Below are positions 1-64,000 of a DNA stretch of 64,000 bases, piece by piece. The stretch lies in assembly GCF_000143845.1 (NCBI RefSeq), contig NC_014363.1, forward strand, positions 667,186 through 731,185, given 5' to 3'. The stretch is from Olsenella uli DSM 7084 (GTDB lineage Bacteria > Actinomycetota > Coriobacteriia > Coriobacteriales > Atopobiaceae). How positions within the stretch are numbered: position 1 is the stretch's first letter; each line of letters opens with the position of its first letter. A program made the position numbers and the translations under genes. A model generated the notes under the pieces. It worked only from the letters and a program-made list of their open reading frames with translations. It ran no database searches and was not told where the DNA came from.

Positions 1-5
1 GTTTC

Positions 6-725
6 ATGGGCATATACGATGACAAGCCCCGTGTCCTGCTTGTGGTTCCAGCCCACAACGAAGAGGGCAGCATTTTGTCGGTGGCTCACCAGATTATGGA
101 GTCGGGCTATGACTACATCGTCATAAATGATGGATCGACAGATGGTACCCTGCGAATCTGTCAGACTTATGGCCTGAACTACATCGATCTCCCCATCAAC
201 CTGGGCATCGGCGGAGCGGTGCAGACAGGTCACCGCTACGCCCTCGAACATGGATACGACGTCGACATCCAGGTCGACGGAGACGGCCAGCATGACATCT
301 CCTACGTTCCCAGGCTGCTTGAGGAGATCGACAGGGGCGCAGACTTGGTCATCGGCTCGCGCTTTATGGGTGAGGCCGAGGGCTTTCAGTCTACCTTCTT
401 GCGCAGGACCGGCATCAAATGGCTTGAAGGATGCATCAAGTTCGTTACGGGGCTGACCATCACGGACTGCACCTCGGGATTCAGGGCCTCCGGCAGACGG
501 GCCATGTCACTGTTTGCCTTGAACTATCCCTGTGATTACCCGGAGCCGGAGTCGATCGTGACAGCGCACACGCACGACTTGGTTGTTCGCGAGGTGCCTG
601 TCGTTATGCGCGATCGGCAGAGCGGGACGTCGTCCATCAATGCCTTGAGGAGCATCTACTACATGGTCAAGGTCACCCTCGCTGTGCTGATTGAGGGAAT
701 GGGTCAAAGAGGGGGGAAGAAATAG
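6..725 (+). CDS. GT2 family glycosyltransferase (DPM1/ArnC-like)
   Basis: A 239-residue cytoplasmic GT2 enzyme that probably transfers a sugar from a nucleotide donor to a lipid or glycan acceptor. The N-terminal strand VLLVVPAHNEEGS and the INDGSTDGT segment are the usual nucleotide-sugar binding elements, and VDGDGQHD supplies the DXD-type metal site. GSRFMGEAEG and the TDCTSGFRA segment are typical of polyprenyl-phosphate glycosyltransferases. No membrane segment is visible, unlike longer ArnC-type members. The next gene starts one base after the stop and encodes a small DUF2304 membrane protein, a pairing common in polysaccharide loci, so the two may act together. Only five bases precede the ATG, so the ribosome binding site is outside the window. 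The acceptor cannot be read from sequence. Confidence 0.85.
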   Translation: MGIYDDKPRVLLVVPAHNEEGSILSVAHQIMESGYDYIVINDGSTDGTLRICQTYGLNYIDLPINLGIGGAVQTGHRYALEHGYDVDIQVDGDGQHDISYVPRLLEEIDRGADLVIGSRFMGEAEGFQSTFLRRTGIKWLEGCIKFVTGLTITDCTSGFRASGRRAMSLFALNYPCDYPEPESIVTAHTHDLVVREVPVVMRDRQSGTSSINALRSIYYMVKVTLAVLIEGMGQRGGKK

Positions 726-726
726 G

Positions 727-1098
727 ATGGGAGTCACCCTACGTCTGATGCTGATCTGCTTCTGCTCGCTCTTTTTCTTTGCGGTCGTTCGCTTGGTCTC
801 TAGGGGCAGGCTTCAGCTGAAGTACTCGCTTCTCTGGATGGCGATGTCCCTCGCGCTGATTCTGTGTGCATTGGTTCCCGACCTCGTCGGGATGGTTGCC
901 AGGCTGCTGGGAATTGGCCTGGCATCAAACCTCGTGTTCTTGGTCGGATTCGTCATTCTCCTGGGCATCTGCCTGTCTCTGACAGTTATCGTGAGCTGGC
1001 AATCCCGCGACATTCGCCAAATGATTCAACACCTCGCTCTCATCGAGAAGCGCCTCTCGGATGGGGATGACTCCTCTGACCACGTCGCCGTCGATTAG
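727..1098 (+). CDS. DUF2304 family membrane protein
   Basis: A 123-residue protein with three hydrophobic segments (roughly residues 1-20, 30-50 and 65-90) and a short charged C-terminal tail. Size, topology and position directly after a GT2 gene match the DUF2304 family, whose members accompany polyprenyl-phosphate glycosyltransferases. The ATG at 727 is preferred over an upstream in-frame start at 691 because a GGGGGG-AAG ribosome binding site lies just before it and the upstream start would overlap the glycosyltransferase. Function is unknown; a membrane partner for the glycosyltransferase is an inference. Confidence 0.75.
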   Translation: MGVTLRLMLICFCSLFFFAVVRLVSRGRLQLKYSLLWMAMSLALILCALVPDLVGMVARLLGIGLASNLVFLVGFVILLGICLSLTVIVSWQSRDIRQMIQHLALIEKRLSDGDDSSDHVAVD

Positions 1099-1162
1099 GG
1101 TTGCTGCCAGGGAAGCCGTTGGGTCCTGCTGTTGCAGCTCATAATACGAAGGGATTGTTTTT

Positions 1163-3080
<1,918 letters not shown>

Positions 3081-3089
3081 GGGGTATTC

Positions 3090-4535
3090 GTGGACTTTGA
3101 AAAGGACCTGCGTTCCTTTGGTACGGAGATAGCCGGACTCAGGGTGTTTGACCTGTGCGTTCATGGTGATGACAGGGGATGGTTCAAGGAGAACTGGCAG
3201 CAGGCAAAGATGTCCTCCTGCGGGCTTCCTGACTTCCATCCCGTGCAGAACAACATCAGTTTCAATGCTCAGAGGGGAGTTACGCGTGGGATTCACGCCG
3301 AGCCTTGGGACAAGTACATCTCGGTTGCCTCTGGGTCGATTTTTGGGGTCTGGGTTGACTTGCGTGCCGGGGAGGGCTTTGGGAGGGTTTTCAGTTGCCG
3401 CATCGATCCCTCCAAAGCCGTCTTCGTTCCCCGAGGTGTGGGCAATGCCTTCCAGGCGCTGGAAGACGGGACCGTGTACACGTATCTCGTCAATGCCCAC
3501 TGGTCCCAGGAGCTCAAGGAATCGTACACCTTTGTGAACCTGGCGGACGAGCAGCTTGCGATAGAATGGCCCATCCCCCTTTCGGAGTGTGAGCTGTCCC
3601 AGGCTGACAGGGACCATCCTGCCCTTCGCGACGTGTCTCCCATGCAGGGAAAAAGGACGCTCGTTACGGGCTGCAATGGACAGCTCGGGAGGGCTGTGCG
3701 CCAGCTTGCGAACGAGAGGAAGCTGGTGGGCTTCGACTACTGTGACATCGACACCTTCGACTTCTCAGACATCCGGTCATACGACGACATCCCCTGGGAT
3801 GCGTATGGAGCAGTTATCAACTGCGGGGCCTACACTGCGGTTGACCGTGCGGAGTCGCCCGAGGGCCGTGTGATGTGCTGGAAGGCAAATGCCCTCGGCC
3901 CCAGCCTGCTTACCCAGACCTGCGCCAGACATGGCATCACGTTGGTGCATGTTTCGTCCGAATATGTGTTTGATGGCAGCAGGGAGCTGCATGACGAGGA
4001 CGAGACCTATGCCCCCCTGTCAGTCTATGGCCAGTCCAAGGCTGCCGGTGATATCGCCCTGTCCTGCTGTCCCAAGTACTACATCGTCCGCACGAGCTGG
4101 GTTATCGGAGATGGTCACAATTTCGTGAAGACCATGGCCAGGCTCTCTGACCGATGCGCCGATCCGGCAGACTCGCTTGATTCCGTCTCGGTCGTCAACG
4201 ACCAACTTGGTCGTCCGACGTTTGCGGACGAGCTTGCACGAGGCATCTTCTGGCTGCTGGACACCCGTCCCGCCTACGGTATATATAACCTCTCGAATGC
4301 GGGACGCATTGCTAGCTGGTACGACATTGCCAGACGGACATTTGAGATGAGAAATGGCAACGGGCACTGCGTACATGCCACCTCTACGGCCGACTATTAT
4401 GCGGGGTCTGAGGCCCCCGTGGCTTGCAGGCCGCGCAATAGCGCCCTTTCCCTTGAGAAGATGTGCCGTCTGGGATTTGAGCCACGTGACTGGGAGGGAC
4501 AGCTCTCTTCATACATGAGACGCTGCGAGCGGTAG
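3090..4535 (+). CDS. fused dTDP-4-dehydrorhamnose 3,5-epimerase / dTDP-4-dehydrorhamnose reductase
   Basis: A 481-residue bifunctional protein that should carry out the last two steps of dTDP-L-rhamnose synthesis. Residues about 1-185 form an RmlC cupin: DDRGWFKE, then RGIHAEPWDKY around the catalytic histidine (classical RmlC has RGLHYQ), and GVGNAFQALEDG. Residues about 188-481 form RmlD: Rossmann motif TGCNGQLG, the YTAVDRAE segment, VSSEYVFDG and the catalytic YGQSK. Fused RmlC-RmlD proteins are known in bifidobacteria and related Gram-positives. The start is GTG at 3090, ten bases after rfbB. Nothing suggests a frameshift at the domain junction. Confidence 0.93.
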   Translation: MDFEKDLRSFGTEIAGLRVFDLCVHGDDRGWFKENWQQAKMSSCGLPDFHPVQNNISFNAQRGVTRGIHAEPWDKYISVASGSIFGVWVDLRAGEGFGRVFSCRIDPSKAVFVPRGVGNAFQALEDGTVYTYLVNAHWSQELKESYTFVNLADEQLAIEWPIPLSECELSQADRDHPALRDVSPMQGKRTLVTGCNGQLGRAVRQLANERKLVGFDYCDIDTFDFSDIRSYDDIPWDAYGAVINCGAYTAVDRAESPEGRVMCWKANALGPSLLTQTCARHGITLVHVSSEYVFDGSRELHDEDETYAPLSVYGQSKAAGDIALSCCPKYYIVRTSWVIGDGHNFVKTMARLSDRCADPADSLDSVSVVNDQLGRPTFADELARGIFWLLDTRPAYGIYNLSNAGRIASWYDIARRTFEMRNGNGHCVHATSTADYYAGSEAPVACRPRNSALSLEKMCRLGFEPRDWEGQLSSYMRRCER

Positions 4536-4599
4536 GACCGTCGTCCGCTCGCTGGGGTGGCCAAGTCTCGTTCGAGGAGAGACATCGCATGCTCGTCTC

Positions 4600-4857
4600 A
4601 GGGCCGGTGAACCAGCCTGTGCTGGGGCCTCCCTCTCCGAAGTGGCATCTTGCTTCGTCGACCGTCCTCCAGCTCGCAGCGGTAATGTCACTCTTGTCCA
4701 GGTAATAGTACTCGTCCTGGTACACGACTCACTCATCGGCCAAGGCGATGCCGTCCCTCATGACTTGCCATCCACCCGAGCTGTGCGCCCGCGTGCCGTA
4801 GAGCTCAGGCCGTCCTATGCGCATCCTCTCCGATTCGCATGTCCGTAACCGCACCAT
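4600..4857 (-). pseudogene. possible remnant of an unrecognised gene with an in-frame TGA
   Basis: Reading leftward from an ATG at 4857, preceded by an AGGAGA-like site, gives 42 codons ending in ...MRDGIALADE, then a TGA at 4729-4731. The same frame continues with the protein-like segment VVYQDEYYYLDKSDITAASW. Composition on both sides of the TGA looks coding, so this may be a decayed gene. The 3' limit is uncertain because the frame later runs into the antisense of the reductase gene. No family was recognised. It occupies most of the 470-base gap between the rhamnose genes and the lic genes. Confidence 0.25.
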
Positions 4858-4915
4858 TACTCTCCTGGGCCCAAAGATGCCCTATCCCTCGTCCGCCGGT
4901 GAATTCCTTAAGTGT

Positions 4916-4950
4916 GTTCAATTTATAGTTAATGATAACTTATAATGAAC
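4916..4950. promoter_or_regulatory. AT-rich inverted repeat and candidate promoter upstream of the LicC-LicA fusion gene
   Basis: A 35-base imperfect palindrome has outer arms GTTCA...TGAAC and inner arms TATAGTTA...TAACTTATA, allowing a one-base offset. It is strikingly AT-rich against the GC-rich surroundings. A perfect TATAAT lies inside it at 4941-4946. The downstream gene begins about 60 bases later and carries an N-terminal winged helix, so autoregulation at this site is possible. Operator function is inferred from symmetry and position only. Confidence 0.45.
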
Positions 4951-5008
4951 GCCATCGTTCCTATCTTATGATGTCCCGAGGGCATCGGTGACGTTAGAAA
5001 GGTTGATC

Positions 5009-6802
5009 ATGGTCCTCAGAAAGAGCGAGTTCTGCCTTCTCAAGGCGATTGCTGGTTTGGATGAGGAGGTTTCCCAGCGCCAGCTTACCAAACTAAGCGA
5101 TCTTTCCCTGGGAACCGTGAATGCCACCCTCAAGGCATGCGAGGAGGCGGGTCTGGTCGCGGACGGGCGCATCACGCAGGCCGGCATGGAGGCCCTCGAG
5201 CCCTATGCCGTCGACAACGCCATCATCATGGCGGCCGGCCTCTCCTCTCGCTTCGCCCCCATCTCGTACGAGAAGCCCAAGGGCCTGCTGCGCGTGCGGG
5301 GCGAGGTGCTCATAGAGCGGCAGATTCGCCAGCTCATAGATGCCGGCGTCACGGACATCACGGTGGTCGTGGGCTACAAGAAGGAGTACTTCTTCTATCT
5401 GCGCAGCAAGTTTGGCGTGAAGATCGTGGTGAACCCAGACTATGCGACGCGCAACAACAACGGGACCCTCTGGCTCGTGCGCGACGCCCTGGCCAACAGC
5501 TACGTCTGCTCGTCCGACGACTACTTCCTCGACAACCCGTTCGAGCGCTACGTGTACGAGGCGTACTATGCCTGCGAGCGTGTCGAGGGCCCAACCAAGG
5601 AATGGTGCGTCACCACGGGTGCGGGCGGTCGCATCACTCACGTGTCCATCGGCGGTGCCGACTCCCTTGTCATGCTGGGACACGTCTACTTCGACCGGTC
5701 CTTCTCCGAGGCGTTTCGTGCCATCCTCGAGCGGGTGTACGACAGGCCCGAGACGGCAGACAAGCTCTGGGAGGAGATCTACGTCGACCACATCCGCGAG
5801 CTTTCCATGGTTGCGCGCGAGTATCCGGCTGGCGAGATCAACGAGTTCGACTCCCTGGACGAGCTGCGCAGCTTCGACACGCACTTCATAGAGAACGTGG
5901 ACTCGGAGATCTTCGACAACATCGTCTCGGTCCTCGGTTGCGAGAAGTCAGACATCCATGACTTCTGGCCCCTCAAGCAGGGTCTCACCAACCTCTCCTG
6001 CCACTTCGCGGTGGGGGATGTCAGCGAGGCTAATGAGTACGTGTATCGCCACCCAGGCATCGGTACGGAGAAGATGATCGACCGCGCCAGCGAGGCGGCG
6101 GGGCTCAGGCTCGCGCGCGACCTTGGCCTTGACAGCACGTTCATCTATGAGGACGAGGCGCGTGGCTGGAAGCTCTCCCGCTTCGTGCCCAACGCCAGCA
6201 GCCTCGATGCCACCGACGACGACCAGCTGCGCCGCGCCATGGAGATGTGCCGGCAGCTGCACGAGAGCCCCGCCACGCTCGAGCGCCGCTTCGACTTCGT
6301 GAAGGAGGCGCTTGGCTACGAGAAGCTGCTCCTGGAGCATGGTCCCATAGAGGTGCCGGGGTACTTTGAGCTCAAGGACAAGGTCCTGCGTCTGAAGGGA
6401 CATGCAGACGCGGACGGATACCCGACCTGCGTCTCCCACAACGACTTCTTCGAGCTCAACTTCCTCGTCGAGCAGGATGGTCGCATGAGCCTCATCGACT
6501 GGGAGTATGCGGGCATGTCCGACGTCGCCAACGACTTCGGCACCTTCACCGTGTGCTGCCAGCTGACTGACGAGCGTGCCGACCAGGCCCTCGACTACTA
6601 CTTCGGTCGTCCGGCTACCTTCGAGGAACGCCGCCACTTCTGGAGCTATGTGGTCTTTGCCGGCTGGTGCTGGTATCTGTGGTCGCTCGAGAAGGAGGTC
6701 GAGGGGGCAAGCGTCGGCGAGTGGCTCTTCGTCTACTACCGCTACGCGGTGGACAACGTGGACAAGGTGCTCGGGTGGTACGGGGACGCCGACGTCCGCT
6801 GA
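5009..6802 (+). CDS. winged helix / CTP:phosphocholine cytidylyltransferase / choline kinase fusion (LicC-LicA)
   Basis: A 597-residue cytoplasmic protein with three parts. Residues about 1-68 resemble a MarR/DprA-type winged helix (RQLTKLSDLSLGTVNATLKAC). Residues about 70-300 are a nucleotidyltransferase like LicC, with AIIMAAGLSSRFAPIS and the downstream EKPKGLL lysine, and should make CDP-choline. Residues about 320-590 are a choline/ethanolamine-kinase fold like LicA: Brenner motif SHNDFFELNFL and metal-binding LIDWEYAG. One polypeptide would therefore phosphorylate choline and activate it. The ATG at 5009 is chosen because AGAAAGG lies seven bases upstream; a GTG at 4988 is the alternative. 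licB follows 45 bases downstream. The winged helix may bind DNA, but that is not shown. Confidence 0.88.
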   Translation: MVLRKSEFCLLKAIAGLDEEVSQRQLTKLSDLSLGTVNATLKACEEAGLVADGRITQAGMEALEPYAVDNAIIMAAGLSSRFAPISYEKPKGLLRVRGEVLIERQIRQLIDAGVTDITVVVGYKKEYFFYLRSKFGVKIVVNPDYATRNNNGTLWLVRDALANSYVCSSDDYFLDNPFERYVYEAYYACERVEGPTKEWCVTTGAGGRITHVSIGGADSLVMLGHVYFDRSFSEAFRAILERVYDRPETADKLWEEIYVDHIRELSMVAREYPAGEINEFDSLDELRSFDTHFIENVDSEIFDNIVSVLGCEKSDIHDFWPLKQGLTNLSCHFAVGDVSEANEYVYRHPGIGTEKMIDRASEAAGLRLARDLGLDSTFIYEDEARGWKLSRFVPNASSLDATDDDQLRRAMEMCRQLHESPATLERRFDFVKEALGYEKLLLEHGPIEVPGYFELKDKVLRLKGHADADGYPTCVSHNDFFELNFLVEQDGRMSLIDWEYAGMSDVANDFGTFTVCCQLTDERADQALDYYFGRPATFEERRHFWSYVVFAGWCWYLWSLEKEVEGASVGEWLFVYYRYAVDNVDKVLGWYGDADVR

Positions 6803-6847
6803 TTGCGGGCCCATGGAAAGGGAGACGGCTAGAAAGGGAGACAGACT

Positions 6848-7798
6848 ATGAGATACGGTCTTTTCAGCGGCGTGCTCTGGGCGGTGGACACCGTCATCCT
6901 GGGAATCGCCCTCGGCATGGTCCCCTACCTTGATGCGGGGCAGGCATCCGTTGCGTCCGCGTTCATGCACGACGTCTTCGCAGCGCTGATCCTGCTGGTC
7001 TTCATGGGCGTCCGTGGTCGCCTGGGCGACACGCTCGCCGCACTCAGGACGCGCAGCGGCAAGGTGATCATGCTCGCGGCGCTCTTGGGCGGACCCATCG
7101 GGATGAGCGGCTACCTGACTGCCATAGACAGCATCGGTCCGGGGTACACGGCGGCGATCTCCGCCTTCTATCCTGCCGTGGGAACCTTCCTGGCCGTGCT
7201 CGTGCTCAAGGAGCGTATGCGTCCGCGCCAGGTCGTGGCGCTTCTGGCGGCACTCTTTGCGGTCGTGGCCATGGGCTGGTCCTCCACGGGCGCGACAAGC
7301 GTGAGCAACCCGCTGGCGGGAATCCTGGGCGCTCTGCTCTGCGTGTTTGGCTGGGGTTCCGAGGCCGTCATCCTGGCCTGGGGCATGGGTGACGATGCGG
7401 TCGACAACGAGACGGCCCTGCAGATCCGAGAGACGACCTCGGCGCTGGCGTATGGGATCGTCGTGGTGCCCCTGACGGGGTCGTTCGCCCTTGTGGGGCA
7501 GGCTGCCGCGACGCCTGCGAACCTGGTCGTCCTTGCGGCCGCCTTGGCGGGCACCGTGTCCTACCTCTTCTACTACAAGGCGATAGACACCATCGGTGCC
7601 GCACGCGGCATGGCGCTCAACATCTCGTACTCGGCGTGGGCCGTCCTCCTTGCGGCCATCGTGATGGGGGTCATGCCCACCGGGCTGGAGGTAGCCTGCT
7701 GTGTCGTCATCATCTGCGGCACCGTCCTCTCCGCCTCGCCCGACTGGCACGAGCTGGCTGCCGGTTGGGGAGGGGACGACAGTAGGGAGGCAAACTGA
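6848..7798 (+). CDS. licB: LicB-type choline transporter (DMT/EamA superfamily)
   Basis: A 316-residue membrane protein with about ten hydrophobic segments arranged as two EamA repeats. It has the LicB-like opening YGLFSGVLWAVDTVILG and the SGYLTAIDSIGPGYTAAIS and YLFYYKAIDTIGAARGMALN segments at equivalent positions of the two halves. LicB proteins import choline for decoration of surface polymers. The gene directly follows the LicC-LicA fusion, with a GGGAGA ribosome binding site, which supports the assignment over a generic metabolite transporter. Choline as substrate is inferred from family and neighbourhood. Confidence 0.83.
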   Translation: MRYGLFSGVLWAVDTVILGIALGMVPYLDAGQASVASAFMHDVFAALILLVFMGVRGRLGDTLAALRTRSGKVIMLAALLGGPIGMSGYLTAIDSIGPGYTAAISAFYPAVGTFLAVLVLKERMRPRQVVALLAALFAVVAMGWSSTGATSVSNPLAGILGALLCVFGWGSEAVILAWGMGDDAVDNETALQIRETTSALAYGIVVVPLTGSFALVGQAAATPANLVVLAAALAGTVSYLFYYKAIDTIGAARGMALNISYSAWAVLLAAIVMGVMPTGLEVACCVVIICGTVLSASPDWHELAAGWGGDDSREAN

Positions 7799-8176
7799 CG
7801 CCGCCTCTTGGGAAAAACCTTGCAGGTGCACTTGTGGGGGCCCCTCTCGCCACCGTCTTGCCGACGGTCACGTTTCTGGCGGGGTGCTTGCGGATGAGTC
7901 GCCGTTGGCTGATGATGGCTGCCTAACCGATTCGGCCAGCCGTTCGAGGGGCTCGCCTGTGGTGGGTCCCTCGACTTTGGGTTGATGGGCCACAAGTTGA
8001 AGGTGCACGACATATTGGCATTTGCATATGCATGGAAGTCAACCTAAGTTATTCTGTATAACGGTTCTATTAACACATGGAGGTGGCGTGCCCTGTGCCC
8101 CTCGTAGGTGGCAGTGCCTTGGTTGAGAGGCTGGGCGAACCTGACTGGGCGGACGTGTCCTGAGAGGTGATAGGTT
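7799..8176. other. gap before the amidase gene
   Basis: This 378-base stretch holds no convincing gene. A small hairpin (ACCGTC/GACGGT, 7852-7868) follows licB but lacks a T-run. The 8015-8075 part is AT-rich and is the most likely promoter region for the downstream cell-wall hydrolase; no clear -35/-10 pair could be fixed. Confidence 0.4.
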
Positions 8177-10567
8177 ATGCGATCTAGGAGAGCTTCCCTG
8201 CTACTGGTAGCCTTGGTGCTGGTCACCGTCCTGGGGCTCCCAAGCCTTGCGTGGGCAATTGATGCGGGCGACGCCGAGACGGCTCCTGTAAGCGACGAGG
8301 ACATCGAGGCCATCAGCACCGCGCTGCAGCCGCCCGCAATGGGGGTGAGGAGCCTGCGTTCGACGGGCTCCTCCTCCACGGGCGATTTCGTTGTGGCAAT
8401 AGATGCCGGTCACGGTGGAAATGATCCCGGTGCGCTTGGCAATGGCATGCGTGAGTCGGATCTCACCCTGAGGATGGCACAAGCGGCTCGTGACGAGCTG
8501 GTCCGCAACGGCGTCAACGTGTGTATGATTCGTGAGGGCGACACCTATGTGTTCAGCCCAAACGTATCTCTGGAGCTGCAGGCGCGGACGACGAAGGCCC
8601 ACAACGCGGGGGCGGATGTCTACGTGAGCCTGCATATCAATTCCGGTGGCGGCAGCGGGGCCGAGGTCTGGTACCCACGTACGGACATCTCCTATCGCCC
8701 CGAATGCGGCACCACGGGACGGGGGCTTGCGGGCACCGTCCTTTCGAGACTGACCGATGGCAGCCCCTTTGGCATCCGGCGCAGAGGCATTTTTGAGCGG
8801 AAGAACGTCGAGAGCACCTACCCCGATGGCTCCCTGTCAGACTGGTATGCCGTCATCCGCCACTCGCGGGAGTACGGTTTCCCCGGCATCATCGTCGAGC
8901 ATGGCTTCATAGACAACTATTCGGATGCCGTAAACCTCAACAGGTATGCGGAGGCCATGGGTAGGGCCGACGCAGACGCGGTCATCGATTACTTTGGCTT
9001 GGGCTATCGGTGGGTCAGGTCAGAGGATGGCCAGCACTGGATGCTCAAGGGCGGCGCGGGTTATGTCTACAACGCGTGGAAGCATGTCGGAAACGCTTGG
9101 TACTACTTCGACGATAACGGCTACGCCCTGACGGGCCGGCAGTCCATTGGCGGAGCGCAGTACTGGTTTGACGACTCGTGTGCCATGGTCACCGGATGGA
9201 GCTATATCGACGGCTCCTGGTACTACTTCGCAGATTCCGGTGCCATGCAGACCGGCTGGCAGAAGCTCGGTGGGCTCTGGTACTACCTAGACCCGTCCAC
9301 TGGTGCGATGCTGAGCGGATGGCAGCAAATCGACGGGTCACGTTACTACCTCTCCGACTCTGGGTCTATGCTCACGGGCTGGCAGTTGGTAGACGGTTCC
9401 TGGTACTATCTCGAGCCATCCGGCGCCATGGCTACGGGTTGGCACTTCCTCGGCGGGCTCTGGTACTACCTGGACCCGTCCACCGGCGCCATGGCCAGGG
9501 GCTGGGCGTGGGATGGCACGGGCTGGTACTGGCTTGACGGTTCTGGAGCCATGTTCAGGGATGGTTGGAAGCTGATCGGCGGCTCCTGGTATCTCTTTGA
9601 GAAGTCCGGAGCCATGCAGACCGGCTGGCGGCTTGTTGGCGGGGTATGGTATTACCTCTCGCCTTCTGGTGCCATGGCTACAGGCTGGCAGAACGTGGAT
9701 GGGTCCTGGTACTGGTTTGGCAGCTCCGGGGCAATGGCTACAGGCTGGCAACATATAAATGGAATCTGGTACTACCTCGGGTCTTCTGGTGCCATGCAGA
9801 CCGGCTGGCAGCGGATCAACGGCCCCTGGTACTATCTCGAGCCATCCGGCGCCATGGCCATAGGTTGGCGGCAGATTGACGGTTCGTGGTACTACCTCGG
9901 GTCCTCAGGAGCTATGGTCACGGGCTGGATGTGGGATGGTGCCGTCTGGTGGCAACTTGGCTCGTCGGGAGCATGGTCGGGTGTCTCGCAACGGTCTCAG
10001 TCCATCATGGGCAGCTCGACTGTCTCGGCCGACCAGATGGCGGCAGCGTACCGTGCGGCAGTTGGCGCAGCGACCTATCCGTCGGCGACCTATGCCCCCG
10101 AGGGAGCGGAAACCATCGACCGCTTCTGCCAGATCCTTCTCGAGGAGGCCCGGACGGAGGGCGTTCGTGCTGAGGTCGCCTTCATGCAGGCGATGCTCGA
10201 GACGGGCTGGCTTAAGTTCGGTGGGGACGTGTGCCCCGAGCAATGCAACTTTGCAGGCATCGGCGCGGTCGGCGGCGGCGTCCACGGCAATGACTTCCGC
10301 ATGGACCTCAATGGTGACGGAGCGTCTGATGGGGTGCGTGCCGGCCTCAGGGCCCAGGTGCAGCACCTCAAGGCCTATGCAAGCGCCAGCGCCCTCGTCA
10401 ACCCCTGCATCGACCCGCGCTACCACTACGTGAACCACGGCAGCATCACCGATGTCCAGGGACTTGGAATCCCCGATTATCCCCAGGGCATCGGCTGGGC
10501 GGGCAGCGCCGGCTATGGCATGGATATCGTCTCGCTCGAGAACCGTTATTTCGGGTTGGGATATTAG
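8177..10567 (+). CDS. secreted N-acetylmuramoyl-L-alanine amidase with choline-binding repeats and glucosaminidase domain
   Basis: A 796-residue bifunctional autolysin. Residues 1-27 form a signal peptide ending ...SLAWA. Residues about 72-275 are an Amidase_3 domain with the zinc ligands in DAGHGGNDPG, MRESDLT and VSLHINSG, and the catalytic glutamate in IIVEHGFIDN. Residues about 300-605 hold about 15 repeats of roughly 20 residues with the pattern GW-x5-GSWYYL-x3-GAM-xT, the CW_binding_1/choline-binding type. Residues about 625-796 resemble a glucosaminidase domain (AEVAFMQAMLETGWL, NFAGIGA). It sits directly after choline activation and uptake genes, so it probably binds phosphocholine-decorated wall polymers. 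RBS GAGAGGTGA is upstream. The C-terminal domain call is the least certain part. Confidence 0.9.
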   Translation: MRSRRASLLLVALVLVTVLGLPSLAWAIDAGDAETAPVSDEDIEAISTALQPPAMGVRSLRSTGSSSTGDFVVAIDAGHGGNDPGALGNGMRESDLTLRMAQAARDELVRNGVNVCMIREGDTYVFSPNVSLELQARTTKAHNAGADVYVSLHINSGGGSGAEVWYPRTDISYRPECGTTGRGLAGTVLSRLTDGSPFGIRRRGIFERKNVESTYPDGSLSDWYAVIRHSREYGFPGIIVEHGFIDNYSDAVNLNRYAEAMGRADADAVIDYFGLGYRWVRSEDGQHWMLKGGAGYVYNAWKHVGNAWYYFDDNGYALTGRQSIGGAQYWFDDSCAMVTGWSYIDGSWYYFADSGAMQTGWQKLGGLWYYLDPSTGAMLSGWQQIDGSRYYLSDSGSMLTGWQLVDGSWYYLEPSGAMATGWHFLGGLWYYLDPSTGAMARGWAWDGTGWYWLDGSGAMFRDGWKLIGGSWYLFEKSGAMQTGWRLVGGVWYYLSPSGAMATGWQNVDGSWYWFGSSGAMATGWQHINGIWYYLGSSGAMQTGWQRINGPWYYLEPSGAMAIGWRQIDGSWYYLGSSGAMVTGWMWDGAVWWQLGSSGAWSGVSQRSQSIMGSSTVSADQMAAAYRAAVGAATYPSATYAPEGAETIDRFCQILLEEARTEGVRAEVAFMQAMLETGWLKFGGDVCPEQCNFAGIGAVGGGVHGNDFRMDLNGDGASDGVRAGLRAQVQHLKAYASASALVNPCIDPRYHYVNHGSITDVQGLGIPDYPQGIGWAGSAGYGMDIVSLENRYFGLGY

Positions 10568-10638
10568 TCCGCGGACCGTGTCGGACCATGCCGTAGGGGG
10601 ACGGCTGCGGTCATAGGGATGGTTTGCACCAGAGCACA

Positions 10639-10649
10639 TGCGCTATCCT
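10639..10649 (+). promoter_or_regulatory. candidate promoter -10 (TGCGCTATCCT) before tyrS
   Basis: TATCCT is preceded by TGCGC, about 60 bases upstream of the tyrS start. TTTGCA fifteen bases further upstream is a possible -35. The same GCGCTATCCT string recurs upstream of the SGNH hydrolase gene (18224-18233) and amaP (21981-21990), which supports it as a promoter box. No T-box leader is visible in this short gap. Confidence 0.45.
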
Positions 10650-10710
10650 GACAGGCGTATCACAGATGGCCTCGCGCCATCTTCGCCGATTTTTCCTGGA
10701 GGGTTACGCA

Positions 10711-11928
10711 GTGCTATCAGTTGAAGAACAGCTCAAGGTCATCACCTCGGGCACCATGCAGATCGTGCCGATGGACGAGCTCAGGCACAAGCTCGAAAAG
10801 GGCGTTCCCCTCAACATCAAGCTGGGCGTCGACCCCACCAGCCCCGACCTGCACCTGGGGCATGCCGTCCCCCTGCGCAAGATGCGCCAGTTCCAGGATT
10901 TTGGGCACAAGGTCACCCTCATCATAGGCAACGGCACAGCCCTCATCGGCGATCCGTCCGGTCGCGACAGCACCCGCCCACCGCTTACGGAGGAGCAGGT
11001 CGAGGCAAACGCACAGACCTATGTCGAGCAGGCCATGAAGGTGCTCGATCCCCAGAAGACTGCCATCGTCCACAACGGCGACTGGCTGAAGCCCCTCGAC
11101 CTGGCCAAGATGCTCGAGCTCATGAGCCGGTTCAACGTCGCCCGCATCCTTGAGCGCGAGGACTTCCACAACCGCTACACGGGCGGTCTCTCCATCTCGC
11201 TGCACGAGTTCATCTATCCCGTGCTCCAGGCGTATGATTCCGTCGTGGTCAAGGCCGATCTCGAGATGGGTGGCAACGACCAGATCTTCAACCTCCTGGC
11301 CGGCCGCGACCTCATGCGCTCGATGGGCATGGAACCTCAGGTCGCCCTGACGGTGCCCCTGCTCGTGGGCTTGGACGGCCACAAGAAGATGTCCAAGAGC
11401 TACAAGAACTACGTCGGCCTCACTGACGGGTCCAACGACATGTATGGCAAGCTCATGTCCATCGCGGACGAGATCGTGCCCATGTACTTCCGCCTGTGCT
11501 CCACGCTCTCCGTGGACGAGATCGATGCCATTGACGCCGCCTACGCGGATGGCTCCGCCGATCCCTATCGGCTCAAGCGCCAACTCGCCCGCAACATCGT
11601 GGACCTGTATCACGGCGACGGTGCGGGCGACGCCGCCGAGGCGGCCTTCGACGCGCAGTTCAAGCAGAACAAGGTCCCTGACGACATCGCCGAGTTCCCG
11701 CTGTCTGTGGCGGCAGTGAATGACGAGGGCAAGGTCTACCTGGCCAAGCTGCTTTCGGACGTGAAGATCGCGCAGTCTGCCGGCGAGGCCCGTCGCCTCA
11801 TCGACGGCGGCGGCGTCAAGGTGGATGGCGTGGCCATGGAGAGGAAGGTCTACAACGTCGACCCCGCGCTCTTCTCGGTCGGAACGGTCATACAGTCTGG
11901 CAAGAAGAGGTGGGCCAGACTGGTGTAG
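10711..11928 (+). CDS. tyrS: tyrosyl-tRNA synthetase
   Basis: Charges tRNA-Tyr with tyrosine. The 405-residue protein has the class I signatures HLGH (residues 48-51) and KMSKS (226-230), the tyrosine-pocket segment YPVLQAYDSV, and a C-terminal S4 RNA-binding domain (about 345-405, SAGEARRLIDGGGVKVDG). The PTSPDLHLGHAVPLRKMRQF stretch places it in the TyrZ-like subclass. GTG at 10711 is chosen because GGAGGG lies seven bases upstream; an earlier TTG in frame lacks a good site and would add an unusual extension. It appears monocistronic or leads into the U32 gene. Confidence 0.96.
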   Translation: MLSVEEQLKVITSGTMQIVPMDELRHKLEKGVPLNIKLGVDPTSPDLHLGHAVPLRKMRQFQDFGHKVTLIIGNGTALIGDPSGRDSTRPPLTEEQVEANAQTYVEQAMKVLDPQKTAIVHNGDWLKPLDLAKMLELMSRFNVARILEREDFHNRYTGGLSISLHEFIYPVLQAYDSVVVKADLEMGGNDQIFNLLAGRDLMRSMGMEPQVALTVPLLVGLDGHKKMSKSYKNYVGLTDGSNDMYGKLMSIADEIVPMYFRLCSTLSVDEIDAIDAAYADGSADPYRLKRQLARNIVDLYHGDGAGDAAEAAFDAQFKQNKVPDDIAEFPLSVAAVNDEGKVYLAKLLSDVKIAQSAGEARRLIDGGGVKVDGVAMERKVYNVDPALFSVGTVIQSGKKRWARLV

Positions 11929-12056
11929 GCACCGGCTGCACCTGGTTGTTGAGTTTCCCGGGAAGGGCGGGGAGGACGGCCTTCCGTCGGCCATCGAGCC
12001 GTCCTTCGAGGGATAGACTCGTCTGCGCCCTGCGCAAGACCCCAAGGAGGCCCACC

Positions 12057-14627
12057 ATCCCTCGTCCCGCATCCCGTTCCTTCCGTGACGCCCGCGGCGT
12101 GCCCGAGCTGCTGGCACCCGCCGGCGGCCCCGAGCCGTTCAACGCCGCCCTCGCCGCCGGCGCAGACGCCATCTACTGCGCCCTGGGCAGCGACTTCAAC
12201 GCCCGCCGGGGTGCCCACAACTTCACCTACGAGACGTTCGAGGCCGCGTGCCGCGCGGCGCACCTTGTCGGCACCCGTGTGTACGTGACGGTGAACGTCG
12301 TGATTCGGACGGCGGAGATGCCGCGCGTGCTGGCCTTGGTCCGCAAGGCCTGGGTCCTGGGCGCAGATGCGCTCATCATCCAAGACTGGGGCCTGCTGTC
12401 CGAGGTCCGCCGCCGCTTCCCGCAGATCGAGTGCCACGTGTCGACGCAGGCAAACGTGCATGACGCCCGCGCCGTGGCCTGGTGCCGCGAGCTGGGTGTC
12501 GAGCGCGTGACGCTCTCGCGCGAACTCTCCGTGGGCGAGATCGCCCACATCGCGCGGGAGGGCGTCGAGTTGGAGGGCTTCGGCCATGGCGCCCTCTGCT
12601 TCTGCTATTCGGGCGTGTGCATGATGAGCTCGCTGGCCGGTGACCGCTCGGCCAACCGTGGCCTCTGCGCCCAGCCATGCCGCCTGCTCTACGACCTGGT
12701 GGACGAGGAGGGCAACCGGCTCAACGCACCGGAGAGGGGCCGCCCCCTCTGCCCCAAGGACTACTGCACCATCGACGACCTCGCGCGTCTCAATGCGGCG
12801 GGGCTGGGGTCCCTCAAGGTCGAGGGTCGCATGAAGGCCCCCGACTACGTCTACTCCGTGGTGTCGGCCTACCGCGCACAGTTGGATGACCTTGCCGCCG
12901 GGCGCACGCCGTCCGCCACAGATGACGCGCTCCGCCACGAGCGCCTGAGACGCGCCTTCAACCGCGACTTCACCCACAGCTACCTGGACGGCCGCTCGGA
13001 CGATGACATGATGAGCTACGAGCGCTCCAACAACCGCGGGGAGCTCGTGGGCGTCGTCGTGGGCAGCCGCGACCTGGGTGGCGGCAGGGTCCGTCGTGGC
13101 GGCGGCAACGGCGGCCGCGAGCGCTTCCGCTCCAAGACCTTCGCTGAGGTCGACATCAGCCTGGACAGGCATGTGGGCCAGGGCGACCTGCTCGAGGTTC
13201 GTCCCGAGGACGATCCCTCGCAGTTCCTGACGACGCGTGCGGATGTTGACGCCAAGGCGGGCGAGACCATCACCTGTCGCAGCGTCCGGCCCATGCCTGC
13301 AGGCAGTCCGGTGCGCGTCATCCGCTCGCAGCGGGCGCTCGACGATGCGGCGTGCGTCTCCTCCGGCGGCGAGAGGAGAAGGCGTCCCGTGCTGGTGCGC
13401 GTCTCGTCTCGTCGGGGGGAGCCCTTTGCCGTGGAGCTCGCGACCGCAGACGGCGTCGCCTCGGTGCGCGCCGAGGGCTTCGTGGTCGAGGGGGCCCGCA
13501 CGAGGGCCGTCACGCAGGAGGACCTCGTCGCCCATGTGGGACGCATGGGCCAGAGCCCCTTCGACCCCGTCTCCTTCGAGATTGACCTGGACGAGGGCTG
13601 TGGCATGGGCTTCTCGGCCGTGCATGGGGTTAGGGCACGGGCCTGCGAGCTGCTCGAGCGGGCGCTGCTGGAGCCCACGAGCGCCAAGGTCCGCTCCGTG
13701 GGCCTCGCTCGTGTGCCCGATGCGGAGGACCTGGCCGTCCATCTGCGCTTCGAGCGCAGGGAGCGGGGTCTCGGCGCATCCGCTGCTGTGGCTGACGCCG
13801 TGCCTGCGGGTGCGGCGGAGGTCTGTGCGCTGGTGGGTGGCCCTCGGCTCGCGCGTGCTGCCGTCGCCGCAGGCGCCGCGCGCCTCTATGCCACAGCCGA
13901 TGCGCTGATCGCGGCACGTGTGGCGCAAGCGGGCTGGCCGGGTGGCGTCGAGCCCATTGCCTGGTTGGACGAGGTCTGTCGAGAGGGGGACCACGCCCGC
14001 CTCGACCAGTTTGTGCAAGGCGGCGAACCATGCGCAGTGGGCAACGTCTCGGAGCTGGCCCTTGCGACCAAGCGCGGCGCGACGCCCGAGATCCGGCCCT
14101 GCATCCCGGTACACAACGAAAGTGCGCTCGTGGCGCTCGAGGAAGCTGGGGCGCAGGGCTTCTGGCTCTCGCCCGAGCTGACGCTGGAGGAGGCCCGTGC
14201 CCTGGGGCGTGCGGCCGACGTGCCGTGCGGGCTGGTCGTCTTTGGCCATGTGCGTGCCATGACCAGCGAGCACTGCGTCTTGCAGGTGGCCGGCCGCTGC
14301 ATCCACGACTGCCCCCGCTGCGAGCTACGCCGAAGGCACGTCTCGCTGCGGGACAAGGACGGCCTGCTGCTGCCCGTCCGCACCGACCCGCAGGGACGCA
14401 GCCGCATCTACGGCGCGCGCCCCCTGGACGCCACGCCGCAGGTAGGCGAGCTGCTGTCTGCGGGCGTGACCCGGCTCATGGTCGACTGCACGCTGCTGGA
14501 CGAGTCCGAGGCAGGCCTTGCCGTGCGTCGCGTCGTGCACGCAGTCAAGGCGTCATTTTGTGGCAAGAGGCCTGCCCCCCGCATGGCGGGCGCAACTTCC
14601 GGGCATCTTTTCTCGGGCATCGGGTAG
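12057..14627 (+). CDS. peptidase U32 family protein (RlhA/YdcP-like, with DUF3656)
   Basis: About 856 residues. The N-terminal U32 domain begins PELLAPAGGPEPFNAALAAG and has the conserved cysteine cluster CSGVCMMSS... RGLCAQPCR of U32 proteins. A DUF3656-like middle region and a second C-terminal part with CIHDCPRCELR follow. E. coli RlhA, a U32 member, is needed for hydroxylation of a 23S rRNA cytidine; this relative may modify RNA rather than cleave peptides. The start is uncertain. A perfect AGGAGG (12045-12050) is followed six bases later by an in-frame ATC at 12057, with no ATG/GTG/TTG in place. The next candidate is GTG at 12099, without a ribosome binding site; upstream starts would overlap tyrS. 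Confidence 0.82.
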   Translation: MPRPASRSFRDARGVPELLAPAGGPEPFNAALAAGADAIYCALGSDFNARRGAHNFTYETFEAACRAAHLVGTRVYVTVNVVIRTAEMPRVLALVRKAWVLGADALIIQDWGLLSEVRRRFPQIECHVSTQANVHDARAVAWCRELGVERVTLSRELSVGEIAHIAREGVELEGFGHGALCFCYSGVCMMSSLAGDRSANRGLCAQPCRLLYDLVDEEGNRLNAPERGRPLCPKDYCTIDDLARLNAAGLGSLKVEGRMKAPDYVYSVVSAYRAQLDDLAAGRTPSATDDALRHERLRRAFNRDFTHSYLDGRSDDDMMSYERSNNRGELVGVVVGSRDLGGGRVRRGGGNGGRERFRSKTFAEVDISLDRHVGQGDLLEVRPEDDPSQFLTTRADVDAKAGETITCRSVRPMPAGSPVRVIRSQRALDDAACVSSGGERRRRPVLVRVSSRRGEPFAVELATADGVASVRAEGFVVEGARTRAVTQEDLVAHVGRMGQSPFDPVSFEIDLDEGCGMGFSAVHGVRARACELLERALLEPTSAKVRSVGLARVPDAEDLAVHLRFERRERGLGASAAVADAVPAGAAEVCALVGGPRLARAAVAAGAARLYATADALIAARVAQAGWPGGVEPIAWLDEVCREGDHARLDQFVQGGEPCAVGNVSELALATKRGATPEIRPCIPVHNESALVALEEAGAQGFWLSPELTLEEARALGRAADVPCGLVVFGHVRAMTSEHCVLQVAGRCIHDCPRCELRRRHVSLRDKDGLLLPVRTDPQGRSRIYGARPLDATPQVGELLSAGVTRLMVDCTLLDESEAGLAVRRVVHAVKASFCGKRPAPRMAGATSGHLFSGIG

Positions 14628-14713
14628 ACTCGGTAGCAATTGCAAGCCATACGGTGGGATATTGCCATGGGCCGCGGTCCCATGGCCCTGCCGTGCAGGG
14701 AAAGGGACACATC

Positions 14714-14971
14714 GTGGCAGAAGAGACCAAGACCCCCATCAATCGCGAGCTCCTGGAGGCCACGCTCGACGTGATCCGCCAGAGCCTCCAGGCCGATGGT
14801 GGCGACGTCGCGCTGGTGGGCTTCAACGACGAGGGCGTCGTCACCCTCGAGATGCAGGGCGCCTGCGCGGGCTGTCCGCTCTCCAGCCTGGACATGAGCG
14901 AGGGCATCGAGCGCATCCTCAAGGAGCACGTCCCCGGCGTGACCAAGGTCGAGCCGGCCATGGCCTGGTAG
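14714..14971 (+). CDS. NifU C-terminal domain (Nfu-type) Fe-S scaffold protein
   Basis: An 85-residue protein made entirely of the NifU/Nfu domain, with the cluster-binding C51 and C54 in GACAGCPLSS. Nfu proteins carry Fe-S clusters to target enzymes. The start GTG at 14714 has an AAAGGG site upstream. It lies between the U32 protein, which has several cysteines and may carry a cluster, and lgt. A direct link to the U32 protein is plausible but not shown. Confidence 0.88.
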   Translation: MAEETKTPINRELLEATLDVIRQSLQADGGDVALVGFNDEGVVTLEMQGACAGCPLSSLDMSEGIERILKEHVPGVTKVEPAMAW

Positions 14972-14978
14972 CCCCCGC

Positions 14979-15830
14979 ATGTGGCTCGACGACCTCTACC
15001 ATGCACTCGACCCCGTCGCACTGGCGGCGGGGCCCGTCGTCATCCGCTGGTACGGGCTGGCGTACTTCTTCGGCTTCGTCTGCGCCGCGATCGCCATCAG
15101 GCGTACGGCACGACGCTGGGGCTTTTCGATGAGCGTGGATGACCTGACCACGCTCATGATCGGCATAGCGTTCGGCGTGATCATCGGTGCCCGCCTGGCG
15201 TACGTGATCTTCTATGGGGACGGCTACTACCTGCAGAACCCACTTGAGGTCCTCGTCCCCGTCGGGGGCGGCATCCGTGGCATGAGCTTTCATGGCGGGC
15301 TTGTCGGCGCCATCGCGGGTGGCGCCATCGCGTGCCGCCACCTGCGCTGGTCCATCCCCACGACCTGCGATCTGGCCGTGATCGGCGCCCCCCTCGGCCT
15401 CTTCTTCGGACGCTGCGCCAACTTCATCAACGGGGAGCTGTGGGGCAAGGAGACGAGCCTCCCCTGGGGCGTCATGTTCTGGGACACGGGCGGTGGACAC
15501 GTGTATCGTCACCCCTCCCAGCTCTACGAGGCCCTTCTCGAGGGTGTCCTGATGTTTGCGATCCTCTACCTGCTCTCGCGCCGCAGGCCCGCCCGCCCGC
15601 AGGGCACGTTCCTGGGCACGTTCCTCGCGCTCTATGGGTGCTTCCGCTTCCTGATCGAGTTCGTGCGCCTGCCGGACGCACAGCTTGGCTACCTGCTCGG
15701 CACCGATTGGCTGACCATGGGCCAGTGCCTGTCGCTGCCCCTCGTGGCCGTGGGCGTCGCCGTCGTGACCTGGGCGCATCGGGCCCGGTGTCCGCAGGCG
15801 CTCCTGCTGGGGAAGGCGCGCCGCTCGTAG
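14979..15830 (+). CDS. lgt: prolipoprotein diacylglyceryl transferase
   Basis: Transfers a diacylglyceryl group from phosphatidylglycerol to the lipobox cysteine of prolipoproteins at the membrane. The 283-residue protein has seven or so membrane segments and the Lgt hallmarks: RWYGLAYFFGF, the HGG motif with H105, the Lgt signature FGRCANFINGELWG and HPSQLYEA near the C-terminal third. Length is typical. It starts seven bases after the Nfu gene stop, so translation may be coupled. The 235 bases after it hold no gene. Confidence 0.95.
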   Translation: MWLDDLYHALDPVALAAGPVVIRWYGLAYFFGFVCAAIAIRRTARRWGFSMSVDDLTTLMIGIAFGVIIGARLAYVIFYGDGYYLQNPLEVLVPVGGGIRGMSFHGGLVGAIAGGAIACRHLRWSIPTTCDLAVIGAPLGLFFGRCANFINGELWGKETSLPWGVMFWDTGGGHVYRHPSQLYEALLEGVLMFAILYLLSRRRPARPQGTFLGTFLALYGCFRFLIEFVRLPDAQLGYLLGTDWLTMGQCLSLPLVAVGVAVVTWAHRARCPQALLLGKARRS

Positions 15831-16065
15831 GCACGTCATGCGTGACGTCTCGGACACGGTGATGACGTTCTTTGACGGCCAGGTGACGGCGGGTGAGAAG
15901 GCGTAGGCGCCCTTCCAAAGCTCCTGGCTCTGGCGCTGGCGAGCCGCATGCGCCTCACCGCTCGATTTCGCCGATCTGGTGGGATTTATCGGCGGGGAGA
16001 CTGCCTTCTGTCGCATAATTGCCCTACAGCCCCCGAACGCGTCCTTGAATACCCGATGAGGAGTC

Positions 16066-17277
16066 ATGTTGGGCAGAATCAAGCAGTACCTCCCTCCGTC
16101 GTCGCGCTCCTTCCACGGCCTCTATCGTGAGGTGCTTGGCCTGAGGGAGGACGTGCGGGCCATGCGCGATGACATCGCGCTCCTACGCGAGGAGCTCCAT
16201 CGCGTGCGTGATGATGCGGCCGTCTCCGTTCACTTGCAGACGGAGCAGGTGGCCCAGGCAGCCCAGGCGGGGGAGAGGGTCGATGACCTCGCGCGGAGGC
16301 TGGACGCCCATGACGCCCACATGGACCTGTACGCCTGGCAGAGCCTGCGTAGGGAGGGCGAGCGCATGGCGGATGCGAAGAGCCGCTTCTTCTCGTCCCT
16401 TCCCGCCGCCTGTGGGAGCATGCGGCTACTTCAACTGGGTTGCGCTCGGCTCCTGCACGAGTTCGACGATCTGTGCAGAGAAAATGACCTTGAATACTGG
16501 GTTGCCTTCGGTACGTTGTTGGGCGCCGTGCGCCATGGCGGCTTCATCCCCTGGGATGATGACACCGACCTGGGCATGATGCGCGATGACATCGACCGCC
16601 TGGCGAGGCTGGTGGAACAGAGCGAGCGGTTCAGGGTCTCTCTCGTGTACGATCGCTCCGTGTTCTGTCGTCAGCTGCGCCTCATGTATCGTGACCCGCG
16701 CATACCCTGCTTCCTCGACCTCTTCGCCTTCGACTACGTCACGGACGTGTCCTCTCGTACGTTTGACGAGCAGCAGGCCCTTCGCGACAGGATGTGCGCG
16801 GAGCTCGCGGCACGGGAGGAGCTCTCCTTCTGGACGGGCATGCCCTACCTTCCCAGCACGGACGAGAGGTCGGGGAGGATCGAGGAGGTCTTCTCCCGCT
16901 ATAGGGACGATCTATACGGACGAGGCGTCCTGACGCATGATGCCCGCCGCGCCAAGGGCATCGTCTGGGGTATAGATAACCTCAACGACCGGAATCACTA
17001 CAGGTGGATATGCGAGCTTGGGGACGTCTTTCCCACGAGGGAGCTGTCCTTCGAGGGAGGCCCCTGCCGTGGGCCGAACAACCACCTGAAGTTCCTCGAC
17101 GAGGTGTACGGCGACATCTACTCCCTCCCCGCAGACATCAGGAGTCACTTTGCCCACGTTTCGCGTGAAGAGCTCCGCTCGAGCGAGACATGCCAGGCCA
17201 TGGAGGAGTTCTTCGGGAGCGATATGGTCGACGCCTCCATGGGCGAGGACGGAGAGGCCAGACAATGCGCAGAGTGA
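16066..17277 (+). CDS. licD: LicD-family phosphocholine transferase
   Basis: Transfers phosphocholine from CDP-choline to a sugar of a surface polymer. The 403-residue protein has an N-terminal charged stretch (residues about 20-85) that reads as a coiled coil, absent from the shorter classical LicD. A LicD domain follows: WVAFGTLLGAVRHGGFIPWD, with the metal/nucleotide acidic cluster D164-D166 and D168, and CFLDLFAFDYV. A GGAG site precedes the ATG. It overlaps tagD by 13 bases, tying phosphocholine transfer to CDP-glycerol production. Acceptor specificity cannot be read; other LicD relatives transfer different phospho-groups. Confidence 0.87.
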   Translation: MLGRIKQYLPPSSRSFHGLYREVLGLREDVRAMRDDIALLREELHRVRDDAAVSVHLQTEQVAQAAQAGERVDDLARRLDAHDAHMDLYAWQSLRREGERMADAKSRFFSSLPAACGSMRLLQLGCARLLHEFDDLCRENDLEYWVAFGTLLGAVRHGGFIPWDDDTDLGMMRDDIDRLARLVEQSERFRVSLVYDRSVFCRQLRLMYRDPRIPCFLDLFAFDYVTDVSSRTFDEQQALRDRMCAELAAREELSFWTGMPYLPSTDERSGRIEEVFSRYRDDLYGRGVLTHDARRAKGIVWGIDNLNDRNHYRWICELGDVFPTRELSFEGGPCRGPNNHLKFLDEVYGDIYSLPADIRSHFAHVSREELRSSETCQAMEEFFGSDMVDASMGEDGEARQCAE

Positions 17278-17660
17278 TCACGTACGGGACGTTCGACCTT
17301 CTGCACTACGGTCACATCAGCCTGCTCAGACGAGCTCGAGGCCTGGGTGACTATCTGGTGGTCGCCCTCTCCACCGACGAGTTCAACCATAACGAGAAGG
17401 GCAAGGTCTGTTACTTCTCATATGAGAGGAGGAAGATGCTCCTTGAGGCGATCCGCTACGTCGACCTTGTGATTCCCGAGGAGAGCTGGGGGCAGAAGAG
17501 AAGCGACATACACGAGTACCACATCGACACCTTCGTCATGGGGGACGACTGGGAGGGACAGTTCGACTTCCTGACGGAGGAAGGGTGCAGCGTGGTCTAC
17601 CTTCCGCGAACTCCCGAGATTTCATCCACCCGCATCAAGGACAGCCTAAGGTCCCAGTAG
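17265..17660 (+). CDS. tagD: glycerol-3-phosphate cytidylyltransferase
   Basis: Makes CDP-glycerol, the donor for poly(glycerol phosphate) teichoic acids. The 131-residue length matches TagD/GCT (about 130). The nucleotidyltransferase motif GTFDLLHYGH at residues 8-17 includes H14 and H17, and RTPEISSTRIK near the C-terminus is the second signature. The ATG at 17265 has GGAGAGG upstream and lies inside the end of licD, so the genes are translationally coupled. Together with licD it suggests a glycerol-phosphate polymer carrying phosphocholine. No CDP-glycerol polymerase is seen in this window. Confidence 0.93.
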   Translation: MRRVITYGTFDLLHYGHISLLRRARGLGDYLVVALSTDEFNHNEKGKVCYFSYERRKMLLEAIRYVDLVIPEESWGQKRSDIHEYHIDTFVMGDDWEGQFDFLTEEGCSVVYLPRTPEISSTRIKDSLRSQ

Positions 17661-17775
17661 GCATTGGAGGATCGCCGCGTGTGATGCACATGGCGCCTGG
17701 AGGTGCAGGTCCGCGACGGTATGTGTGCAGATGCAGGGCCGCAGCAGTATCCGCGACCTTGCCCGTGCGTTGGCC

Positions 17776-18189
17776 CTACTCCAGGATGAGGAAGGGGTCC
17801 TCGTCCTCGAAGTCGTCCTCGTCGTCCCCATCGGAGGCCTTGTCCTCGCTCCCAAACCAGCGATAGGCCTCGATGGTGTCGTCCTCGTCACCTTCCGCCG
17901 CGGGCAGGACGGAGCTCATGAGGGAGAGCCCGTCTGCGCTGGGCACCACCTTCGACCACTGTGTGAGCACGGCGTCCTGGGGGTTTCCCTCGAGTTCGAC
18001 GAGCGAGTCGAGGTAGATCTCCGTGGCCCCGTCCAGCAGGTCGGAGGTCTTGCGAAGGTGCTGGAAGAGGTCCGCGATCTTGGAGAGGGCCTCTTCGGGA
18101 TTCGACGCGGAGACGACCACGGGCATCAGGCAGTAGTTCTCTGCCGGGTCGTTTGCGTCGTCGTAGTTGAAGTTGCCGATGTAGAGCAT
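17776..18189 (-). CDS. conserved acidic hypothetical protein
   Basis: A 137-residue protein with no recognised domain. It begins LYIGNFNYDDANDPAENYCLMPVV and ends in a strongly acidic tail (DGDDEDDFEDEDPF). No signal peptide or membrane segment is visible, so it is probably cytoplasmic. The ATG at 18189 is set by a GGGAGG site five bases upstream. It is convergent with tagD and divergent from the SGNH hydrolase gene. Confidence 0.65.
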   Translation of the reverse strand: MLYIGNFNYDDANDPAENYCLMPVVVSASNPEEALSKIADLFQHLRKTSDLLDGATEIYLDSLVELEGNPQDAVLTQWSKVVPSADGLSLMSSVLPAAEGDEDDTIEAYRWFGSEDKASDGDDEDDFEDEDPFLILE

Positions 18190-18340
18190 GGTGTCCTCCC
18201 GACGTCGTGGGGCGGCTGGACTCGCGCTATCCTGACTGTAGTCCAAGCGGTGTGTCCGGTGGCCCATGTGCTGGCGGACGGTCGTGGCGGAGCGCCCACA
18301 GAGGCCAACCACACACCAAGTCGATCGGGGTTGAATCCAC

Positions 18341-19324
18341 ATGTCCAAGCATGGAAGGCACGTCGCCCGTCACGGAGAGCGTTGCCTCGTGCGCGAAGAG
18401 CGCGTGGTTGCCGACAGCCATCACGCCAACCTCTGGCCCGCAACGGCCAGGACGCTCGTCGTCCTGGCTGTCGGATCGGTCATCGCCTTGGGAATCGTGC
18501 TTCTGTTTGAGGTCTTTGACATGGGTTTCGTAGGCCGGCATGAGGTGCAGCCTGCCGAGGAGGCAGATCCTTCGACTCTGGTCCCACCGCATGTGGGCCC
18601 AGCCGTCGCGGGCGAGGAAGAGACGCCTGTCGCGGGCTCCGCGGTCGCCTCGACCGCGGGTGCCTCGACTGCGGACACCTCGACGCTTGCGGGTATGGTT
18701 ACTGCAGGTAGGGTGTCATCCATCCGTCTTGTCGGTGACTCGATCACGGCGGGGTACCTCTGTGACGGCTACGAGGCTCCCAGCGACACGGGCGTCGTGG
18801 CGTATTCCGGCCCCGAGGGCACCTACTACGAGACCGCGACCACCATCGACGACTGGGCGAACTCCTTCCGTTCCTACGCGACCGAGAGGGACGTCACCTT
18901 CGTGAATGCGGCGGTGTCCGGCTTCCGCATGTCGTTTCTGGCCGATGACCCGGATGCCTGGCTGGCCGACGGCGCCGACGTGATCGTCGTGATGCTGGGC
19001 ACCAACGATGCGGCCAAGGAGTCACTCGAAGACTTCCGCGCGTACGCCCGGGAGGCACTTGCGGCTGCGGCCGCGCGCTGCGGCCATCTCGTCGTGGTCT
19101 CTCCTCCCGACAACGAGCGCACCGACGCCACGAATCGCTTTGGCATGGGCCAGGTGGACCAGGTCCTGGGCGAGCTGTGCGCGGAGGCCGGCTGGGAGCA
19201 CGTATCGCTCTACGACGTCCTGGTGCCGGGGACCAGCGACTTCAACGAGGACCAGGTCCACCCGACGTCAGCAGGTTCGCAGAAGCTCTGGGCGGCGCTT
19301 CGCGAGCGCTTGGGTCTGGGGTAG
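18341..19324 (+). CDS. membrane-anchored SGNH/GDSL hydrolase
   Basis: A 327-residue protein with a single membrane segment at about residues 37-58, a low-complexity Ala/Thr-rich linker (about 85-120) and an extracellular SGNH hydrolase domain. The catalytic serine is S134 in GDSITAG; the GTND block and the C-terminal DQVHPTSAG (catalytic Asp and His) complete the triad. Such enzymes remove acyl or acetyl groups from glycans or lipids. Location next to envelope genes suggests deacylation of a surface polymer; the substrate is unknown. The start at 18341 has only a weak ribosome binding site, and a GTG about 16 codons downstream is possible. Confidence 0.8.
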   Translation: MSKHGRHVARHGERCLVREERVVADSHHANLWPATARTLVVLAVGSVIALGIVLLFEVFDMGFVGRHEVQPAEEADPSTLVPPHVGPAVAGEEETPVAGSAVASTAGASTADTSTLAGMVTAGRVSSIRLVGDSITAGYLCDGYEAPSDTGVVAYSGPEGTYYETATTIDDWANSFRSYATERDVTFVNAAVSGFRMSFLADDPDAWLADGADVIVVMLGTNDAAKESLEDFRAYAREALAAAAARCGHLVVVSPPDNERTDATNRFGMGQVDQVLGELCAEAGWEHVSLYDVLVPGTSDFNEDQVHPTSAGSQKLWAALRERLGLG

Positions 19325-19411
19325 CCCGTGCCCTGCGCCGCGACGTTCGCCCCGTGACTTACGATGGGGGACAGGGGGCTGGAGGACAGGGGGGCTGGAG
19401 TCGGGGGACTT

Positions 19412-19471
19412 GCGCAGGGGATCTTACAGACGCGCAGGGGATCTTACAGACGCGCAGGGAATCTTACAGGC
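19412..19471. repeat. three 20-bp tandem repeats
   Basis: The unit GCGCAGGGGATCTTACAGAC occurs at 19412-19431 and 19432-19451 exactly and at 19452-19471 with two changes. It lies just after the SGNH hydrolase gene in a 667-base region (19325-19991) without a recognised full-length gene. Confidence 0.85.
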
Positions 19472-19545
19472 CTCGACAGTGGGAGTCGGCAGTTAGGAGT
19501 CGGCAGCGCCACGGTCGTCGGTCCGGGAAAGCGTTCGGGATCCCA

Positions 19546-19728
19546 TGTCCGCCGGAAGTGAGTACCGTCAGCGCCGTGTCCGCCGGAAGTGAGTACCAGT
19601 GCTCACTTCTGATAATCTTGTCGAGCTGATTACCTGCGGAAATATCAAGAAGCACATGTTTTCCGGATACGTATTTCTGCCGAGGGGCCCAAAAAGTACT
19701 CACTTCTGAAAAAAAGTACTCACTTCTG
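19546..19728. repeat. inverted-repeat element built on GGAAGTGAGTAC
   Basis: Two direct copies of TGTCCGCCGGAAGTGAGTAC (19546-19565 and 19577-19596) face two copies of AAAAAGTACTCACTTCTG (19691-19708 and 19711-19728). A further partial copy, GTGCTCACTTCTG, is at 19599-19611. The inner sequence is AT-rich against its surroundings. The arrangement resembles a small mobile or transcribed hairpin element; identity is unknown. Confidence 0.7.
19599..19709 (+). CDS. 36-codon small open frame inside the inverted-repeat element
   Basis: Starts GTG at 19599 with GGAAG about nine bases upstream and ends TGA at 19707-19709. It reads LTSDNLVELITCGNIKKHMF followed by SGYVFLPRGPKSTHF. The repeat sequences form its start and its stop. 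It may be a small protein or the remnant of a larger one; no family was recognised. Confidence 0.25.
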   Translation: MLTSDNLVELITCGNIKKHMFSGYVFLPRGPKSTHF

Positions 19729-19991
19729 GAGGCGCGAGGCCGCGGGAGGGCCGCGGGGCTGCGGGAGGGCCGCGAGGGCGTGGGGCCATGGTGCCGCGGG
19801 AGCCGGCCGAGGGGCTGGAGTCGGGGGAGGTGGATCTTGAGCCCATCCGAATGCCGGCGCTAGGCATCGCGTCCCGATGCCGTATCTGTCCTCTTTGCGA
19901 ACGCAGGGACCCCGCCCTGCCGCGCCCTTGCCCCTCACGGTGCCATTGGTTACCATCTGTATGTTTCTGCCGAAGTCAGAAGGAGATGTGC

Positions 19992-20789
19992 ATGTCCGGA
20001 CACTCTAAGTGGGCTACCACCAAGCACAAGAAGGCCGCGATTGACGCCAAGCGCTCCGCGCTCTTCTCCAAGCACTCGCGTAACATCACCGTCGCGGCCC
20101 GCAGCGGTGGCGACCCCAACCCGGACAACAACGCCTCCCTCGCCGCCGCCGTCGCCCGCGCCCGCATGGTCTCTATGCCCAACGCCAAGATCCAGGCTGC
20201 CATCGACAAGGCCTTCGGCACCGGTGCCGATGCCGTCGTCTACAAGGAGGTCACCTACGAGGGCTATGGTCCCGCTGGCGTCGCCGTGTACGTCGAGTGC
20301 CTGACGGACAACCTCAACCGCACCGCCGCAGACGTCCGCTCCGCCTTCACGCACGCAGGCGGCAACCTCGGCACCTCCGGTTCCGTCTCCTTCCAGTTCA
20401 CACGCAAGGGCTCCCTCGCCGTCGACAAGGTCATCAAGAGCGATGACAAGAAGGTCCCCGACAAGGACAATGCGGTCGACGAGGACGAGTTCATGATGGC
20501 CGTCGCCGAAGCCGAAGGCGAGGACTACGAGGACGCCGGCGAGCAGTGGATCGTCTACACCCCCTACGACAGGATGCAGGATGTCCAGAGGGGCCTCGAG
20601 GCCCAGGGTATCGAGGTCAAGGGCTCCGAGCTCACCATGGTCCCCAACACCCCCAACAACCTCGAGCTCAACGACGCGAAGAAGGTCCAGCGCCTCGTCG
20701 ACCGCCTCGAGGACCTCGATGACGTCCAGAACGTCTATACCACCATGGAGGTCTCCGACGAGGTCGCCGAGCAGCTTGACGAGGACTAG
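19992..20789 (+). CDS. YebC/PmpR family regulatory protein
   Basis: A 265-residue cytoplasmic protein opening with MSGHSKWATTKHKKAAIDAKRS-type sequence, the YebC hallmark. The rest of the TACO1/YebC fold follows, with GPAGVAVYVECLTDN and AFTHAGGNLGTSGSVSFQF. Family members act as DNA-binding regulators or, as shown for relatives, help ribosomes through proline stretches. It has a longer acidic insert around residues 155-180 than E. coli YebC. The ATG at 19992 follows AAGGAGATGTGC. A strong terminator follows the gene, so it is probably a single-gene unit on its 3' side. Confidence 0.93.
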   Translation: MSGHSKWATTKHKKAAIDAKRSALFSKHSRNITVAARSGGDPNPDNNASLAAAVARARMVSMPNAKIQAAIDKAFGTGADAVVYKEVTYEGYGPAGVAVYVECLTDNLNRTAADVRSAFTHAGGNLGTSGSVSFQFTRKGSLAVDKVIKSDDKKVPDKDNAVDEDEFMMAVAEAEGEDYEDAGEQWIVYTPYDRMQDVQRGLEAQGIEVKGSELTMVPNTPNNLELNDAKKVQRLVDRLEDLDDVQNVYTTMEVSDEVAEQLDED

Positions 20790-20823
20790 CCTCGTCCGGG
20801 ACCGTCTCACCTGGCTTTTGTGG

Positions 20824-20847
20824 CGGCGGCCTTCGGGCCGCCGTTTT
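20824..20847 (+). terminator. intrinsic terminator after yebC
   Basis: An eight-base-pair stem CGGCGGCC/GGCCGCCG closes a TTCG tetraloop and is followed by TTTT. It lies 34 bases after the yebC stop and is the clearest intrinsic terminator in the window. Confidence 0.9.
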
Positions 20848-20879
20848 ACATATGCGAGGCATGCGAAGCAATCGCCGGC

Positions 20880-20951
20880 TGACCATAGCCACGATGGGGC
20901 ATAGCAACGATTGACCATAGCCACGATGGGGCATAGCAACGATTGACCATA
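20880..20951. repeat. 32-bp tandem duplication plus partial third copy
   Basis: A 32-base unit beginning TGACCATAGCCACGATGGGG occurs at 20880-20911 and 20912-20943 without mismatch. TGACCATA at 20944-20951 begins a third copy. It lies between the yebC terminator and the J-domain gene and may affect expression of the latter. Confidence 0.9.
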
Positions 20952-20975
20952 TCCCCGACCGCAAGGAATCCCAGC

Positions 20976-21974
20976 TTGAAGCAGGACATGACCCAGCGGG
21001 AGGCCGAGAGGGCCCTCGAGCTTCCCGACCGCTACACCAAGGCTGACCTGCGTGCGCAGTTCACCAGCCTTGCCCGTGAATACCATCCCGACAACGCCTC
21101 GCGAAACGGCATGAGCGCGAAGTTCGCCCAGCGCAAGATGATCGAGATCAACAAGGCGTATGCCCTGCTGAAGACCTTCTTCGAAGATGACGCGGCGGCC
21201 ATGGTGCAGCGCGACTACGTCGATGGTCCGGGCGTCCACTTCGATCCCAGCGGCACGCATGCGGCTCGCACGCAGGTGGACGACTCGCTCTTCTGGGATG
21301 CCGACGGCAATCCCAGGAGCGCCGTCGCCGAGGAGGCCGCCAACGCCGCAGTCGACGTCGCGGCTGGCACCCACAGGCTCCGTCGCCTCCTCTTGGGTCC
21401 CGTGTTCCTCCGCGTCGTGGTGTCCCTGGCGTTCGCCGCCGTCTGGTATGGGACGTTTCCGCTGCTGCCCCACAACTTCGGTCGCTTCGACGTCTCGGTC
21501 GCGGCAAGCCTGCGTCAGCTCCTGGACTTTTCCACGGCAGCCCTCTATCCCACGTACTTTCTCGTCTACGAGCTCCTCACGGGCAACGTCTCCGACGCCA
21601 TCCGCGAGCTGCTGAACGGTGCCGCCACCCTTGCGACGAACGTCCACGTCGAGATCCGTCCCAGGGGGTCCTACACGTCCTGCCTCACGAACCTCATCCA
21701 GAAGCAGTGGTATGGCCCGCTCATCCTCCCCCTGGCGGCACACGTCGCCCTCATCGCGGCCGATCAGCCGGCGGGGCCCGAGAGGACCGCGCTCTTCGTG
21801 CTTGCGGCTGCCGTCGGCGTCGAGGCTCTCCTGGGCTTCTTTGGCATCGGCCTGGCAAGTGCTGCGGCACGCGGCCTGGGCAACCTCATCGAGAAGCGCT
21901 ACGTCACCGCCCGCATGGCCCTACTCAAACGCTGTGGACAGTGGGTGACGGGCGGTGGCTCGCGCCCTGCGTAG
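20976..21974 (+). CDS. membrane protein with N-terminal J domain
   Basis: A protein of about 332 residues. The N-terminal 65 residues form a J domain with the HPD motif in REYHPDNASRN, so it should stimulate an Hsp70 (DnaK). The rest has several hydrophobic segments (about residues 135-155, 175-200 and 245-290), indicating a membrane-bound co-chaperone rather than DnaJ itself: there is no Gly/Phe-rich region or zinc domain. TTG at 20976 is preferred because AAGGA lies eight bases upstream; ATG at 20988 is the alternative. The client is unknown. Confidence 0.75.
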   Translation: MKQDMTQREAERALELPDRYTKADLRAQFTSLAREYHPDNASRNGMSAKFAQRKMIEINKAYALLKTFFEDDAAAMVQRDYVDGPGVHFDPSGTHAARTQVDDSLFWDADGNPRSAVAEEAANAAVDVAAGTHRLRRLLLGPVFLRVVVSLAFAAVWYGTFPLLPHNFGRFDVSVAASLRQLLDFSTAALYPTYFLVYELLTGNVSDAIRELLNGAATLATNVHVEIRPRGSYTSCLTNLIQKQWYGPLILPLAAHVALIAADQPAGPERTALFVLAAAVGVEALLGFFGIGLASAAARGLGNLIEKRYVTARMALLKRCGQWVTGGGSRPA

Positions 21975-21979
21975 CCAAC

Positions 21980-21990
21980 TGCGCTATCCT
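21980..21990 (+). promoter_or_regulatory. candidate promoter box TGCGCTATCCT before amaP
   Basis: Identical to the box before tyrS. It begins six bases after the J-domain gene stop and about 120 bases upstream of amaP. No good -35 is seen, so it may work as an extended -10. Confidence 0.4.
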
Positions 21991-22100
21991 CTAAGCATGG
22001 CGTCGGTGGCCTCACCAGGCGCCTGCGGTCTCGTGTGCCGCGCGGCAAGAGGCGTGCCTGCTGCGGTACGGGTTGGCGAAGGGTCTGAGGGGACGGGTCT

Positions 22101-22856
22101 ATGAACTTCCTCAAGCGCGTCTGTCTGTTCGTGTTCGGGCTTGCGGGCCTCCTTGCGCTCGTGGCGCTCGTGCTGCCCTGGTTTGGTCCCTGGACCCGCG
22201 AGGCCACGGCCCTTCTCGGCGTGGACGAGTACTACCTCGTCGTGGAGTGCCTGACCTTGGTGGCTGCCATAGGTCTTGTGGTCTGCCTGCTGCGTTCGAT
22301 CTTCGTACGCAATCGCAAGGTCATGGTCGTCTCCAAGGTGGGCTCCGACCTGATCACGGTGACGCGTGACGCCATCTCGTCGCAGGCGGTCCACATCATC
22401 GAGGACGGCGGCATGTTCAAGGCGAAGGGCGTCGGGGTCAGCCTCAGGCGTCGCGGGCGTGTGCGCGTGAGCGTGCGGGTGCAGCCTGCGAGGACCGCGG
22501 ACGTCGTGTCATCGGGACAGGAGCTGCATGCCGCCCTGGTCGAGGGGCTCGAGACCGTCTGTGGCGACAACGTCGACTGCGTGAGCATAGAGTTCGTCAG
22601 GGCTGCGGAATACGTCGCGCCCGAAGCCGAGGGTGCCGGGACGGAAGGGTCCCCCGCGTACGGCGACATGCCGGCCGACGAGCATGGCGCCCTGCCGTCA
22701 GAGGCCGCGCGGGAGGTGCGGCCCGGGCGCGAGGCCGCTCCCGCGTCCGTGGACACATTCGCAGATGCCAGGACCACAGACACCGATGATGCGGGTATCA
22801 CGGTGCCCATGGCGCACTACAGCGCCGATGCGGGCCAGCCCATGGAGGAGGAGTAG
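22101..22856 (+). CDS. amaP: AmaP-like membrane anchor of Asp23
   Basis: A 251-residue protein with two membrane segments (about residues 7-28 and 44-66), followed by a cytoplasmic domain and a long, low-complexity acidic tail from about residue 170. Layout matches AmaP, which tethers the alkaline-shock protein Asp23 to the membrane. The neighbours confirm it: DUF2273 and Asp23 genes follow directly, the same trio as in Firmicutes. The tail is longer than in staphylococcal AmaP. The role in envelope stress is known for the family, not shown here. Confidence 0.75.
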   Translation: MNFLKRVCLFVFGLAGLLALVALVLPWFGPWTREATALLGVDEYYLVVECLTLVAAIGLVVCLLRSIFVRNRKVMVVSKVGSDLITVTRDAISSQAVHIIEDGGMFKAKGVGVSLRRRGRVRVSVRVQPARTADVVSSGQELHAALVEGLETVCGDNVDCVSIEFVRAAEYVAPEAEGAGTEGSPAYGDMPADEHGALPSEAAREVRPGREAAPASVDTFADARTTDTDDAGITVPMAHYSADAGQPMEEE

Positions 22857-22858
22857 CC

Positions 22859-23209
22859 GTGGCAGACAACGACGCGACGACCGTCAACGAGACGGGTGCC
22901 GACGGGACGGGCGGCAGCCAGGCGCAGGGCCGCCAGCCAGCCGGCCGTGCGACGGACGGCGGGAGGTGGTGGCCGTCCGTCGAGGGCGCGCGGAAGTGGG
23001 TTCAGGACAACTTTCCCGGGCACACCAATGCCGTCGTCGGTGGGGCCTGCGGCCTCGTTGTCGCGATCCTGATCTTCGTCATCGGATTCTGGAAGGCGCT
23101 CTTCGTGACCGCCTGCATCGCGGTCGGCGTCGCCGTGGGCCAGTACCTCGATGGCGACCCCAAGGTGGCCGCATTCATCTCGCGCATCTTCAACGACAAC
23201 AGGGGCTAG
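22859..23209 (+). CDS. DUF2273 small membrane protein
   Basis: A 116-residue protein with a charged N-terminal half and a hydrophobic region of two closely spaced segments (about residues 58-98), then the DUF2273-type end GQYLDGDPKVAAFISRIF. DUF2273 proteins are encoded between amaP and asp23 in many Gram-positives. The start is GTG two bases after the amaP stop, with AGGAGGAG upstream, so it is translationally coupled. Confidence 0.8.
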   Translation: MADNDATTVNETGADGTGGSQAQGRQPAGRATDGGRWWPSVEGARKWVQDNFPGHTNAVVGGACGLVVAILIFVIGFWKALFVTACIAVGVAVGQYLDGDPKVAAFISRIFNDNRG

Positions 23210-23301
23210 GTCATGCAACGGGGGCTGACCCGTGCGGTGGGAGCCAGGGCGCACGGGCCCGTCGCCCAGCACGAGCGTTTGTCCCAGGATGGGAGACACC
23301 A

Positions 23302-24168
23302 ATGTCCAAGAACCGTACGCGCAACCACTTCTCGGCCATGACCGCCGGGGGCCAAGCCACAGGTGGGGAGCTTGTGCCGGATGCGGCTTCGGCCGACAAG
23401 GCCCCGACCGCAGGCACCCAGGACGGCATAGGCACCCAGGACGGCGCAGGCACCCAGACGGCGGAAGCCCAGGCCGGCGTCTCCGCCGAGATGGGGGCGG
23501 CCGGGCACTCCGAGTCGCCCCGCGACGCCAGCGACGGTGGCCACGCGTCCGTCGTGCTCGCGACCACCAAATCCGTGGGCGTCGAATCCGCGGGCGCCGA
23601 CCCCGCGGGTACGGGGCTCTCCGCCTCCGCCGTCACCGACGACCTCGACGACGACGAGGACCTCGACTCCGAGGACTCCCTGACCTTCTCCAACGGCGTC
23701 ATCGAGAAGATCGTCGCCCTTGCCATGCGCGACGTGCCCGGCGTCATCGGCATGAAGGGGAGCTGGTTCAACCGCGTCCAGGAGACCTTCGGCACCACCG
23801 ACTCCCGCAAGGGCGTCACGGTCGAGGTGACGCCCGAGGCCTCCGTCCGCGTCAACATCTCGGTCCTCATCGAGTACGGCGCCTACGCGCCACAGGTCTT
23901 CGAGGACGTCAAGCGTGCCGTCGTCAAGCAGGTCAGCGGCATGACCGGCCTCTCCGTGGCGGGCGTCAACCTGCGCATCGAGGACGTCCTCACGGCCGAG
24001 GAGGCCGCAGCGCGCAACAGGGCCGCTGCCGCGGCGGATGCCGGCGGCATGGACCCGGCCCCCACCGAGGCCACCGACGCCCGAGCCGCATCCGCTACGG
24101 TGGCGCCCGCTTCCGCAGCCGCCTCCGCCGCCGAGAAGGGCTCCGCCCTCGCGGCAGAGGGCGAGTAG
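23302..24168 (+). CDS. Asp23/Gls24 family envelope stress protein
   Basis: A 288-residue protein whose Asp23 domain spans about residues 128-240 (LTFSNGVIEKIVALAMRDVP, then GVTVEVTPEASVRVNISVLI). It is flanked by an unusually long N-terminal low-complexity region containing a GTQDGIGTQDGAGTQT repeat and an Ala-rich C-terminal tail. Typical Asp23 is about 170 residues. The protein should sit under the membrane via the AmaP homologue encoded upstream. The ATG follows GGGAGA. The gap before it (23210-23301) has no separate gene. Confidence 0.85.
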   Translation: MSKNRTRNHFSAMTAGGQATGGELVPDAASADKAPTAGTQDGIGTQDGAGTQTAEAQAGVSAEMGAAGHSESPRDASDGGHASVVLATTKSVGVESAGADPAGTGLSASAVTDDLDDDEDLDSEDSLTFSNGVIEKIVALAMRDVPGVIGMKGSWFNRVQETFGTTDSRKGVTVEVTPEASVRVNISVLIEYGAYAPQVFEDVKRAVVKQVSGMTGLSVAGVNLRIEDVLTAEEAAARNRAAAAADAGGMDPAPTEATDARAASATVAPASAAASAAEKGSALAAEGE

Positions 24169-24172
24169 GGCG

Positions 24173-25525
24173 GTGTCCGTCCGTGCGACACTGGCGACGG
24201 GAGCCGGTCGCCTCACCCATTGGGCGCTGAGTTCGGTGCTGCACCGCAGCGCCTCCCAGCTTCCCGGCCGCGTCGCCCTCGCCCTCGACCCGCAGCTCAT
24301 GGCCGCGCTTGCCACCAAGGTGCGTGGTGGGTCCGTCGTCGTGTGCGGGACCAACGGCAAGACCACCACCAACAACGTCCTGGCCTCGGCCTTGGAGGCG
24401 ACGGGTGCACGCGTGCTCTGCAACCGCGCGGGCGCCAACATGGCGGCGGGCGTCACCTCTGCGCTGCTTCCGCACTCCTCGGCCGACTGGGCGGTCATGG
24501 AGGCCGACGAGCTCTCCACCATACGGATCCTGCCCAACCTCAAGCCAGACTACCTGGTCCTCCTCAACCTCTTCCGTGACCAGCTGGACCGCGCGGGCGA
24601 GATCGACCGCGTGCAGGACGTCATCGTCCATGCGCTCCAGGCCTCGCCTGGGACCACGCTCCTGGTCTGTGGGGATGACCCGCTCTGCGTCGGCGTCGCC
24701 CGCCGCGCCGCCGACAACGGGACGGAGGTCATGGCCTTCGGCATCGGCGAGGACCTCCACCTCCCGACCGACCGCGTACCCGAGGCCCGCTTCTGCCAGG
24801 TCTGCGGAGGGGAGCTAACCTATGACTATCGCAGCTATGCCCAGCTTGGCAGCTTCCATTGTCCCAATGGGGACTTCGCGCGCCCGCAGCTCGACTTCAC
24901 GGCAACGGACGTGCACGTCGGGCGCGGGGGGGTGAGCTTTGCCGTAAGCTCTCCCCACCTTGCCGTCCCGATCACCCTGAAGGCGGACTTCGGGGGCGTC
25001 TACATGGTCTACAACCTGCTCGCCGCCTTTGCTGCGGCAACGCTTGCGGGCGTCGACGGGGCTGCGTTCCAGCGCGTGCTGGACGGCTATCGCCCCCAGA
25101 ACGGCCGCCTGCAGCACTTCGTGGTCGGGGGTCGTGAGGTGGTGCTTAACCTGGCGAAGAACCCCACGGGCTTCAACCAGAACATCTCGCTCCTCTCGCA
25201 GGACGAGCGTTCCAAGGCGGCGTTTGTCGTGATCAACGACGACTTCAACGACGGCAAGGACATCTCCTGGATCTGGGACGTGGACTTCGAGCGGCTCGGC
25301 CTCGGGGACGGGCTGCGCGTCATTGCCGGCGGGCATCGCGCCAACGACCTCCAGGTGCGCCTCAAGTATGCGGGCATACACGCCCAGATCGCCGCGAACG
25401 TCGAAGAGGCCCTGCGCATCTGCGGCGACCTCGACGTCGCATGCCCGCTGTACGTGCTCACCAACTACTCGGCCCTCTGGCCCGCCAAGGCCGAGCTTGA
25501 GCGAATGGGGGAGCACCGTGGCTGA
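24173..25525 (+). CDS. murT: lipid II isoglutaminyl synthase subunit MurT (Mur ligase-like)
   Basis: With GatD, amidates the D-glutamate of lipid II to D-isoglutamine. The 450-residue protein has the Mur-ligase ATP loop GTNGKTT (residues 59-65), the central MEADE/NLFRDQLDR motifs and a C-terminal DUF1727 region (NPTGFNQNI). The family zinc-ribbon insert is present as C208-x2-C211 and C230, but the position expected to hold the fourth cysteine is G233 (CPNG rather than CxxC). The start GTG at 24173 lies just after the asp23-like gene. It overlaps gatD by eight bases, as expected for a two-subunit enzyme. Confidence 0.93.
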   Translation: MSVRATLATGAGRLTHWALSSVLHRSASQLPGRVALALDPQLMAALATKVRGGSVVVCGTNGKTTTNNVLASALEATGARVLCNRAGANMAAGVTSALLPHSSADWAVMEADELSTIRILPNLKPDYLVLLNLFRDQLDRAGEIDRVQDVIVHALQASPGTTLLVCGDDPLCVGVARRAADNGTEVMAFGIGEDLHLPTDRVPEARFCQVCGGELTYDYRSYAQLGSFHCPNGDFARPQLDFTATDVHVGRGGVSFAVSSPHLAVPITLKADFGGVYMVYNLLAAFAAATLAGVDGAAFQRVLDGYRPQNGRLQHFVVGGREVVLNLAKNPTGFNQNISLLSQDERSKAAFVVINDDFNDGKDISWIWDVDFERLGLGDGLRVIAGGHRANDLQVRLKYAGIHAQIAANVEEALRICGDLDVACPLYVLTNYSALWPAKAELERMGEHRG

Positions 25526-26279
25526 CGTTGCCTCCGTCCCGCGCGTCCTGCGTGTGGCCCACCTCTATCCGGAGCTCCTGAACCTCTACGGCGACTCGGG
25601 CAACATCCTCGTCCTCAGGAGCCGCATGGCTTGGCGCGGGATCGGCTGCGAGGTGCGCGAGGTCCACGTGGGCGAGCGCCCGTCCTTCTCGGACGTGGAC
25701 ATAGCCTTCATAGGCGGAGGGTCCGACCGTGAGGAGCGTATCGTCTGCGACAAGCTCCTGGCGGAGCGCGCCGAGCTCTGCTCCTTCGTGGAGGACGGGG
25801 GCGTGTTGGCGGCCGTCTGCGGTGGCTACCAGCTCTTGGGCGACTCCTACCTCATGGGGGACGAGAGGGTCGGCGGCCTTGGGCTCGTGGACCTCTACAC
25901 CGATCGCGGCACCCCGCGCCTTATCGGCAACATCGCCGTCGAGAGCCGCATCAGCCCCCAACCCATCGTGGGCTACGAGAACCACGGCGGTCGCACGCAC
26001 CTGGGCCCGGGCGTCGAGCCGCTCGGGCGCGTCCTCTACGGGCACGGCAACGACGGGCAGACGGGCTGGGAGGGCTGCCTGTACAAGAACGTCATGGGCA
26101 CCTACGTCCACGGCCCGCTCCTGCCCAAGAACCCGGGTGTCGCGGACCACCTCATCCGTCGGGCGCTGGAGCGCAAGTATGGCGCCTCCGAGCTCGATCC
26201 GCTCGACGACGAAGAGGAGCTGGCCGCCAACAAGGTGATGTTCGACCGCCTCATGGCAGGCGAGGTCAAGGAGCGCTAG
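25518..26279 (+). CDS. gatD: lipid II isoglutaminyl synthase glutaminase subunit GatD
   Basis: A 253-residue CobB/CobQ-like class I glutamine amidotransferase that supplies ammonia to MurT. The nucleophile C101 lies in AAVCGGYQLLG and the catalytic histidine H198 in GTYVHGPLLPKNP. The opening LRVAHLYPELLNLYGDSGNI is highly characteristic of GatD. The GTG start overlaps the murT stop region, with GGGGGAG upstream. Location among envelope genes fits a role in peptidoglycan cross-linking. Confidence 0.93.
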   Translation: MADVASVPRVLRVAHLYPELLNLYGDSGNILVLRSRMAWRGIGCEVREVHVGERPSFSDVDIAFIGGGSDREERIVCDKLLAERAELCSFVEDGGVLAAVCGGYQLLGDSYLMGDERVGGLGLVDLYTDRGTPRLIGNIAVESRISPQPIVGYENHGGRTHLGPGVEPLGRVLYGHGNDGQTGWEGCLYKNVMGTYVHGPLLPKNPGVADHLIRRALERKYGASELDPLDDEEELAANKVMFDRLMAGEVKER

Positions 26280-26281
26280 CG

Positions 26282-27229
26282 ATGTCCGGCGAGAAGAACG
26301 AGCACAAGGTCATCGTGTTCGGCAGCCTCAACATGGATCTCTCCGTGGAGTGCTCGGAGTATCCCCGAAGGGGCCAGACCGTCCTAGGGCGCGGCTTCGT
26401 GACCACCCCGGGTGGCAAGGGCGGCAACCAGGCCGTTGCCTGCGCACGGATGGGCGCGGACACCTTCATGGTGGGAAAGGTGGGCGCCGATACCTTTGGC
26501 CAGCAGCTTCTGGTGTCACTCACCAACCATGGCGTGTCCGTGGGCAACGTCAGCCTCACCAACTGGGCGGCGACGGGCACGGCGCTGGTCGTGCGCTCAG
26601 GCGATGACAACCGCATCGTCGTCGACCCGGGGGCCAACCAGAGGATCCGCTACGAGGAGGTCCGTTCGGCCATCCATGGCCTGGGGCAGGACCGCAACAT
26701 CTTCCTGACGCAGCTGGAGTGCGACTTCGACGTCACGATGGACGCGCTCAGGTGCGCAAACCGCAACTACCTGTACACCATCCTGAACGCCGCGCCCGCA
26801 CACAGGCTCCCGCACGACGTCTACCAGACCCTCGACCTGCTGTGCGTCAACGAGAGCGAGTGCGAGCTGCTCTCGGGCATCCGTCCGGTGGATGACGCCT
26901 CCTGCGCCATGGCACTTGGTCGCTTCGCGGACCTGGGCGTCAGGCACACGGTCATCACCCTGGGGTCACGTGGGTCGGTAACGACGGAGAGGGGCCAGCT
27001 CGTGCGTGTCTCGGCCCACGAGATCCAGGCGGTTGACACGACAGGTGCGGGGGATGCCTACCTCGGCGAGCTGGCGGCACACCTGGCCTTTGGCGGTTCG
27101 ATCGTGGATGGCATGCGCTACGCCACGGCCGCCGCGGCGCTCTGCTGCACCAAGGTGGGGGCCCAGGACGCCATGCCCACCTGGGATCAGGTGGAGAAGT
27201 TCGCTGCGGCTCACAGGGTTCGCTCGTGA
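26282..27229 (+). CDS. ribokinase-like PfkB family sugar kinase
   Basis: A 315-residue cytoplasmic kinase of the ribokinase subfamily. The N-terminal FGSLNMDLSVECSEYPRRGQ and the GGKGGNQA motif at 44-51 match RbsK, as does the C-terminal anion-hole motif DTTGAGDAYLGEL. Ribose is the usual substrate of proteins with these motifs, but no ribose transport or rbsD gene is nearby, so the substrate remains open. It starts three bases after gatD and overlaps the following acyltransferase gene by four bases, so it is co-transcribed with envelope genes, an odd context. Confidence 0.82.
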   Translation: MSGEKNEHKVIVFGSLNMDLSVECSEYPRRGQTVLGRGFVTTPGGKGGNQAVACARMGADTFMVGKVGADTFGQQLLVSLTNHGVSVGNVSLTNWAATGTALVVRSGDDNRIVVDPGANQRIRYEEVRSAIHGLGQDRNIFLTQLECDFDVTMDALRCANRNYLYTILNAAPAHRLPHDVYQTLDLLCVNESECELLSGIRPVDDASCAMALGRFADLGVRHTVITLGSRGSVTTERGQLVRVSAHEIQAVDTTGAGDAYLGELAAHLAFGGSIVDGMRYATAAAALCCTKVGAQDAMPTWDQVEKFAAAHRVRS

Positions 27230-28452
27230 CGGCACCTGCGTGCCAGGAGGGACCTGCATGCCAGGCGGTGGTCGCCCGTCCCCGTCACATCGCCTATTTC
27301 GACTGGCTCCGTGCACTTGGGGCGGTGGCCATCGTCCTGCTGCATGCTGTCGTGGCCTGCTCCGTCGACGAGGGCGCCTCCGCCGTCGCGCCCGGGCTGC
27401 TTGCGGCAGAGGGCGTGGCCCTCGTCCCGCTCTCCCGCTGGGCCGTCCCCGTGTTCTTCATGATGAGCGGCGCGCTCATGCTCGACCCGACGCGAGAGAT
27501 GGGCCTGCGCAAGGTCGGTCGCCACATCTGGCGCGTAGCATTCGTGCTGCTTACCATAGGGTTTGCGTTCTGCCTCATGGAGAGCGCCTACGGGGCAGGT
27601 GCGATCGGCCTGTCCGTGGTGGGGGAGGCCGTCCTCGACCTCCTGACGGGCAACTCCTGGGGCCACCTCTGGTACCTCTACGCCACACTCGCCCTCTATG
27701 TCGTCACGCCCCCGTTGCGCTGGGTGGTTGGGATGGCCGAGAGGGGCACGGCGCCGATGGTCGAGGTGCTCGTCCTCGTCCTGTGGCTGCTCTGCTGCGG
27801 CGCCCCTACGCTTGCGGCTGCCATGGAGAGCGGGTTGGCGGTGGTCCCCTCGTGGCTCGGTACGTCTGTGGCAGGTGCCTCCGCGGTCGGTGGGGTGGCG
27901 ACGTGCTGTGGCTGGGCGTTTCCCGTCGTGTACTACCTTGCGGGACATGTCCTGTTCCGTGCTGGCGGGCGCATCGCGCGCGGTGGTGCCGCCTGGTGGG
28001 TCGTGATGGCTGTGGGAGCCTGCGCCTGCGTCGCCATGGCCTGGCTCGAGGCCCTGGGCTACCCTGACTTCCAACTGCCGGAGCTGTGCCTGGCCCTGCC
28101 ATTTGGCGCGGCGGTGTTCCTGCTGGCACGTGACTTCCTGGACGTCGCGGTGACCACCCCTGTGGGAGGTGGCGGGCATCCTGCCGAGGGCGATGGGTAC
28201 CATCTCGCTGGGGGCGGTGGGCATCCCGCGATCGCGACGCTCTGTGGCTACAGCTTCGGCATCTACGTGATTCATCCCCTCTTTGGTCACATCCTGCTCA
28301 AGTTGGGTGTGGTGACGGATGCCGTCGCGTCGTGCGGTGCCGGGGGAGTCGTGGCCCTGCAACTGTGCATCGCTGCCTTGGGCCTGGTGGGGTCGATGGC
28401 GCTGACATGGACCTTGCGTAGGTGGATTCCGGGGTTCAGAGGTAAGGTGTAG
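27226..28452 (+). CDS. acyltransferase family 3 (OafA/WecH-like) membrane protein
   Basis: A 408-residue protein with about ten membrane segments. The opening RHIAYFDWLRALGAVAIVLLH contains the catalytic histidine region of acyltransferase 3, and VPVFFMMSGALML is the second signature. Members move acetyl or other acyl groups onto cell-surface sugars. GTG at 27226 overlaps the kinase stop in a GTGA arrangement. A low-complexity loop with repeated GGGGHPA (about residues 310-330) is unusual. The acceptor is unknown; the SGNH hydrolase at 18341 might reverse such a modification. Confidence 0.85.
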   Translation: MTAPACQEGPACQAVVARPRHIAYFDWLRALGAVAIVLLHAVVACSVDEGASAVAPGLLAAEGVALVPLSRWAVPVFFMMSGALMLDPTREMGLRKVGRHIWRVAFVLLTIGFAFCLMESAYGAGAIGLSVVGEAVLDLLTGNSWGHLWYLYATLALYVVTPPLRWVVGMAERGTAPMVEVLVLVLWLLCCGAPTLAAAMESGLAVVPSWLGTSVAGASAVGGVATCCGWAFPVVYYLAGHVLFRAGGRIARGGAAWWVVMAVGACACVAMAWLEALGYPDFQLPELCLALPFGAAVFLLARDFLDVAVTTPVGGGGHPAEGDGYHLAGGGGHPAIATLCGYSFGIYVIHPLFGHILLKLGVVTDAVASCGAGGVVALQLCIAALGLVGSMALTWTLRRWIPGFRGKV

Positions 28453-28497
28453 GTGGTTTTCGTCCGTGTTGCCCTGTAACAAGAAGGCGGGATTGAC

Positions 28498-29226
28498 GTG
28501 AAGCTGTCCAACCAGTCGCTCAGGCCACTGTACCTGCAGGCGATGGATGACATCAAGGCGGACATCGAGGGCGGGCGCTATGCGCCCAACCACAAGATCC
28601 CTTCAGAGGCGGAACTCTCGGGCAAATACGCCGTGAGCCGCATCACGATCAGGCGTGCTGTGGAGGAGCTCGTCTCGGAGGGCTACCTCACCAAGATGCA
28701 GGGCAAGGGCACCTTCGTCAACCCGCCCAAGCTTGCGCGCAAGATTCTGCAGAGCTCGGAGGTCCAGAGCTTCACGGAGACCTGTCGCGCGGCGGGCCGC
28801 GTCGCCGGCTCCAAGCTCGTCTCATGCGAGGTGGTGGACGCACGTCCTGCCGAGCGTGAGTTCTTGGACCTGGACGAGGGCGCCAAGCTCGTCTATGTCC
28901 AGCGCATCCGCACGGCGGACGGCGTCCCCATCATGCTGGAGAACAACTTCTTCCCGTTCGAGGGGTTCGAGTTCTTGGTCACGGCCAACCTGGACGACTG
29001 TTCGATCTTCTCGCTTGTGGGGGAGCGCACGGGTCGTATCCCCCAGGACACACGGCGTTGCACCCTGAGCATCGTTCGCGCCAACGCCGAGGTCGCCGCC
29101 CTTCTCGAGGTCGCCGTGGGCGAGCCGCTGTTCTGCGAGCAGGTGGAGTTCTTGGACGGCGAGGGGCGCCCCCTGTTGATGGGTCGCCAGTACATAGTCG
29201 GCGACATGTACCTCTTCGATATATAG
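28498..29226 (+). CDS. GntR/HutC family transcriptional regulator (UTRA domain), FrlR-like
   Basis: A 242-residue regulator with an N-terminal GntR winged helix (residues about 8-75: IPSEAELSGKYAVSRITIRRAVEELVSEGYL) and a C-terminal UTRA ligand-binding domain (about 95-235). UTRA domains sense sugar phosphates or amino-acid-like ligands. It precedes a transporter, amidohydrolase, FrlB-like and FrlD-like genes, the order expected for an FrlR-type regulator of fructosamine use. A TGTATACA palindrome before the transporter gene is a candidate binding site. The GTG start has AAGAAGGCGGG upstream. The ligand is inferred. Confidence 0.88.
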   Translation: MKLSNQSLRPLYLQAMDDIKADIEGGRYAPNHKIPSEAELSGKYAVSRITIRRAVEELVSEGYLTKMQGKGTFVNPPKLARKILQSSEVQSFTETCRAAGRVAGSKLVSCEVVDARPAEREFLDLDEGAKLVYVQRIRTADGVPIMLENNFFPFEGFEFLVTANLDDCSIFSLVGERTGRIPQDTRRCTLSIVRANAEVAALLEVAVGEPLFCEQVEFLDGEGRPLLMGRQYIVGDMYLFDI

Positions 29227-29267
29227 CCTGATTCCCTATACATAGCCATCGCCTGATTCGAGGCGAG

Positions 29268-29537
29268 CTCACAGAAGTTCTTCTCACATCCATTTTTTGA
29301 AGGGTTGTGGATGGCACAGCAGGTATTGTGAGTCACCGTGGAGCGTGCGCTCACAATACCTCTCCTGTCATCCAAAAAACGGCTCCGATTGGGCAGAACC
29401 TGGATGGCAGGGCAACTTCTGTGAAAACGCTTTCACAATACCTCTCCTGCCGTCCACGCGACCTTCAAAAGTGGACGGCACAGCAACTAGTGTGAAAACG
29501 GCCCATTTGTGGCTCACAATACCTCTCCTGCCATCCG
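29268..29537. repeat. hairpin repeat cluster A (three 65-76-nt units and a half unit)
   Basis: Unit 1 has arms 29268-29292 and 29308-29332 with a 15-nt loop. Unit 2 has arms 29350-29374 and 29401-29425 with a 26-nt loop. Unit 3 has arms 29432-29456 and 29472-29496 with a 15-nt loop. A fourth left arm is at 29513-29537. All arms are 25 nt: outer TCACA, inner CATCC or CGTCC. Unit 3 replaces CCATCC/GGATGG by CCGTCC/GGACGG, a compensatory change. It fills the gap between the GntR-type regulator and the YfcC gene. The same family recurs at 39090-39318 and 50902-51130. Confidence 0.9.
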
Positions 29538-29565
29538 GGTCTTCCCCGCCATCGGGGCGTCCTCC

Positions 29566-29630
29566 CATCATCCGGGTAGCCCTCCTCTGCCATCATCCGG
29601 GTAGCCCCTCTCTGCCATCATCCGGGTGCC
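29566..29630. repeat. 25-bp tandem repeats next to hairpin cluster A
   Basis: CATCATCCGGGTAGC occurs at 29566, 29591 and, with two changes, at 29616, giving a strict 25-base period. The repeats follow the half hairpin unit and share its CATCC core. The rest of the gap to 29817 shows no gene. Confidence 0.8.
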
Positions 29631-29817
29631 CCATACCCTCATGGGATCTCCGCACCGCCCGCCTGTCCGGCACCGCGCCCCCTGTGTGACATGTGGCACG
29701 TGACACGTGTCGTTCGGTGTGCCCCCACTACCGTTCGGCGGGCTTTTCGAGCCTTTGACCCCTCCGAGACTCTTTTGTGGAACGCCTACGTCAGGTTTAG
29801 TAACAAACGTCATATGA

Positions 29818-29825
29818 TGTATACA
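29818..29825. promoter_or_regulatory. candidate GntR/HutC operator TGTATACA
   Basis: A perfect eight-base palindrome lies within a broader symmetric AT-rich stretch (CATATGA on the left, TATGATA on the right). It fits the GTxTAxAC-type consensus of HutC-subfamily regulators and lies about 100 bases upstream of the preferred YfcC start. Binding by the regulator encoded at 28498 is inferred. Confidence 0.5.
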
Positions 29826-29919
29826 TATGATAGATACTATCAAGACAGCACAGGGCGTGGGTGACGTGCTGGAAGGCATGTCGACCTGCGCACGAGAGAA
29901 ACGGGAGAAAGAGGCGAGG

Positions 29920-31419
29920 ATGGCACACGAGGGTTCGGCCACGGATGGGAAGCGCGAGGGGTCCGCCCAGCGCAAGGGACTGCGGTGGCGCAAGGGGCTC
30001 CAGCTGCCGCACGTGTACACGATCATCTTCCTGCTCATGGTGGTCTTTGCGGTTCTGACCTGGATCATTCCATCGGGGTCGTATGAGCGCCAGACCATCG
30101 AGACCGCCGCTGGCGAGCGCGAGGTCGCGGTTGCGGGAACCTACCAACCCACCGAGAAGACGTACCTGGACGACGAGACCGGAAAGGAGGTGGACCTGCG
30201 CACCGACCTCCAGGAGCTTCTGATGGCGCCGACCCAGGGCATCCAGGCCGCCGCCGACGTCGTGGCGTTCGTCCTCCTCATCGGCGGATCCTTTGGCATC
30301 ATCACCAAGACCAACGCCATCAACGCCGGCCTCTCCCACGTCATTGGAAAGCTCAAGGACAAGGACATCCTGATCATTCCGGTCTCGATGCTGCTGCTGT
30401 CGGTCTGCGGCACCACCTTCGGCATGTCCGAGGAGGCCCTGCCGTTCTATGCCATCTTTATCCCCATCATGATGGGGCTGGGATATGACTCGATGACGGC
30501 GTTCATGATCTGCTTCATGGGCCCCAACATCGGCTACATCGCCTCGACCGTGAACCCGTTCAACGTGCTCATCGCCCAAGGCGTCGTGGGGATCGAGGGC
30601 AACCCGCAGCTGTGGCTGCGCGCCGTCGTCTGGGTGGTCTTCACCGTGCTGGCCATCGTCTGGGTCATGCGCTATGCCCGTAGGGTCAAGCGTGACCCCG
30701 AGGGCTCCATCACCTATGCGGACGACATCGCCAAGCGCATCGAGTTCTCCGTCAGCGACGAGAGCGTCGTCCAGCCGTTCAGTGCGCGTCAGAAGGGCGT
30801 GCTCGTGGTCTTTGCGGCGGGCATGGGCCTCATCGTGTGGGGCCTTGTGACGCAGAGCTGGTACATGGACGAGATCTCTGCCGTGTTCTTTGGCATGGGC
30901 GTGCTCTCCGGCATCGTGGGCGGACTCTCCGAGCGCGAGATGGCCGAGGAGTTCGTCAAAGGCCTCGCGGACTTCGCCTATGCAGCGGTCATCATCGGCC
31001 TGGCCCGCTCCATCCTGGTCATCGCCGAGAACGGCATGATCATCGACACCATCCTGAACTCCATGGCGACCCTGCTCGCGGGAGTTCCGTCAGCCATCTA
31101 CACCACGATTCTCTACGTGGTCCTGGGCCTGCTGTCACTCCTGGTTCCCAGCTCATCGGGGCTGGCCGCGCTGACGATGCCCATCGTCGGGCCCCTCACC
31201 CAGCTCGTGGGCGTCAACCCCGAGGCCGCCGTCACCGCCCTGGCCATGGCCAACCAGACCATCAATACCATCAGTCCGACGGCGGGCATGACCGTCGCCG
31301 GGCTGGCCGTGGCCAAGATCTCCTTCGGCCAGTGGTGGAAGACCTGCTGGAAGTTCATGGCCGTGATCGCCGCGCTGGGCATCGCGGTCACCGCCCTCTC
31401 GGGCATGCTGCCCGTCTAG
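29920..31419 (+). CDS. YfcC family (DcuC/AbgT-like) carrier protein
   Basis: A membrane carrier of about 499 residues with roughly 12 hydrophobic segments. Characteristic stretches are TIIFLLMVVFAVLTWIIPSG near the N-terminus, GGSFGIITKTNAIN, GMSEEALPFYAIFIP, and LVPSSSGLAALTMPI with TISPTAGM near the C-terminus, as in YfcC. Family members are annotated as C4-dicarboxylate or basic amino-acid carriers. Here the frl-like neighbours suggest uptake of fructosyl-amino acids. ATG at 29920 is preferred: it has an AGAGG site and lies downstream of the candidate operator. An ATG at 29827 would add 31 polar residues and sits against that operator. Confidence 0.85.
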   Translation: MAHEGSATDGKREGSAQRKGLRWRKGLQLPHVYTIIFLLMVVFAVLTWIIPSGSYERQTIETAAGEREVAVAGTYQPTEKTYLDDETGKEVDLRTDLQELLMAPTQGIQAAADVVAFVLLIGGSFGIITKTNAINAGLSHVIGKLKDKDILIIPVSMLLLSVCGTTFGMSEEALPFYAIFIPIMMGLGYDSMTAFMICFMGPNIGYIASTVNPFNVLIAQGVVGIEGNPQLWLRAVVWVVFTVLAIVWVMRYARRVKRDPEGSITYADDIAKRIEFSVSDESVVQPFSARQKGVLVVFAAGMGLIVWGLVTQSWYMDEISAVFFGMGVLSGIVGGLSEREMAEEFVKGLADFAYAAVIIGLARSILVIAENGMIIDTILNSMATLLAGVPSAIYTTILYVVLGLLSLLVPSSSGLAALTMPIVGPLTQLVGVNPEAAVTALAMANQTINTISPTAGMTVAGLAVAKISFGQWWKTCWKFMAVIAALGIAVTALSGMLPV

Positions 31420-31585
31420 CTCGTCCCTGCGACGTCCCGATGCACGTGCGGGGCGTCGGCCCTTGGGGAGCCCTTGGGGCGCGGGGAGGCCCGCCCGATA
31501 GAGGAACGTGCGGGAGAGGCGCGTGCAGGAGAAGCGCATGGCTCGTGTGGGAGAAGCACGTGCATGCCTGGCAGTGGGGGTAGTG

Positions 31586-33142
31586 ATGCGAGACAGGTCG
31601 GACAGGTTGGTAGTCCTTTCCCAGAACGTCTTTCCCGCAACGGGAACCGGGTCTCTCGACGGCTTCGTCGCGACCGAGGGCAACCGCATCGTGGCGGTGG
31701 GCCCGCGCGGCGATGCCCGGCCATACGTCGACGCCGCCACGCGCGTGATCGATGCGGGCGAGCGCACGGTGCTGCCGGGCATGACCGACAACCACACCTT
31801 CTTTGCCGGATGGGCCCTCCTCTCGCTTGGCTGCGACCTCTCGCACGCGCACGACGTGCGGGTTGCGATCGAGGCGCTTCTCGCCTTCGCCCAGCCGCTG
31901 GGAGAGGGCGAGCCCGTGTTCGGGCACGGCTGGAACGCGGGGGACTTTGGCCCCGACGCCGCATCCATTCTGGATGAGGCATTCCCTGACCGCCCCGTCG
32001 TGGCGTTCACCGCAGATCGAGGCACGTGCTGGATGAACACCGCGGCACGCGAGCGCTATGGCTTCTCGCCCGATGAGTGCTATGCCGAGAAGACCTGGCG
32101 CATGATGGGCGACTATCTGCGCGATCCCAGGATGCGCGGCCTCTACCACCAGTACATGCGCATGCTCAACGCGCGCGGCATCACGCAGATAAAGGAGATG
32201 ACGTTCGACGACTACTACGGCTTTGCCGACGTGATGGAGCGCATGGAGAGGGACGACGAGCTCACCGTACGCGTCTCGATGATGAGCCAGCCCGTCGGCC
32301 GGGGCATGGACCTGGAGCACGGGCGTCGCATGCGCGAGCGCTTTCGCGGGCCGTTCGTGAGCTTCAGCGGCTTCAACCGCATGACCGACCGCTCCATCGG
32401 ATCGGGCATGGCGGAGCTCAAGGAGCCCTATCTGGACGACCCGGGCTCCCGCTGCGGCGCGTCCGTCGAGTGGGGGCTGATCGAGGACGAGCTCGAGGCC
32501 GCCGATGACGCGGGTTTTCGCTACTCCCTGCATTGCCAGGGAGATGCCGCGGTGGCGCATGTGGTCGAGCTCTACGGACGCTGCCGCAAGGGCGATAGCG
32601 GCCGGCTGTTGCAGCGCCATGCGATAACGGACCTGGAGCTTGCCGATCCCGAGGACATCGAGCGCCTTGGCGCGCTCGGAGGCGTCTGCGAGGTGTACCC
32701 ACAGATCCAGTCGCTCGACAAGAAGGCCGACCTCCTGGCCATGGTCAGCCGGAAGATCGGCCCCAAGCGCTTTGGGCACTACTGGATGCGCCGCCAGATG
32801 TGGGACGCCGGCTGCAAGGTGGCGTGTGGCACCGACCTGCCGCTGATGCTCCCCTCCATCGGCGAGGCGATCTACTGTGGCTGCGGCGGGCACTTTGACG
32901 ACGGTGGCACCGCACGCGAGGAGAACATGCTCACGGTGCCCGAGATGCTGCTCGCCTGGACGGCAAACGGTGCGTACGACTGCTATGCGGAGGACCGCCT
33001 GGGCACGCTCGAGCCAGGCAAGCTGGCGGACATCGTGGTGCTCGAGGCCGACGTGCTGCATGCGGACCCCGCAGACGTTCGCGAGGTCAATGCCGCACTC
33101 ACCGTGAGCGACGGGCGTGTGGCATACGACGGCCTCACGTAG
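31586..33142 (+). CDS. amidohydrolase family 3 protein (YtcJ-like)
   Basis: A 518-residue cytoplasmic metal-dependent hydrolase. The ordered motifs of the amidohydrolase superfamily are visible: LPGMTDNHTFF (a variant of the HxH strand), YSLHCQGDAA with a metal-ligand histidine, LLQRHAITDLE, the aspartate in CKVACGTDLPLM, and a C-terminal GTLEPGKLADIVVLEAD. YtcJ-like enzymes cleave amides or N-acyl groups. In this cluster it may deacylate an imported fructosamine or peptide, but the substrate is unknown. ATG at 31586 is chosen for its GGGGGTAG site; earlier GTG/ATG starts at 31508 and 31538 are possible. Confidence 0.82.
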   Translation: MRDRSDRLVVLSQNVFPATGTGSLDGFVATEGNRIVAVGPRGDARPYVDAATRVIDAGERTVLPGMTDNHTFFAGWALLSLGCDLSHAHDVRVAIEALLAFAQPLGEGEPVFGHGWNAGDFGPDAASILDEAFPDRPVVAFTADRGTCWMNTAARERYGFSPDECYAEKTWRMMGDYLRDPRMRGLYHQYMRMLNARGITQIKEMTFDDYYGFADVMERMERDDELTVRVSMMSQPVGRGMDLEHGRRMRERFRGPFVSFSGFNRMTDRSIGSGMAELKEPYLDDPGSRCGASVEWGLIEDELEAADDAGFRYSLHCQGDAAVAHVVELYGRCRKGDSGRLLQRHAITDLELADPEDIERLGALGGVCEVYPQIQSLDKKADLLAMVSRKIGPKRFGHYWMRRQMWDAGCKVACGTDLPLMLPSIGEAIYCGCGGHFDDGGTAREENMLTVPEMLLAWTANGAYDCYAEDRLGTLEPGKLADIVVLEADVLHADPADVREVNAALTVSDGRVAYDGLT

Positions 33143-33240
33143 CCGTCCGTTGGCGGCATGGCTCTAACAGCGTAAATACTGGGTCCTAATGTTTCAGCTG
33201 ATAAACGGTGCCGTTTGGCGCAAAACGATAAGGAGCGAAA

Positions 33241-34209
33241 ATGGACGCAACTGGCTACGCAACGCAGATCCTGGCAGACGAGGGCACGGTGAAGCAGGTC
33301 TACTGGGTCGCCTGCGGCGGCTCCGTCATCGACCTCTACCCGGCACACTGCCTGATCAACGCGACGAGCGCCACCGTGGAGAGCGCCATCTTCACGGGTG
33401 CGGAGTTCAACGCCTTCCCGCCCGCAAAGCTCGGCCCTGACTCACTGGTCGTCACCTGCAGCCACTCAGGCGGCACGCCTGAGACCGTCGAGGCAAGCGA
33501 GATTGGCAGGTCCCGTGGCGCCTACGTGCTTGCCATGACCAACCAGGCCGGCTCCAGGATCGATAGCGGCGAGTGGCCCTGCTGGGTGTATGAGTGGGAG
33601 GACGACACACCTCAGGCGGAAAGGCCCGCGGGCTTCTCGCTTGCCCTTGCCGCAGCGCTGATGGCCACCCAGGACGGCTACGACGAGGTCGACGCCCTCG
33701 CTGCCGGCATCGCACAACTCGACGGCATCATCGCCTCTGCTAAGCCGCGTGTGGAGGCGGAACTTGGCCCCCGCTTCGCCGAGCTCTGCCGCGAGCATGA
33801 CTTCCTCTACGCGCTGGGCTCCGGTCCCACCTTCTGCCAGACCTATGGATTTGCCATCTGCTCCCTGATGGAGATGCAGTGGCAGCACTGCTCGTACATC
33901 AACTCGGCCGAGTACTTCCACGGCCCCTTCGAGTGCACCGAGGACGGCGTCTTCTACTTCCTGCAGAAGGGGTCCGGCGCCAACCGCGCCATCGACGAGC
34001 GCGCCGAGCGCTTCCTCGCCACCCACACCGACACGCTCATGGTCCTCGACTCGGCCGACTACGGCATGCTCGACGTCGACGAGTCCGTCCGCAGCTACCT
34101 CGACCCGATCTTCTTCTACGAGATGAACGTGTCGCTGCGCGGCGTTCGCGGCAAGGCCTTTGGCCACGATCCCGACCTGCGTCGCTACATGGGCGTCGTC
34201 GAGTACTAG
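33241..34209 (+). CDS. frlB: SIS-domain fructosamine-6-phosphate deglycase (FrlB-like)
   Basis: A 322-residue protein with two sugar-isomerase (SIS) domains. The VYWVACGGSVIDLYPA opening and VVTCSHSGGTPETVEAS phosphosugar loop match FrlB/GlmS-like proteins, and NSAEYFHGPFE contains the catalytic Glu-His region. FrlB splits fructoselysine-6-phosphate into lysine and glucose-6-phosphate. It lacks a glutaminase domain, so it is not GlmS. AAGGAGC precedes the ATG, and the AT-rich 33143-33240 stretch may hold its own promoter. FrlD-like kinase follows. The exact amino-acid part of the substrate cannot be read. Confidence 0.85.
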   Translation: MDATGYATQILADEGTVKQVYWVACGGSVIDLYPAHCLINATSATVESAIFTGAEFNAFPPAKLGPDSLVVTCSHSGGTPETVEASEIGRSRGAYVLAMTNQAGSRIDSGEWPCWVYEWEDDTPQAERPAGFSLALAAALMATQDGYDEVDALAAGIAQLDGIIASAKPRVEAELGPRFAELCREHDFLYALGSGPTFCQTYGFAICSLMEMQWQHCSYINSAEYFHGPFECTEDGVFYFLQKGSGANRAIDERAERFLATHTDTLMVLDSADYGMLDVDESVRSYLDPIFFYEMNVSLRGVRGKAFGHDPDLRRYMGVVEY

Positions 34210-34260
34210 CCCAAGTGCCAGCGCGACCCGTGCCAGCGATCGACCGAGAGGGTGACAACG

Positions 34261-35130
34261 ATGCAGGAGCAGAATCTGGACGTCAGCGTCTGTGGCTTTG
34301 GTGACAACGTCGTCGACGTGTACGAGCATGTCAGGACCATGTACCCCGGCGGCAACGCCGTCAACTTCGCGGTCTATGCCAAGAAGGCCGGCGTGAGGCG
34401 TGCCGCCTACATGGGCTACTTCGGCAGCGACGACCGTGCCGAGCACGTGATACGGAGCCTGCACGAGGAGGGTATCGAGCTCGTCAAGTGCAAGCAGCTC
34501 ATCGGCGAGAACGGTTACTCCTGCGTGTCCATCGCCGAGGACGGCGACCGCATCTGGGGCGACTACAACCAGGGCGGCATCCGCGGCGAGTCCCGTTATG
34601 TGCTCGACCGCTTTGACGTGGAGTACCTGCGGCAGTTCGACATCGTTCACTCGGGCAACTACTGCTACACCGAGCGCCAGCTGCACAAGATCCATGAGGC
34701 CGGCATCCCGCTTTCATTCGACTTCTCCGACGACTCCACGTGGGAGTACTACCAGGAGGTCGCCCCCAACGTGACCTACGCGTTCTTCTCCGCCTCTGGC
34801 CTGAGCGTCGACGAGACGCACGACCGCCTGCGCAAGGTCCACGAGCTGGGCCCCAAGTGGGTCTCGGCCACGCGCGGCGTCGAGGGCTGCTATGCCTTTG
34901 ACGGCGAGAGGTTCTACCGCCAGGAGTCCAAGCCTGTCGCGCGGATGCGCGACGCCATGGGCGCGGGCGACTCCTTCCTCACGGCGTTCCTCGTGAGGAG
35001 CGCCGACGCCCGCAAGAGGGGCGCCTCTGAGGAGGAGGCGTACAAGGCGGGACTCGCGTATGCCGCAGAGTTTGCCTCCGACGTGTGCTGCGCGCAGGAC
35101 GGCAGCTGGGGTCACGGTCTCAGGTACTAG
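34261..35130 (+). CDS. frlD: PfkB family fructosamine kinase (FrlD-like)
   Basis: A 289-residue kinase that should phosphorylate an imported fructosyl-amino acid at C6 before cleavage by the FrlB-like enzyme. GFGDNVVDVYEH and YPGGNAVNFAVYAKK at the N-terminus are typical of FrlD, and the PfkB signature DAMGAGDSFLTAFL with its catalytic aspartate lies near the C-terminus. ATG at 34261 is chosen over GTG at 34252 because GAGAGGG stands seven bases before it. It is 51 bases after frlB. No frlC-like epimerase gene is present. Confidence 0.87.
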   Translation: MQEQNLDVSVCGFGDNVVDVYEHVRTMYPGGNAVNFAVYAKKAGVRRAAYMGYFGSDDRAEHVIRSLHEEGIELVKCKQLIGENGYSCVSIAEDGDRIWGDYNQGGIRGESRYVLDRFDVEYLRQFDIVHSGNYCYTERQLHKIHEAGIPLSFDFSDDSTWEYYQEVAPNVTYAFFSASGLSVDETHDRLRKVHELGPKWVSATRGVEGCYAFDGERFYRQESKPVARMRDAMGAGDSFLTAFLVRSADARKRGASEEEAYKAGLAYAAEFASDVCCAQDGSWGHGLRY

Positions 35131-35325
35131 GGAGTGGCGAGGGACGCCGACCGGCATTCCCTCCCATGGCGACTCAAAGGTGTGGGTGGCTTGCAAATCC
35201 GCTCCGACTGGCATAAGTTCTCCCTATCTAACTAATGTGCTGGCGACATGGCGGCCCGTGTCGCCCGTGCGTGGTGCGGCCTGCGTCATCTGGTGAGCGC
35301 ATCCGCAATCGGCTGGGAGGATGAC

Positions 35326-37167
35326 ATGTCACAGGAGAAGAAAGATGGGCATGGCCCCGGAGGCGGCCACGGCCGCAGGAGCCAACGTGGCTCGCTGTCC
35401 CGCATTCTGGACTTCGCGGGGACGAGGAGGCCGCTGGTCATCATCGGATGCCTGCTCGTTGCCGTGTCGATGGTGTTCACCATGGTGCCCTACGTCTACA
35501 TCTGGCTCGTGGTGCGCGACCTCGTCGCGGTGGCCCCCGACTGGGAGCGTGCCACCAGCATCGCTGGCTACGGCTGGTCGGCGTTCTGGTTCTCGGTCGT
35601 GGGCATCATGGTGTACTTCGCGGGCCTCATGTGCACGCACCTGGCGGCGTTTCGCATGCAGTCCAACGTGCGCAAGATGTGCTCGGAGCGGCTTATGCAC
35701 GCCCCTCTCGGCTACTTCGACACGCACGCCTCGGGCCTGCTGCGCCGTCGCATCGACAAGATGAGCGCCAACATCGAGCAGCTCTGCGCACACAACCTCG
35801 CCGACATCTCGGGCACCGTGGTGATGTTCGTCGCCACCGTGGTGCTCCTCTTTGCCTATGACTGGCGCATGGGCCTTGCCTGCCTGCTGGCCGTGATCAT
35901 ATCGTTCGCGTGCATCTTCTCCATGATGGGGCCGGACAAGATGCAGTTCATGAGCGTGTACCAGGACGCCCTTGATGACATGAGCCACGCGACCACCGAG
36001 TACGTGCGCGGCATCCCCGTGGTGAAGGTGTTCCAGCAGACGGCCCACTCCTTCAAGGCGCTCAAGGTCTCCATCGAGAGGTACGGCGACCTTGCCGACA
36101 GGTACCAGCGCGCGGTCTGCGAGGTTCCCCAGAGCATCAACCTCACCTTCATCGAGGGGGCCTTCGTGTTCTTGCTCCCCGTCGTGATCCTGCTTGCGCC
36201 CGGCGCGCTCGCGACGGGCAGCCTCGCGGGCCTTGTGACGGACTTCGCGTTCTACGCGATCTTCTCGGCTGTCATATCGACGGCGCTCTCCAAGATCATG
36301 TTCGCCGGGGGCGGCATGATGCAGGCCAATGACGCCCTCAGACGCATCGAGGAGGTCCTGGATGCGCCTCAGATGACGGTCGCCGACAATCCCAAGGCGC
36401 CTCGCGGTAATGACGTCGAGTTTTGCGACGTGCGCTTCACCTACGAGGGGGCGGAGCACCCCGCCCTCGATGGCGTCTCGTTCAGGGTCCCCGCCGGCTC
36501 CACGGTCGCGCTCGTGGGGCCTTCCGGCGGCGGAAAGACCACGGCCGCCAGCCTCGTCCCCCGCTTCTGGGATGCCGACTCCGGGTCGGTGCTCGTCGGT
36601 GGCGTCGACGTGCGTGAGATGGACCCGCATGTGCTGATGGACGACGTGGCCTTCGTCTTCCAGAACAACCGGCTCTTCAAGTCCTCGATCCTCGAGAACG
36701 TGCGTGTCGCGCGCCCCGACGCGACGCGCGAGCAGGTCGGCGAGGCGCTCTCGGCGGCCCAGTGCGACGACATCATCGCCAAGCTCCCCGACAGCGTCGA
36801 CACGATCATCGGCACGAGGGGGACCTACCTCTCGGGTGGTGAGCAGCAGCGCATCATGCTTGCCCGAGCGATCCTCAAGGACGCCCCCATCGTCGTGCTC
36901 GACGAGGCCACGGCCTTTGCCGACCCGGAGAACGAGCGGCTCATCCAGGGGGCCTTCAAGCGCCTGGCACAGGGCCGCACGGTGATCATGGTTGCCCACC
37001 GGCTCACGACCGTCGTGGGTGCTGACAAGATCGTGGTCCTCGACCACGGGCATGTGGTCGAGCAGGGATCGCATGAGGGGCTCGTCGCCTCGGGCGGTCT
37101 CTATGCGCGCATGTGGGCCGACTACCAGACGGCCGTCTCGTGGAAGATCTCGAAGGGGGTGGCCTAG
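35326..37167 (+). CDS. ABC transporter ATP-binding/permease protein, first half of a heterodimer
   Basis: A 613-residue half-transporter: a type-1 exporter membrane domain (about residues 35-330, six segments) and a C-terminal ATPase. Walker A is GPSGGGKTT, the signature is LSGGEQQR and Walker B is PIVVLDEAT, followed by an H-loop in VAHRL. The residue after the usual ATAFAD is unremarkable, so the ATPase looks active. ATG at 35326 has GGGAGG five bases upstream. The partner gene follows with no gap. Substrate unknown: similar pairs export peptides or drugs or move siderophores. The N-terminal His/Gly-rich stretch (HGPGGGHG) is unusual. Confidence 0.9.
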   Translation: MSQEKKDGHGPGGGHGRRSQRGSLSRILDFAGTRRPLVIIGCLLVAVSMVFTMVPYVYIWLVVRDLVAVAPDWERATSIAGYGWSAFWFSVVGIMVYFAGLMCTHLAAFRMQSNVRKMCSERLMHAPLGYFDTHASGLLRRRIDKMSANIEQLCAHNLADISGTVVMFVATVVLLFAYDWRMGLACLLAVIISFACIFSMMGPDKMQFMSVYQDALDDMSHATTEYVRGIPVVKVFQQTAHSFKALKVSIERYGDLADRYQRAVCEVPQSINLTFIEGAFVFLLPVVILLAPGALATGSLAGLVTDFAFYAIFSAVISTALSKIMFAGGGMMQANDALRRIEEVLDAPQMTVADNPKAPRGNDVEFCDVRFTYEGAEHPALDGVSFRVPAGSTVALVGPSGGGKTTAASLVPRFWDADSGSVLVGGVDVREMDPHVLMDDVAFVFQNNRLFKSSILENVRVARPDATREQVGEALSAAQCDDIIAKLPDSVDTIIGTRGTYLSGGEQQRIMLARAILKDAPIVVLDEATAFADPENERLIQGAFKRLAQGRTVIMVAHRLTTVVGADKIVVLDHGHVVEQGSHEGLVASGGLYARMWADYQTAVSWKISKGVA

Positions 37168-38910
37168 ATGTTTGGCGAGGGGTTCAAGAGGCGCTTCGCG
37201 CTCACCGACCAGGGCGTGACCAATGCGAAGAAGGGCGCGCTGTGGACCATCGCGGTCAACCTCATAGACTTCGCGGGCATCGTGTTCCTCTACCAGCTCA
37301 TGGCGCAGCTCGTGACGGCGCTCACCGAGGGTGGGGGGCTGCCGTCCATCCTGCCCTACGCAGCCCTGCTGGTCGCGTTCGTGGTGGTGTCGTTCCTCGC
37401 CCACAAGCAGCAGTACTTCAACACCTACGGTACGGTCTACCACGAGGTGGGGGTGCTGCGCATCGGCCTCGCCGAGCGCCTGCGCAGGTTGCCGCTGTCC
37501 TTCTTCATGGGTCGCGACCTTGCCGACCTCTCCGAGACCATCATGGGCGACGTGGACGCCCTCGAGCACGTGTGGTCGCACGTCCTGGGCTACCTCTACG
37601 GGGCCTACGTGTCGACGGCCATCGTGGCCGTGGGGCTGCTCGCGTTCGAGTGGCGCCTCGCCCTTGCGGTGCTCTGGAGCGTGCCCTTGGCGTTTGGGCT
37701 GCTCTTTGGCCTGCGTAGGATGACGCTCGAGAGCCAGAGGGCGGCGCGTGCCGACTCCCTCGAGGTCTCCGACGCGATCCAGGAGACGCTCGAGAACGTC
37801 CGCGAGATTCGCGCCACCAACCAGGAGGAGCGCTACCTCGACGGGCTGCGCAAGAAGATCGATCATGCGGAGGCCAGCCAGACCGCAAGCGAGCTCAAGA
37901 CGGGGCTCTCGGTCAACGCCGCGTCGGTGATCATGCGCATGGGCGTTGCCACCACCGTCGTCGCGGGGGCCGCCCTCATGCTCTCCGGTCAGATCGGCTT
38001 CATGGTCTACTTTGCCTTCCTGCTCACGGTCACGCGCATCTACGCACCCTTCGACCAGGCGCTTGCCCTCATCGCCGAGATGCTTGCGTCCGAGGTCGCG
38101 GCCTCGCGGCTCCAGTCCATCTACGACGAGCCCGTGGCGCGGGGGCAGGAGGCGTTCGCGCCCGTCGGTCACGACATCGTCTTCGATGACGTGGACTTTG
38201 CCTACCAGGGCGAGCGCGTCCTCGACAGCGTGAGCTTCACGGCGAGGGAAGGTGAGGTGACGGCCCTCGTGGGTCCGTCGGGATCGGGCAAGTCGACCTG
38301 CGCACGCCTTGCGGCGCGCCTCTGGGATGCGAGCTCGGGCACGGTGCGCGTGGGCGGCGTCGACGTCTCGACGGTGGACCCCGAGGTCCTTCTCGCAGAC
38401 TATGCCGTGGTCTTCCAGGACGTGACGCTCTTCGACGACACGGTCATGGCCAACATCCGCCTGGGTCGCAAGGATGCCACCGACGAGGAGGTCCTCGCTG
38501 CGGCACGCGCGGCCAACTGCGACGGCTTCGTCGGGCAGCTGCCCCAGGGCTACGACACCGTGATCGGCGAGAACGGCAGCCGTCTCTCTGGCGGAGAGCG
38601 CCAGCGCATCTCCATCGCGCGTGCCTTGCTGAAGGATGCGCCCATCGTCCTGATGGACGAGGCCACGGCCTCGCTTGACGTCGAGAACGAGACCCAGGTA
38701 CAGGAGGCTCTCACGAGGCTGCTCGTGGGCAAGACGGTTCTCGTGATCGCGCATCGCATGCGCACCGTGGAGAATGCCGACAGGATCGTGGTGCTGGCTG
38801 GGGGCAGGGTCGTGGAGGAGGGCTCCCCCGCCGAGCTCAGGGCCAAGGACGGCGGCATCTTCCGCCACATGTCCGAGCTCCAGCAGCAGTCTGCCGGCTG
38901 GAGCATCTAA
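37168..38910 (+). CDS. ABC transporter ATP-binding/permease protein, second half of a heterodimer
   Basis: A 580-residue half-transporter with the same layout as its upstream neighbour: a membrane domain (about residues 25-300) and an ATPase with Walker A GPSGSGKST, signature LSGGERQR, Walker B PIVLMDEAT and H-loop IAHRM. The ATG abuts the stop of the first gene, so the proteins are coupled and probably form a heterodimer. The last codons (GGCTGGAGCATC) are part of a short tandem repeat that continues past the stop. Confidence 0.9.
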   Translation: MFGEGFKRRFALTDQGVTNAKKGALWTIAVNLIDFAGIVFLYQLMAQLVTALTEGGGLPSILPYAALLVAFVVVSFLAHKQQYFNTYGTVYHEVGVLRIGLAERLRRLPLSFFMGRDLADLSETIMGDVDALEHVWSHVLGYLYGAYVSTAIVAVGLLAFEWRLALAVLWSVPLAFGLLFGLRRMTLESQRAARADSLEVSDAIQETLENVREIRATNQEERYLDGLRKKIDHAEASQTASELKTGLSVNAASVIMRMGVATTVVAGAALMLSGQIGFMVYFAFLLTVTRIYAPFDQALALIAEMLASEVAASRLQSIYDEPVARGQEAFAPVGHDIVFDDVDFAYQGERVLDSVSFTAREGEVTALVGPSGSGKSTCARLAARLWDASSGTVRVGGVDVSTVDPEVLLADYAVVFQDVTLFDDTVMANIRLGRKDATDEEVLAAARAANCDGFVGQLPQGYDTVIGENGSRLSGGERQRISIARALLKDAPIVLMDEATASLDVENETQVQEALTRLLVGKTVLVIAHRMRTVENADRIVVLAGGRVVEEGSPAELRAKDGGIFRHMSELQQQSAGWSI

Positions 38911-38942
38911 CGTTGCGGCTGGAGCAGCCAACGTTGCGGCTG
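38896..38942. repeat. about 20-bp tandem repeat straddling the ABC gene stop codon
   Basis: CGGCTGGAGCATCTAACGTTG at the end of the gene is followed by CGGCTGGAGCAGCCAACGTTG and then by CGGCTGCC. The copies differ at the stop codon position, so loss of one copy would change the C-terminus of the protein. Confidence 0.6.
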
Positions 38943-39089
38943 CCACGCGGCGTATGGTGCATGGCGGCCGGCAGATGGTATGCGCGGTGGCCTGTGTGCG
39001 GTGGCCGACGGGTGGTGCATGCGACGGCCTGCGTGTGGTGTGTCCCGCGCCGACATGTCTCGCGTTGACCTGTCTCACGCCGACGTATT

Positions 39090-39318
39090 TTCACACTAGT
39101 TTCCCTGCCATCCAGTTTTTGGGGCCCTGTGGATGGCAGGGAAGTTTTTGTGAAAAATTATGCAACCACTTTCACAATAGCTCACCACACGTCCGTAAGA
39201 CAGACGCTCTGGGGATGGCTGGCGAGGTATTGTGAGTTGCCCGGACAACGATACTCACAGTAGTTCTCTACGCATCCCGCAGACCCGTAAAACTGGACGA
39301 CAGGGGAATCTTTGTGAA
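39090..39318. repeat. hairpin repeat cluster B (three units)
   Basis: Unit 1 has arms 39090-39114 and 39130-39154 with a 15-nt loop. Unit 2 has arms 39171-39195 and 39212-39236 with a 16-nt loop. Unit 3 has arms 39254-39278 and 39294-39318 with a 15-nt loop. Spacers between units are 16 and 17 nt. Arms are 25 nt with outer TCACA and inner CATCC cores, as in the clusters at 29268 and 50902. The region 38943-39089 before it is GC-rich and holds no gene. Confidence 0.9.
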
Positions 39319-39468
39319 ACGCGCCCGACCGAGACTCACAAAGGTTTGCGTGAGGGGTCGCCCCAGGTCGAGGTTGCCCTAGGACGGGGCCGCTCGAGGC
39401 CGGGACCGGCCCAGCCTGGGTCGCCTGAGGCCGGGGCTGCACAGCCGCGAGGCTTGCGGATGACCGCC

Positions 39469-39699
39469 TCAGCCACGAGGCTTGCGGATGACCGCATGTA
39501 GGTGCCAGACCCCGCTGTTCTCGAAGGCCTCCATGACCAGTCCCGACCGCCGGCACATCTCCGTGAGCTCTTTGCGAGAGTAGATGCGCACGTCCCCCTT
39601 ATTATGCATCAGTAGGTTTGCCAGTGGCAGCTCGACGTGGTTGACAAGCCACAGGAACACGGGGTTGTCGGTGCTGTCGTTGAGATAAGGCGCTTGCAC
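39469..39699 (-). pseudogene. truncated SAM-dependent methyltransferase (C-terminal fragment)
   Basis: About 76 codons resembling only the last part of a class I methyltransferase: LPLANLLMHNKGDVRIYSRK, ELTEMCRRSGLVMEAFENSG and a closing strand HLHAVIRKP. The SAM-binding motif I (GxGxG) and motifs II-III are missing, and no ribosome binding site precedes the putative GTG at 39699. The 5' part appears to have been deleted at about 39700, where a divergent open frame begins. Probably non-functional. Confidence 0.6.
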
Positions 39700-40341
39700 G
39701 AGAGGTCGTGTACGTCCTGGGCGGGCGTTCTCCTGGCATCCATTGGGACCATGGCTGTGATGGTCACCTCCACCGCGTTGGCCGTTTCAGCTGCGTCGGC
39801 CGTGCCCATCATGCCAGTATCTCGCGGCCTCCCGATGGCCCTGCTTGCCGTTCTGGCATGTCTGCTGGCCGGAGCGCTTGTCCTGCTCGAGCGGCGCATC
39901 TGCGTGCCTGCCCTCGCCTGTGATGCGATGCCAGATGCGGGCGCAGGGTTGATCTCGGGCTTGCTGATGCATCTCACGAACCGCGGGCTGTACCACGAGC
40001 TAGAGAGAAGCTCCCGCCTTGCACGGAGGAAGTGGCTGTTATCCCTGCTGCTGTGCGGCCATGGCTGGCAGACGCTTGTGTCACGTGCGATCCTCGTGCA
40101 CCTGCGACGCTTCGAGGGGCTGGGAGACATCCTGCTTTTTGCCGGCGTCTACGTGCCCCTGCTGTGCTCGCTCTGCCTTGGGGTGCTGGGTCTCCAGCTG
40201 CTGGTTCCCTGCGCGGCCGCAGTGGTGCTCAACTATCGCGCCGCAGCTGAGTTCGTACGCGTCTTCCGTGCGGACGAGGACAACCGCCTCGTCCTGGCGG
40301 GTGGTGTGGCCATCTCCCGAGGTCGCGACATGGGCGCGTGA
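39637..40341 (+). CDS. hypothetical membrane protein, start uncertain, possibly 5'-truncated
   Basis: An open frame of up to 234 codons with about four hydrophobic segments (GVLLASIGTMAVMVTSTALA, GLPMALLAVLACLLAGALVL, and two near LLFAGVYVPLLCSLCLGVLG). The first 25 codons overlap the antisense of a methyltransferase remnant and look non-coding; the first membrane segment already begins there, so the natural N-terminus may be lost. An ATG at 39751 is a later alternative. No family recognised. It is convergent with the response-regulator operon that ends 25 bases downstream. Confidence 0.45.
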   Translation: MVDKPQEHGVVGAVVEIRRLHERSCTSWAGVLLASIGTMAVMVTSTALAVSAASAVPIMPVSRGLPMALLAVLACLLAGALVLLERRICVPALACDAMPDAGAGLISGLLMHLTNRGLYHELERSSRLARRKWLLSLLLCGHGWQTLVSRAILVHLRRFEGLGDILLFAGVYVPLLCSLCLGVLGLQLLVPCAAAVVLNYRAAAEFVRVFRADEDNRLVLAGGVAISRGRDMGA

Positions 40342-40365
40342 GGTGTGCCCTCCGCAGGGCTTCCG

Positions 40366-41040
40366 TCAGGAGTCCATGCCGGACTTGTACCAGGCGACGG
40401 CCAACTGGACGCGGTCACGCAGGCCAAGCTTCGCGAGGATGCGCGTCACCGAGCGCTTGACGCTCGCCGGCTCTATGCAGATCCTCTCGGCGACCTCGGC
40501 GTTCGAGAGCCCGTCGGCCACCAGGCGGCATACCTCGCGCTCACGGGGCGTGAGCGCGCGGAAGCTTGCCGCAAAGCCCAGGGAGGCCTCGTCCTTCTCG
40601 GCAGGGCGCATCCCTCGCTCGATGACCGCACGGGTGATGCGCGGCGTGAGCACGGCATCGCCGTCTGCGACGGCGCGTACCGCCCGGGCAAGCTCTGCGG
40701 CATGCACGTCCTTGAGCAAAAAGCCCGACGCGCCGGCGGAGAGCCCGCCGAAGGCGTAGTCGTCCTCGTCGTAGGTGGTGAGGATGAGCACGCGGACGTC
40801 CGTCCAGCGCGCCGTGATGCGCGCGGTGGCGTCGATGCCGTCCATGCGGGGCATGCGTACGTCCATGAGGATGACATCCGGTAGGGCACGTCCCAGCTCC
40901 TCCGCCTGTGCGAGCCGGTCGATGGCCTGCTGGCCATCTTCGGCCTCGAGCACGACCGTGACACCATCCGCACGCCTGAGCATGAGCGAGAGGCCCATGC
41001 GCACGCCCTCCTGGTCATCGACGATCATGGTGCGTATCAT
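40366..41040 (-). CDS. NarL/LuxR-type response regulator
   Basis: A 224-residue regulator: receiver domain (residues about 2-120) with acidic pocket D8-D9, phosphoacceptor D60 in VILMDVRMP and conserved K in SGFLLKDVHA; then a LuxR-type helix-turn-helix (about 158-215, LTPREREVCRLVADGLSNAE). The recognition helix reads IEPASVKRSVTRILAKLG, with SVKR in place of the usual TVK. The ATG at 41040 lies within the end of the histidine kinase gene (26-base overlap), so both are coupled. It probably controls the ABC transporter operon upstream. Confidence 0.92.
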   Translation of the reverse strand: MIRTMIVDDQEGVRMGLSLMLRRADGVTVVLEAEDGQQAIDRLAQAEELGRALPDVILMDVRMPRMDGIDATARITARWTDVRVLILTTYDEDDYAFGGLSAGASGFLLKDVHAAELARAVRAVADGDAVLTPRITRAVIERGMRPAEKDEASLGFAASFRALTPREREVCRLVADGLSNAEVAERICIEPASVKRSVTRILAKLGLRDRVQLAVAWYKSGMDS

Positions 41041-42388
41041 GCGCCCGCACCCCCTTCCCGCCTGGTGGCAGCCTGTGCCCCGGGACAGCCTGTGACGGGA
41101 TGGTCGCATGGACCGTCCAGCCAGCGTTGTCCTCGTATCCCGAGGAGAACGTGCCTCCGGACAGGCGCACGACCTCCTCCAGCCGCACAAGTCCCGTGCC
41201 TCGCCCACCCTCCTCCGCGCCGTTGCCACCTCCTGCGGCCGTGCATGGCGTACCGGCCGTGCGCTCTCCGTCGTCGCGGACGGTGAGCGCGAGGGTACCG
41301 TCCGGCCTATGGTCCCACGACGTGACGATGCGGCCCACGTGTCCGCCGCTCGCGCGACCGCCGTGTCGGACGGCGTTGGTCAGGGCCTCGCGCGTGATGG
41401 AGAACGCGAGGTCGGCCTGCCTGGCGTCATCGGGTCTGGTCCCCGTCTCGGTCAGGGCGCAGGTGATCCCCAGCTCTCGTACGTGCTCGAGCACGGGTTC
41501 CACCTCGTCCCAACGGTGGGGCGCCTCGGCGGCATCACTCGCGGGTCCCGTCATCGCCGCCCCCGCAGATTTGGCATCCCTCGCGCCCGCGAGCGCGCGG
41601 ACGGCCCTGCGCGTGTCCTCGAGGCCCGCTCGCGCGAGGCCGTTGATCGAGGCGAGGGCCCGGTCGAGCTCGTCGTCGCCCGTGGTCCCGGCAAGGCCCT
41701 CTGACAGCGCGACGATTGCCGTGAGGTCGTGGCCCACGGAGTCGTGAAGCTCTGCGGCGATGCGCCCGCGTCTGAGGGCCGCATCGCGTGCCTCGGCCAC
41801 GCGGGCGAGCTCCTCGGCTCGTGCTCGCTCGGCTGCAGCCTCTGCCTGGCGGGCGCGCCGCCTGTCGTAACGCAGCCGCGAGATTGCGCCCAGCGCGATG
41901 GTGAGGATGGTAGGGGAGAGGAAGACCACGTACGTGAGCATGAAACCCCATGTTGAGGCGGTCCCGCCGACAGCCGCCCCGCCCGTCGGCGCCATGACGT
42001 CCTGCGTGCAGGCGAAGGCCTGGGCTGCGACGATCGTCGTGGTTCCCGCCAGGGCGTCCCGCTGGCTTCCGCGTGCCACGCAGGCATAGGCTGCGACAAG
42101 GGCGAGCGCGCCCGTCTCGGACGTGACGCCCATGAGGGAGAGCAGGGCGATCGACATGGCCTCCGCCAGGGCGACGGCGAGCGGCCAGCGGTGCCGCACA
42201 AAGAGGGCGGCGCATCCCAAGGCCAGGAGCAGCAGCACCGGCAAGAGCAGGCTGGGGCTGGGAGATCCGGGCAGGCCGATGAAGAAGAGGCGCGTGAAGA
42301 GCATGGCCTCCCACGCCACGCAGAGGACGGGTGCCACGAGCTGCAGGAGGGGGCTTGCATCCCAGCGCTCTGACAGCCTGTCGAACAT
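41015..42388 (-). CDS. sensor histidine kinase (HisKA_3, LiaS/DesK-like)
   Basis: A 457-residue membrane kinase with five to six N-terminal hydrophobic segments (to about residue 170), a short charged linker and a HisKA_3 dimerisation domain with phospho-histidine H215 in AAELHDSVGHDL. The HATPase domain has FSITREALTNAVRHG (N box), VRDDGER (a DxGxG-like variant) and GTGLVRLEEVV. It has no periplasmic sensing domain of note, so it may sense membrane stress or the partner transporter. It lies between ABC-2 permease genes and the response regulator, all on the minus strand. Confidence 0.9.
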   Translation of the reverse strand: MFDRLSERWDASPLLQLVAPVLCVAWEAMLFTRLFFIGLPGSPSPSLLLPVLLLLALGCAALFVRHRWPLAVALAEAMSIALLSLMGVTSETGALALVAAYACVARGSQRDALAGTTTIVAAQAFACTQDVMAPTGGAAVGGTASTWGFMLTYVVFLSPTILTIALGAISRLRYDRRRARQAEAAAERARAEELARVAEARDAALRRGRIAAELHDSVGHDLTAIVALSEGLAGTTGDDELDRALASINGLARAGLEDTRRAVRALAGARDAKSAGAAMTGPASDAAEAPHRWDEVEPVLEHVRELGITCALTETGTRPDDARQADLAFSITREALTNAVRHGGRASGGHVGRIVTSWDHRPDGTLALTVRDDGERTAGTPCTAAGGGNGAEEGGRGTGLVRLEEVVRLSGGTFSSGYEDNAGWTVHATIPSQAVPGHRLPPGGKGVRAHDTHHDRR

Positions 42389-42434
42389 GACCCTCTCCCT
42401 CCTTCCGTTTGCCTCATTCTATCCCGCATAGGCC

Positions 42435-43202
42435 CTAGCTTGCGTGGATGTCATGGCGGCGCAGGCGCAGGGTTGCGAACGCGACGGCCGCTGCGGTCCA
42501 CGCCACGGACATCACCACGATGGTCGCCACATTGGACGCCGAGAGGCTGACCATCGCGTTCGAGTTCATGCCCATCTGCATGAGGGAGTAGGGGAACACG
42601 TAGCCCGCCCCGGCTATGGTGGCCATGAGACCGGCGACACCTCCTGCGAGCGCCACGCCCACCGGAGCCGCAAAGCTGCGGACGAGCATCGAGACGACGA
42701 GCTGCAGCGCCGCGATGGCAAGGCTGCCAAGCCAACCGAGTGCCACGTAGAGCAGGGTGCTCCCGACGGGGAAGCTCCCGGGTACGCCCAGGGCGACGCC
42801 ACAGGCCACATACGCCGCGACGATGCTCGCGAACGCCACGAGCATGCAGACGCCGACGACGACCAGCTTGGTGCAGAAGACATGGCGGGCGGGCACGGGC
42901 GCGACCATGAGCTCGTTCCAGTTGGAACCCTGGTGCTCGAGGCGCCACAGGTGGCTTGCTGCCACGCCGACGAGCGCGGGCAGGAAGAAGTAGCAGACGA
43001 AGAGCGTCTGCTGCGTCCACAGGTTCTCCCAGCCGGGCGTGAGCACTCCCAGGTTGAGACTGTAGTTTGCCGAGCCCAGGAGTGCGGAGAGGCCCGGCAG
43101 CAGCACGAAGGCCAGCCAGATGGGCGCCCTGCGCATCTTGATGAGCTCCGCATGAACGCAGGTGGCGAAGGAGACGTGGCTTACGCGAGGGCTTCCGTCC
43201 AT
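42435..43202 (-). CDS. ABC-2 type permease, lantibiotic-immunity (LanE/LanG-like)
   Basis: A 255-residue permease with six membrane segments. The cytoplasmic start CVHAELIKMRRAPIWLAFVLLP and the LEHQGSNWNELMVAPVPARH segment between segments 2 and 3 match the ABC-2 permeases of lantibiotic self-protection transporters. It starts one base after the stop of the other permease gene. With the ATPase and second permease it forms a LanFEG-type complex that would expel peptide antibiotics from the membrane. Confidence 0.82.
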   Translation of the reverse strand: MDGSPRVSHVSFATCVHAELIKMRRAPIWLAFVLLPGLSALLGSANYSLNLGVLTPGWENLWTQQTLFVCYFFLPALVGVAASHLWRLEHQGSNWNELMVAPVPARHVFCTKLVVVGVCMLVAFASIVAAYVACGVALGVPGSFPVGSTLLYVALGWLGSLAIAALQLVVSMLVRSFAAPVGVALAGGVAGLMATIAGAGYVFPYSLMQMGMNSNAMVSLSASNVATIVVMSVAWTAAAVAFATLRLRRHDIHAS

Positions 43203-43203
43203 G

Positions 43204-43983
43204 CTAGAGCTCCTTTCGGGAGAAGCCGCGACCTGCGTACCCGTAGATCGCGACGGTCAGGATGATAATGACGGCAAGGTCCGCCACGGGCCAGGCCCGC
43301 GAGGCGAATGCCACCCGACCTGCATCGGAGCTCATCTCGACGGTGGAGAGCAGCGCGTAATACGAGCTGGGGACCAATCGGGCAAACGCCGTGGGCAGGT
43401 ACATGGAGAACAGGCCGAGAAACGACAGCGCCACGCCCACCACGAGGGGAAGGAACTGGTTCTGCAGGATGAGGCAGAGCGCCTGGACCAGCGTCGCCAC
43501 GAGCAGGCTCACCGCGAGCGTGGAGACTGCGTACTGGGCGACGGCAATCGCGTCCGGCAGCGAGGGAAAGCCGAGGGACGAGGTCAGAGCGAGGCTGGCC
43601 GCGGTCTGCGCGACCACGAGAAGCCCCAGCACAAGGGTTATGGCCTGCCACTTCGCACGGAAGAGCTCTCGGGGTGACTGCAGGGTGAGGAGCTCCTTGA
43701 GCATACCTCCGGGGCTCTCTATGTCGCAGACGGTGCTCGAGGCGATGCTCGCGAGCAGGGGGAGGAAGATGGCGTTGAGCATGGGGAGCTGCCAGTAGAT
43801 GGCGCGCCAATCGCCCTTGGACACGGCGTCGCCCGACCAGCCGTATCCCAGCCAGACGAGCTCGAGGGCCATGAGGGCCAGCGCAACGAGTGGCAGGTGC
43901 TTGCGGCGAAGCTTCCTGAGCTCCAGGCGAACCGCCGGGATGCGGCGCGGCCGCGACGTCGCGGACGGGGTCCTTTCGGCCAT
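43204..43983 (-). CDS. ABC-2 type permease, lantibiotic-immunity (LanE/LanG-like)
   Basis: A 259-residue permease with six membrane segments. AVRLELRKLRRKHLPLVALAL and the loop CDIESPGGMLKELLTLQSPREL are the same family hallmarks as in its neighbour, to which it is distantly similar. The ATG at 43983 overlaps the ATPase stop by one base (TGATG arrangement), indicating coupled translation. A divergently placed second permease of this kind is the rule in LanFEG systems. Confidence 0.82.
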   Translation of the reverse strand: MAERTPSATSRPRRIPAVRLELRKLRRKHLPLVALALMALELVWLGYGWSGDAVSKGDWRAIYWQLPMLNAIFLPLLASIASSTVCDIESPGGMLKELLTLQSPRELFRAKWQAITLVLGLLVVAQTAASLALTSSLGFPSLPDAIAVAQYAVSTLAVSLLVATLVQALCLILQNQFLPLVVGVALSFLGLFSMYLPTAFARLVPSSYYALLSTVEMSSDAGRVAFASRAWPVADLAVIIILTVAIYGYAGRGFSRKEL

Positions 43984-44942
43984 CAGATCGTCGCCTCCAT
44001 GCCGGTCAGCTGGAGGAAGATGTCCTCCAGGCTCTGGGAGCGCTCCTCCATGCGGACGATGCCGACGCCTTGCCGCGCAAGGCACAGGCTCACCTGACCA
44101 GCGGTGGCGTCGTCGACGGCCTTGATGCGCAGCCATCCGTTGGTGTCCGCTGTGGCGCCGGTGAGTGCTCGCAGGGCGGTCGCGTTGTCGGTGGTGCGCA
44201 GGGCGATCCAGCGCCGGGCGCGGGCGTGCAGCTCCGCTATGGGACCCTGCCAGACCATCTGGCCGGAGTTGATTATGCCCACGTGGTCGGCCATCTGGTC
44301 TATCTCGGAGAGCAGATGGCTCGACACCATGACGGTGCAGCCGAAGCGGTTGGGCATGTCGCGGATGAGCTGGCGGATCTCGTGGATGCCACTGGGGTCG
44401 AGGCCGTTGGTGGGCTCGTCGAGCAGCAACAGCCGTGGACGGCCGACGAGGGCGCTTGCGATGCCCAGGCGCTGGCGCATGCCGAGCGAGAACTGGCCGA
44501 CGACCTTGCGGCGCGTCTTGGGGTCGTTCAGGCGCACGACCTCGAGGGCCTCGTCGATGCAGCTGGTGGGCAGTCCGCGCAGCCGGCGCACGATGTCGAG
44601 GTTCTCGTATGCGGTGAGGTGCGGGTAGCAGCTGGGGCCCTCGATGATCGAGCCCACCTGCCGCAGCACCTCGAGGCGGTTGCTGGGGCCCATCTCGCGT
44701 CCCAGTACCTGGATGCTGCCACCCGTGGGGTGGGCGAGGCCCAGGATCATCTTCATGGTGGTGGACTTTCCCGCGCCGTTGGGCCCGAGGAAGCCGTAGA
44801 CGGCGCCCTCGCTCACCTCGAGGTTGAGATTGCTCACCACGGTGGCGTCACCGTAGCGCTTGGTGAGGCCATCGGTTGCGATTGCGAGTCCTTCTGACCG
44901 ACGTGCGCCTCGACGATGCGTTTTACGCTGGCCTGCGTCCAT
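43983..44942 (-). CDS. ABC transporter ATP-binding protein (LanF/BcrA-like)
   Basis: A 319-residue ATPase with Walker A GPNGAGKST, the BcrA-like GLAHPTGGSIQVLGRE stretch, signature FSLGMRQRLGIA, Walker B LLLLDEPTNGLDPSG and an H-loop in VSSHLLSEI. It powers the two permeases encoded downstream. ATG at 44942 has GGAGG six bases upstream; the open frame extends further but without a site. It is the first gene of a five-gene minus-strand run ending with the response regulator, so the 44943-45142 gap should hold the operon promoter; none was clearly recognised. Confidence 0.9.
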   Translation of the reverse strand: MDAGQRKTHRRGARRSEGLAIATDGLTKRYGDATVVSNLNLEVSEGAVYGFLGPNGAGKSTTMKMILGLAHPTGGSIQVLGREMGPSNRLEVLRQVGSIIEGPSCYPHLTAYENLDIVRRLRGLPTSCIDEALEVVRLNDPKTRRKVVGQFSLGMRQRLGIASALVGRPRLLLLDEPTNGLDPSGIHEIRQLIRDMPNRFGCTVMVSSHLLSEIDQMADHVGIINSGQMVWQGPIAELHARARRWIALRTTDNATALRALTGATADTNGWLRIKAVDDATAGQVSLCLARQGVGIVRMEERSQSLEDIFLQLTGMEATI

Positions 44943-45142
44943 CGTGCCTCCAATCCGTCGCTTGTCTGGCTGACGGTTTGGATTGTGCGACATGGGGCGC
45001 GCGGCGGTGATCCCGCTGGGACGCTTGACACCCTGGGGTGACAGGGGGTTCGCGCCCATGGTTACATGAAAGTGCCTACTTCCTTTTGCGGGCGTCTCGG
45101 GGGAGAATGCTCACCCAAGGGACAACCCGAGAGGAGCAGCCC

Positions 45143-46708
45143 ATGGACGCACAAGAATGCCTGGACATGCTGCACGCGATGTGGGACCTCCTGCTGGGAC
45201 GCTGGGAGTTCTTTGGGGAGCTTCTGGTCGAGCACCTGGCCATCTCGGCTGCCGCCATCGTCATCGCCATCGTGGCGGGAGGGGTCTTCGGCCTGCTCAT
45301 CGCCGAGCGCCCCCGCGCCGCCAAGCCCACGCTCGGCGTGGTCAACTTCCTCTACACCATCCCATCCATCTCGATGCTGGGGTTCCTCATCCCCTTCTCG
45401 GGCGTGGGCAACGCGACGGCGGTCATAGCGCTCACCATCTACGCCTTGCTGCCCATGGTGAGAAACACCCACACGGGCATCACCAACGTGGACCCCGCCC
45501 TCGTGGAGGCCGCTTGCGGCATGGGTTCGACCGACGGGCAGATCCTGCGTAGGATCAAGATCCCCCTGGCCCTGCCCTACATCATGAGCGGCATCCGGTC
45601 GATGGCGACCATGACGGTGGCACTTGCGGGCATCGCGTCGTTCATCGGCGCCGGTGGCCTGGGCGTGGCCATCTATCGCGGCATCACCACCAACAATGTG
45701 GCCATGACCATGGACGGGAGCCTCCTCACGGCGCTTCTCGCCCTCGCCGTCGACGTCGTGCTCGGTTTTGTGGAGCGTCGCAGCCAGATGCGAAGCGCTT
45801 CCGCCCGGCGCGCCAATCGGCGCATGGCGCTTGCCGCTGCCGGGATGGCCGCCGTGGCCGCATTGGTTGCCGGTGTGCAGGCGTTTGTCCCGGCAGAGGT
45901 CATCCACGTGGCCACCAAGCCCATGACCGAGCAGTACATCATGGGCTACATGCTCAAAGACCTCATCGAGCAGGACACGGACCTCACCGTCGAGCTCACC
46001 GTGGGGGTGGGTGGCGGCACCTCCAACATCGAGCCTGCCATGGAGTCCGGCGAGTTCGACCTCTATCCCGAGTACACCGGGACTGCCTGGAGTGCCGTGC
46101 TCAACAAGGGGGACACCTACTCGGAGGACCTCTTCGGACAGCTGCGGCAGGCCTACGAGGACCAGCTGGGCCTCGAGTGGGTAGGCATGTACGGCTTCAA
46201 CAACACCTTTGGCCTGGTCGTGCGCAGGGAGGTGGCCGAACGCTACGACCTCCGCACCTACTCCGACCTGCAACGCGTCGCCAGCCAGCTCAGCTTTGGC
46301 GCCGAGTACGACTTCTTCGAGCGCGAGGATGGCTACCAGGCGCTCTGTGACGCCTATGGCCTCGACTTCGGCAGCACCATGGACCTCGACATCGGCCTCA
46401 AGTACCAGGCACTGGCCGAGGGCCAGATCGACGTGATGGTGATCTTCACCACCGACGGGCAGCTCTCTGCCACGGATGCCGTGGTCCTCGAGGACGACAA
46501 GGGCCTCTTCCCCTCCTACCTCTGTGGCAACGTGGTGCGCAGGGAGACGCTGGAGAGCCATCCCGAGCTGCGTGCGGTGCTCGAGCGCCTGGAGGGGACC
46601 GTCACCGACGATGACATGGCGAAGATGAACTACTCGGTCGAGACCGAAGGGCGTGCACCCGAGGACGTGGCGCGCGAGTACCTCGAGCAGAAGGGGCTCC
46701 TGCGATGA
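45143..46708 (+). CDS. OpuC/ProWX-type choline/betaine ABC transporter permease fused to substrate-binding domain
   Basis: A 521-residue fusion. Residues about 25-220 are a BPD-type permease with five or six segments and the EAA loop ACGMGSTDGQILRRIKIPLALP. Residues about 245-520 are an OpuAC-type substrate-binding domain (EVIHVATKPMTEQYIMGYML, YPEYTGTAW, and an aromatic-rich FNNTFGLVV region). Osmoprotectant importers of this fused form take up choline or betaine; in pneumococcus a similar one feeds choline decoration. The ATG at 45143 follows GAGAGGAG. It overlaps the ATPase gene by four bases. Choline as substrate is inferred from the lic genes. Confidence 0.88.
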   Translation: MDAQECLDMLHAMWDLLLGRWEFFGELLVEHLAISAAAIVIAIVAGGVFGLLIAERPRAAKPTLGVVNFLYTIPSISMLGFLIPFSGVGNATAVIALTIYALLPMVRNTHTGITNVDPALVEAACGMGSTDGQILRRIKIPLALPYIMSGIRSMATMTVALAGIASFIGAGGLGVAIYRGITTNNVAMTMDGSLLTALLALAVDVVLGFVERRSQMRSASARRANRRMALAAAGMAAVAALVAGVQAFVPAEVIHVATKPMTEQYIMGYMLKDLIEQDTDLTVELTVGVGGGTSNIEPAMESGEFDLYPEYTGTAWSAVLNKGDTYSEDLFGQLRQAYEDQLGLEWVGMYGFNNTFGLVVRREVAERYDLRTYSDLQRVASQLSFGAEYDFFEREDGYQALCDAYGLDFGSTMDLDIGLKYQALAEGQIDVMVIFTTDGQLSATDAVVLEDDKGLFPSYLCGNVVRRETLESHPELRAVLERLEGTVTDDDMAKMNYSVETEGRAPEDVAREYLEQKGLLR

Positions 46709-47517
46709 GTGACGAAATGAAGACCGCTGCCGCCCTGACGGCAGACGACCCAGCCACAGCCGCCTCCGTCGAGGGCACCCCCGCCGCAGACGTGCCGGCC
46801 ATAGAGTTTCGCGACGTGAGCAAGGACTATGACGGCAAGCCCGTCCTTCGCGACGTATCGCTTTCCATCATGCGCGGCGAGTTCGTGTGCGTGATAGGGT
46901 CCTCGGGCGGTGGCAAGACCACGCTGCTCAAGATGGCCAACGGCCTCATCGAGCCAAGCGAGGGGGATGTGCTGGTCGAGGGCGTGAGCGTACGGAAGCA
47001 GGACCTCATCCAGCTCAGGCGCAACATCGGCTATGCCATCCAGGGCAGCGTGCTCTTCCCGCACATGACGGTGGAGCAGAACATCTCCTACGTGCCCAGC
47101 CTCTGGAACGGCGGCAATCGTGCACGCACTCGCAAGGCGGTCCGCAAGTGGATGGGCATCGTGGGGCTCGAAGAGGAGCTGCTCGAGCGCTACCCGGCCG
47201 AGCTTTCGGGAGGCCAGCAGCAGCGGGTGGGCATTGCCCGTGCGCTGGCGGCCTCACCAGGCATCCTGCTCATGGACGAGCCGTTCGGAGCCGTGGACGA
47301 GATCACCCGCAGGCAGCTGCAGGCGGAGCTCAGGCGCATCTATGGCGAGACGGGCATCACCGTGATGTTCGTGACGCACGACATCGAGGAGGCGCTACGG
47401 CTTGCAAGCAAGGTGGCCGTGGTGGACGGAGGGCGCGTGCAGCAGTATGCCTCGCCTGACGAGCTGGTCGAGAAGCCTGCGACGGACTTCGTGCGCCGTC
47501 TGGTTGCGGGCAGATAG
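46705..47517 (+). CDS. OpuC/ProV-type ABC transporter ATP-binding protein
   Basis: A 270-residue ATPase with Walker A GSSGGGKTT, signature LSGGQQQRVGIARAL, Walker B ILLMDEPFGAVDEITR and H-loop VTHDIEEAL, all in the form seen in quaternary-amine transporters. It has no C-terminal CBS domains, unlike OpuCA of bacilli, so osmotic gating by CBS is not expected. The Ala/Thr-rich first 30 residues are extra. The ATGA overlap with the permease gene indicates translational coupling. Confidence 0.9.
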   Translation: MSDEMKTAAALTADDPATAASVEGTPAADVPAIEFRDVSKDYDGKPVLRDVSLSIMRGEFVCVIGSSGGGKTTLLKMANGLIEPSEGDVLVEGVSVRKQDLIQLRRNIGYAIQGSVLFPHMTVEQNISYVPSLWNGGNRARTRKAVRKWMGIVGLEEELLERYPAELSGGQQQRVGIARALAASPGILLMDEPFGAVDEITRRQLQAELRRIYGETGITVMFVTHDIEEALRLASKVAVVDGGRVQQYASPDELVEKPATDFVRRLVAGR

Positions 47518-47533
47518 GCGGGCATCGGGGCGG

Positions 47534-47680
47534 ATGGACAGTGCGGACGCGATACGGAACTTCGGTGCCCTCGAAGCGTTCGAGGACTATGAAACGGGGT
47601 TCGGGAATATCATCTGCCAAACGGAGGCACCGTACATGCATCCCGACCGCGCGCACGCCATACCGGTCATGGCTCTATAG
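47534..47680 (+). CDS. small open frame of unknown status
   Basis: 48 codons from ATG at 47534, reading MDSADAIRNFGALEAFEDYE, then TGFGNIICQTEAPYMHPD. Composition is protein-like and the stop lies 15 bases before the rhodanese gene. No ribosome binding site is convincing and no family was recognised. It may be a small protein or the remnant of a larger one. Confidence 0.3.
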   Translation: MDSADAIRNFGALEAFEDYETGFGNIICQTEAPYMHPDRAHAIPVMAL

Positions 47681-47695
47681 CGCGTCATCACCTAT

Positions 47696-48025
47696 ATGCA
47701 AAGACCCCGACCTGTAGGGACGGTGAGAACCATAGCTTCCATGGATGAGGGAGTTGCGGAGGCGCGGCGCACCCCTGGTGCGCGGCTCGTCGACGTGCGT
47801 GAGGAGGGCGAGTTCCTCGCCGGGCACGTCCCCGATGCCGCCAACGTGCCGCTCTCCCAGCTGGGGCGCATCGCTGACGTCGCTCAGGACCGTGCGACTC
47901 CGCTCTTTCTCTACTGTGCCAGCGGCGCTCGGAGTGCTCGCGCCGCACGTGAGCTCGTGCGTGCGGGATATGCGGACGTCCGCGACATTGGGGGCATTAA
48001 CGACTACACTGGCCCACGCACGTGA
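47696..48025 (+). CDS. rhodanese-like domain protein
   Basis: A 109-residue single-domain rhodanese. LVDVREEGEFLAGHVPDAANVPLSQL is the CH2A-type opening and the active-site loop CASGARS places the catalytic cysteine at C74. Such proteins transfer sulfur or bind thiol compounds. No signal peptide is visible, so it is cytoplasmic. The ATG lacks a strong ribosome binding site. It has no obvious functional link to its neighbours. Confidence 0.85.
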   Translation: MQRPRPVGTVRTIASMDEGVAEARRTPGARLVDVREEGEFLAGHVPDAANVPLSQLGRIADVAQDRATPLFLYCASGARSARAARELVRAGYADVRDIGGINDYTGPRT

Positions 48026-48167
48026 GGCTGTCATAACGTACTTAGGAGTAAGATACTCGTGAGTACGCTAGAGACGGGTTTGTGCGCGACAAGCGAGCGT
48101 TCTACGAGCGCTCTACTTCACCTCGAAGGCGCAAAGTTCCGTCCCTAACCTGCGCGAGCTCTCGGCG

Positions 48168-48317
48168 ATGGCGTACAGGTCCTTCTCCTTCCCCTATGCC
48201 GCCCAGACCGAGCCCTCGCTGCCATCGGTGCTTCAGGTTGCCATTGACCATGGCTTCAGGCAGGGAGACGTCCTCATGATTCTCTGTGGGAGCGGCGAGG
48301 GCTTTATGGAAAGTTAA
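48168..48317 (+). pseudogene. short fragment resembling the C-terminus of a ketoacyl synthase
   Basis: 49 codons from ATG at 48168, reading PSLPSVLQVAIDHGFRQGDV, then LMILCGSGEGFMES. The GD(x)5CGxGxG end is like the C-terminal strand of FabH-type synthases, whose catalytic parts are absent. Upstream, 48060-48149 encodes another 29-codon frame behind AGGAG. The 48026-48440 gap contains nothing else recognisable. The similarity is weak. Confidence 0.25.
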
Positions 48318-48440
48318 GTCTTGGGACGGGAAAGCCCGCTCTACGGACGTCGCGCGGCACATGTAGTCGCACTGCCGCCTCACGCCCCTTGCCCATAGCA
48401 GTCATTCCTCCCGCTGCTTCGCTGACAGCAGAGGGGGACG

Positions 48441-49268
48441 TCAGCTCTCGGGGAAGAGGCTCTCGAGCACCTGGAGGACGCCCTCGTCGTCGTTGGAGGG
48501 GCAGATAGCGTCTGCCACGGCCTTCACGTCGTCGGTGGCGTTCTCCATGGCATATCCCATGCCGGCGTAGCTCAGCATCTCGATGTCGTTGCCTCCGTCG
48601 CCGAAGGCGATGACCTCCTGGGGGGAGACGTTCCAGCGCTGGGCGAGGCGTTCGATGCCCGACGCCTTGTGGCAGCCGGGAACGATGAGGTCGATGGCCC
48701 CGTGGCCGGAGGTCGTGGGCGTCATGAGGCCGTCCAGCTCCGAGCTGATCTGCTGGCAGTAGGCGTCGGTCTCCTTCGCTGGCACCTCGATGAAGAACTT
48801 GATGATTTCGTCATCCACGTCGTCGAAGCTCTCGACCCAGTCGATCCGGTGGTACCAGGTCCGCATGACGTCGATCCACTGCTGCGTTGCGGACCCACGC
48901 TCCACGTAGGCGCCTTCGACGCCGCACATGACGCTTTTGGCCTCGCTGTGCGAGCGGATCCAGTCGATGGTCGTCCTGACTGCCTTGGGCGCGATCTCGC
49001 CTGCGAAGACCATCTCGCTGCCGTCCTTCACGAAGGCGCCGTTCTCTGCGACGAATGCCAGCTCCTCGTCGTAGCCGGGGAAGAAGTCGCGCAACTGCCA
49101 GTACTGGTTGCCGCTGGCCACAACGAAGTGGCAGCACGCAGCCTGCATACGGGCGAGGAGGGGCCTGAAGCGGGCCTCGTTGATGGTCGTGTCGCTGTGG
49201 CAGAAGGTGCCGTCCATGTCGACGGCCACCAGCCGGGGGCGTGTCGCGGAGGGTGTGTCTGCGGGCAT
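48441..49268 (-). CDS. HAD superfamily (Cof-type) phosphatase
   Basis: A 275-residue Cof-type HAD hydrolase. Motif I is VAVDMDGTF with the nucleophile and acid aspartates, motif II is in VVASGNQ and motif IV is AFGDGGNDIEML. A C2B cap lies between, about residues 85-190. Members dephosphorylate sugar phosphates or nucleotides in the cytoplasm. ATG at 49268 follows AGGAG. A repeated, symmetric ATACTCAT sequence lies 50-100 bases upstream and may be regulatory. Confidence 0.9.
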   Translation of the reverse strand: MPADTPSATRPRLVAVDMDGTFCHSDTTINEARFRPLLARMQAACCHFVVASGNQYWQLRDFFPGYDEELAFVAENGAFVKDGSEMVFAGEIAPKAVRTTIDWIRSHSEAKSVMCGVEGAYVERGSATQQWIDVMRTWYHRIDWVESFDDVDDEIIKFFIEVPAKETDAYCQQISSELDGLMTPTTSGHGAIDLIVPGCHKASGIERLAQRWNVSPQEVIAFGDGGNDIEMLSYAGMGYAMENATDDVKAVADAICPSNDDEGVLQVLESLFPES

Positions 49269-49321
49269 GGCGTCTCCTGTCTGCGGGGATGCAAGGTGAC
49301 TTTCGTAATCCAGGCACCTCT

Positions 49322-49363
49322 CGTAACGATACTCATCGTAACGATACTCATCGTGATGAGTAT
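49322..49363. repeat. tandem CGTAACGATACTCAT repeat with palindrome
   Basis: CGTAACGATACTCAT occurs twice head to tail (49322-49336, 49337-49351). The second copy forms the left half of ATACTCATCGTGATGAGTAT (49344-49363), a near-perfect palindrome. It lies upstream of the HAD phosphatase gene on its coding strand, suggesting an operator; no binding protein is known. Confidence 0.6.
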
Positions 49364-49499
49364 GTTCGTGAGTAGGATCATGCATTCGAGGATGTCGCTT
49401 CAGCAGCCGGTTCGTTGGTGATGCCGCCTCTTGTCCCGGGCGAGGAGGGCGGCGAGGCAGAGGGGATAGAGCCACGTCCCCGCGGCCTGCGCGAGCTCC

Positions 49500-50705
49500 C
49501 TAGAAAGCCGAGAGGTAGATGGCGCGCGCGTCATCCATGGTCAGGGGCATGAGCTCGCCAAAGCGCTCGCCCTTGTTCTGACGCAGGGTCCCCAGCCAGG
49601 CGTCGACGTCGGTAGGCGAGAGGCCCAGGTCGGCGAGCGCCCGGGGCATGCCGAGGCCCACGAAGAAGCGTTGGAGCTCGTCGATGGCGTAGGTGACCGC
49701 GTCCTGCGTGCCCTCGTCCGTCTTGTCCATGGGCTCGACGTCGAAGACTCCCTTCGCGAAGGCGAGGAAGCGCGTGGGGTCGGCGTGCCAGACGTAGCGC
49801 ATCCACGCAGGCAGGATGACGGCCAGGCCCGCGCCGTGCGCCACCTCGGGGTGGTGGGCGGAGATCTCGTGCTCGAGGCCATGGCTCTCCCAGCCGCCCG
49901 CACGCTTGCCGGCCGCCGCGGCACGCCCGCAGCCACAGAGGTCGTTGTGGGCGAGCGTGCCCGACCACATGATGGTGGCGCGCGCGTCGTAGTCGTCGGG
50001 TTTCTCGGTGACGGCCGTCGCGGCGTCCATGACGGCGCGGATGATGCCGCAGGCAATGTTGTCCGTCACGGGAACGGCTCCCGCAGAGCTGAAGAAGCGC
50101 TCGCAGATATGACAGATGATGTCCGTGACGCCGGCAGCGGTCTGGTACTGAGGCAGCGTGAAGGTGAGCCTTGGGTCCATGATCGCCAGGCGCGGCCGGA
50201 ACGCGTCGGAGCTGGTGCCCCGCTTCAGGCTGAGGGCGTCGTTGCTGATGACACAGGAGGCCGACGCCTCGGACCCTGCGGCGGGGATGGTGAGCACGCA
50301 TGCGATGGGCAGGCACTCGCGGACGCTTGCCTTGCACGAGAAGAAGTCCCATACGTCCCCCTGGTAGGGGACGCCAAACGCGATGGCCTTGGAGCAGTCG
50401 ATGACCGACCCGCCGCCTACCGCGAGGACCAGATCGACCTTCTCGACGCGTGCGAGGTCGATACCCTTGCGGACGAGACCGAGCTCCGGGTTGGGGCGCA
50501 CGCCAGCGAGCTCCGCGTATGTGACATCCGCGCTGTCGAGCGACGCCTCCACGCGGTCGAGCAGCCCCGTGCGCACCACGGAGCCCCCGCCGTACACCAG
50601 CAGCGCGTGTTGCGCACCGAGCGCGGCAACCTCTTCGCCGACCCTGTCGGCGAAGTCGCGTCCAAACACGAAGCGGGTGGGGGACTGGAACACGAAGTCG
50701 TTCAT
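49500..50705 (-). CDS. iron-containing alcohol dehydrogenase (butanol dehydrogenase-like)
   Basis: A 401-residue NAD(P)H-dependent alcohol dehydrogenase of the Fe-ADH family. The N-terminal half has the nucleotide motif LVLAVGGGSVIDCSKAIA. The C-terminal half carries the metal ligands in GVTDIICHICERFF (Asp and His) and SHGLEHEISAHHPEVAHGAG (two His). The length and motifs fit the YqhD/BdhA group, which reduces aldehydes during fermentation. The family calls the metal Fe or Zn. It appears to be transcribed alone; the repeat cluster at 50902 lies upstream of it. Confidence 0.92.
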   Translation of the reverse strand: MNDFVFQSPTRFVFGRDFADRVGEEVAALGAQHALLVYGGGSVVRTGLLDRVEASLDSADVTYAELAGVRPNPELGLVRKGIDLARVEKVDLVLAVGGGSVIDCSKAIAFGVPYQGDVWDFFSCKASVRECLPIACVLTIPAAGSEASASCVISNDALSLKRGTSSDAFRPRLAIMDPRLTFTLPQYQTAAGVTDIICHICERFFSSAGAVPVTDNIACGIIRAVMDAATAVTEKPDDYDARATIMWSGTLAHNDLCGCGRAAAAGKRAGGWESHGLEHEISAHHPEVAHGAGLAVILPAWMRYVWHADPTRFLAFAKGVFDVEPMDKTDEGTQDAVTYAIDELQRFFVGLGMPRALADLGLSPTDVDAWLGTLRQNKGERFGELMPLTMDDARAIYLSAF

Positions 50706-50901
50706 GACGCCTGCCTTCCGACGATGGGCTGCAGCCTTGCTTGACCCCTCTAGCTAGGTTTTGGTCGGGCCAGAGGGTCTAGATCTCGCTGTGTCCATTC
50801 TACGGCTGGTGCCCTGCGTCGACCCGGGCCGTCGTCGGTCAGACAAGCCTCAGGGTAAGCCTCTCTATAAGTCTCTAGCAGGGTTGAAATTAAAAGTCTG
50901 A

Positions 50902-51130
50902 TTCACAAAAGTTTCCCACCCGTCCATTTTTCACAGGGTGTTGGATCGCTAGAGAGTTATTGTGAGCGGACGTGAAGCGGGAACTCACAATAACTCTCCA
51001 CGCATCCGGGCCCTTCCTTTCGACGGATGGCTGGCGAAGAATTGTGAATCTTAGGCTGCGGACCACTCACAATAACTCTCCAGCTGTCCGCGCGGGTGCG
51101 TAGGGCGGACGGCTGGAGAAGTAGTGTGAA
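50902..51130. repeat. hairpin repeat cluster C (three units)
   Basis: Unit 1 has arms 50902-50926 and 50942-50966. Unit 2 has arms 50984-51008 and 51024-51048. Unit 3 has arms 51066-51090 and 51106-51130. All three loops are exactly 15 nt and both spacers exactly 17 nt, giving an 82-base period. Arms share outer TCACA and inner CATCC, CGTCC or TGTCC cores with the clusters at 29268 and 39090. The rest of the 50706-51238 gap shows no gene. Confidence 0.92.
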
Positions 51131-51238
51131 AACAGACCTGCCAGTCAAACCAATCAGCTTGGGCTTCCTACCTGAATGCAGACGCGTCACTTCGTGTCGG
51201 ACCTCATGCGTCGCATGGCCTAAGCGGCGTCACAAGGC

Positions 51239-51748
51239 CTATCCGTGCCGGGCTTGGCGATATTCGCCCAGCTTGCGGCCGTACTCCCCTTCGCGCCGGT
51301 GGAACACGCGCGTCAGCACGACGGTCAGCACCAGAAGGATCACGAGGAAGATGGCGGTGAACGTTGCCCATGCACCCGGCGTGCTGGGGAGCCAGCGTCC
51401 CAGGAACGCACACGCTGCCAAACAGATGTAGTAGCTGAGCGAGAACCCCAGGAGTCGCAGGGGGTAGCGCAAGCGTAGCACGGTCGCCCTCAGGTTGAAC
51501 CATAGTTGCTGCAGCACCCCGCCCGCAATGCCTGCGGCGATGAAGCTGAGACAGTAGGCCATGCCCTCGTCCATGCCTTGGAGGGCAGACCCTATGATGA
51601 TGGCGATCACGAGCATGATGCAGGTGATGAGGCTTCCCGTGAGCACGCCCGCGCCTATGGCCGCCCCCGTAGTCTTGAACGGCTCGTCCGAGAAGAGGAC
51701 CTCCCCCTTGCCCCTGCCCATGCTTTCTCCGTTTGTCGTTGCGGTCAT
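51239..51748 (-). CDS. DUF3021 membrane protein (partner of LytTR regulator)
   Basis: A 169-residue protein with four membrane segments (about residues 27-47, 54-76, 95-113 and 118-140), the DUF3021 layout, and a charged C-terminal tail. DUF3021 genes commonly follow a LytTR regulator gene, as here, 46 bases upstream on the same strand. In streptococcal LytTR systems the membrane partner restrains the regulator. ATG at 51748 has GGGAGTGG upstream. The signal is unknown. Confidence 0.78.
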   Translation of the reverse strand: MTATTNGESMGRGKGEVLFSDEPFKTTGAAIGAGVLTGSLITCIMLVIAIIIGSALQGMDEGMAYCLSFIAAGIAGGVLQQLWFNLRATVLRLRYPLRLLGFSLSYYICLAACAFLGRWLPSTPGAWATFTAIFLVILLVLTVVLTRVFHRREGEYGRKLGEYRQARHG

Positions 51749-51794
51749 GGTGCCACTCCCTTCGCTCCGTGCCCAATGCCCTAACTTGATGCCC

Positions 51795-52253
51795 CTACCT
51801 GGACGTGATGCCGATTCGCGCCTTGATTTCCCGGGCGTAGCTCCTGCTGGCGAGCACCGATGACCCATCATCGAGCACGAGCACCAGCCTTCTGCCAACT
51901 TCTGGTCGGATCGACCTCACGTGGCCCAGGTTCACGAGCTCCTGGCGCGAGGCTCGTACGAACTCGGTGCCAGCAAGAAGATCCTCGAGCTCGAAGAGGC
52001 GCAGGGGGCTTTCCAGGTTCGGGCCATCGGCCAGGTGCAGGTATGCGCGACCTTCGGACGTCTCTATGGAGAGGACCTCGTCGGCGGCGACGAGGCGCCG
52101 TTCGATGCCCCCACCTGGCTCGTAGCCTACCAGCCCGCCGCCCAGGGACCGCAGCCTCCGCACCACGCGAGTGACGCGCGGGTCCGCAGGCGCGCAGAGG
52201 ATGGTCACCTCCATCGCGGTTCGCCCTGCTTCCTCGACCACTCGTATGTCCAT
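51795..52253 (-). CDS. LytTR DNA-binding domain regulator
   Basis: A 152-residue transcriptional regulator without a receiver domain. The LytTR domain occupies about residues 50-150: ADEVLSIETSEGRAYLHLAD, then EFVRASRQELVNLGHVRSIR, which is the usual F-R-x-H/R-S/Q-x-VN-x-HI-like block. ATG at 52253 is preferred; an earlier ATG at 52334 would add polar residues without a ribosome binding site. Together with the DUF3021 protein it forms a LytTR regulatory pair. A TATCCT box about 55 bases upstream may be its promoter. Confidence 0.85.
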   Translation of the reverse strand: MDIRVVEEAGRTAMEVTILCAPADPRVTRVVRRLRSLGGGLVGYEPGGGIERRLVAADEVLSIETSEGRAYLHLADGPNLESPLRLFELEDLLAGTEFVRASRQELVNLGHVRSIRPEVGRRLVLVLDDGSSVLASRSYAREIKARIGITSR

Positions 52254-52307
52254 GGTGTCCAGCTCCAAGTCCGTGCTTGCCGTTGCGTCTCTCTCCCCAC
52301 GACAATG

Positions 52308-52313
52308 AGGATA
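52308..52313 (-). promoter_or_regulatory. candidate -10 TATCCT before the LytTR gene
   Basis: On the minus strand the sequence reads CCGCTATCCTCATTG, close to the GCGCTATCCT box found on the plus strand before tyrS and amaP. It lies 55 bases upstream of the LytTR gene start. No clear -35 was seen. Confidence 0.35.
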
Positions 52314-52413
52314 GCGGGGGTCGGAAGGTGGCATGCGCGTCCTTGCACCGAGTTGCGCAAAGGGGAGCCCGAGTTGCCGTCCCCATCATCGGTTTGGTGC
52401 TGAAGGAGGGCTC

Positions 52414-53109
52414 ATGGCGCTGCTGAGGGAGTTCTGCGCGGAGAACATGGAGTGGGTGCCCAAGGCAATTGCTGCGGGGGCGGGACGTATAGAGTTGTGC
52501 GACAACCTTGCGGTGGGCGGTACGACCCCCAGCTACGGCGTGATTCGCGCCGCCGTCGCATGTGCGGCGGAGGCCGACGTTGCCGTACATGCCATGGTGC
52601 GTCCGCGAGGGGGTGGCTTCGCCTACTCTTCCGAGGAGGAGCGCATGATGCTCGATGACGTGACGATGGCACGCATGCTGGGCGTGGCGGGGGTCGTGCT
52701 TGGCTGCCTTTCCGAGGATGCCGAGACAGGCGAGCCGATCCTCGACCATGGGATGACCGGGCGTCTCGTCCGTGCCGCCCGCGAGCCTCTGAAGTTGGGT
52801 GACGGTAGGGAGGTCGCTCCCGTCAGCGTGACCTTCCATATGGCCTTCGACGAGCTTTCCGACATCCGCCAGCTCGAGGCAATCGATAGCCTGGTGGATA
52901 TGGGTGTCGGCCGCATTCTCACCCATGGTGGGGCAGCAGCCACGCCCATCGCCAGCAACCTCGGTCACCTTCGTCGTCTCGTTGGCCATGCGGCTGGGCG
53001 AGTCGGCATCCTGCCGGGTGGTGGTGTCACGTTCGAGAATGCGGAGGAGGTGGCGTGTGCCCTCGGGGTAGACGAGGCGCATGGCACCAGGATCGTTCGG
53101 CTGACATAG
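52414..53109 (+). CDS. cutC: CutC family protein (copper homeostasis / TIM-barrel)
   Basis: A 231-residue TIM-barrel protein of the CutC family. REFCAENMEWVPKAIAAGAGRIELCDNLAVGGTTPSY-type opening, then HAMVRPRGGGFAYS, VTFHMAFDE and RILTHGGA are all family motifs. CutC has been linked to copper tolerance, but its enzymatic role is unsettled. ATG at 52414 follows AAGGAGGG. It is divergent from the LytTR gene and convergent with a small membrane protein gene. Confidence 0.93.
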   Translation: MALLREFCAENMEWVPKAIAAGAGRIELCDNLAVGGTTPSYGVIRAAVACAAEADVAVHAMVRPRGGGFAYSSEEERMMLDDVTMARMLGVAGVVLGCLSEDAETGEPILDHGMTGRLVRAAREPLKLGDGREVAPVSVTFHMAFDELSDIRQLEAIDSLVDMGVGRILTHGGAAATPIASNLGHLRRLVGHAAGRVGILPGGGVTFENAEEVACALGVDEAHGTRIVRLT

Positions 53110-53238
53110 GGTGTCGCACAGTCCAAGAGGTCATTTCGGATGGCGGCGTGCAGGGAGACCTCTGCGCGCCTACGCTAAGGTGGCGTAGGCCGCCCGCCCG
53201 TTCTTCTGCAAAAGATCCGAGCTCGCATCCCCGGCAGC

Positions 53239-53586
53239 TCAGCCCTTGCCCACGGAGCCTCCCTTGGGGGCATCCCCCATGTCGATCCCGGCGGCGGACA
53301 TCATCGCGCGTACGTTGGCCTTGGCGCGCTCCACCACCATGTAGAGCATGACAGAAGCGAACACTGACGCGACGAAGGTGACGATTCCCACGACAAGGGC
53401 CCAAAACGGCCCTTCCTGGTAGATGTTCCAATAGGCCATCAGCGCACCGACGGCGAGCAGCGAGTATGCGATGCGCTTCCATGCGCTCAGGCGCATGATC
53501 GCCCTGGTCTGCAGGTCCGCCTCTGCGATGAGGGCGTCGCGCTCCCGGGCCGTCTGCGCCTTCCTATCCGTGGTCGTGCCAACCAT
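53239..53586 (-). CDS. small membrane protein of unknown function
   Basis: A 115-residue protein with a charged N-terminal helix (ARERDALIAEADLQTRAIMR), two membrane segments (about residues 38-56 and 64-88) and a cytoplasmic tail ending MGDAPKGGSVGKG. ATG at 53586 has GGAGG upstream. No family recognised. It lies downstream of, and convergent to, cutC. Confidence 0.6.
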   Translation of the reverse strand: MVGTTTDRKAQTARERDALIAEADLQTRAIMRLSAWKRIAYSLLAVGALMAYWNIYQEGPFWALVVGIVTFVASVFASVMLYMVVERAKANVRAMMSAAGIDMGDAPKGGSVGKG

Positions 53587-53776
53587 CTCGCAGGTACCTC
53601 CTTGGACCAGTCGCCGCGATCCCCTGCCCGCCAATGAAGAGACGAGGCGAGGGGCCGGCAAAACGGAAGAGATCAGCCAAACGGCAATAGGCAGTCACAA
53701 CCGCCGTGTCACCGTGCTTGTGTCGGAGAATGCCGTGTGCGGCTGACGGACCGCCCGTCCTACGGGGCACGGAAAG

Positions 53777-53799
53777 CGGGGCTGGAAGTGCCAGCCCCG
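53777..53799 (-). terminator. probable terminator of the PTS operon
   Basis: A nine-base-pair stem CGGGGCTGG/CCAGCCCCG closes a five-base loop about 80 bases beyond the end of the EIID gene on the minus strand. The following CTTTCC is only weakly T-rich. The 53587-53876 region holds no gene. Confidence 0.55.
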
Positions 53800-53876
53800 C
53801 CAAAACCCCGTCGCTTGCATCCTGTGTCGGTGCCGCCATGGGGCCACACGACATGTGCGGCCCCTCCGAATGCGGC

Positions 53877-54776
53877 TTAGTAGGACAGGCCGGGATCGAA
53901 GACGCCGACGAGGACGCCCACGAACGCAATCGCGACGAGAACCAGCATGGTGGGGATGACGCCGACCTTCTTCTTGGTCATGAGCCACCAGCAGAAGTAC
54001 ACGAACACGAAGTTCAGCAGCTTGGGGAAGATGCCAGAGCCAAAGACGTCAAGCGAGACGCCCGCAGGGCCGGCTAGCTGCAGGGCATCCAGCGTGACCG
54101 TGGAGTTGCTGGACCACAGGACGCCCTCGAGCGGGCCGACGCCCGGGAGTACGAGGGAGGTGCTGATGGAGACCCAGGTGGCGGCGACGGCACCGATGAC
54201 CATGGTGCCGACCATGATGATGGCGCTGCGCAGGGCCTGGGACTCGGGGCCGACCAGGGCCTGGACGGCCGAGCCGCCGAGTTCGTAGCCACGGTTGTAG
54301 GCGAGCTTCATGCCGAAGTACATGAGCACGTTCCACGCCACGATGTAGAACAGCGGGCCAATGACGGAGCCTCCCGTCGAGAGGCCGAGTGCGATGCCCA
54401 GCAGGATGGGGATGAACGTGCCTACGATGATGGAGTCGCCAAGGCCTGCCAGCGGGCCCATGAGGCCGGCGCGAATGCCATTGATGGTCTCGGCGTCGAT
54501 GGCCTCGCCGTTGGCGCGCGCCTCCTCGAGGCCGGTGGTCAGGCCGATGACCATGGTGCCGATCTGGGGTTCGGTGTTGAAGAAGGTGGTGTAGGTCTCC
54601 AGGGCATTGACCTTGTCCTCCTCCTTGTCATAGAGGTCGTCCACGATGGGGAGCATGGCGGCAAGGTAGCCAAAGGTCTGCATGTGTGCCTGCGAGAAGC
54701 AGGTGAGGTTGCCGTATGCCCAGTTGCGGAAGCACTTCTTGCGTGCATCTGCGGAGATCTTCCTCGTCTCGGCCAT
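53877..54776 (-). CDS. PTS mannose-family EIID component
   Basis: A 299-residue membrane subunit of a mannose-type PTS. FRNWAYGNLTCFSQAHMQTFGYLAAM and GLTTGLEEARANGEAIDAETINGIRAGLMGPLAG-like sequence are EIID hallmarks; the GDSIIVGTFIPI and C-terminal hydrophobic segments complete the fold. It works with EIIC to move and phosphorylate a hexose or amino sugar. It is the last gene of the minus-strand A-B-C-D operon. The sugar cannot be assigned from sequence. Confidence 0.95.
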   Translation of the reverse strand: MAETRKISADARKKCFRNWAYGNLTCFSQAHMQTFGYLAAMLPIVDDLYDKEEDKVNALETYTTFFNTEPQIGTMVIGLTTGLEEARANGEAIDAETINGIRAGLMGPLAGLGDSIIVGTFIPILLGIALGLSTGGSVIGPLFYIVAWNVLMYFGMKLAYNRGYELGGSAVQALVGPESQALRSAIIMVGTMVIGAVAATWVSISTSLVLPGVGPLEGVLWSSNSTVTLDALQLAGPAGVSLDVFGSGIFPKLLNFVFVYFCWWLMTKKKVGVIPTMLVLVAIAFVGVLVGVFDPGLSY

Positions 54777-54778
54777 GA

Positions 54779-55642
54779 TCAGATATCCTCCTCTTCCTCT
54801 TCATCGGCAGCACCCGCCGCCCCGGCGATGGCGGGACGAGCGGCCTTGGCCTCCTCGATCTGATACTTGATGAGGGCGAAGAACGCCGCGACGATCGCAC
54901 ACGCGATGAGGTTCATGTGCAGGCAGGCCGCGAGCGTGAAGCCGAACGCAAAGGTGAGCCAATCAAGTGGCTTGTTGACGACCTGCTTGCAGAGGATTGC
55001 GATACCGACTGCAGGGAGCAGGGAGCCGACGGTGAACAGCGTCTTCATGGCGATGCCGTCCATCGGCATGTAGTCCTTCATGAGCTGGACCATGCTGGAA
55101 CCGGCCATGCAGATGATGAACGTGGGAACGAAGGAGAACAGGATGTGGGAGACCCACGGGTAGACGAAGTCGACCAGTGGGATGGTCCTTCTGATCCTCT
55201 TCCAGTCGTGGGTCTCCATTGCCTTCCAGCCAATGGACTGCCACACGAGGTTGAGGGTTGCGGTGCCGTAGAACAGGACGGTTCCGATGGTTCCGACGGC
55301 GGCGCCGAGGGCTGCGGCCAACGAGGCGGCCTCGGTCGAGGACGGGTCGAGCCCCTGGGCGTGGATGGCCAGGATGGAGAGGGGGATGCCGATGTAGGTG
55401 ACGGCACGGACGTCGGCGGACACGGTGCCGCCGGGAGTGACGAGCGCGATGTAGACGACCTGAATCGCGGCGCCGACGATGATGCCCGTCGGGACGTCGC
55501 CGAGTATGAGGCCGACGACGAGACCGCCGACCAGGGGACGGCCGAGGGTGTAGTTACCGACGGTGGTGCCGCCCATGCCAGGCAAGGACGCCAGGCAGGC
55601 GAACAGGCCAAGCAACGCAGCCTGCAGAACGTTGATAGTCAT
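54779..55642 (-). CDS. PTS mannose/sorbose-family EIIC component
   Basis: A 287-residue membrane subunit with about seven segments. LQAALLGLFACLASLPGMGGTTVGNYTLGRP and GLILGDVPTGIIVGAAIQVVYIALVTPGG are typical EIIC-Man/Sor sequence. The tail is acidic (DEEEEEDI). ATG at 55642 is preferred over a TTG nine bases upstream because AAGGTGG lies at proper distance. Two bases separate it from EIID, so the membrane subunits are coupled. Confidence 0.95.
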   Translation of the reverse strand: MTINVLQAALLGLFACLASLPGMGGTTVGNYTLGRPLVGGLVVGLILGDVPTGIIVGAAIQVVYIALVTPGGTVSADVRAVTYIGIPLSILAIHAQGLDPSSTEAASLAAALGAAVGTIGTVLFYGTATLNLVWQSIGWKAMETHDWKRIRRTIPLVDFVYPWVSHILFSFVPTFIICMAGSSMVQLMKDYMPMDGIAMKTLFTVGSLLPAVGIAILCKQVVNKPLDWLTFAFGFTLAACLHMNLIACAIVAAFFALIKYQIEEAKAARPAIAGAAGAADEEEEEDI

Positions 55643-55694
55643 AAGCGTCAAACCACCTTCCTATGCGTGGTCCGTGAGGCCCGCAGGGCCCCTG

Positions 55695-56192
55695 TCACTT
55701 GAGGTCAAAGCGGTCGCGGAACTTTGACCAGCTGCCGATGGCGTTGTCCTTGAGCAGGGCGAACTCCACGTCATAGCCCGCTTGGGTGATGGCCTCGAGG
55801 GCCTGCGCCTCCTCGGGGGTGATCGACTGGTTGTTGCCCAGCTTGACCGCACCCGGACGGTCATTGCAGGGGCCGACGACGACGGTCTTGACATCGGAGG
55901 GCTTGAACCCGTAGTCGACGAGTATCGTCCTCATGTCGAGGGGGCTCTTGGTGATGAGGAAGTAGCGGGTCTTGCTCTCGAGGACCTTGCCCATGCTCTC
56001 CCTGAAGTGGTCGAGGGTCCAGATGAAGACCTTCTTGTCGGGCGCGGCGCCCTTGTAGGCGGCCTTGAGCACGGGATTGGTCGCCGCCGCGTCGTTCACG
56101 GCGATGATGCCGTCGCAGGGATACTCGAGAGACCACCTCGTGACGGTCTGACCATGGATCATGCGGTCATCGATACGGACGAACGAAATCAT
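55695..56192 (-). CDS. PTS mannose/sorbose-family EIIB component
   Basis: A 165-residue cytoplasmic EIIB. The phosphoacceptor is H13 in VRIDDRMIHGQTVTRW, the family signature, and GIIAVNDAAATNP follows. It receives phosphate from EIIA and passes it to the sugar in the EIIC/EIID channel. GGAGACTCC precedes the ATG. The 140-base gap to EIIA holds nothing recognisable. Confidence 0.95.
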   Translation of the reverse strand: MISFVRIDDRMIHGQTVTRWSLEYPCDGIIAVNDAAATNPVLKAAYKGAAPDKKVFIWTLDHFRESMGKVLESKTRYFLITKSPLDMRTILVDYGFKPSDVKTVVVGPCNDRPGAVKLGNNQSITPEEAQALEAITQAGYDVEFALLKDNAIGSWSKFRDRFDLK

Positions 56193-56332
56193 GGAGTCTC
56201 CTTTCCACGTGGGACCTTCTCGCCGGCGTATGGCTCACGACGGCTTGTGCACGGGGGTGTAGTTCGGTGCTTTGTGGCATCGGGCGCTGGGGGCGTGCGC
56301 CGCCAGGCCACGCCGACCGCCAGTGGGAAGGG

Positions 56333-56758
56333 CTAGAGGCTCTCGTCCTCCTCGTCGTCAAGCTGCAGGACGAACTCACGGATGGCTGCCTGCCCTTCGC
56401 TGATGATGTCGCGCTTGAGCGTCTCGTCGTCTTCGTCGGACTGAAGGGTGGCCGTGATGACCATGGGGACATTGGCCCCGCCGAAGACCGTCGCGTTTTG
56501 CATGAGACCCCTCTGGGTCAGGACGTTGATCGCGTTGGTCAGGGGCGACCCGCCGATGAGGTCACCGAAGACGAAGACGGAGTCCTCTGGCTTGATGACG
56601 GAAACCGTCTGCTCGAGGGCGCGCACGTAGGCGTCCGCCCCCATGCCATCTTCCATGCCACAGCTCAGGACGTCAGTCCTCTCTCCCACGAGCATCTTGA
56701 TGACGCTGCCAAGACCGGGGGCGAAGGTGCCGTGGCTCACCAGAAGCAGGTAACGCAT
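56333..56758 (-). CDS. PTS mannose-family EIIA component
   Basis: A 141-residue EIIA-Man domain protein. The phosphoacceptor is H9 in LLVSHGTFAPGL; FGDLIGGSPLTNAI is the second signature. It is separate from EIIB, unlike fused ManX. The acidic C-terminus (DDEEDESL) is unusual but harmless. It is the first gene of the PTS operon, about 80 bases downstream of a well-formed promoter (TTCACA-N17-TAGAAT). Confidence 0.95.
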   Translation of the reverse strand: MRYLLLVSHGTFAPGLGSVIKMLVGERTDVLSCGMEDGMGADAYVRALEQTVSVIKPEDSVFVFGDLIGGSPLTNAINVLTQRGLMQNATVFGGANVPMVITATLQSDEDDETLKRDIISEGQAAIREFVLQLDDEEDESL

Positions 56759-56838
56759 GCGGTCTCCTCTCGTAAGGTGTCATCCGTCGTGCGTGCTGGC
56801 GCGTATGCGCACAGGCCCCTTTCGGGGCTTGGTTACTG

Positions 56839-56882
56839 ATTCTAGCCTGATGTGAAATAATTGTGAACTACAATATTCACAT
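56839..56882 (-). promoter_or_regulatory. promoter and palindromic operator of the PTS operon
   Basis: On the minus strand, -35 TTCACA (56862-56867) and -10 TAGAAT (56839-56844) are separated by exactly 17 bases. The -35 lies in an imperfect palindrome (56850-56882) with outer arms ATGTGAA and TTCACAT and inner ATTGT/ACAAT. The palindrome also covers the stop codon of the upstream phosphatase-EIIA gene. The arrangement suggests repression or activation of the PTS genes; the regulator is unknown. Confidence 0.65.
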
Positions 56883-58412
56883 ATTCTTGGCGATGCTGCG
56901 GTGGTTCCCCTGGTGGCGGCCAAACGAGATGATCGCCTCGCCCACCTCGACTGAGCCCTTGGCAAGGATTCGGATGCCACCAAGCTCGCGTGCGTTGGTC
57001 ACCACGAGCATCACTGGCTCGCTGTTGGCCTTGGGGACCGACGTCGGGTCCCAAGAGATGAGAGGGGTGCCACGTCGTATGGAGTCGTTCTGCCAGGCAT
57101 GCTGCCTGAACCCGCCCCCGGCGTACCTCTCTGCTCGGGGGCCCACCACCAGGAGAAGCTCCATGCCGTCCTGGGAGAGCAGCCCAAGCGCGTTGTTCGA
57201 GGGAAGCTGAGCCGTGACGCGGCAGGTGGCGGGAGCGTACACGGTGGAGCCGTCCGCAATGATGGCAACCCCCTCTCCGCAGGAGCCGTCGGAAAAGGCG
57301 GGATCGCCCACCTCGGAGAGCGGCATGATCTTGCCCGAGACCGGTGCGAACAGGATTCCCCTCTCCGTTTCGGGGACCTCAAGCATCACATAGTCGTGGT
57401 CATGGAACGAACGATCGCGCTGGTTGGTGTCGATGCGCTCGGTGAGGTCGTTCGCCCTTCCGGTGATGTAGTAGAGGTCGGCCGTGACCTTGTTGGGGTT
57501 CTCGAAGGCGTTGACAAAGAAGCGTCGGCTCGACCTGGGCTCCGGAGGGTTGGCGGGCTTTGCCGCGGCGAGTTCCGAGCTCGAGGACACGATCTCGTCG
57601 TCGGGCATGTGGTATCGCCTGGGCCAGCGGCTCAGGAGGAGCGAGCGAACCTGCCTGACCTCGGAACCACGGACCCCACAGTCCAAGAGATAGGCCTCGA
57701 TGGTGCCGAACGTCTCGCCCAGACGGTCATAGACCGTCGAGATGGCATCGATGCGCAACGAGAGGTCACCACGAACGCGCCTGCCTCCCGTGCCCTCGCG
57801 CTCCTCGAAGATAGCGGCATTGACCTCGGGAACATAGCCAAACGAATAGGCATAGTCCGCAATGAGCTGACGCCGCTCGACGCCCACGAGCCCCAAGAGC
57901 AGCAACGACAGCAAGCCGGTTCGATCGCTCCCCGCCCCACAGTGGAAGAGGGTGCAACCGCGTCGGGGGACGTTGGCGAGGAACGTGAAGATCTCCCGCA
58001 TGGCAGGACGGTTCTCAAGCATCTGGAACATGCTGTCAGCGAGGTAGTTGCCATCGTCGTCCCCCCTGCCAAGAACCGAGCCCGTGATGTCGTAGTCAAA
58101 GAGCGGGACGTTTCGGTATCCGACGTCTATGAGCGAGACAAGCCTCTCGGGGCTTCTACGGACCTCGTCCGTACCGCGCAGGTCGAGCACCTGCCGGACC
58201 CCATAGCCGTAGAGAGCGTCCGCATCCTCCTTGTTTACGCTGGCCGTGGTTCCCGAACGAATGAAGCGGTGGTAGCGTGTCATGCCCCGGGGCGTCGGAA
58301 ACCCCCCGAGCTCGCGGATGTTCACGCCCGTGTCTATGGCGACCCTACCAAGCTCGTAGCCGCGTCGGACGCCGTGATTGCCCGTGAGGTCGATCAGACT
58401 ACGCATGCCCAT
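56877..58412 (-). CDS. tyrosine phosphatase fused to a histidine-less PTS EIIA (Glc-type) domain
   Basis: A 511-residue cytoplasmic protein. Residues about 20-275 are a Y_phosphatase3 domain: VNIRELGGF and the active-site loop HCGAGSDRTG, with C158 and R164 (CX5R). Residues about 350-500 are a glucose-type EIIA fold: FAPVSGKIMPLSEVGDPAF, GEGVAIIADGSTVYAP, and a closing VVTNARELGG...KGSVEVGE. Both active-site histidines are gone. The NHA histidine (H75 of E. coli Crr) is N408 in SNNALG, and the VHFG histidine (H90) is V423 in LLVVG. The EIIA part therefore should not carry phosphate and may be a sensing or docking domain. It precedes the PTS operon. GAGGGGG lies upstream of the ATG. Confidence 0.88.
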   Translation of the reverse strand: MGMRSLIDLTGNHGVRRGYELGRVAIDTGVNIRELGGFPTPRGMTRYHRFIRSGTTASVNKEDADALYGYGVRQVLDLRGTDEVRRSPERLVSLIDVGYRNVPLFDYDITGSVLGRGDDDGNYLADSMFQMLENRPAMREIFTFLANVPRRGCTLFHCGAGSDRTGLLSLLLLGLVGVERRQLIADYAYSFGYVPEVNAAIFEEREGTGGRRVRGDLSLRIDAISTVYDRLGETFGTIEAYLLDCGVRGSEVRQVRSLLLSRWPRRYHMPDDEIVSSSSELAAAKPANPPEPRSSRRFFVNAFENPNKVTADLYYITGRANDLTERIDTNQRDRSFHDHDYVMLEVPETERGILFAPVSGKIMPLSEVGDPAFSDGSCGEGVAIIADGSTVYAPATCRVTAQLPSNNALGLLSQDGMELLLVVGPRAERYAGGGFRQHAWQNDSIRRGTPLISWDPTSVPKANSEPVMLVVTNARELGGIRILAKGSVEVGEAIISFGRHQGNHRSIAKNM

Positions 58413-58663
58413 AGCCCCCTCGCCCGCGCCTTCCCCCTTCGGCCCGCTCGATGCAGGCGGCTTAGGGATGCGCCCCGTCGTCTTACCACCGTGACACCGC
58501 TCGTTGGCTACACTCTAACCCACCTGGTTGGTGCCGATGCCACCCCTCCCCGGGCAAAGGCCCCCATTTGCCGACCCCTGGGCCACACCTGCCTAAATCA
58601 GGGAACATCCAAGGGCAAAGACGGGCGTGTCTCTCGCCCAGGCATCCGATGGGAGGAGTCAGC

Positions 58664-59710
58664 ATGGGGCGCAGGCCGATCCGGGTGGTCCAGTACGGTT
58701 GCGGGAAGATGGCAAAGTACACGCTTCGCTACCTGCATGAGCATGGGGCGCAGGTCGTCGGCGCCATTGACATCAACCCCGAGGTCGTCGGCATGGATGT
58801 GGGCGACTTTGCGGGGCTGCCCATCAGGCTGGGCGTCAAGATCTCGGACGACGCGGACCGCGTGTTGGACGAGAGCGTGCCCGACATCGCGGTCGTCGAG
58901 CTGTTCAGCCTGCTTGCGGACATCGAGCCCATGGTGGAGAGGTGCGTGAGCCGTGGCATCAGCGTCATCACCACCTGCGAGGAGTGTACCTTCCCCTGGA
59001 CCACCTCCTCGGTGGCGACCAACCGCATCGACGCCCTGGCGTGCGAGACGGGCTGCACCGTGGTGGGCGCGGGCATGGAGGACGTGTTCTGGGTCCACAT
59101 CGTGGGGCTGCTCGTCGGTGCGGTGAACCGCATCGAGCGCATCGAGGGCGCGGTGAGCTACAACGTGGAGGACTACGGGCTCGCCCTGGCCAAGGCGCAT
59201 GGTGTGGGCCTCACTCCCGAGGAGTTCGAGAGGACGCTGGCCCACCCGGACGAGGTGGTCCCCTCGTACGTGTGGAACTCCAACGAGGCGCTCGCCCAGC
59301 ACCTGGGCCTCACGGTGTCGCAGGTCGTCCAGGAGAACGTGCCGTTCGTCGCCGAGAGGGACAGCCGCTCCGAGACCTTGGGCGCCACCGTGCCCGCAGG
59401 CAGGGTCATCGGCATGAACACGCGCGTCACCACGAAGACGTACCAGGGCATCGACATCGTGACCTCGCAGATTGGCAAGGTCTACGGTCCCGACGACGGC
59501 GACCTCTGCGACTGGAAGATCGTGGGCGAGCCTGATACCGTCTTCCATGTGGAGAAGCCCGCGACCGTCGAGCACACCTGCGCCACCATCGTCAACCGCA
59601 TTCCCACGGTGCTTGCCGCTCCCGCAGGCTACCACACCTTCGACGAGCTGGAGCCCCTGCGCTACCTCACCCAGCCGCTGATGGTCGATGACGTGGAGGG
59701 CTGCTGCTAG
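58664..59710 (+). CDS. dihydrodipicolinate reductase-like NAD(P)-dependent dehydrogenase
   Basis: A 348-residue Rossmann enzyme: [19 protein letters not shown] at the N-terminus and [16 protein letters not shown] are like DapB-family proteins and 2,4-diaminopentanoate dehydrogenase. The latter works in anaerobic ornithine degradation. No other gene of that pathway is nearby, so substrate assignment is tentative. TCEECTFPW and [20 protein letters not shown] fit this subfamily better than true DapB (about 250-270 residues). ATG at 58664 follows GGGAGGAG. It is divergent from the phosphatase-EIIA gene, with a 251-base gap that should contain both promoters. Confidence 0.78.
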
Positions 59711-59840
59711 GGGACGCTAGGAGGCAGCCGCCGCCGACCGTGCGGGGAGCGAGGCGACGTACTTCAGCCGTCGCTCCGCCCAGTCGCGCCCTCGCAGGGA
59801 GGGACTGGTGCGTCTTCGGCTTTGGGAGAGGGGAGGCGAC

Positions 59841-61280
59841 ATGGCGATCGTTGCGGCGTTTGCGGTTCCGCATCCGCCCCTGATCATCCCTGCTGTGGGG
59901 AACGGCCGCGAGCGAGACGTCCAGGACACCATCGACGCCTATGGCGAGGCGGGGCGTCGCATCGCAGGGCTTGCGCCCGAGACCCTCGTCATCTCGACGC
60001 CGCACTCGGTCATGTATCGTGACTACATCCATATATCCCCCGGTAGCCGTGCACACGGGAGCTTTGCCCAGTTCGGCGCTCCAGAGGCTGCCTATGGCTG
60101 CGACTACGACGTGGGCTTCGTGGATGCCCTGTGCGCCGCCGTCGACGCTGCCGGCATCCCTGCGGGAACCGAGGGAGAGCGCGACCCCCTGCTCGACCAT
60201 GCGACGATGGTTCCGCTCCATTTCATCTGGAAGGCCTGGCCCGATGACAGGCCACGGCCCAAGGTCGTGCGTATGGGGCTCTCTGGCCTTTCGCCTGCTG
60301 TCCACTACCGGCTCGGGCAGTGCGTGCAGGCGGTCGCGGGCGAGCTCGGCAGAAGGACCGTCTATGTCGCCTCGGGTGACCTCAGCCACAGGCTGACCGC
60401 CGACGGCCCCTATGGCTTCGCCCCCGACGGCCCCAAGTTCGACGAGGCGATCGACGGCATCTTCCGCACGGGCGACTTCCTCGCTCTGCTCTCCATGGAT
60501 CCGGGCCTTGCCGAGCGGGCGGCCGAATGCGGGCTCCGCAGCTTCCAGATCATGGCGGGCGCGCTCGACCGCACGTCTGTCTCCGCGGAGCTGCTGAGCC
60601 ACGAAGGGCCGTTTGGGGTGGGTTACGGCGTGGCGGCGTTCACCCCGACATCTGCGGCGGGTGCAGACGCCAGCCGCAGCTTCCTCGAACAGTATGAGGA
60701 CGCCCATGTGCGTGAGATGGCCGGGCGCAAAGCCGCTGAGGACCTGTTTGTGCGCCTCGCACGGCTCTCGCTCGAGACCTATGTGCGCGACGGCAGGCGC
60801 ATCGACCCCGGCAATCCCCATGACATGGCCTCACTGGGCGAGGCCCTGCCCGCAGAGCTTCTCGACGGGCGCGCGGGATGCTTCGTCTCACTCAAAGTGG
60901 GCGGGGAGCTGCGCGGCTGCATGGGGACGATACTGCCGACCCGTTCGAGCCTGGCGGAGGAGATCTGCGCCAATGCGGTAAGCGCCGGCACGCGGGATCC
61001 GCGCTTTCCCGCCGTACGGAGCTCGGAGCTTTACGAACTGGTCTATGACGTGGACGTCCTCACGGTCCCCGAACCCATTTCCTCGCCAGACGAGCTCGAT
61101 GTGCGCCGCTACGGCGTGATCGTCTCGACGGCCGACGGCCGTCGCGGGCTGCTTTTGCCCGACCTTGACGGGGTCGACTCCGTCGAGCAACAGGTGGGCA
61201 TAGCGGCACGCAAGGGTGGCATCGACCTTGGCAGGGATGGCTGGACGCTCGAGCGCTTCGAGGTCGTGAGACATGCATGA
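59841..61280 (+). CDS. AmmeMemoRadiSam protein: MEMO1-like domain fused to AMMECR1 domain
   Basis: A 479-residue two-domain protein. Residues about 1-265 are a MEMO1/LigB-like domain, a fold shared with extradiol dioxygenases: AAFAVPHPPLIIPAVGNG, VISTPHSVMY, and a SGDLSHRL block with conserved histidines. Residues about 300-479 are AMMECR1: GCFVSLKVGGELRGCMGTI and RDPRFPAV. The next gene is a radical SAM protein overlapping by four bases, which defines the AmmeMemoRadiSam system. Its function is not established; a role in modifying a protein or small molecule has been suggested. ATG at 59841 has GGGAGG upstream. Confidence 0.9.
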   Translation: MAIVAAFAVPHPPLIIPAVGNGRERDVQDTIDAYGEAGRRIAGLAPETLVISTPHSVMYRDYIHISPGSRAHGSFAQFGAPEAAYGCDYDVGFVDALCAAVDAAGIPAGTEGERDPLLDHATMVPLHFIWKAWPDDRPRPKVVRMGLSGLSPAVHYRLGQCVQAVAGELGRRTVYVASGDLSHRLTADGPYGFAPDGPKFDEAIDGIFRTGDFLALLSMDPGLAERAAECGLRSFQIMAGALDRTSVSAELLSHEGPFGVGYGVAAFTPTSAAGADASRSFLEQYEDAHVREMAGRKAAEDLFVRLARLSLETYVRDGRRIDPGNPHDMASLGEALPAELLDGRAGCFVSLKVGGELRGCMGTILPTRSSLAEEICANAVSAGTRDPRFPAVRSSELYELVYDVDVLTVPEPISSPDELDVRRYGVIVSTADGRRGLLLPDLDGVDSVEQQVGIAARKGGIDLGRDGWTLERFEVVRHA

Positions 61281-62182
61281 ACGATACGCACGGAGCTACG
61301 GATGGCATGGGTGCCACGAGTGGCGCGCACGCCATGGACGGTACGCGCAGGGCGACCTGCCTCACCTGTCCGCGCGCGTGTCGTGTCCCGGAGGGCGGCG
61401 TCGGCTTCTGCCGTGCGCGCAGGAACGTGGGCGGCACGGTCGTTGCGGAGAACTACGGCTGCGTGACCTCACTCGCCGTTGACCCCGTCGAGAAGAAGCC
61501 GCTTGCGCGCTTCCATCCCGGGTCCCTGCTCCTCTCGGTGGGAAGCTATGGCTGCAACCTGCGCTGCCCCTTCTGCCAGAACCACCGCATCGCACAGGCG
61601 GGGAGAGATGGCGTGCCCTGGCGCCGGGTCTTTCCGGAACGGCTCGTCGACCTTGCCTGCGAGGAGCGTCGGCGTGACCCGCGCATGATCGGCATCGCCT
61701 ATACCTACAACGAACCGCTTGTCGGCTGGGAGTACGTGCGCGACTGCTCACGTGAGGCCCACAGGCACGGCCTTGTCAACGTGCTGGTGTCAAGCGGCTA
61801 CGCGAACGCCGAGGTGATCGACTGCCTGGCCGGGCTTATCGATGCGGCGAACATCGACCTCAAAGGCACTGCCCCCACCTTCTGCGACGAATGTGGCTTC
61901 GACGTCAGCACCGTGAAGGGGACGATCTCCCGCCTCGTCGCCTCGGGAGCGCATGTCGAGGTAACGACCCTTGTCGTCCCGGGCAAGAACGACACGCCCG
62001 ACCAGGTCGCGACCATCGCGCGGTGGCTGTGTGAGACCAGCGGGGACATCGTCTACCACCTGACGCGCTTCTTCCCCTGCTGGCGCATGTCGGACGCCGC
62101 CCCCACACCGGTCGAGAGGGTCTATGCGCTCGCCGATGTGGCAAGGGAATACCTGGACCACGTGTACGTGGGCAACTGCTAG
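61277..62182 (+). CDS. AmmeMemoRadiSam system radical SAM enzyme
   Basis: A 301-residue radical SAM protein related to pyruvate formate-lyase activases. The [4Fe-4S]/SAM triad is C93, C97 and C100 in CNLRCPFCQN. A second cysteine set precedes it: C28, C31, C35 and C45 (CLTCPRAC...GFC), typical of this subfamily. YTYNEPLVGWEYV and NIDLKGTAPTF follow the activase pattern. The ATG overlaps the upstream stop (ATGA), so the system is translated as one unit. The protein or molecule acted on is unknown. Confidence 0.92.
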   Translation: MNDTHGATDGMGATSGAHAMDGTRRATCLTCPRACRVPEGGVGFCRARRNVGGTVVAENYGCVTSLAVDPVEKKPLARFHPGSLLLSVGSYGCNLRCPFCQNHRIAQAGRDGVPWRRVFPERLVDLACEERRRDPRMIGIAYTYNEPLVGWEYVRDCSREAHRHGLVNVLVSSGYANAEVIDCLAGLIDAANIDLKGTAPTFCDECGFDVSTVKGTISRLVASGAHVEVTTLVVPGKNDTPDQVATIARWLCETSGDIVYHLTRFFPCWRMSDAAPTPVERVYALADVAREYLDHVYVGNC

Positions 62183-62325
62183 GAATGGCGGGACCGACGA
62201 GCCTCGGCCATGAGGCTGAGCCGATTGGATTCGAAAGGGGCCATGCCGCCCCAACGGACGTCGGGGGCGCTGCGGCAGCATCGTGGCATCGCATTTGATT
62301 TTCGCCCGTACGTCCTCTATCATCT

Positions 62326-62348
62326 TTCATAGAATATCGTTCTATGAA
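62326..62348. promoter_or_regulatory. perfect inverted repeat, probable TetR operator
   Basis: TTCATAGAA and TTCTATGAA form a perfect nine-base inverted repeat separated by five bases. It lies 15 bases upstream of the TetR-family start codon, where autorepression is common. The 62183-62325 stretch before it holds no gene. Confidence 0.75.
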
Positions 62349-62362
62349 TTAGAGAGACGGCG

Positions 62363-63013
62363 ATGGCGAGAACGAGACGGAATCCAGAGAGTCGGCGCAG
62401 CGAGCTGATCGACGCCGCGACCAAACTGTTCTTCTCGCGGGGCTACACGGCGACCTCGATCAGAGACATCCTCGACGCCGTGGACGACAGAACCGCATCT
62501 CCCAGCGTGTTCTATTACTACTTCGAGTCAAAAGAGGCAATCTACCAGGCGGTCCTGCAGAGGTACACCGATCGCTACCTACAGGGCATCTCGGCGGCCG
62601 CCGCAGAGCACGCAGATGATCCCGATGGGTTGATGGCCTGCATAGCATGCTTGTTCATGGGCACGCTCGCCGCCGACGGACACGGGGACGAGGCGGTGGC
62701 CTCCCCTGGGAACCTGCTGTTCTCGCTGAGGTTGAAGGCCGACCTGACGCGGCGCTTCATCGAGGTGTGGGAGCTGTTCATACGGGCGAAGGGCTGGTGC
62801 GGGACGGATGACGAGGACGTCCATCAGGCGGCCGTCTTCATCGCCGGCGGCATCGGCGAGATGGTCTTCGACTTCGGCTACGTCCGGGGAAAGGAAGGCG
62901 GGGACCCTGCCGCCCTTATGGACCGCATGGTGGACTTCTGCGGTGGCGTTCTCGGCGTCGGCGATGCCGACAGGGAAAGGTACAGGAGGATCGCCCATGG
63001 TCAGCTTGACTGA
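62363..63013 (+). CDS. TetR family transcriptional regulator
   Basis: A 216-residue repressor. The helix-turn-helix covers about residues 10-58: SELIDAATKLFFSRGYTATSIRDI, then SPSVFYYYFESKEAIYQAV, with YYYFESKE the usual recognition-helix end. The C-terminal ligand-binding half is not recognisable by family. It overlaps the SRPBCC gene by 17 bases, and a perfect palindrome lies just upstream, so it likely represses its own operon together with the SRPBCC and methyltransferase genes. Confidence 0.9.
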   Translation: MARTRRNPESRRSELIDAATKLFFSRGYTATSIRDILDAVDDRTASPSVFYYYFESKEAIYQAVLQRYTDRYLQGISAAAAEHADDPDGLMACIACLFMGTLAADGHGDEAVASPGNLLFSLRLKADLTRRFIEVWELFIRAKGWCGTDDEDVHQAAVFIAGGIGEMVFDFGYVRGKEGGDPAALMDRMVDFCGGVLGVGDADRERYRRIAHGQLD

Positions 63014-63518
63014 AAACGTCGATCTGGACGTCCCGTTCGAGAGGCTGTGCGAATGGGCGGACAACTTCGAAGAGGAGTTCGTCAGGTGGAGCCCATACCA
63101 CCTGGAGTGCGAGCTCTACGACGGGGACGTTGACGTAGGAAGCAGGGTCAGGTTCCGCGAGATCGTGATGGGCCTCGACTACGACGTCACGGGGTCCATC
63201 GTGGAGAGCCTGCGCAGCCCCGACCGCTTCAGGTTCGTGTTCCAGAGCGACAAGGGGACGGCCTCCATCACCTTCGAGGGGACACGGACGCAGGGTGGCT
63301 GTCGCTTCTCCCATACCGAATCCTTCGGCATGACGGTGCCGGTCATCGGGGCGATCGTGAACTTCCTCGTCTTCAAGGTCTTCTTTCGGAAGAAAGCGGA
63401 TTGGCGGCTGATCAGGGACGACATGGTCCTGGACAACAGATACCTCAAGGAGATCCTCGAAGAGGGAAGGTATCCGGAGCGCATGCCCGTGGAGGAGCTA
63501 AAGAGAGGTGCGAGATGA
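62997..63518 (+). CDS. SRPBCC (START/polyketide-cyclase-like) family protein
   Basis: A 173-residue protein beginning VSLTENVDLDVPFERLCEWA with GSRVRFREIVMGLDYDVTGSI and RFRFVFQSDKGTASITFEGT, the alternating strand pattern of the SRPBCC lipid/ligand-binding fold. A hydrophobic stretch (VPVIGAIVNFLVFKVFFRKK) near residue 118-137 may contact a membrane. ATG at 62997 follows AGGAGG by seven bases. Sandwiched between a TetR repressor and an LCM-type methyltransferase, it may bind or modify a hydrophobic compound. Function unknown. Confidence 0.7.
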   Translation: MVSLTENVDLDVPFERLCEWADNFEEEFVRWSPYHLECELYDGDVDVGSRVRFREIVMGLDYDVTGSIVESLRSPDRFRFVFQSDKGTASITFEGTRTQGGCRFSHTESFGMTVPVIGAIVNFLVFKVFFRKKADWRLIRDDMVLDNRYLKEILEEGRYPERMPVEELKRGAR

Positions 63519-64000
63519 GTGACTTGCACGGCAACCACCGACCCGAGTGCGGCAATCGTCTGTCCGACCAGACTGCTGGGCAGCATGCCGGCCTACAGGG
63601 GGTGGCCGACACGACGTACATCCCGATGGTGGCCAGGATGTACGCCTCAGAGCGCTTCCCAGAGTTCTTCTATGACGGGACGGCCGTAGGGCTTCGGGAT
63701 AAGATTCCGTCTGGAATCCTCGAACGGATCGGGGAGAGCTCCTCGGAATATACGATGATCGCCTCGGTCGCACGCTATCACGTGCTTGACGGCGTGGTGC
63801 GCACGTTCGTGTCGGAACATCCCGAGGGCTGCTGCGTCGTCAACCTCGGTGCCGGCCTGGAGACGATGCCCCATAGGCTCGACATGCCCGAAGTCACGTT
63901 CTACGAGGTGGACCTGCCGGAGACGATCGAACTCCGCAGGGCTCTCATCGACCCGCTTCCGAACGAGGTGCTTGTCGGAGGCGACATGTTCGAGTTCGGC
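63515..64000 (+). CDS. LCM-family SAM-dependent methyltransferase (partial, runs off window)
   Basis: The first 162 codons are visible. RYHVLDGVVRTF and CCVVNLGAGLETMPHRLD match leucine carboxyl methyltransferase family proteins, which include polyketide O-methyltransferases; the aspartate in YEVDLPETIELRR would bind SAM. ATG at 63515 overlaps the SRPBCC stop (ATGA), so it belongs to the same operon. The 3' end lies beyond the window, so length and substrate cannot be judged. Confidence 0.75.
   Translation, partial: MSDLHGNHRPECGNRLSDQTAGQHAGLQGVADTTYIPMVARMYASERFPEFFYDGTAVGLRDKIPSGILERIGESSSEYTMIASVARYHVLDGVVRTFVSEHPEGCCVVNLGAGLETMPHRLDMPEVTFYEVDLPETIELRRALIDPLPNEVLVGGDMFEFG

Follow-up and report, generated by a model that had tools for sequence, protein, structure and literature searches.

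EIIA proteins are textbook regulators, whose phosphorylation reports sugar uptake. Unphosphorylated EIIAGlc also regulates targets by binding, for example CsrD (PMC5027483). On the phosphatase side, the lysine of the HCXXGKDR loop defines the atypical lipid phosphatases and is needed there for substrate binding (PMC3091653). A search of open-licence PubMed Central articles found no paper on a phosphatase/EIIA pairing or on an EIIA without its histidines. Here we describe a gene of Olsenella uli DSM 7084 in which a Cys-phosphatase is fused to a glucose-type EIIA domain (pseudo-EIIA) that has lost both relay histidines. The window is the whole stretch of 64,000 nucleotides that was analysed (contig NC_014363.1, positions 667,186 to 731,185), and coordinates are counted from its first letter.

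Domain organisation of the fusion protein

The minus-strand open reading frame 56877-58412 encodes 511 amino acids and is scored as coding by its codon usage. Its features are the following:

56877..58412, minus strand: PTP-pseudoEIIA fusion protein, 511 aa (open reading frame, Pfam, codon score)
57633..58337, minus strand: Cys-phosphatase domain (PF13350), aa 26-260 (Pfam; AlphaFold2 pLDDT mostly above 90; Foldseek)
57915..57944, minus strand: P-loop H157-C158-G-A-G-S162-D163-R164-T-G166; catalytic C, D and R kept, lysine of the atypical lipid phosphatases replaced by serine (signature, PMC3091653)
57429..57554, minus strand: linker, aa 287-328, with two predicted helices (292-304 and 306-328) of low confidence (AlphaFold2)
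57390..57401, minus strand: D338-H339-D340-Y341 motif, whose D338, H339 and Y341 do not vary among the 12 pseudo-EIIAs
56991..57353, minus strand: pseudo-EIIA domain (PF00358), aa 354-474 (Pfam; Foldseek match to 1f3g, TM 0.90)
57192..57194, minus strand: N407, at the position of EIIA H75 (alignment)
57147..57149, minus strand: V422, at the position of EIIA H90, the phospho-acceptor (alignment)
57084..57110, minus strand: FRQHAWQND, a motif of the family (aa 435-443), in which F, R, Q, W, Q, N and D are the same in 12/12 pseudo-EIIAs

Both domains are recognised by Pfam, Y_phosphatase3 (PF13350) with an E-value of 3e-42 and 145.7 bits against a cut-off of 22.2, and PTS_EIIA_1 (PF00358) with an E-value of 1.2e-28, far above its cut-off. 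The CX5R P-loop with its catalytic Asp is present (C158, D163, R164), and the translation bears out the original prediction of an intact phosphatase loop, which had named C158 and R164. An AlphaFold2 model built from 38 sequences reached pLDDT values above 90 for most residues of either domain, with a disordered linker and a pTM of 0.54. The two domains are credible as modelled, and their relative arrangement is not predicted; given this pTM and the low-confidence linker, allostery gains no support from the structure. An origin of the fusion by chance or as a frameshift artefact is ruled out by the codon score, the homologues and the conservation described below.

Loss of the relay histidines

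When the model was compared with Foldseek, its pseudo-EIIA part superposed on E. coli IIAGlc (1f3g) with a TM-score of 0.90 and an rmsd of 1.7 A, which together with the Pfam match agrees with the earlier statement that the EIIA fold is well kept. That both active-site histidines are missing from this domain is also correct, except that the residue numbers first given, N408 and V423, are one too high; counted from the ATG, they become N407 and V422. The two lie 15 positions apart, as H75 and H90 do in Crr, and are found at adjacent predicted strands (408-413 and 418-423); the alignment with solved EIIA structures is gap-free across this stretch. Because of this spacing, the gap-free alignment and the superposition, the histidines are absent rather than misaligned. 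For the numbering we used the E. coli Crr sequence as reference, and its two histidines aligned with those of all 36 other ordinary EIIAs.

A displaced histidine near the old site was considered and rejected, as no conserved histidine lies inside the EIIA domain. The sole histidine invariant in the pseudo-EIIA family is H339 of the DHDY motif, which precedes the first EIIA strand by some 15 residues. With the acceptor gone, phosphate from HPr would not be accepted by the usual route, and to judge from the sequence the missing acceptor would rule out a relay function unless another residue serves.

Distribution and conservation of the pseudo-EIIA family

In 140 genomes from the host's bacterial family, a profile search detected 12 pseudo-EIIAs in 11 genomes, spread over eight genera of related oral, gut and rumen bacteria and set apart from ordinary EIIAs by a gap in bit score (267 vs 123). 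No further members appeared in a search of the order (399 genomes, the family included) or among 397 genomes sampled evenly from the phylum; as far as searched, these proteins are confined to one bacterial family. In a tree with 37 ordinary EIIAs they form a single clade with a support of 100/100. Asparagine occupies the H75 position in 11 of the 12 and histidine in the remaining one (genome G079), and the H90 position holds T, A, V or S but never histidine (0/12), whereas all 37 ordinary EIIAs carry histidine at both. The substitutions first seen in O. uli are therefore a family trait, with both histidines lost in 11 of 12 members and H90 only in one. Neither displaced histidines nor homologues retaining the pair were found: an H90 equivalent occurs in none of the 12, and an H75 equivalent in G079 alone. 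The original observation is real, and stronger than first stated. The G079 fusion (locus L094, 7807-9297), with a histidine at the H75 position and none at H90, is perhaps an intermediate or a reversion.

The sequences are under constraint, since closely related pseudo-EIIAs, compared in pairs, have dN/dS values clearly below 1 (e.g. dN 0.14 vs dS 0.56). D94 and V96, each present in 35 of the 37 ordinary sequences, have given way to other residues, and the loop with V40 and F41 is not retained either. Invariant residues of the family's own are R398, Q402, R436, Q437, W440, Q441, N442, W454 and D338-H339-x-Y341. An altered active-site face combined with new invariant residues is the pattern expected of a domain that has taken on a new, presumed role in binding.

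Matches of the EIIA part to phage records are below 60% identity, and those listed lie in unannotated records. A mobile origin was rejected: plasmid matches cover at most 58% of the query, and the listed ones fall within the phosphatase part.

Association with one phosphatase subclade

The original prediction tied the phosphatase to the pseudo-EIIA from one gene, and the pair indeed recurs across genera. The two are fused in five cases (the window and genomes G015, G031, G079 and G080), encoded by adjacent genes in two (G152, G153) and within a few genes of each other in another two (G005, G077); for the remaining three of the 12 pseudo-EIIAs, no phosphatase gene lies that close. Phosphatases of the five fusions and of G152 and G153 fall into one clade with good support; its loop reads HCG[AG]GSDRTG, in which the equivalents of C158, D163 and R164 are kept throughout, and nearly all stand-alone phosphatase relatives have M in place of the loop S.

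A search for this subclade in the 140 genomes placed its ten best matches in 10 of the 11 genomes with a pseudo-EIIA, the next match scoring 285 bits. The cut at ten was chosen after the scores were known, and seven of the ten had built the query profile; the independent part of the list consists of G085, G005 and G077, which rank below the query's own members. Fisher's test for co-occurrence gave 2e-14 by genome and 1e-6 by genus, figures which are indicative only, because the cut was post hoc and the genomes are related.

Genomic neighbourhood

The fusion gene is followed on the same strand by a mannose-family PTS operon in the order A-B-C-D (56758 to 53877):

56839..56867, minus strand: promoter-like site TTCACA-17-TAGAAT, downstream of the fusion gene and ahead of the PTS operon (one such site, with 0.7 expected by chance)
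56333..56758, minus strand: EIIA of the mannose-family PTS (PF03610), H9 present (Pfam, sequence)
55695..56192, minus strand: EIIB of the mannose-family PTS (PF03830), H13 present (Pfam, sequence)
54779..55642, minus strand: EIIC of the mannose-family PTS (PF03609; Pfam)
53877..54776, minus strand: EIID of the mannose-family PTS (PF03613; Pfam)
53239..53586, minus strand: 115-aa protein following EIID, with a weak match to DUF202; it is conserved together with the PTS throughout the family

The interval that separates the fusion gene from the PTS contains this promoter-like site and no terminator-like site. The fusion gene lies directly upstream of PTS A-B-C-D and the small conserved protein in the window, G079 and G080. 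In G153 the PTS is upstream of the phosphatase/pseudo-EIIA pair, with a deoC-type gene between them, and G152, where the locus meets a contig edge, is inferred to have this order too. A location next to a mannose-type PTS, as originally described, holds for five of the seven fused or adjacent pairs, that of the window included (one inferred at the contig edge), but not for the other two or for any of the five remaining pseudo-EIIAs. These two are fusions without a mannose-family PTS beside them, one of which is divergent from a PTS EIIBCA gene (L037). Conversely, the same mannose-family PTS, traced by its EIIC, occurs in 81 of 140 family genomes, mostly without a pseudo-EIIA protein. The PTS loci that were read (L129-L148, e.g. 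L129 4483-8614) usually close with the gene of the small DUF202-like protein, behind which a HAD hydrolase often stands, and none has a phosphatase or pseudo-EIIA beside the PTS. Since the PTS is widespread without the fusion, it need not be the partner of the protein.

Other neighbours recur as well. HAD Hydrolase_3 and DeoC-type genes are among those of the pseudo-EIIAs, and an HTH_6 (RpiR-type) regulator lies beside four of the five pseudo-EIIAs outside the seven phosphatase-linked ones; three of these calls come from Pfam (one just under the cut-off), and that in G085, cut by a contig end, was judged by eye. No SIS domain was detected by Pfam at E 0.01 in the HTH_6 regulators at L092 9634-10494, L095 7773-8597 and L042 4666-5499. 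The divergent dehydrogenase of the original prediction is present in the window as a 2,4-diaminopentanoate-dehydrogenase-like gene, but neither G079 nor G080 has it as a neighbour, and a partnership with it was rejected for this reason. Elsewhere in the window, a LigB (Memo-like) and AMMECR1 fusion is followed by a radical-SAM partner-like gene, judged by eye (59841-62182, plus strand), and a LytTR DNA-binding protein by a DUF3021-like membrane protein with a weak match (51239-52214, minus strand).

Discussion

A glucose-type EIIA domain appears to have left the phosphorelay and to have become a binding domain beside an active-looking Cys-phosphatase. As the family is kept across related bacteria, the dead relay has probably turned into a sensor or docking part. 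Most likely, the EIIA fold would bind something that reports sugar supply, be it a ligand such as a sugar phosphate or a partner such as a PTS-related protein, and this binding would place or switch the phosphatase. We give a probability of roughly 0.5 to the reading in which an EIIA-derived binding domain responds to sugar state by controlling or positioning the phosphatase. As substrate, a phosphoinositide is less likely than a phosphorylated protein or metabolite that belongs to sugar metabolism. That the protein senses the state of sugar transport, as first proposed, is plausible and partly supported: the recurrent pairing, the conserved loss and the sugar-gene neighbours speak for it, whereas the PTS is not universal beside the gene, and sensing itself is something that we infer. 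More tentatively, the fold could be a non-phosphorylatable sugar-state sensor that controls the Cys-phosphatase in cis, with the stand-alone copies next to RpiR-type regulators using the same sensor in transcription.

Other readings share part of this evidence. It is rather unlikely that the pseudo-EIIA binds HPr, EIIB or the permease like an ever-unphosphorylated EIIAGlc and so brings the phosphatase to PTS components, perhaps dephosphorylating them. The apparently intact fold of the model, the single HPr of O. uli and the active PTS genes adjoining the fusion are consistent with such docking, and unphosphorylated EIIAGlc does bind and regulate other proteins (PMC5027483; complexes 1gla and 3our, both among the Foldseek matches of our model). 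However, the old active-site face is not conserved, D94, V96, V40 and F41 being lost or replaced, and conservation has moved elsewhere. Moreover, we know of no Cys-phosphatase of the PF13350 type that acts on phospho-histidine. Action of the phosphatase on the sugar phosphate made by the neighbouring PTS, in level control or inducer expulsion and with the pseudo-EIIA as an allosteric site for the same compound, we also regard as doubtful. It would suit the PTS and HAD Hydrolase_3 neighbours, the RpiR-type regulators beside the stand-alone domain and the presence of Trp, Arg, Gln and Asn in the family's new invariant set, as well as our finding no BY-type tyrosine kinase above the cut-off in O. 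uli; yet the nearest solved relatives are protein tyrosine phosphatases, and to our knowledge sugar-phosphate activity has no precedent in the PF13350 fold family. A search for HPr kinase gave no match in O. uli, and the control search likewise missed B. subtilis, so that this negative carries no weight.

The same solved relatives, together with the predicted helical linker before the EIIA domain, would fit a phosphatase acting on pTyr, pSer or pThr in proteins, for which the pseudo-EIIA is a mere scaffold or dimerisation domain unrelated to sugar. We consider this quite improbable, because sugar-metabolism neighbours recur and the stand-alone copies beside RpiR-type regulators indicate a function other than tethering. 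The loss of both histidines and the patchy distribution (11 of 140 genomes) could finally suggest a decaying, functionless remnant carried along on the phosphatase, but this is largely refuted, and very improbable indeed, given a single clade that spans eight genera, keeps invariant residues and shows low dN/dS, the stand-alone genes and the repeated association with a phosphatase. If control or placement of the phosphatase by the EIIA-derived domain is true, PTS regulation would have evolved into a signalling part without need for phosphotransfer, with the fold kept, the acceptor dropped and a phosphatase paired to it. The family also offers small, expressible proteins for testing phosphotransfer-free signalling.

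Compared with known systems, the phosphatase part has its best solved sequence match in a Clostridioides difficile PTP (8dhi/8dhj, E-value 7e-15), also a Foldseek match, which is a 249-aa chain and matches this part only. The atypical lipid phosphatases MptpB and Lmo1800 belong to the same PF13350 family, share the P-loop Cys, Asp and Arg and were reached by Foldseek through M. tuberculosis PtpB (1ywf). However, they carry the Lys of HCXXGKDR, in whose place the fusion subclade has Ser (S162) and most stand-alone relatives Met, and the EIIA fold is found on the fusion only; we rejected their class for the fusion phosphatase because the defining lysine is absent. With EIIAGlc/Crr (PF00358), the pseudo-EIIA has the fold and a Pfam match above the cut-off in common, but both relay histidines and D94 are replaced, it has invariant motifs of its own and an N-terminal extension, and it is fused or linked to a phosphatase rather than to EIIBC. 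The regulation of CsrD, glycerol kinase and FrsA by unphosphorylated EIIAGlc is the closest case in the way it works, the EIIA fold being likewise a regulatory binder; in those cases the EIIA can be phosphorylated and its phosphorylation state is the signal, whereas here the domain has no acceptor and stands in cis. The pairing of a phosphatase with a pseudo-EIIA is a new variant within PTS-derived regulation.
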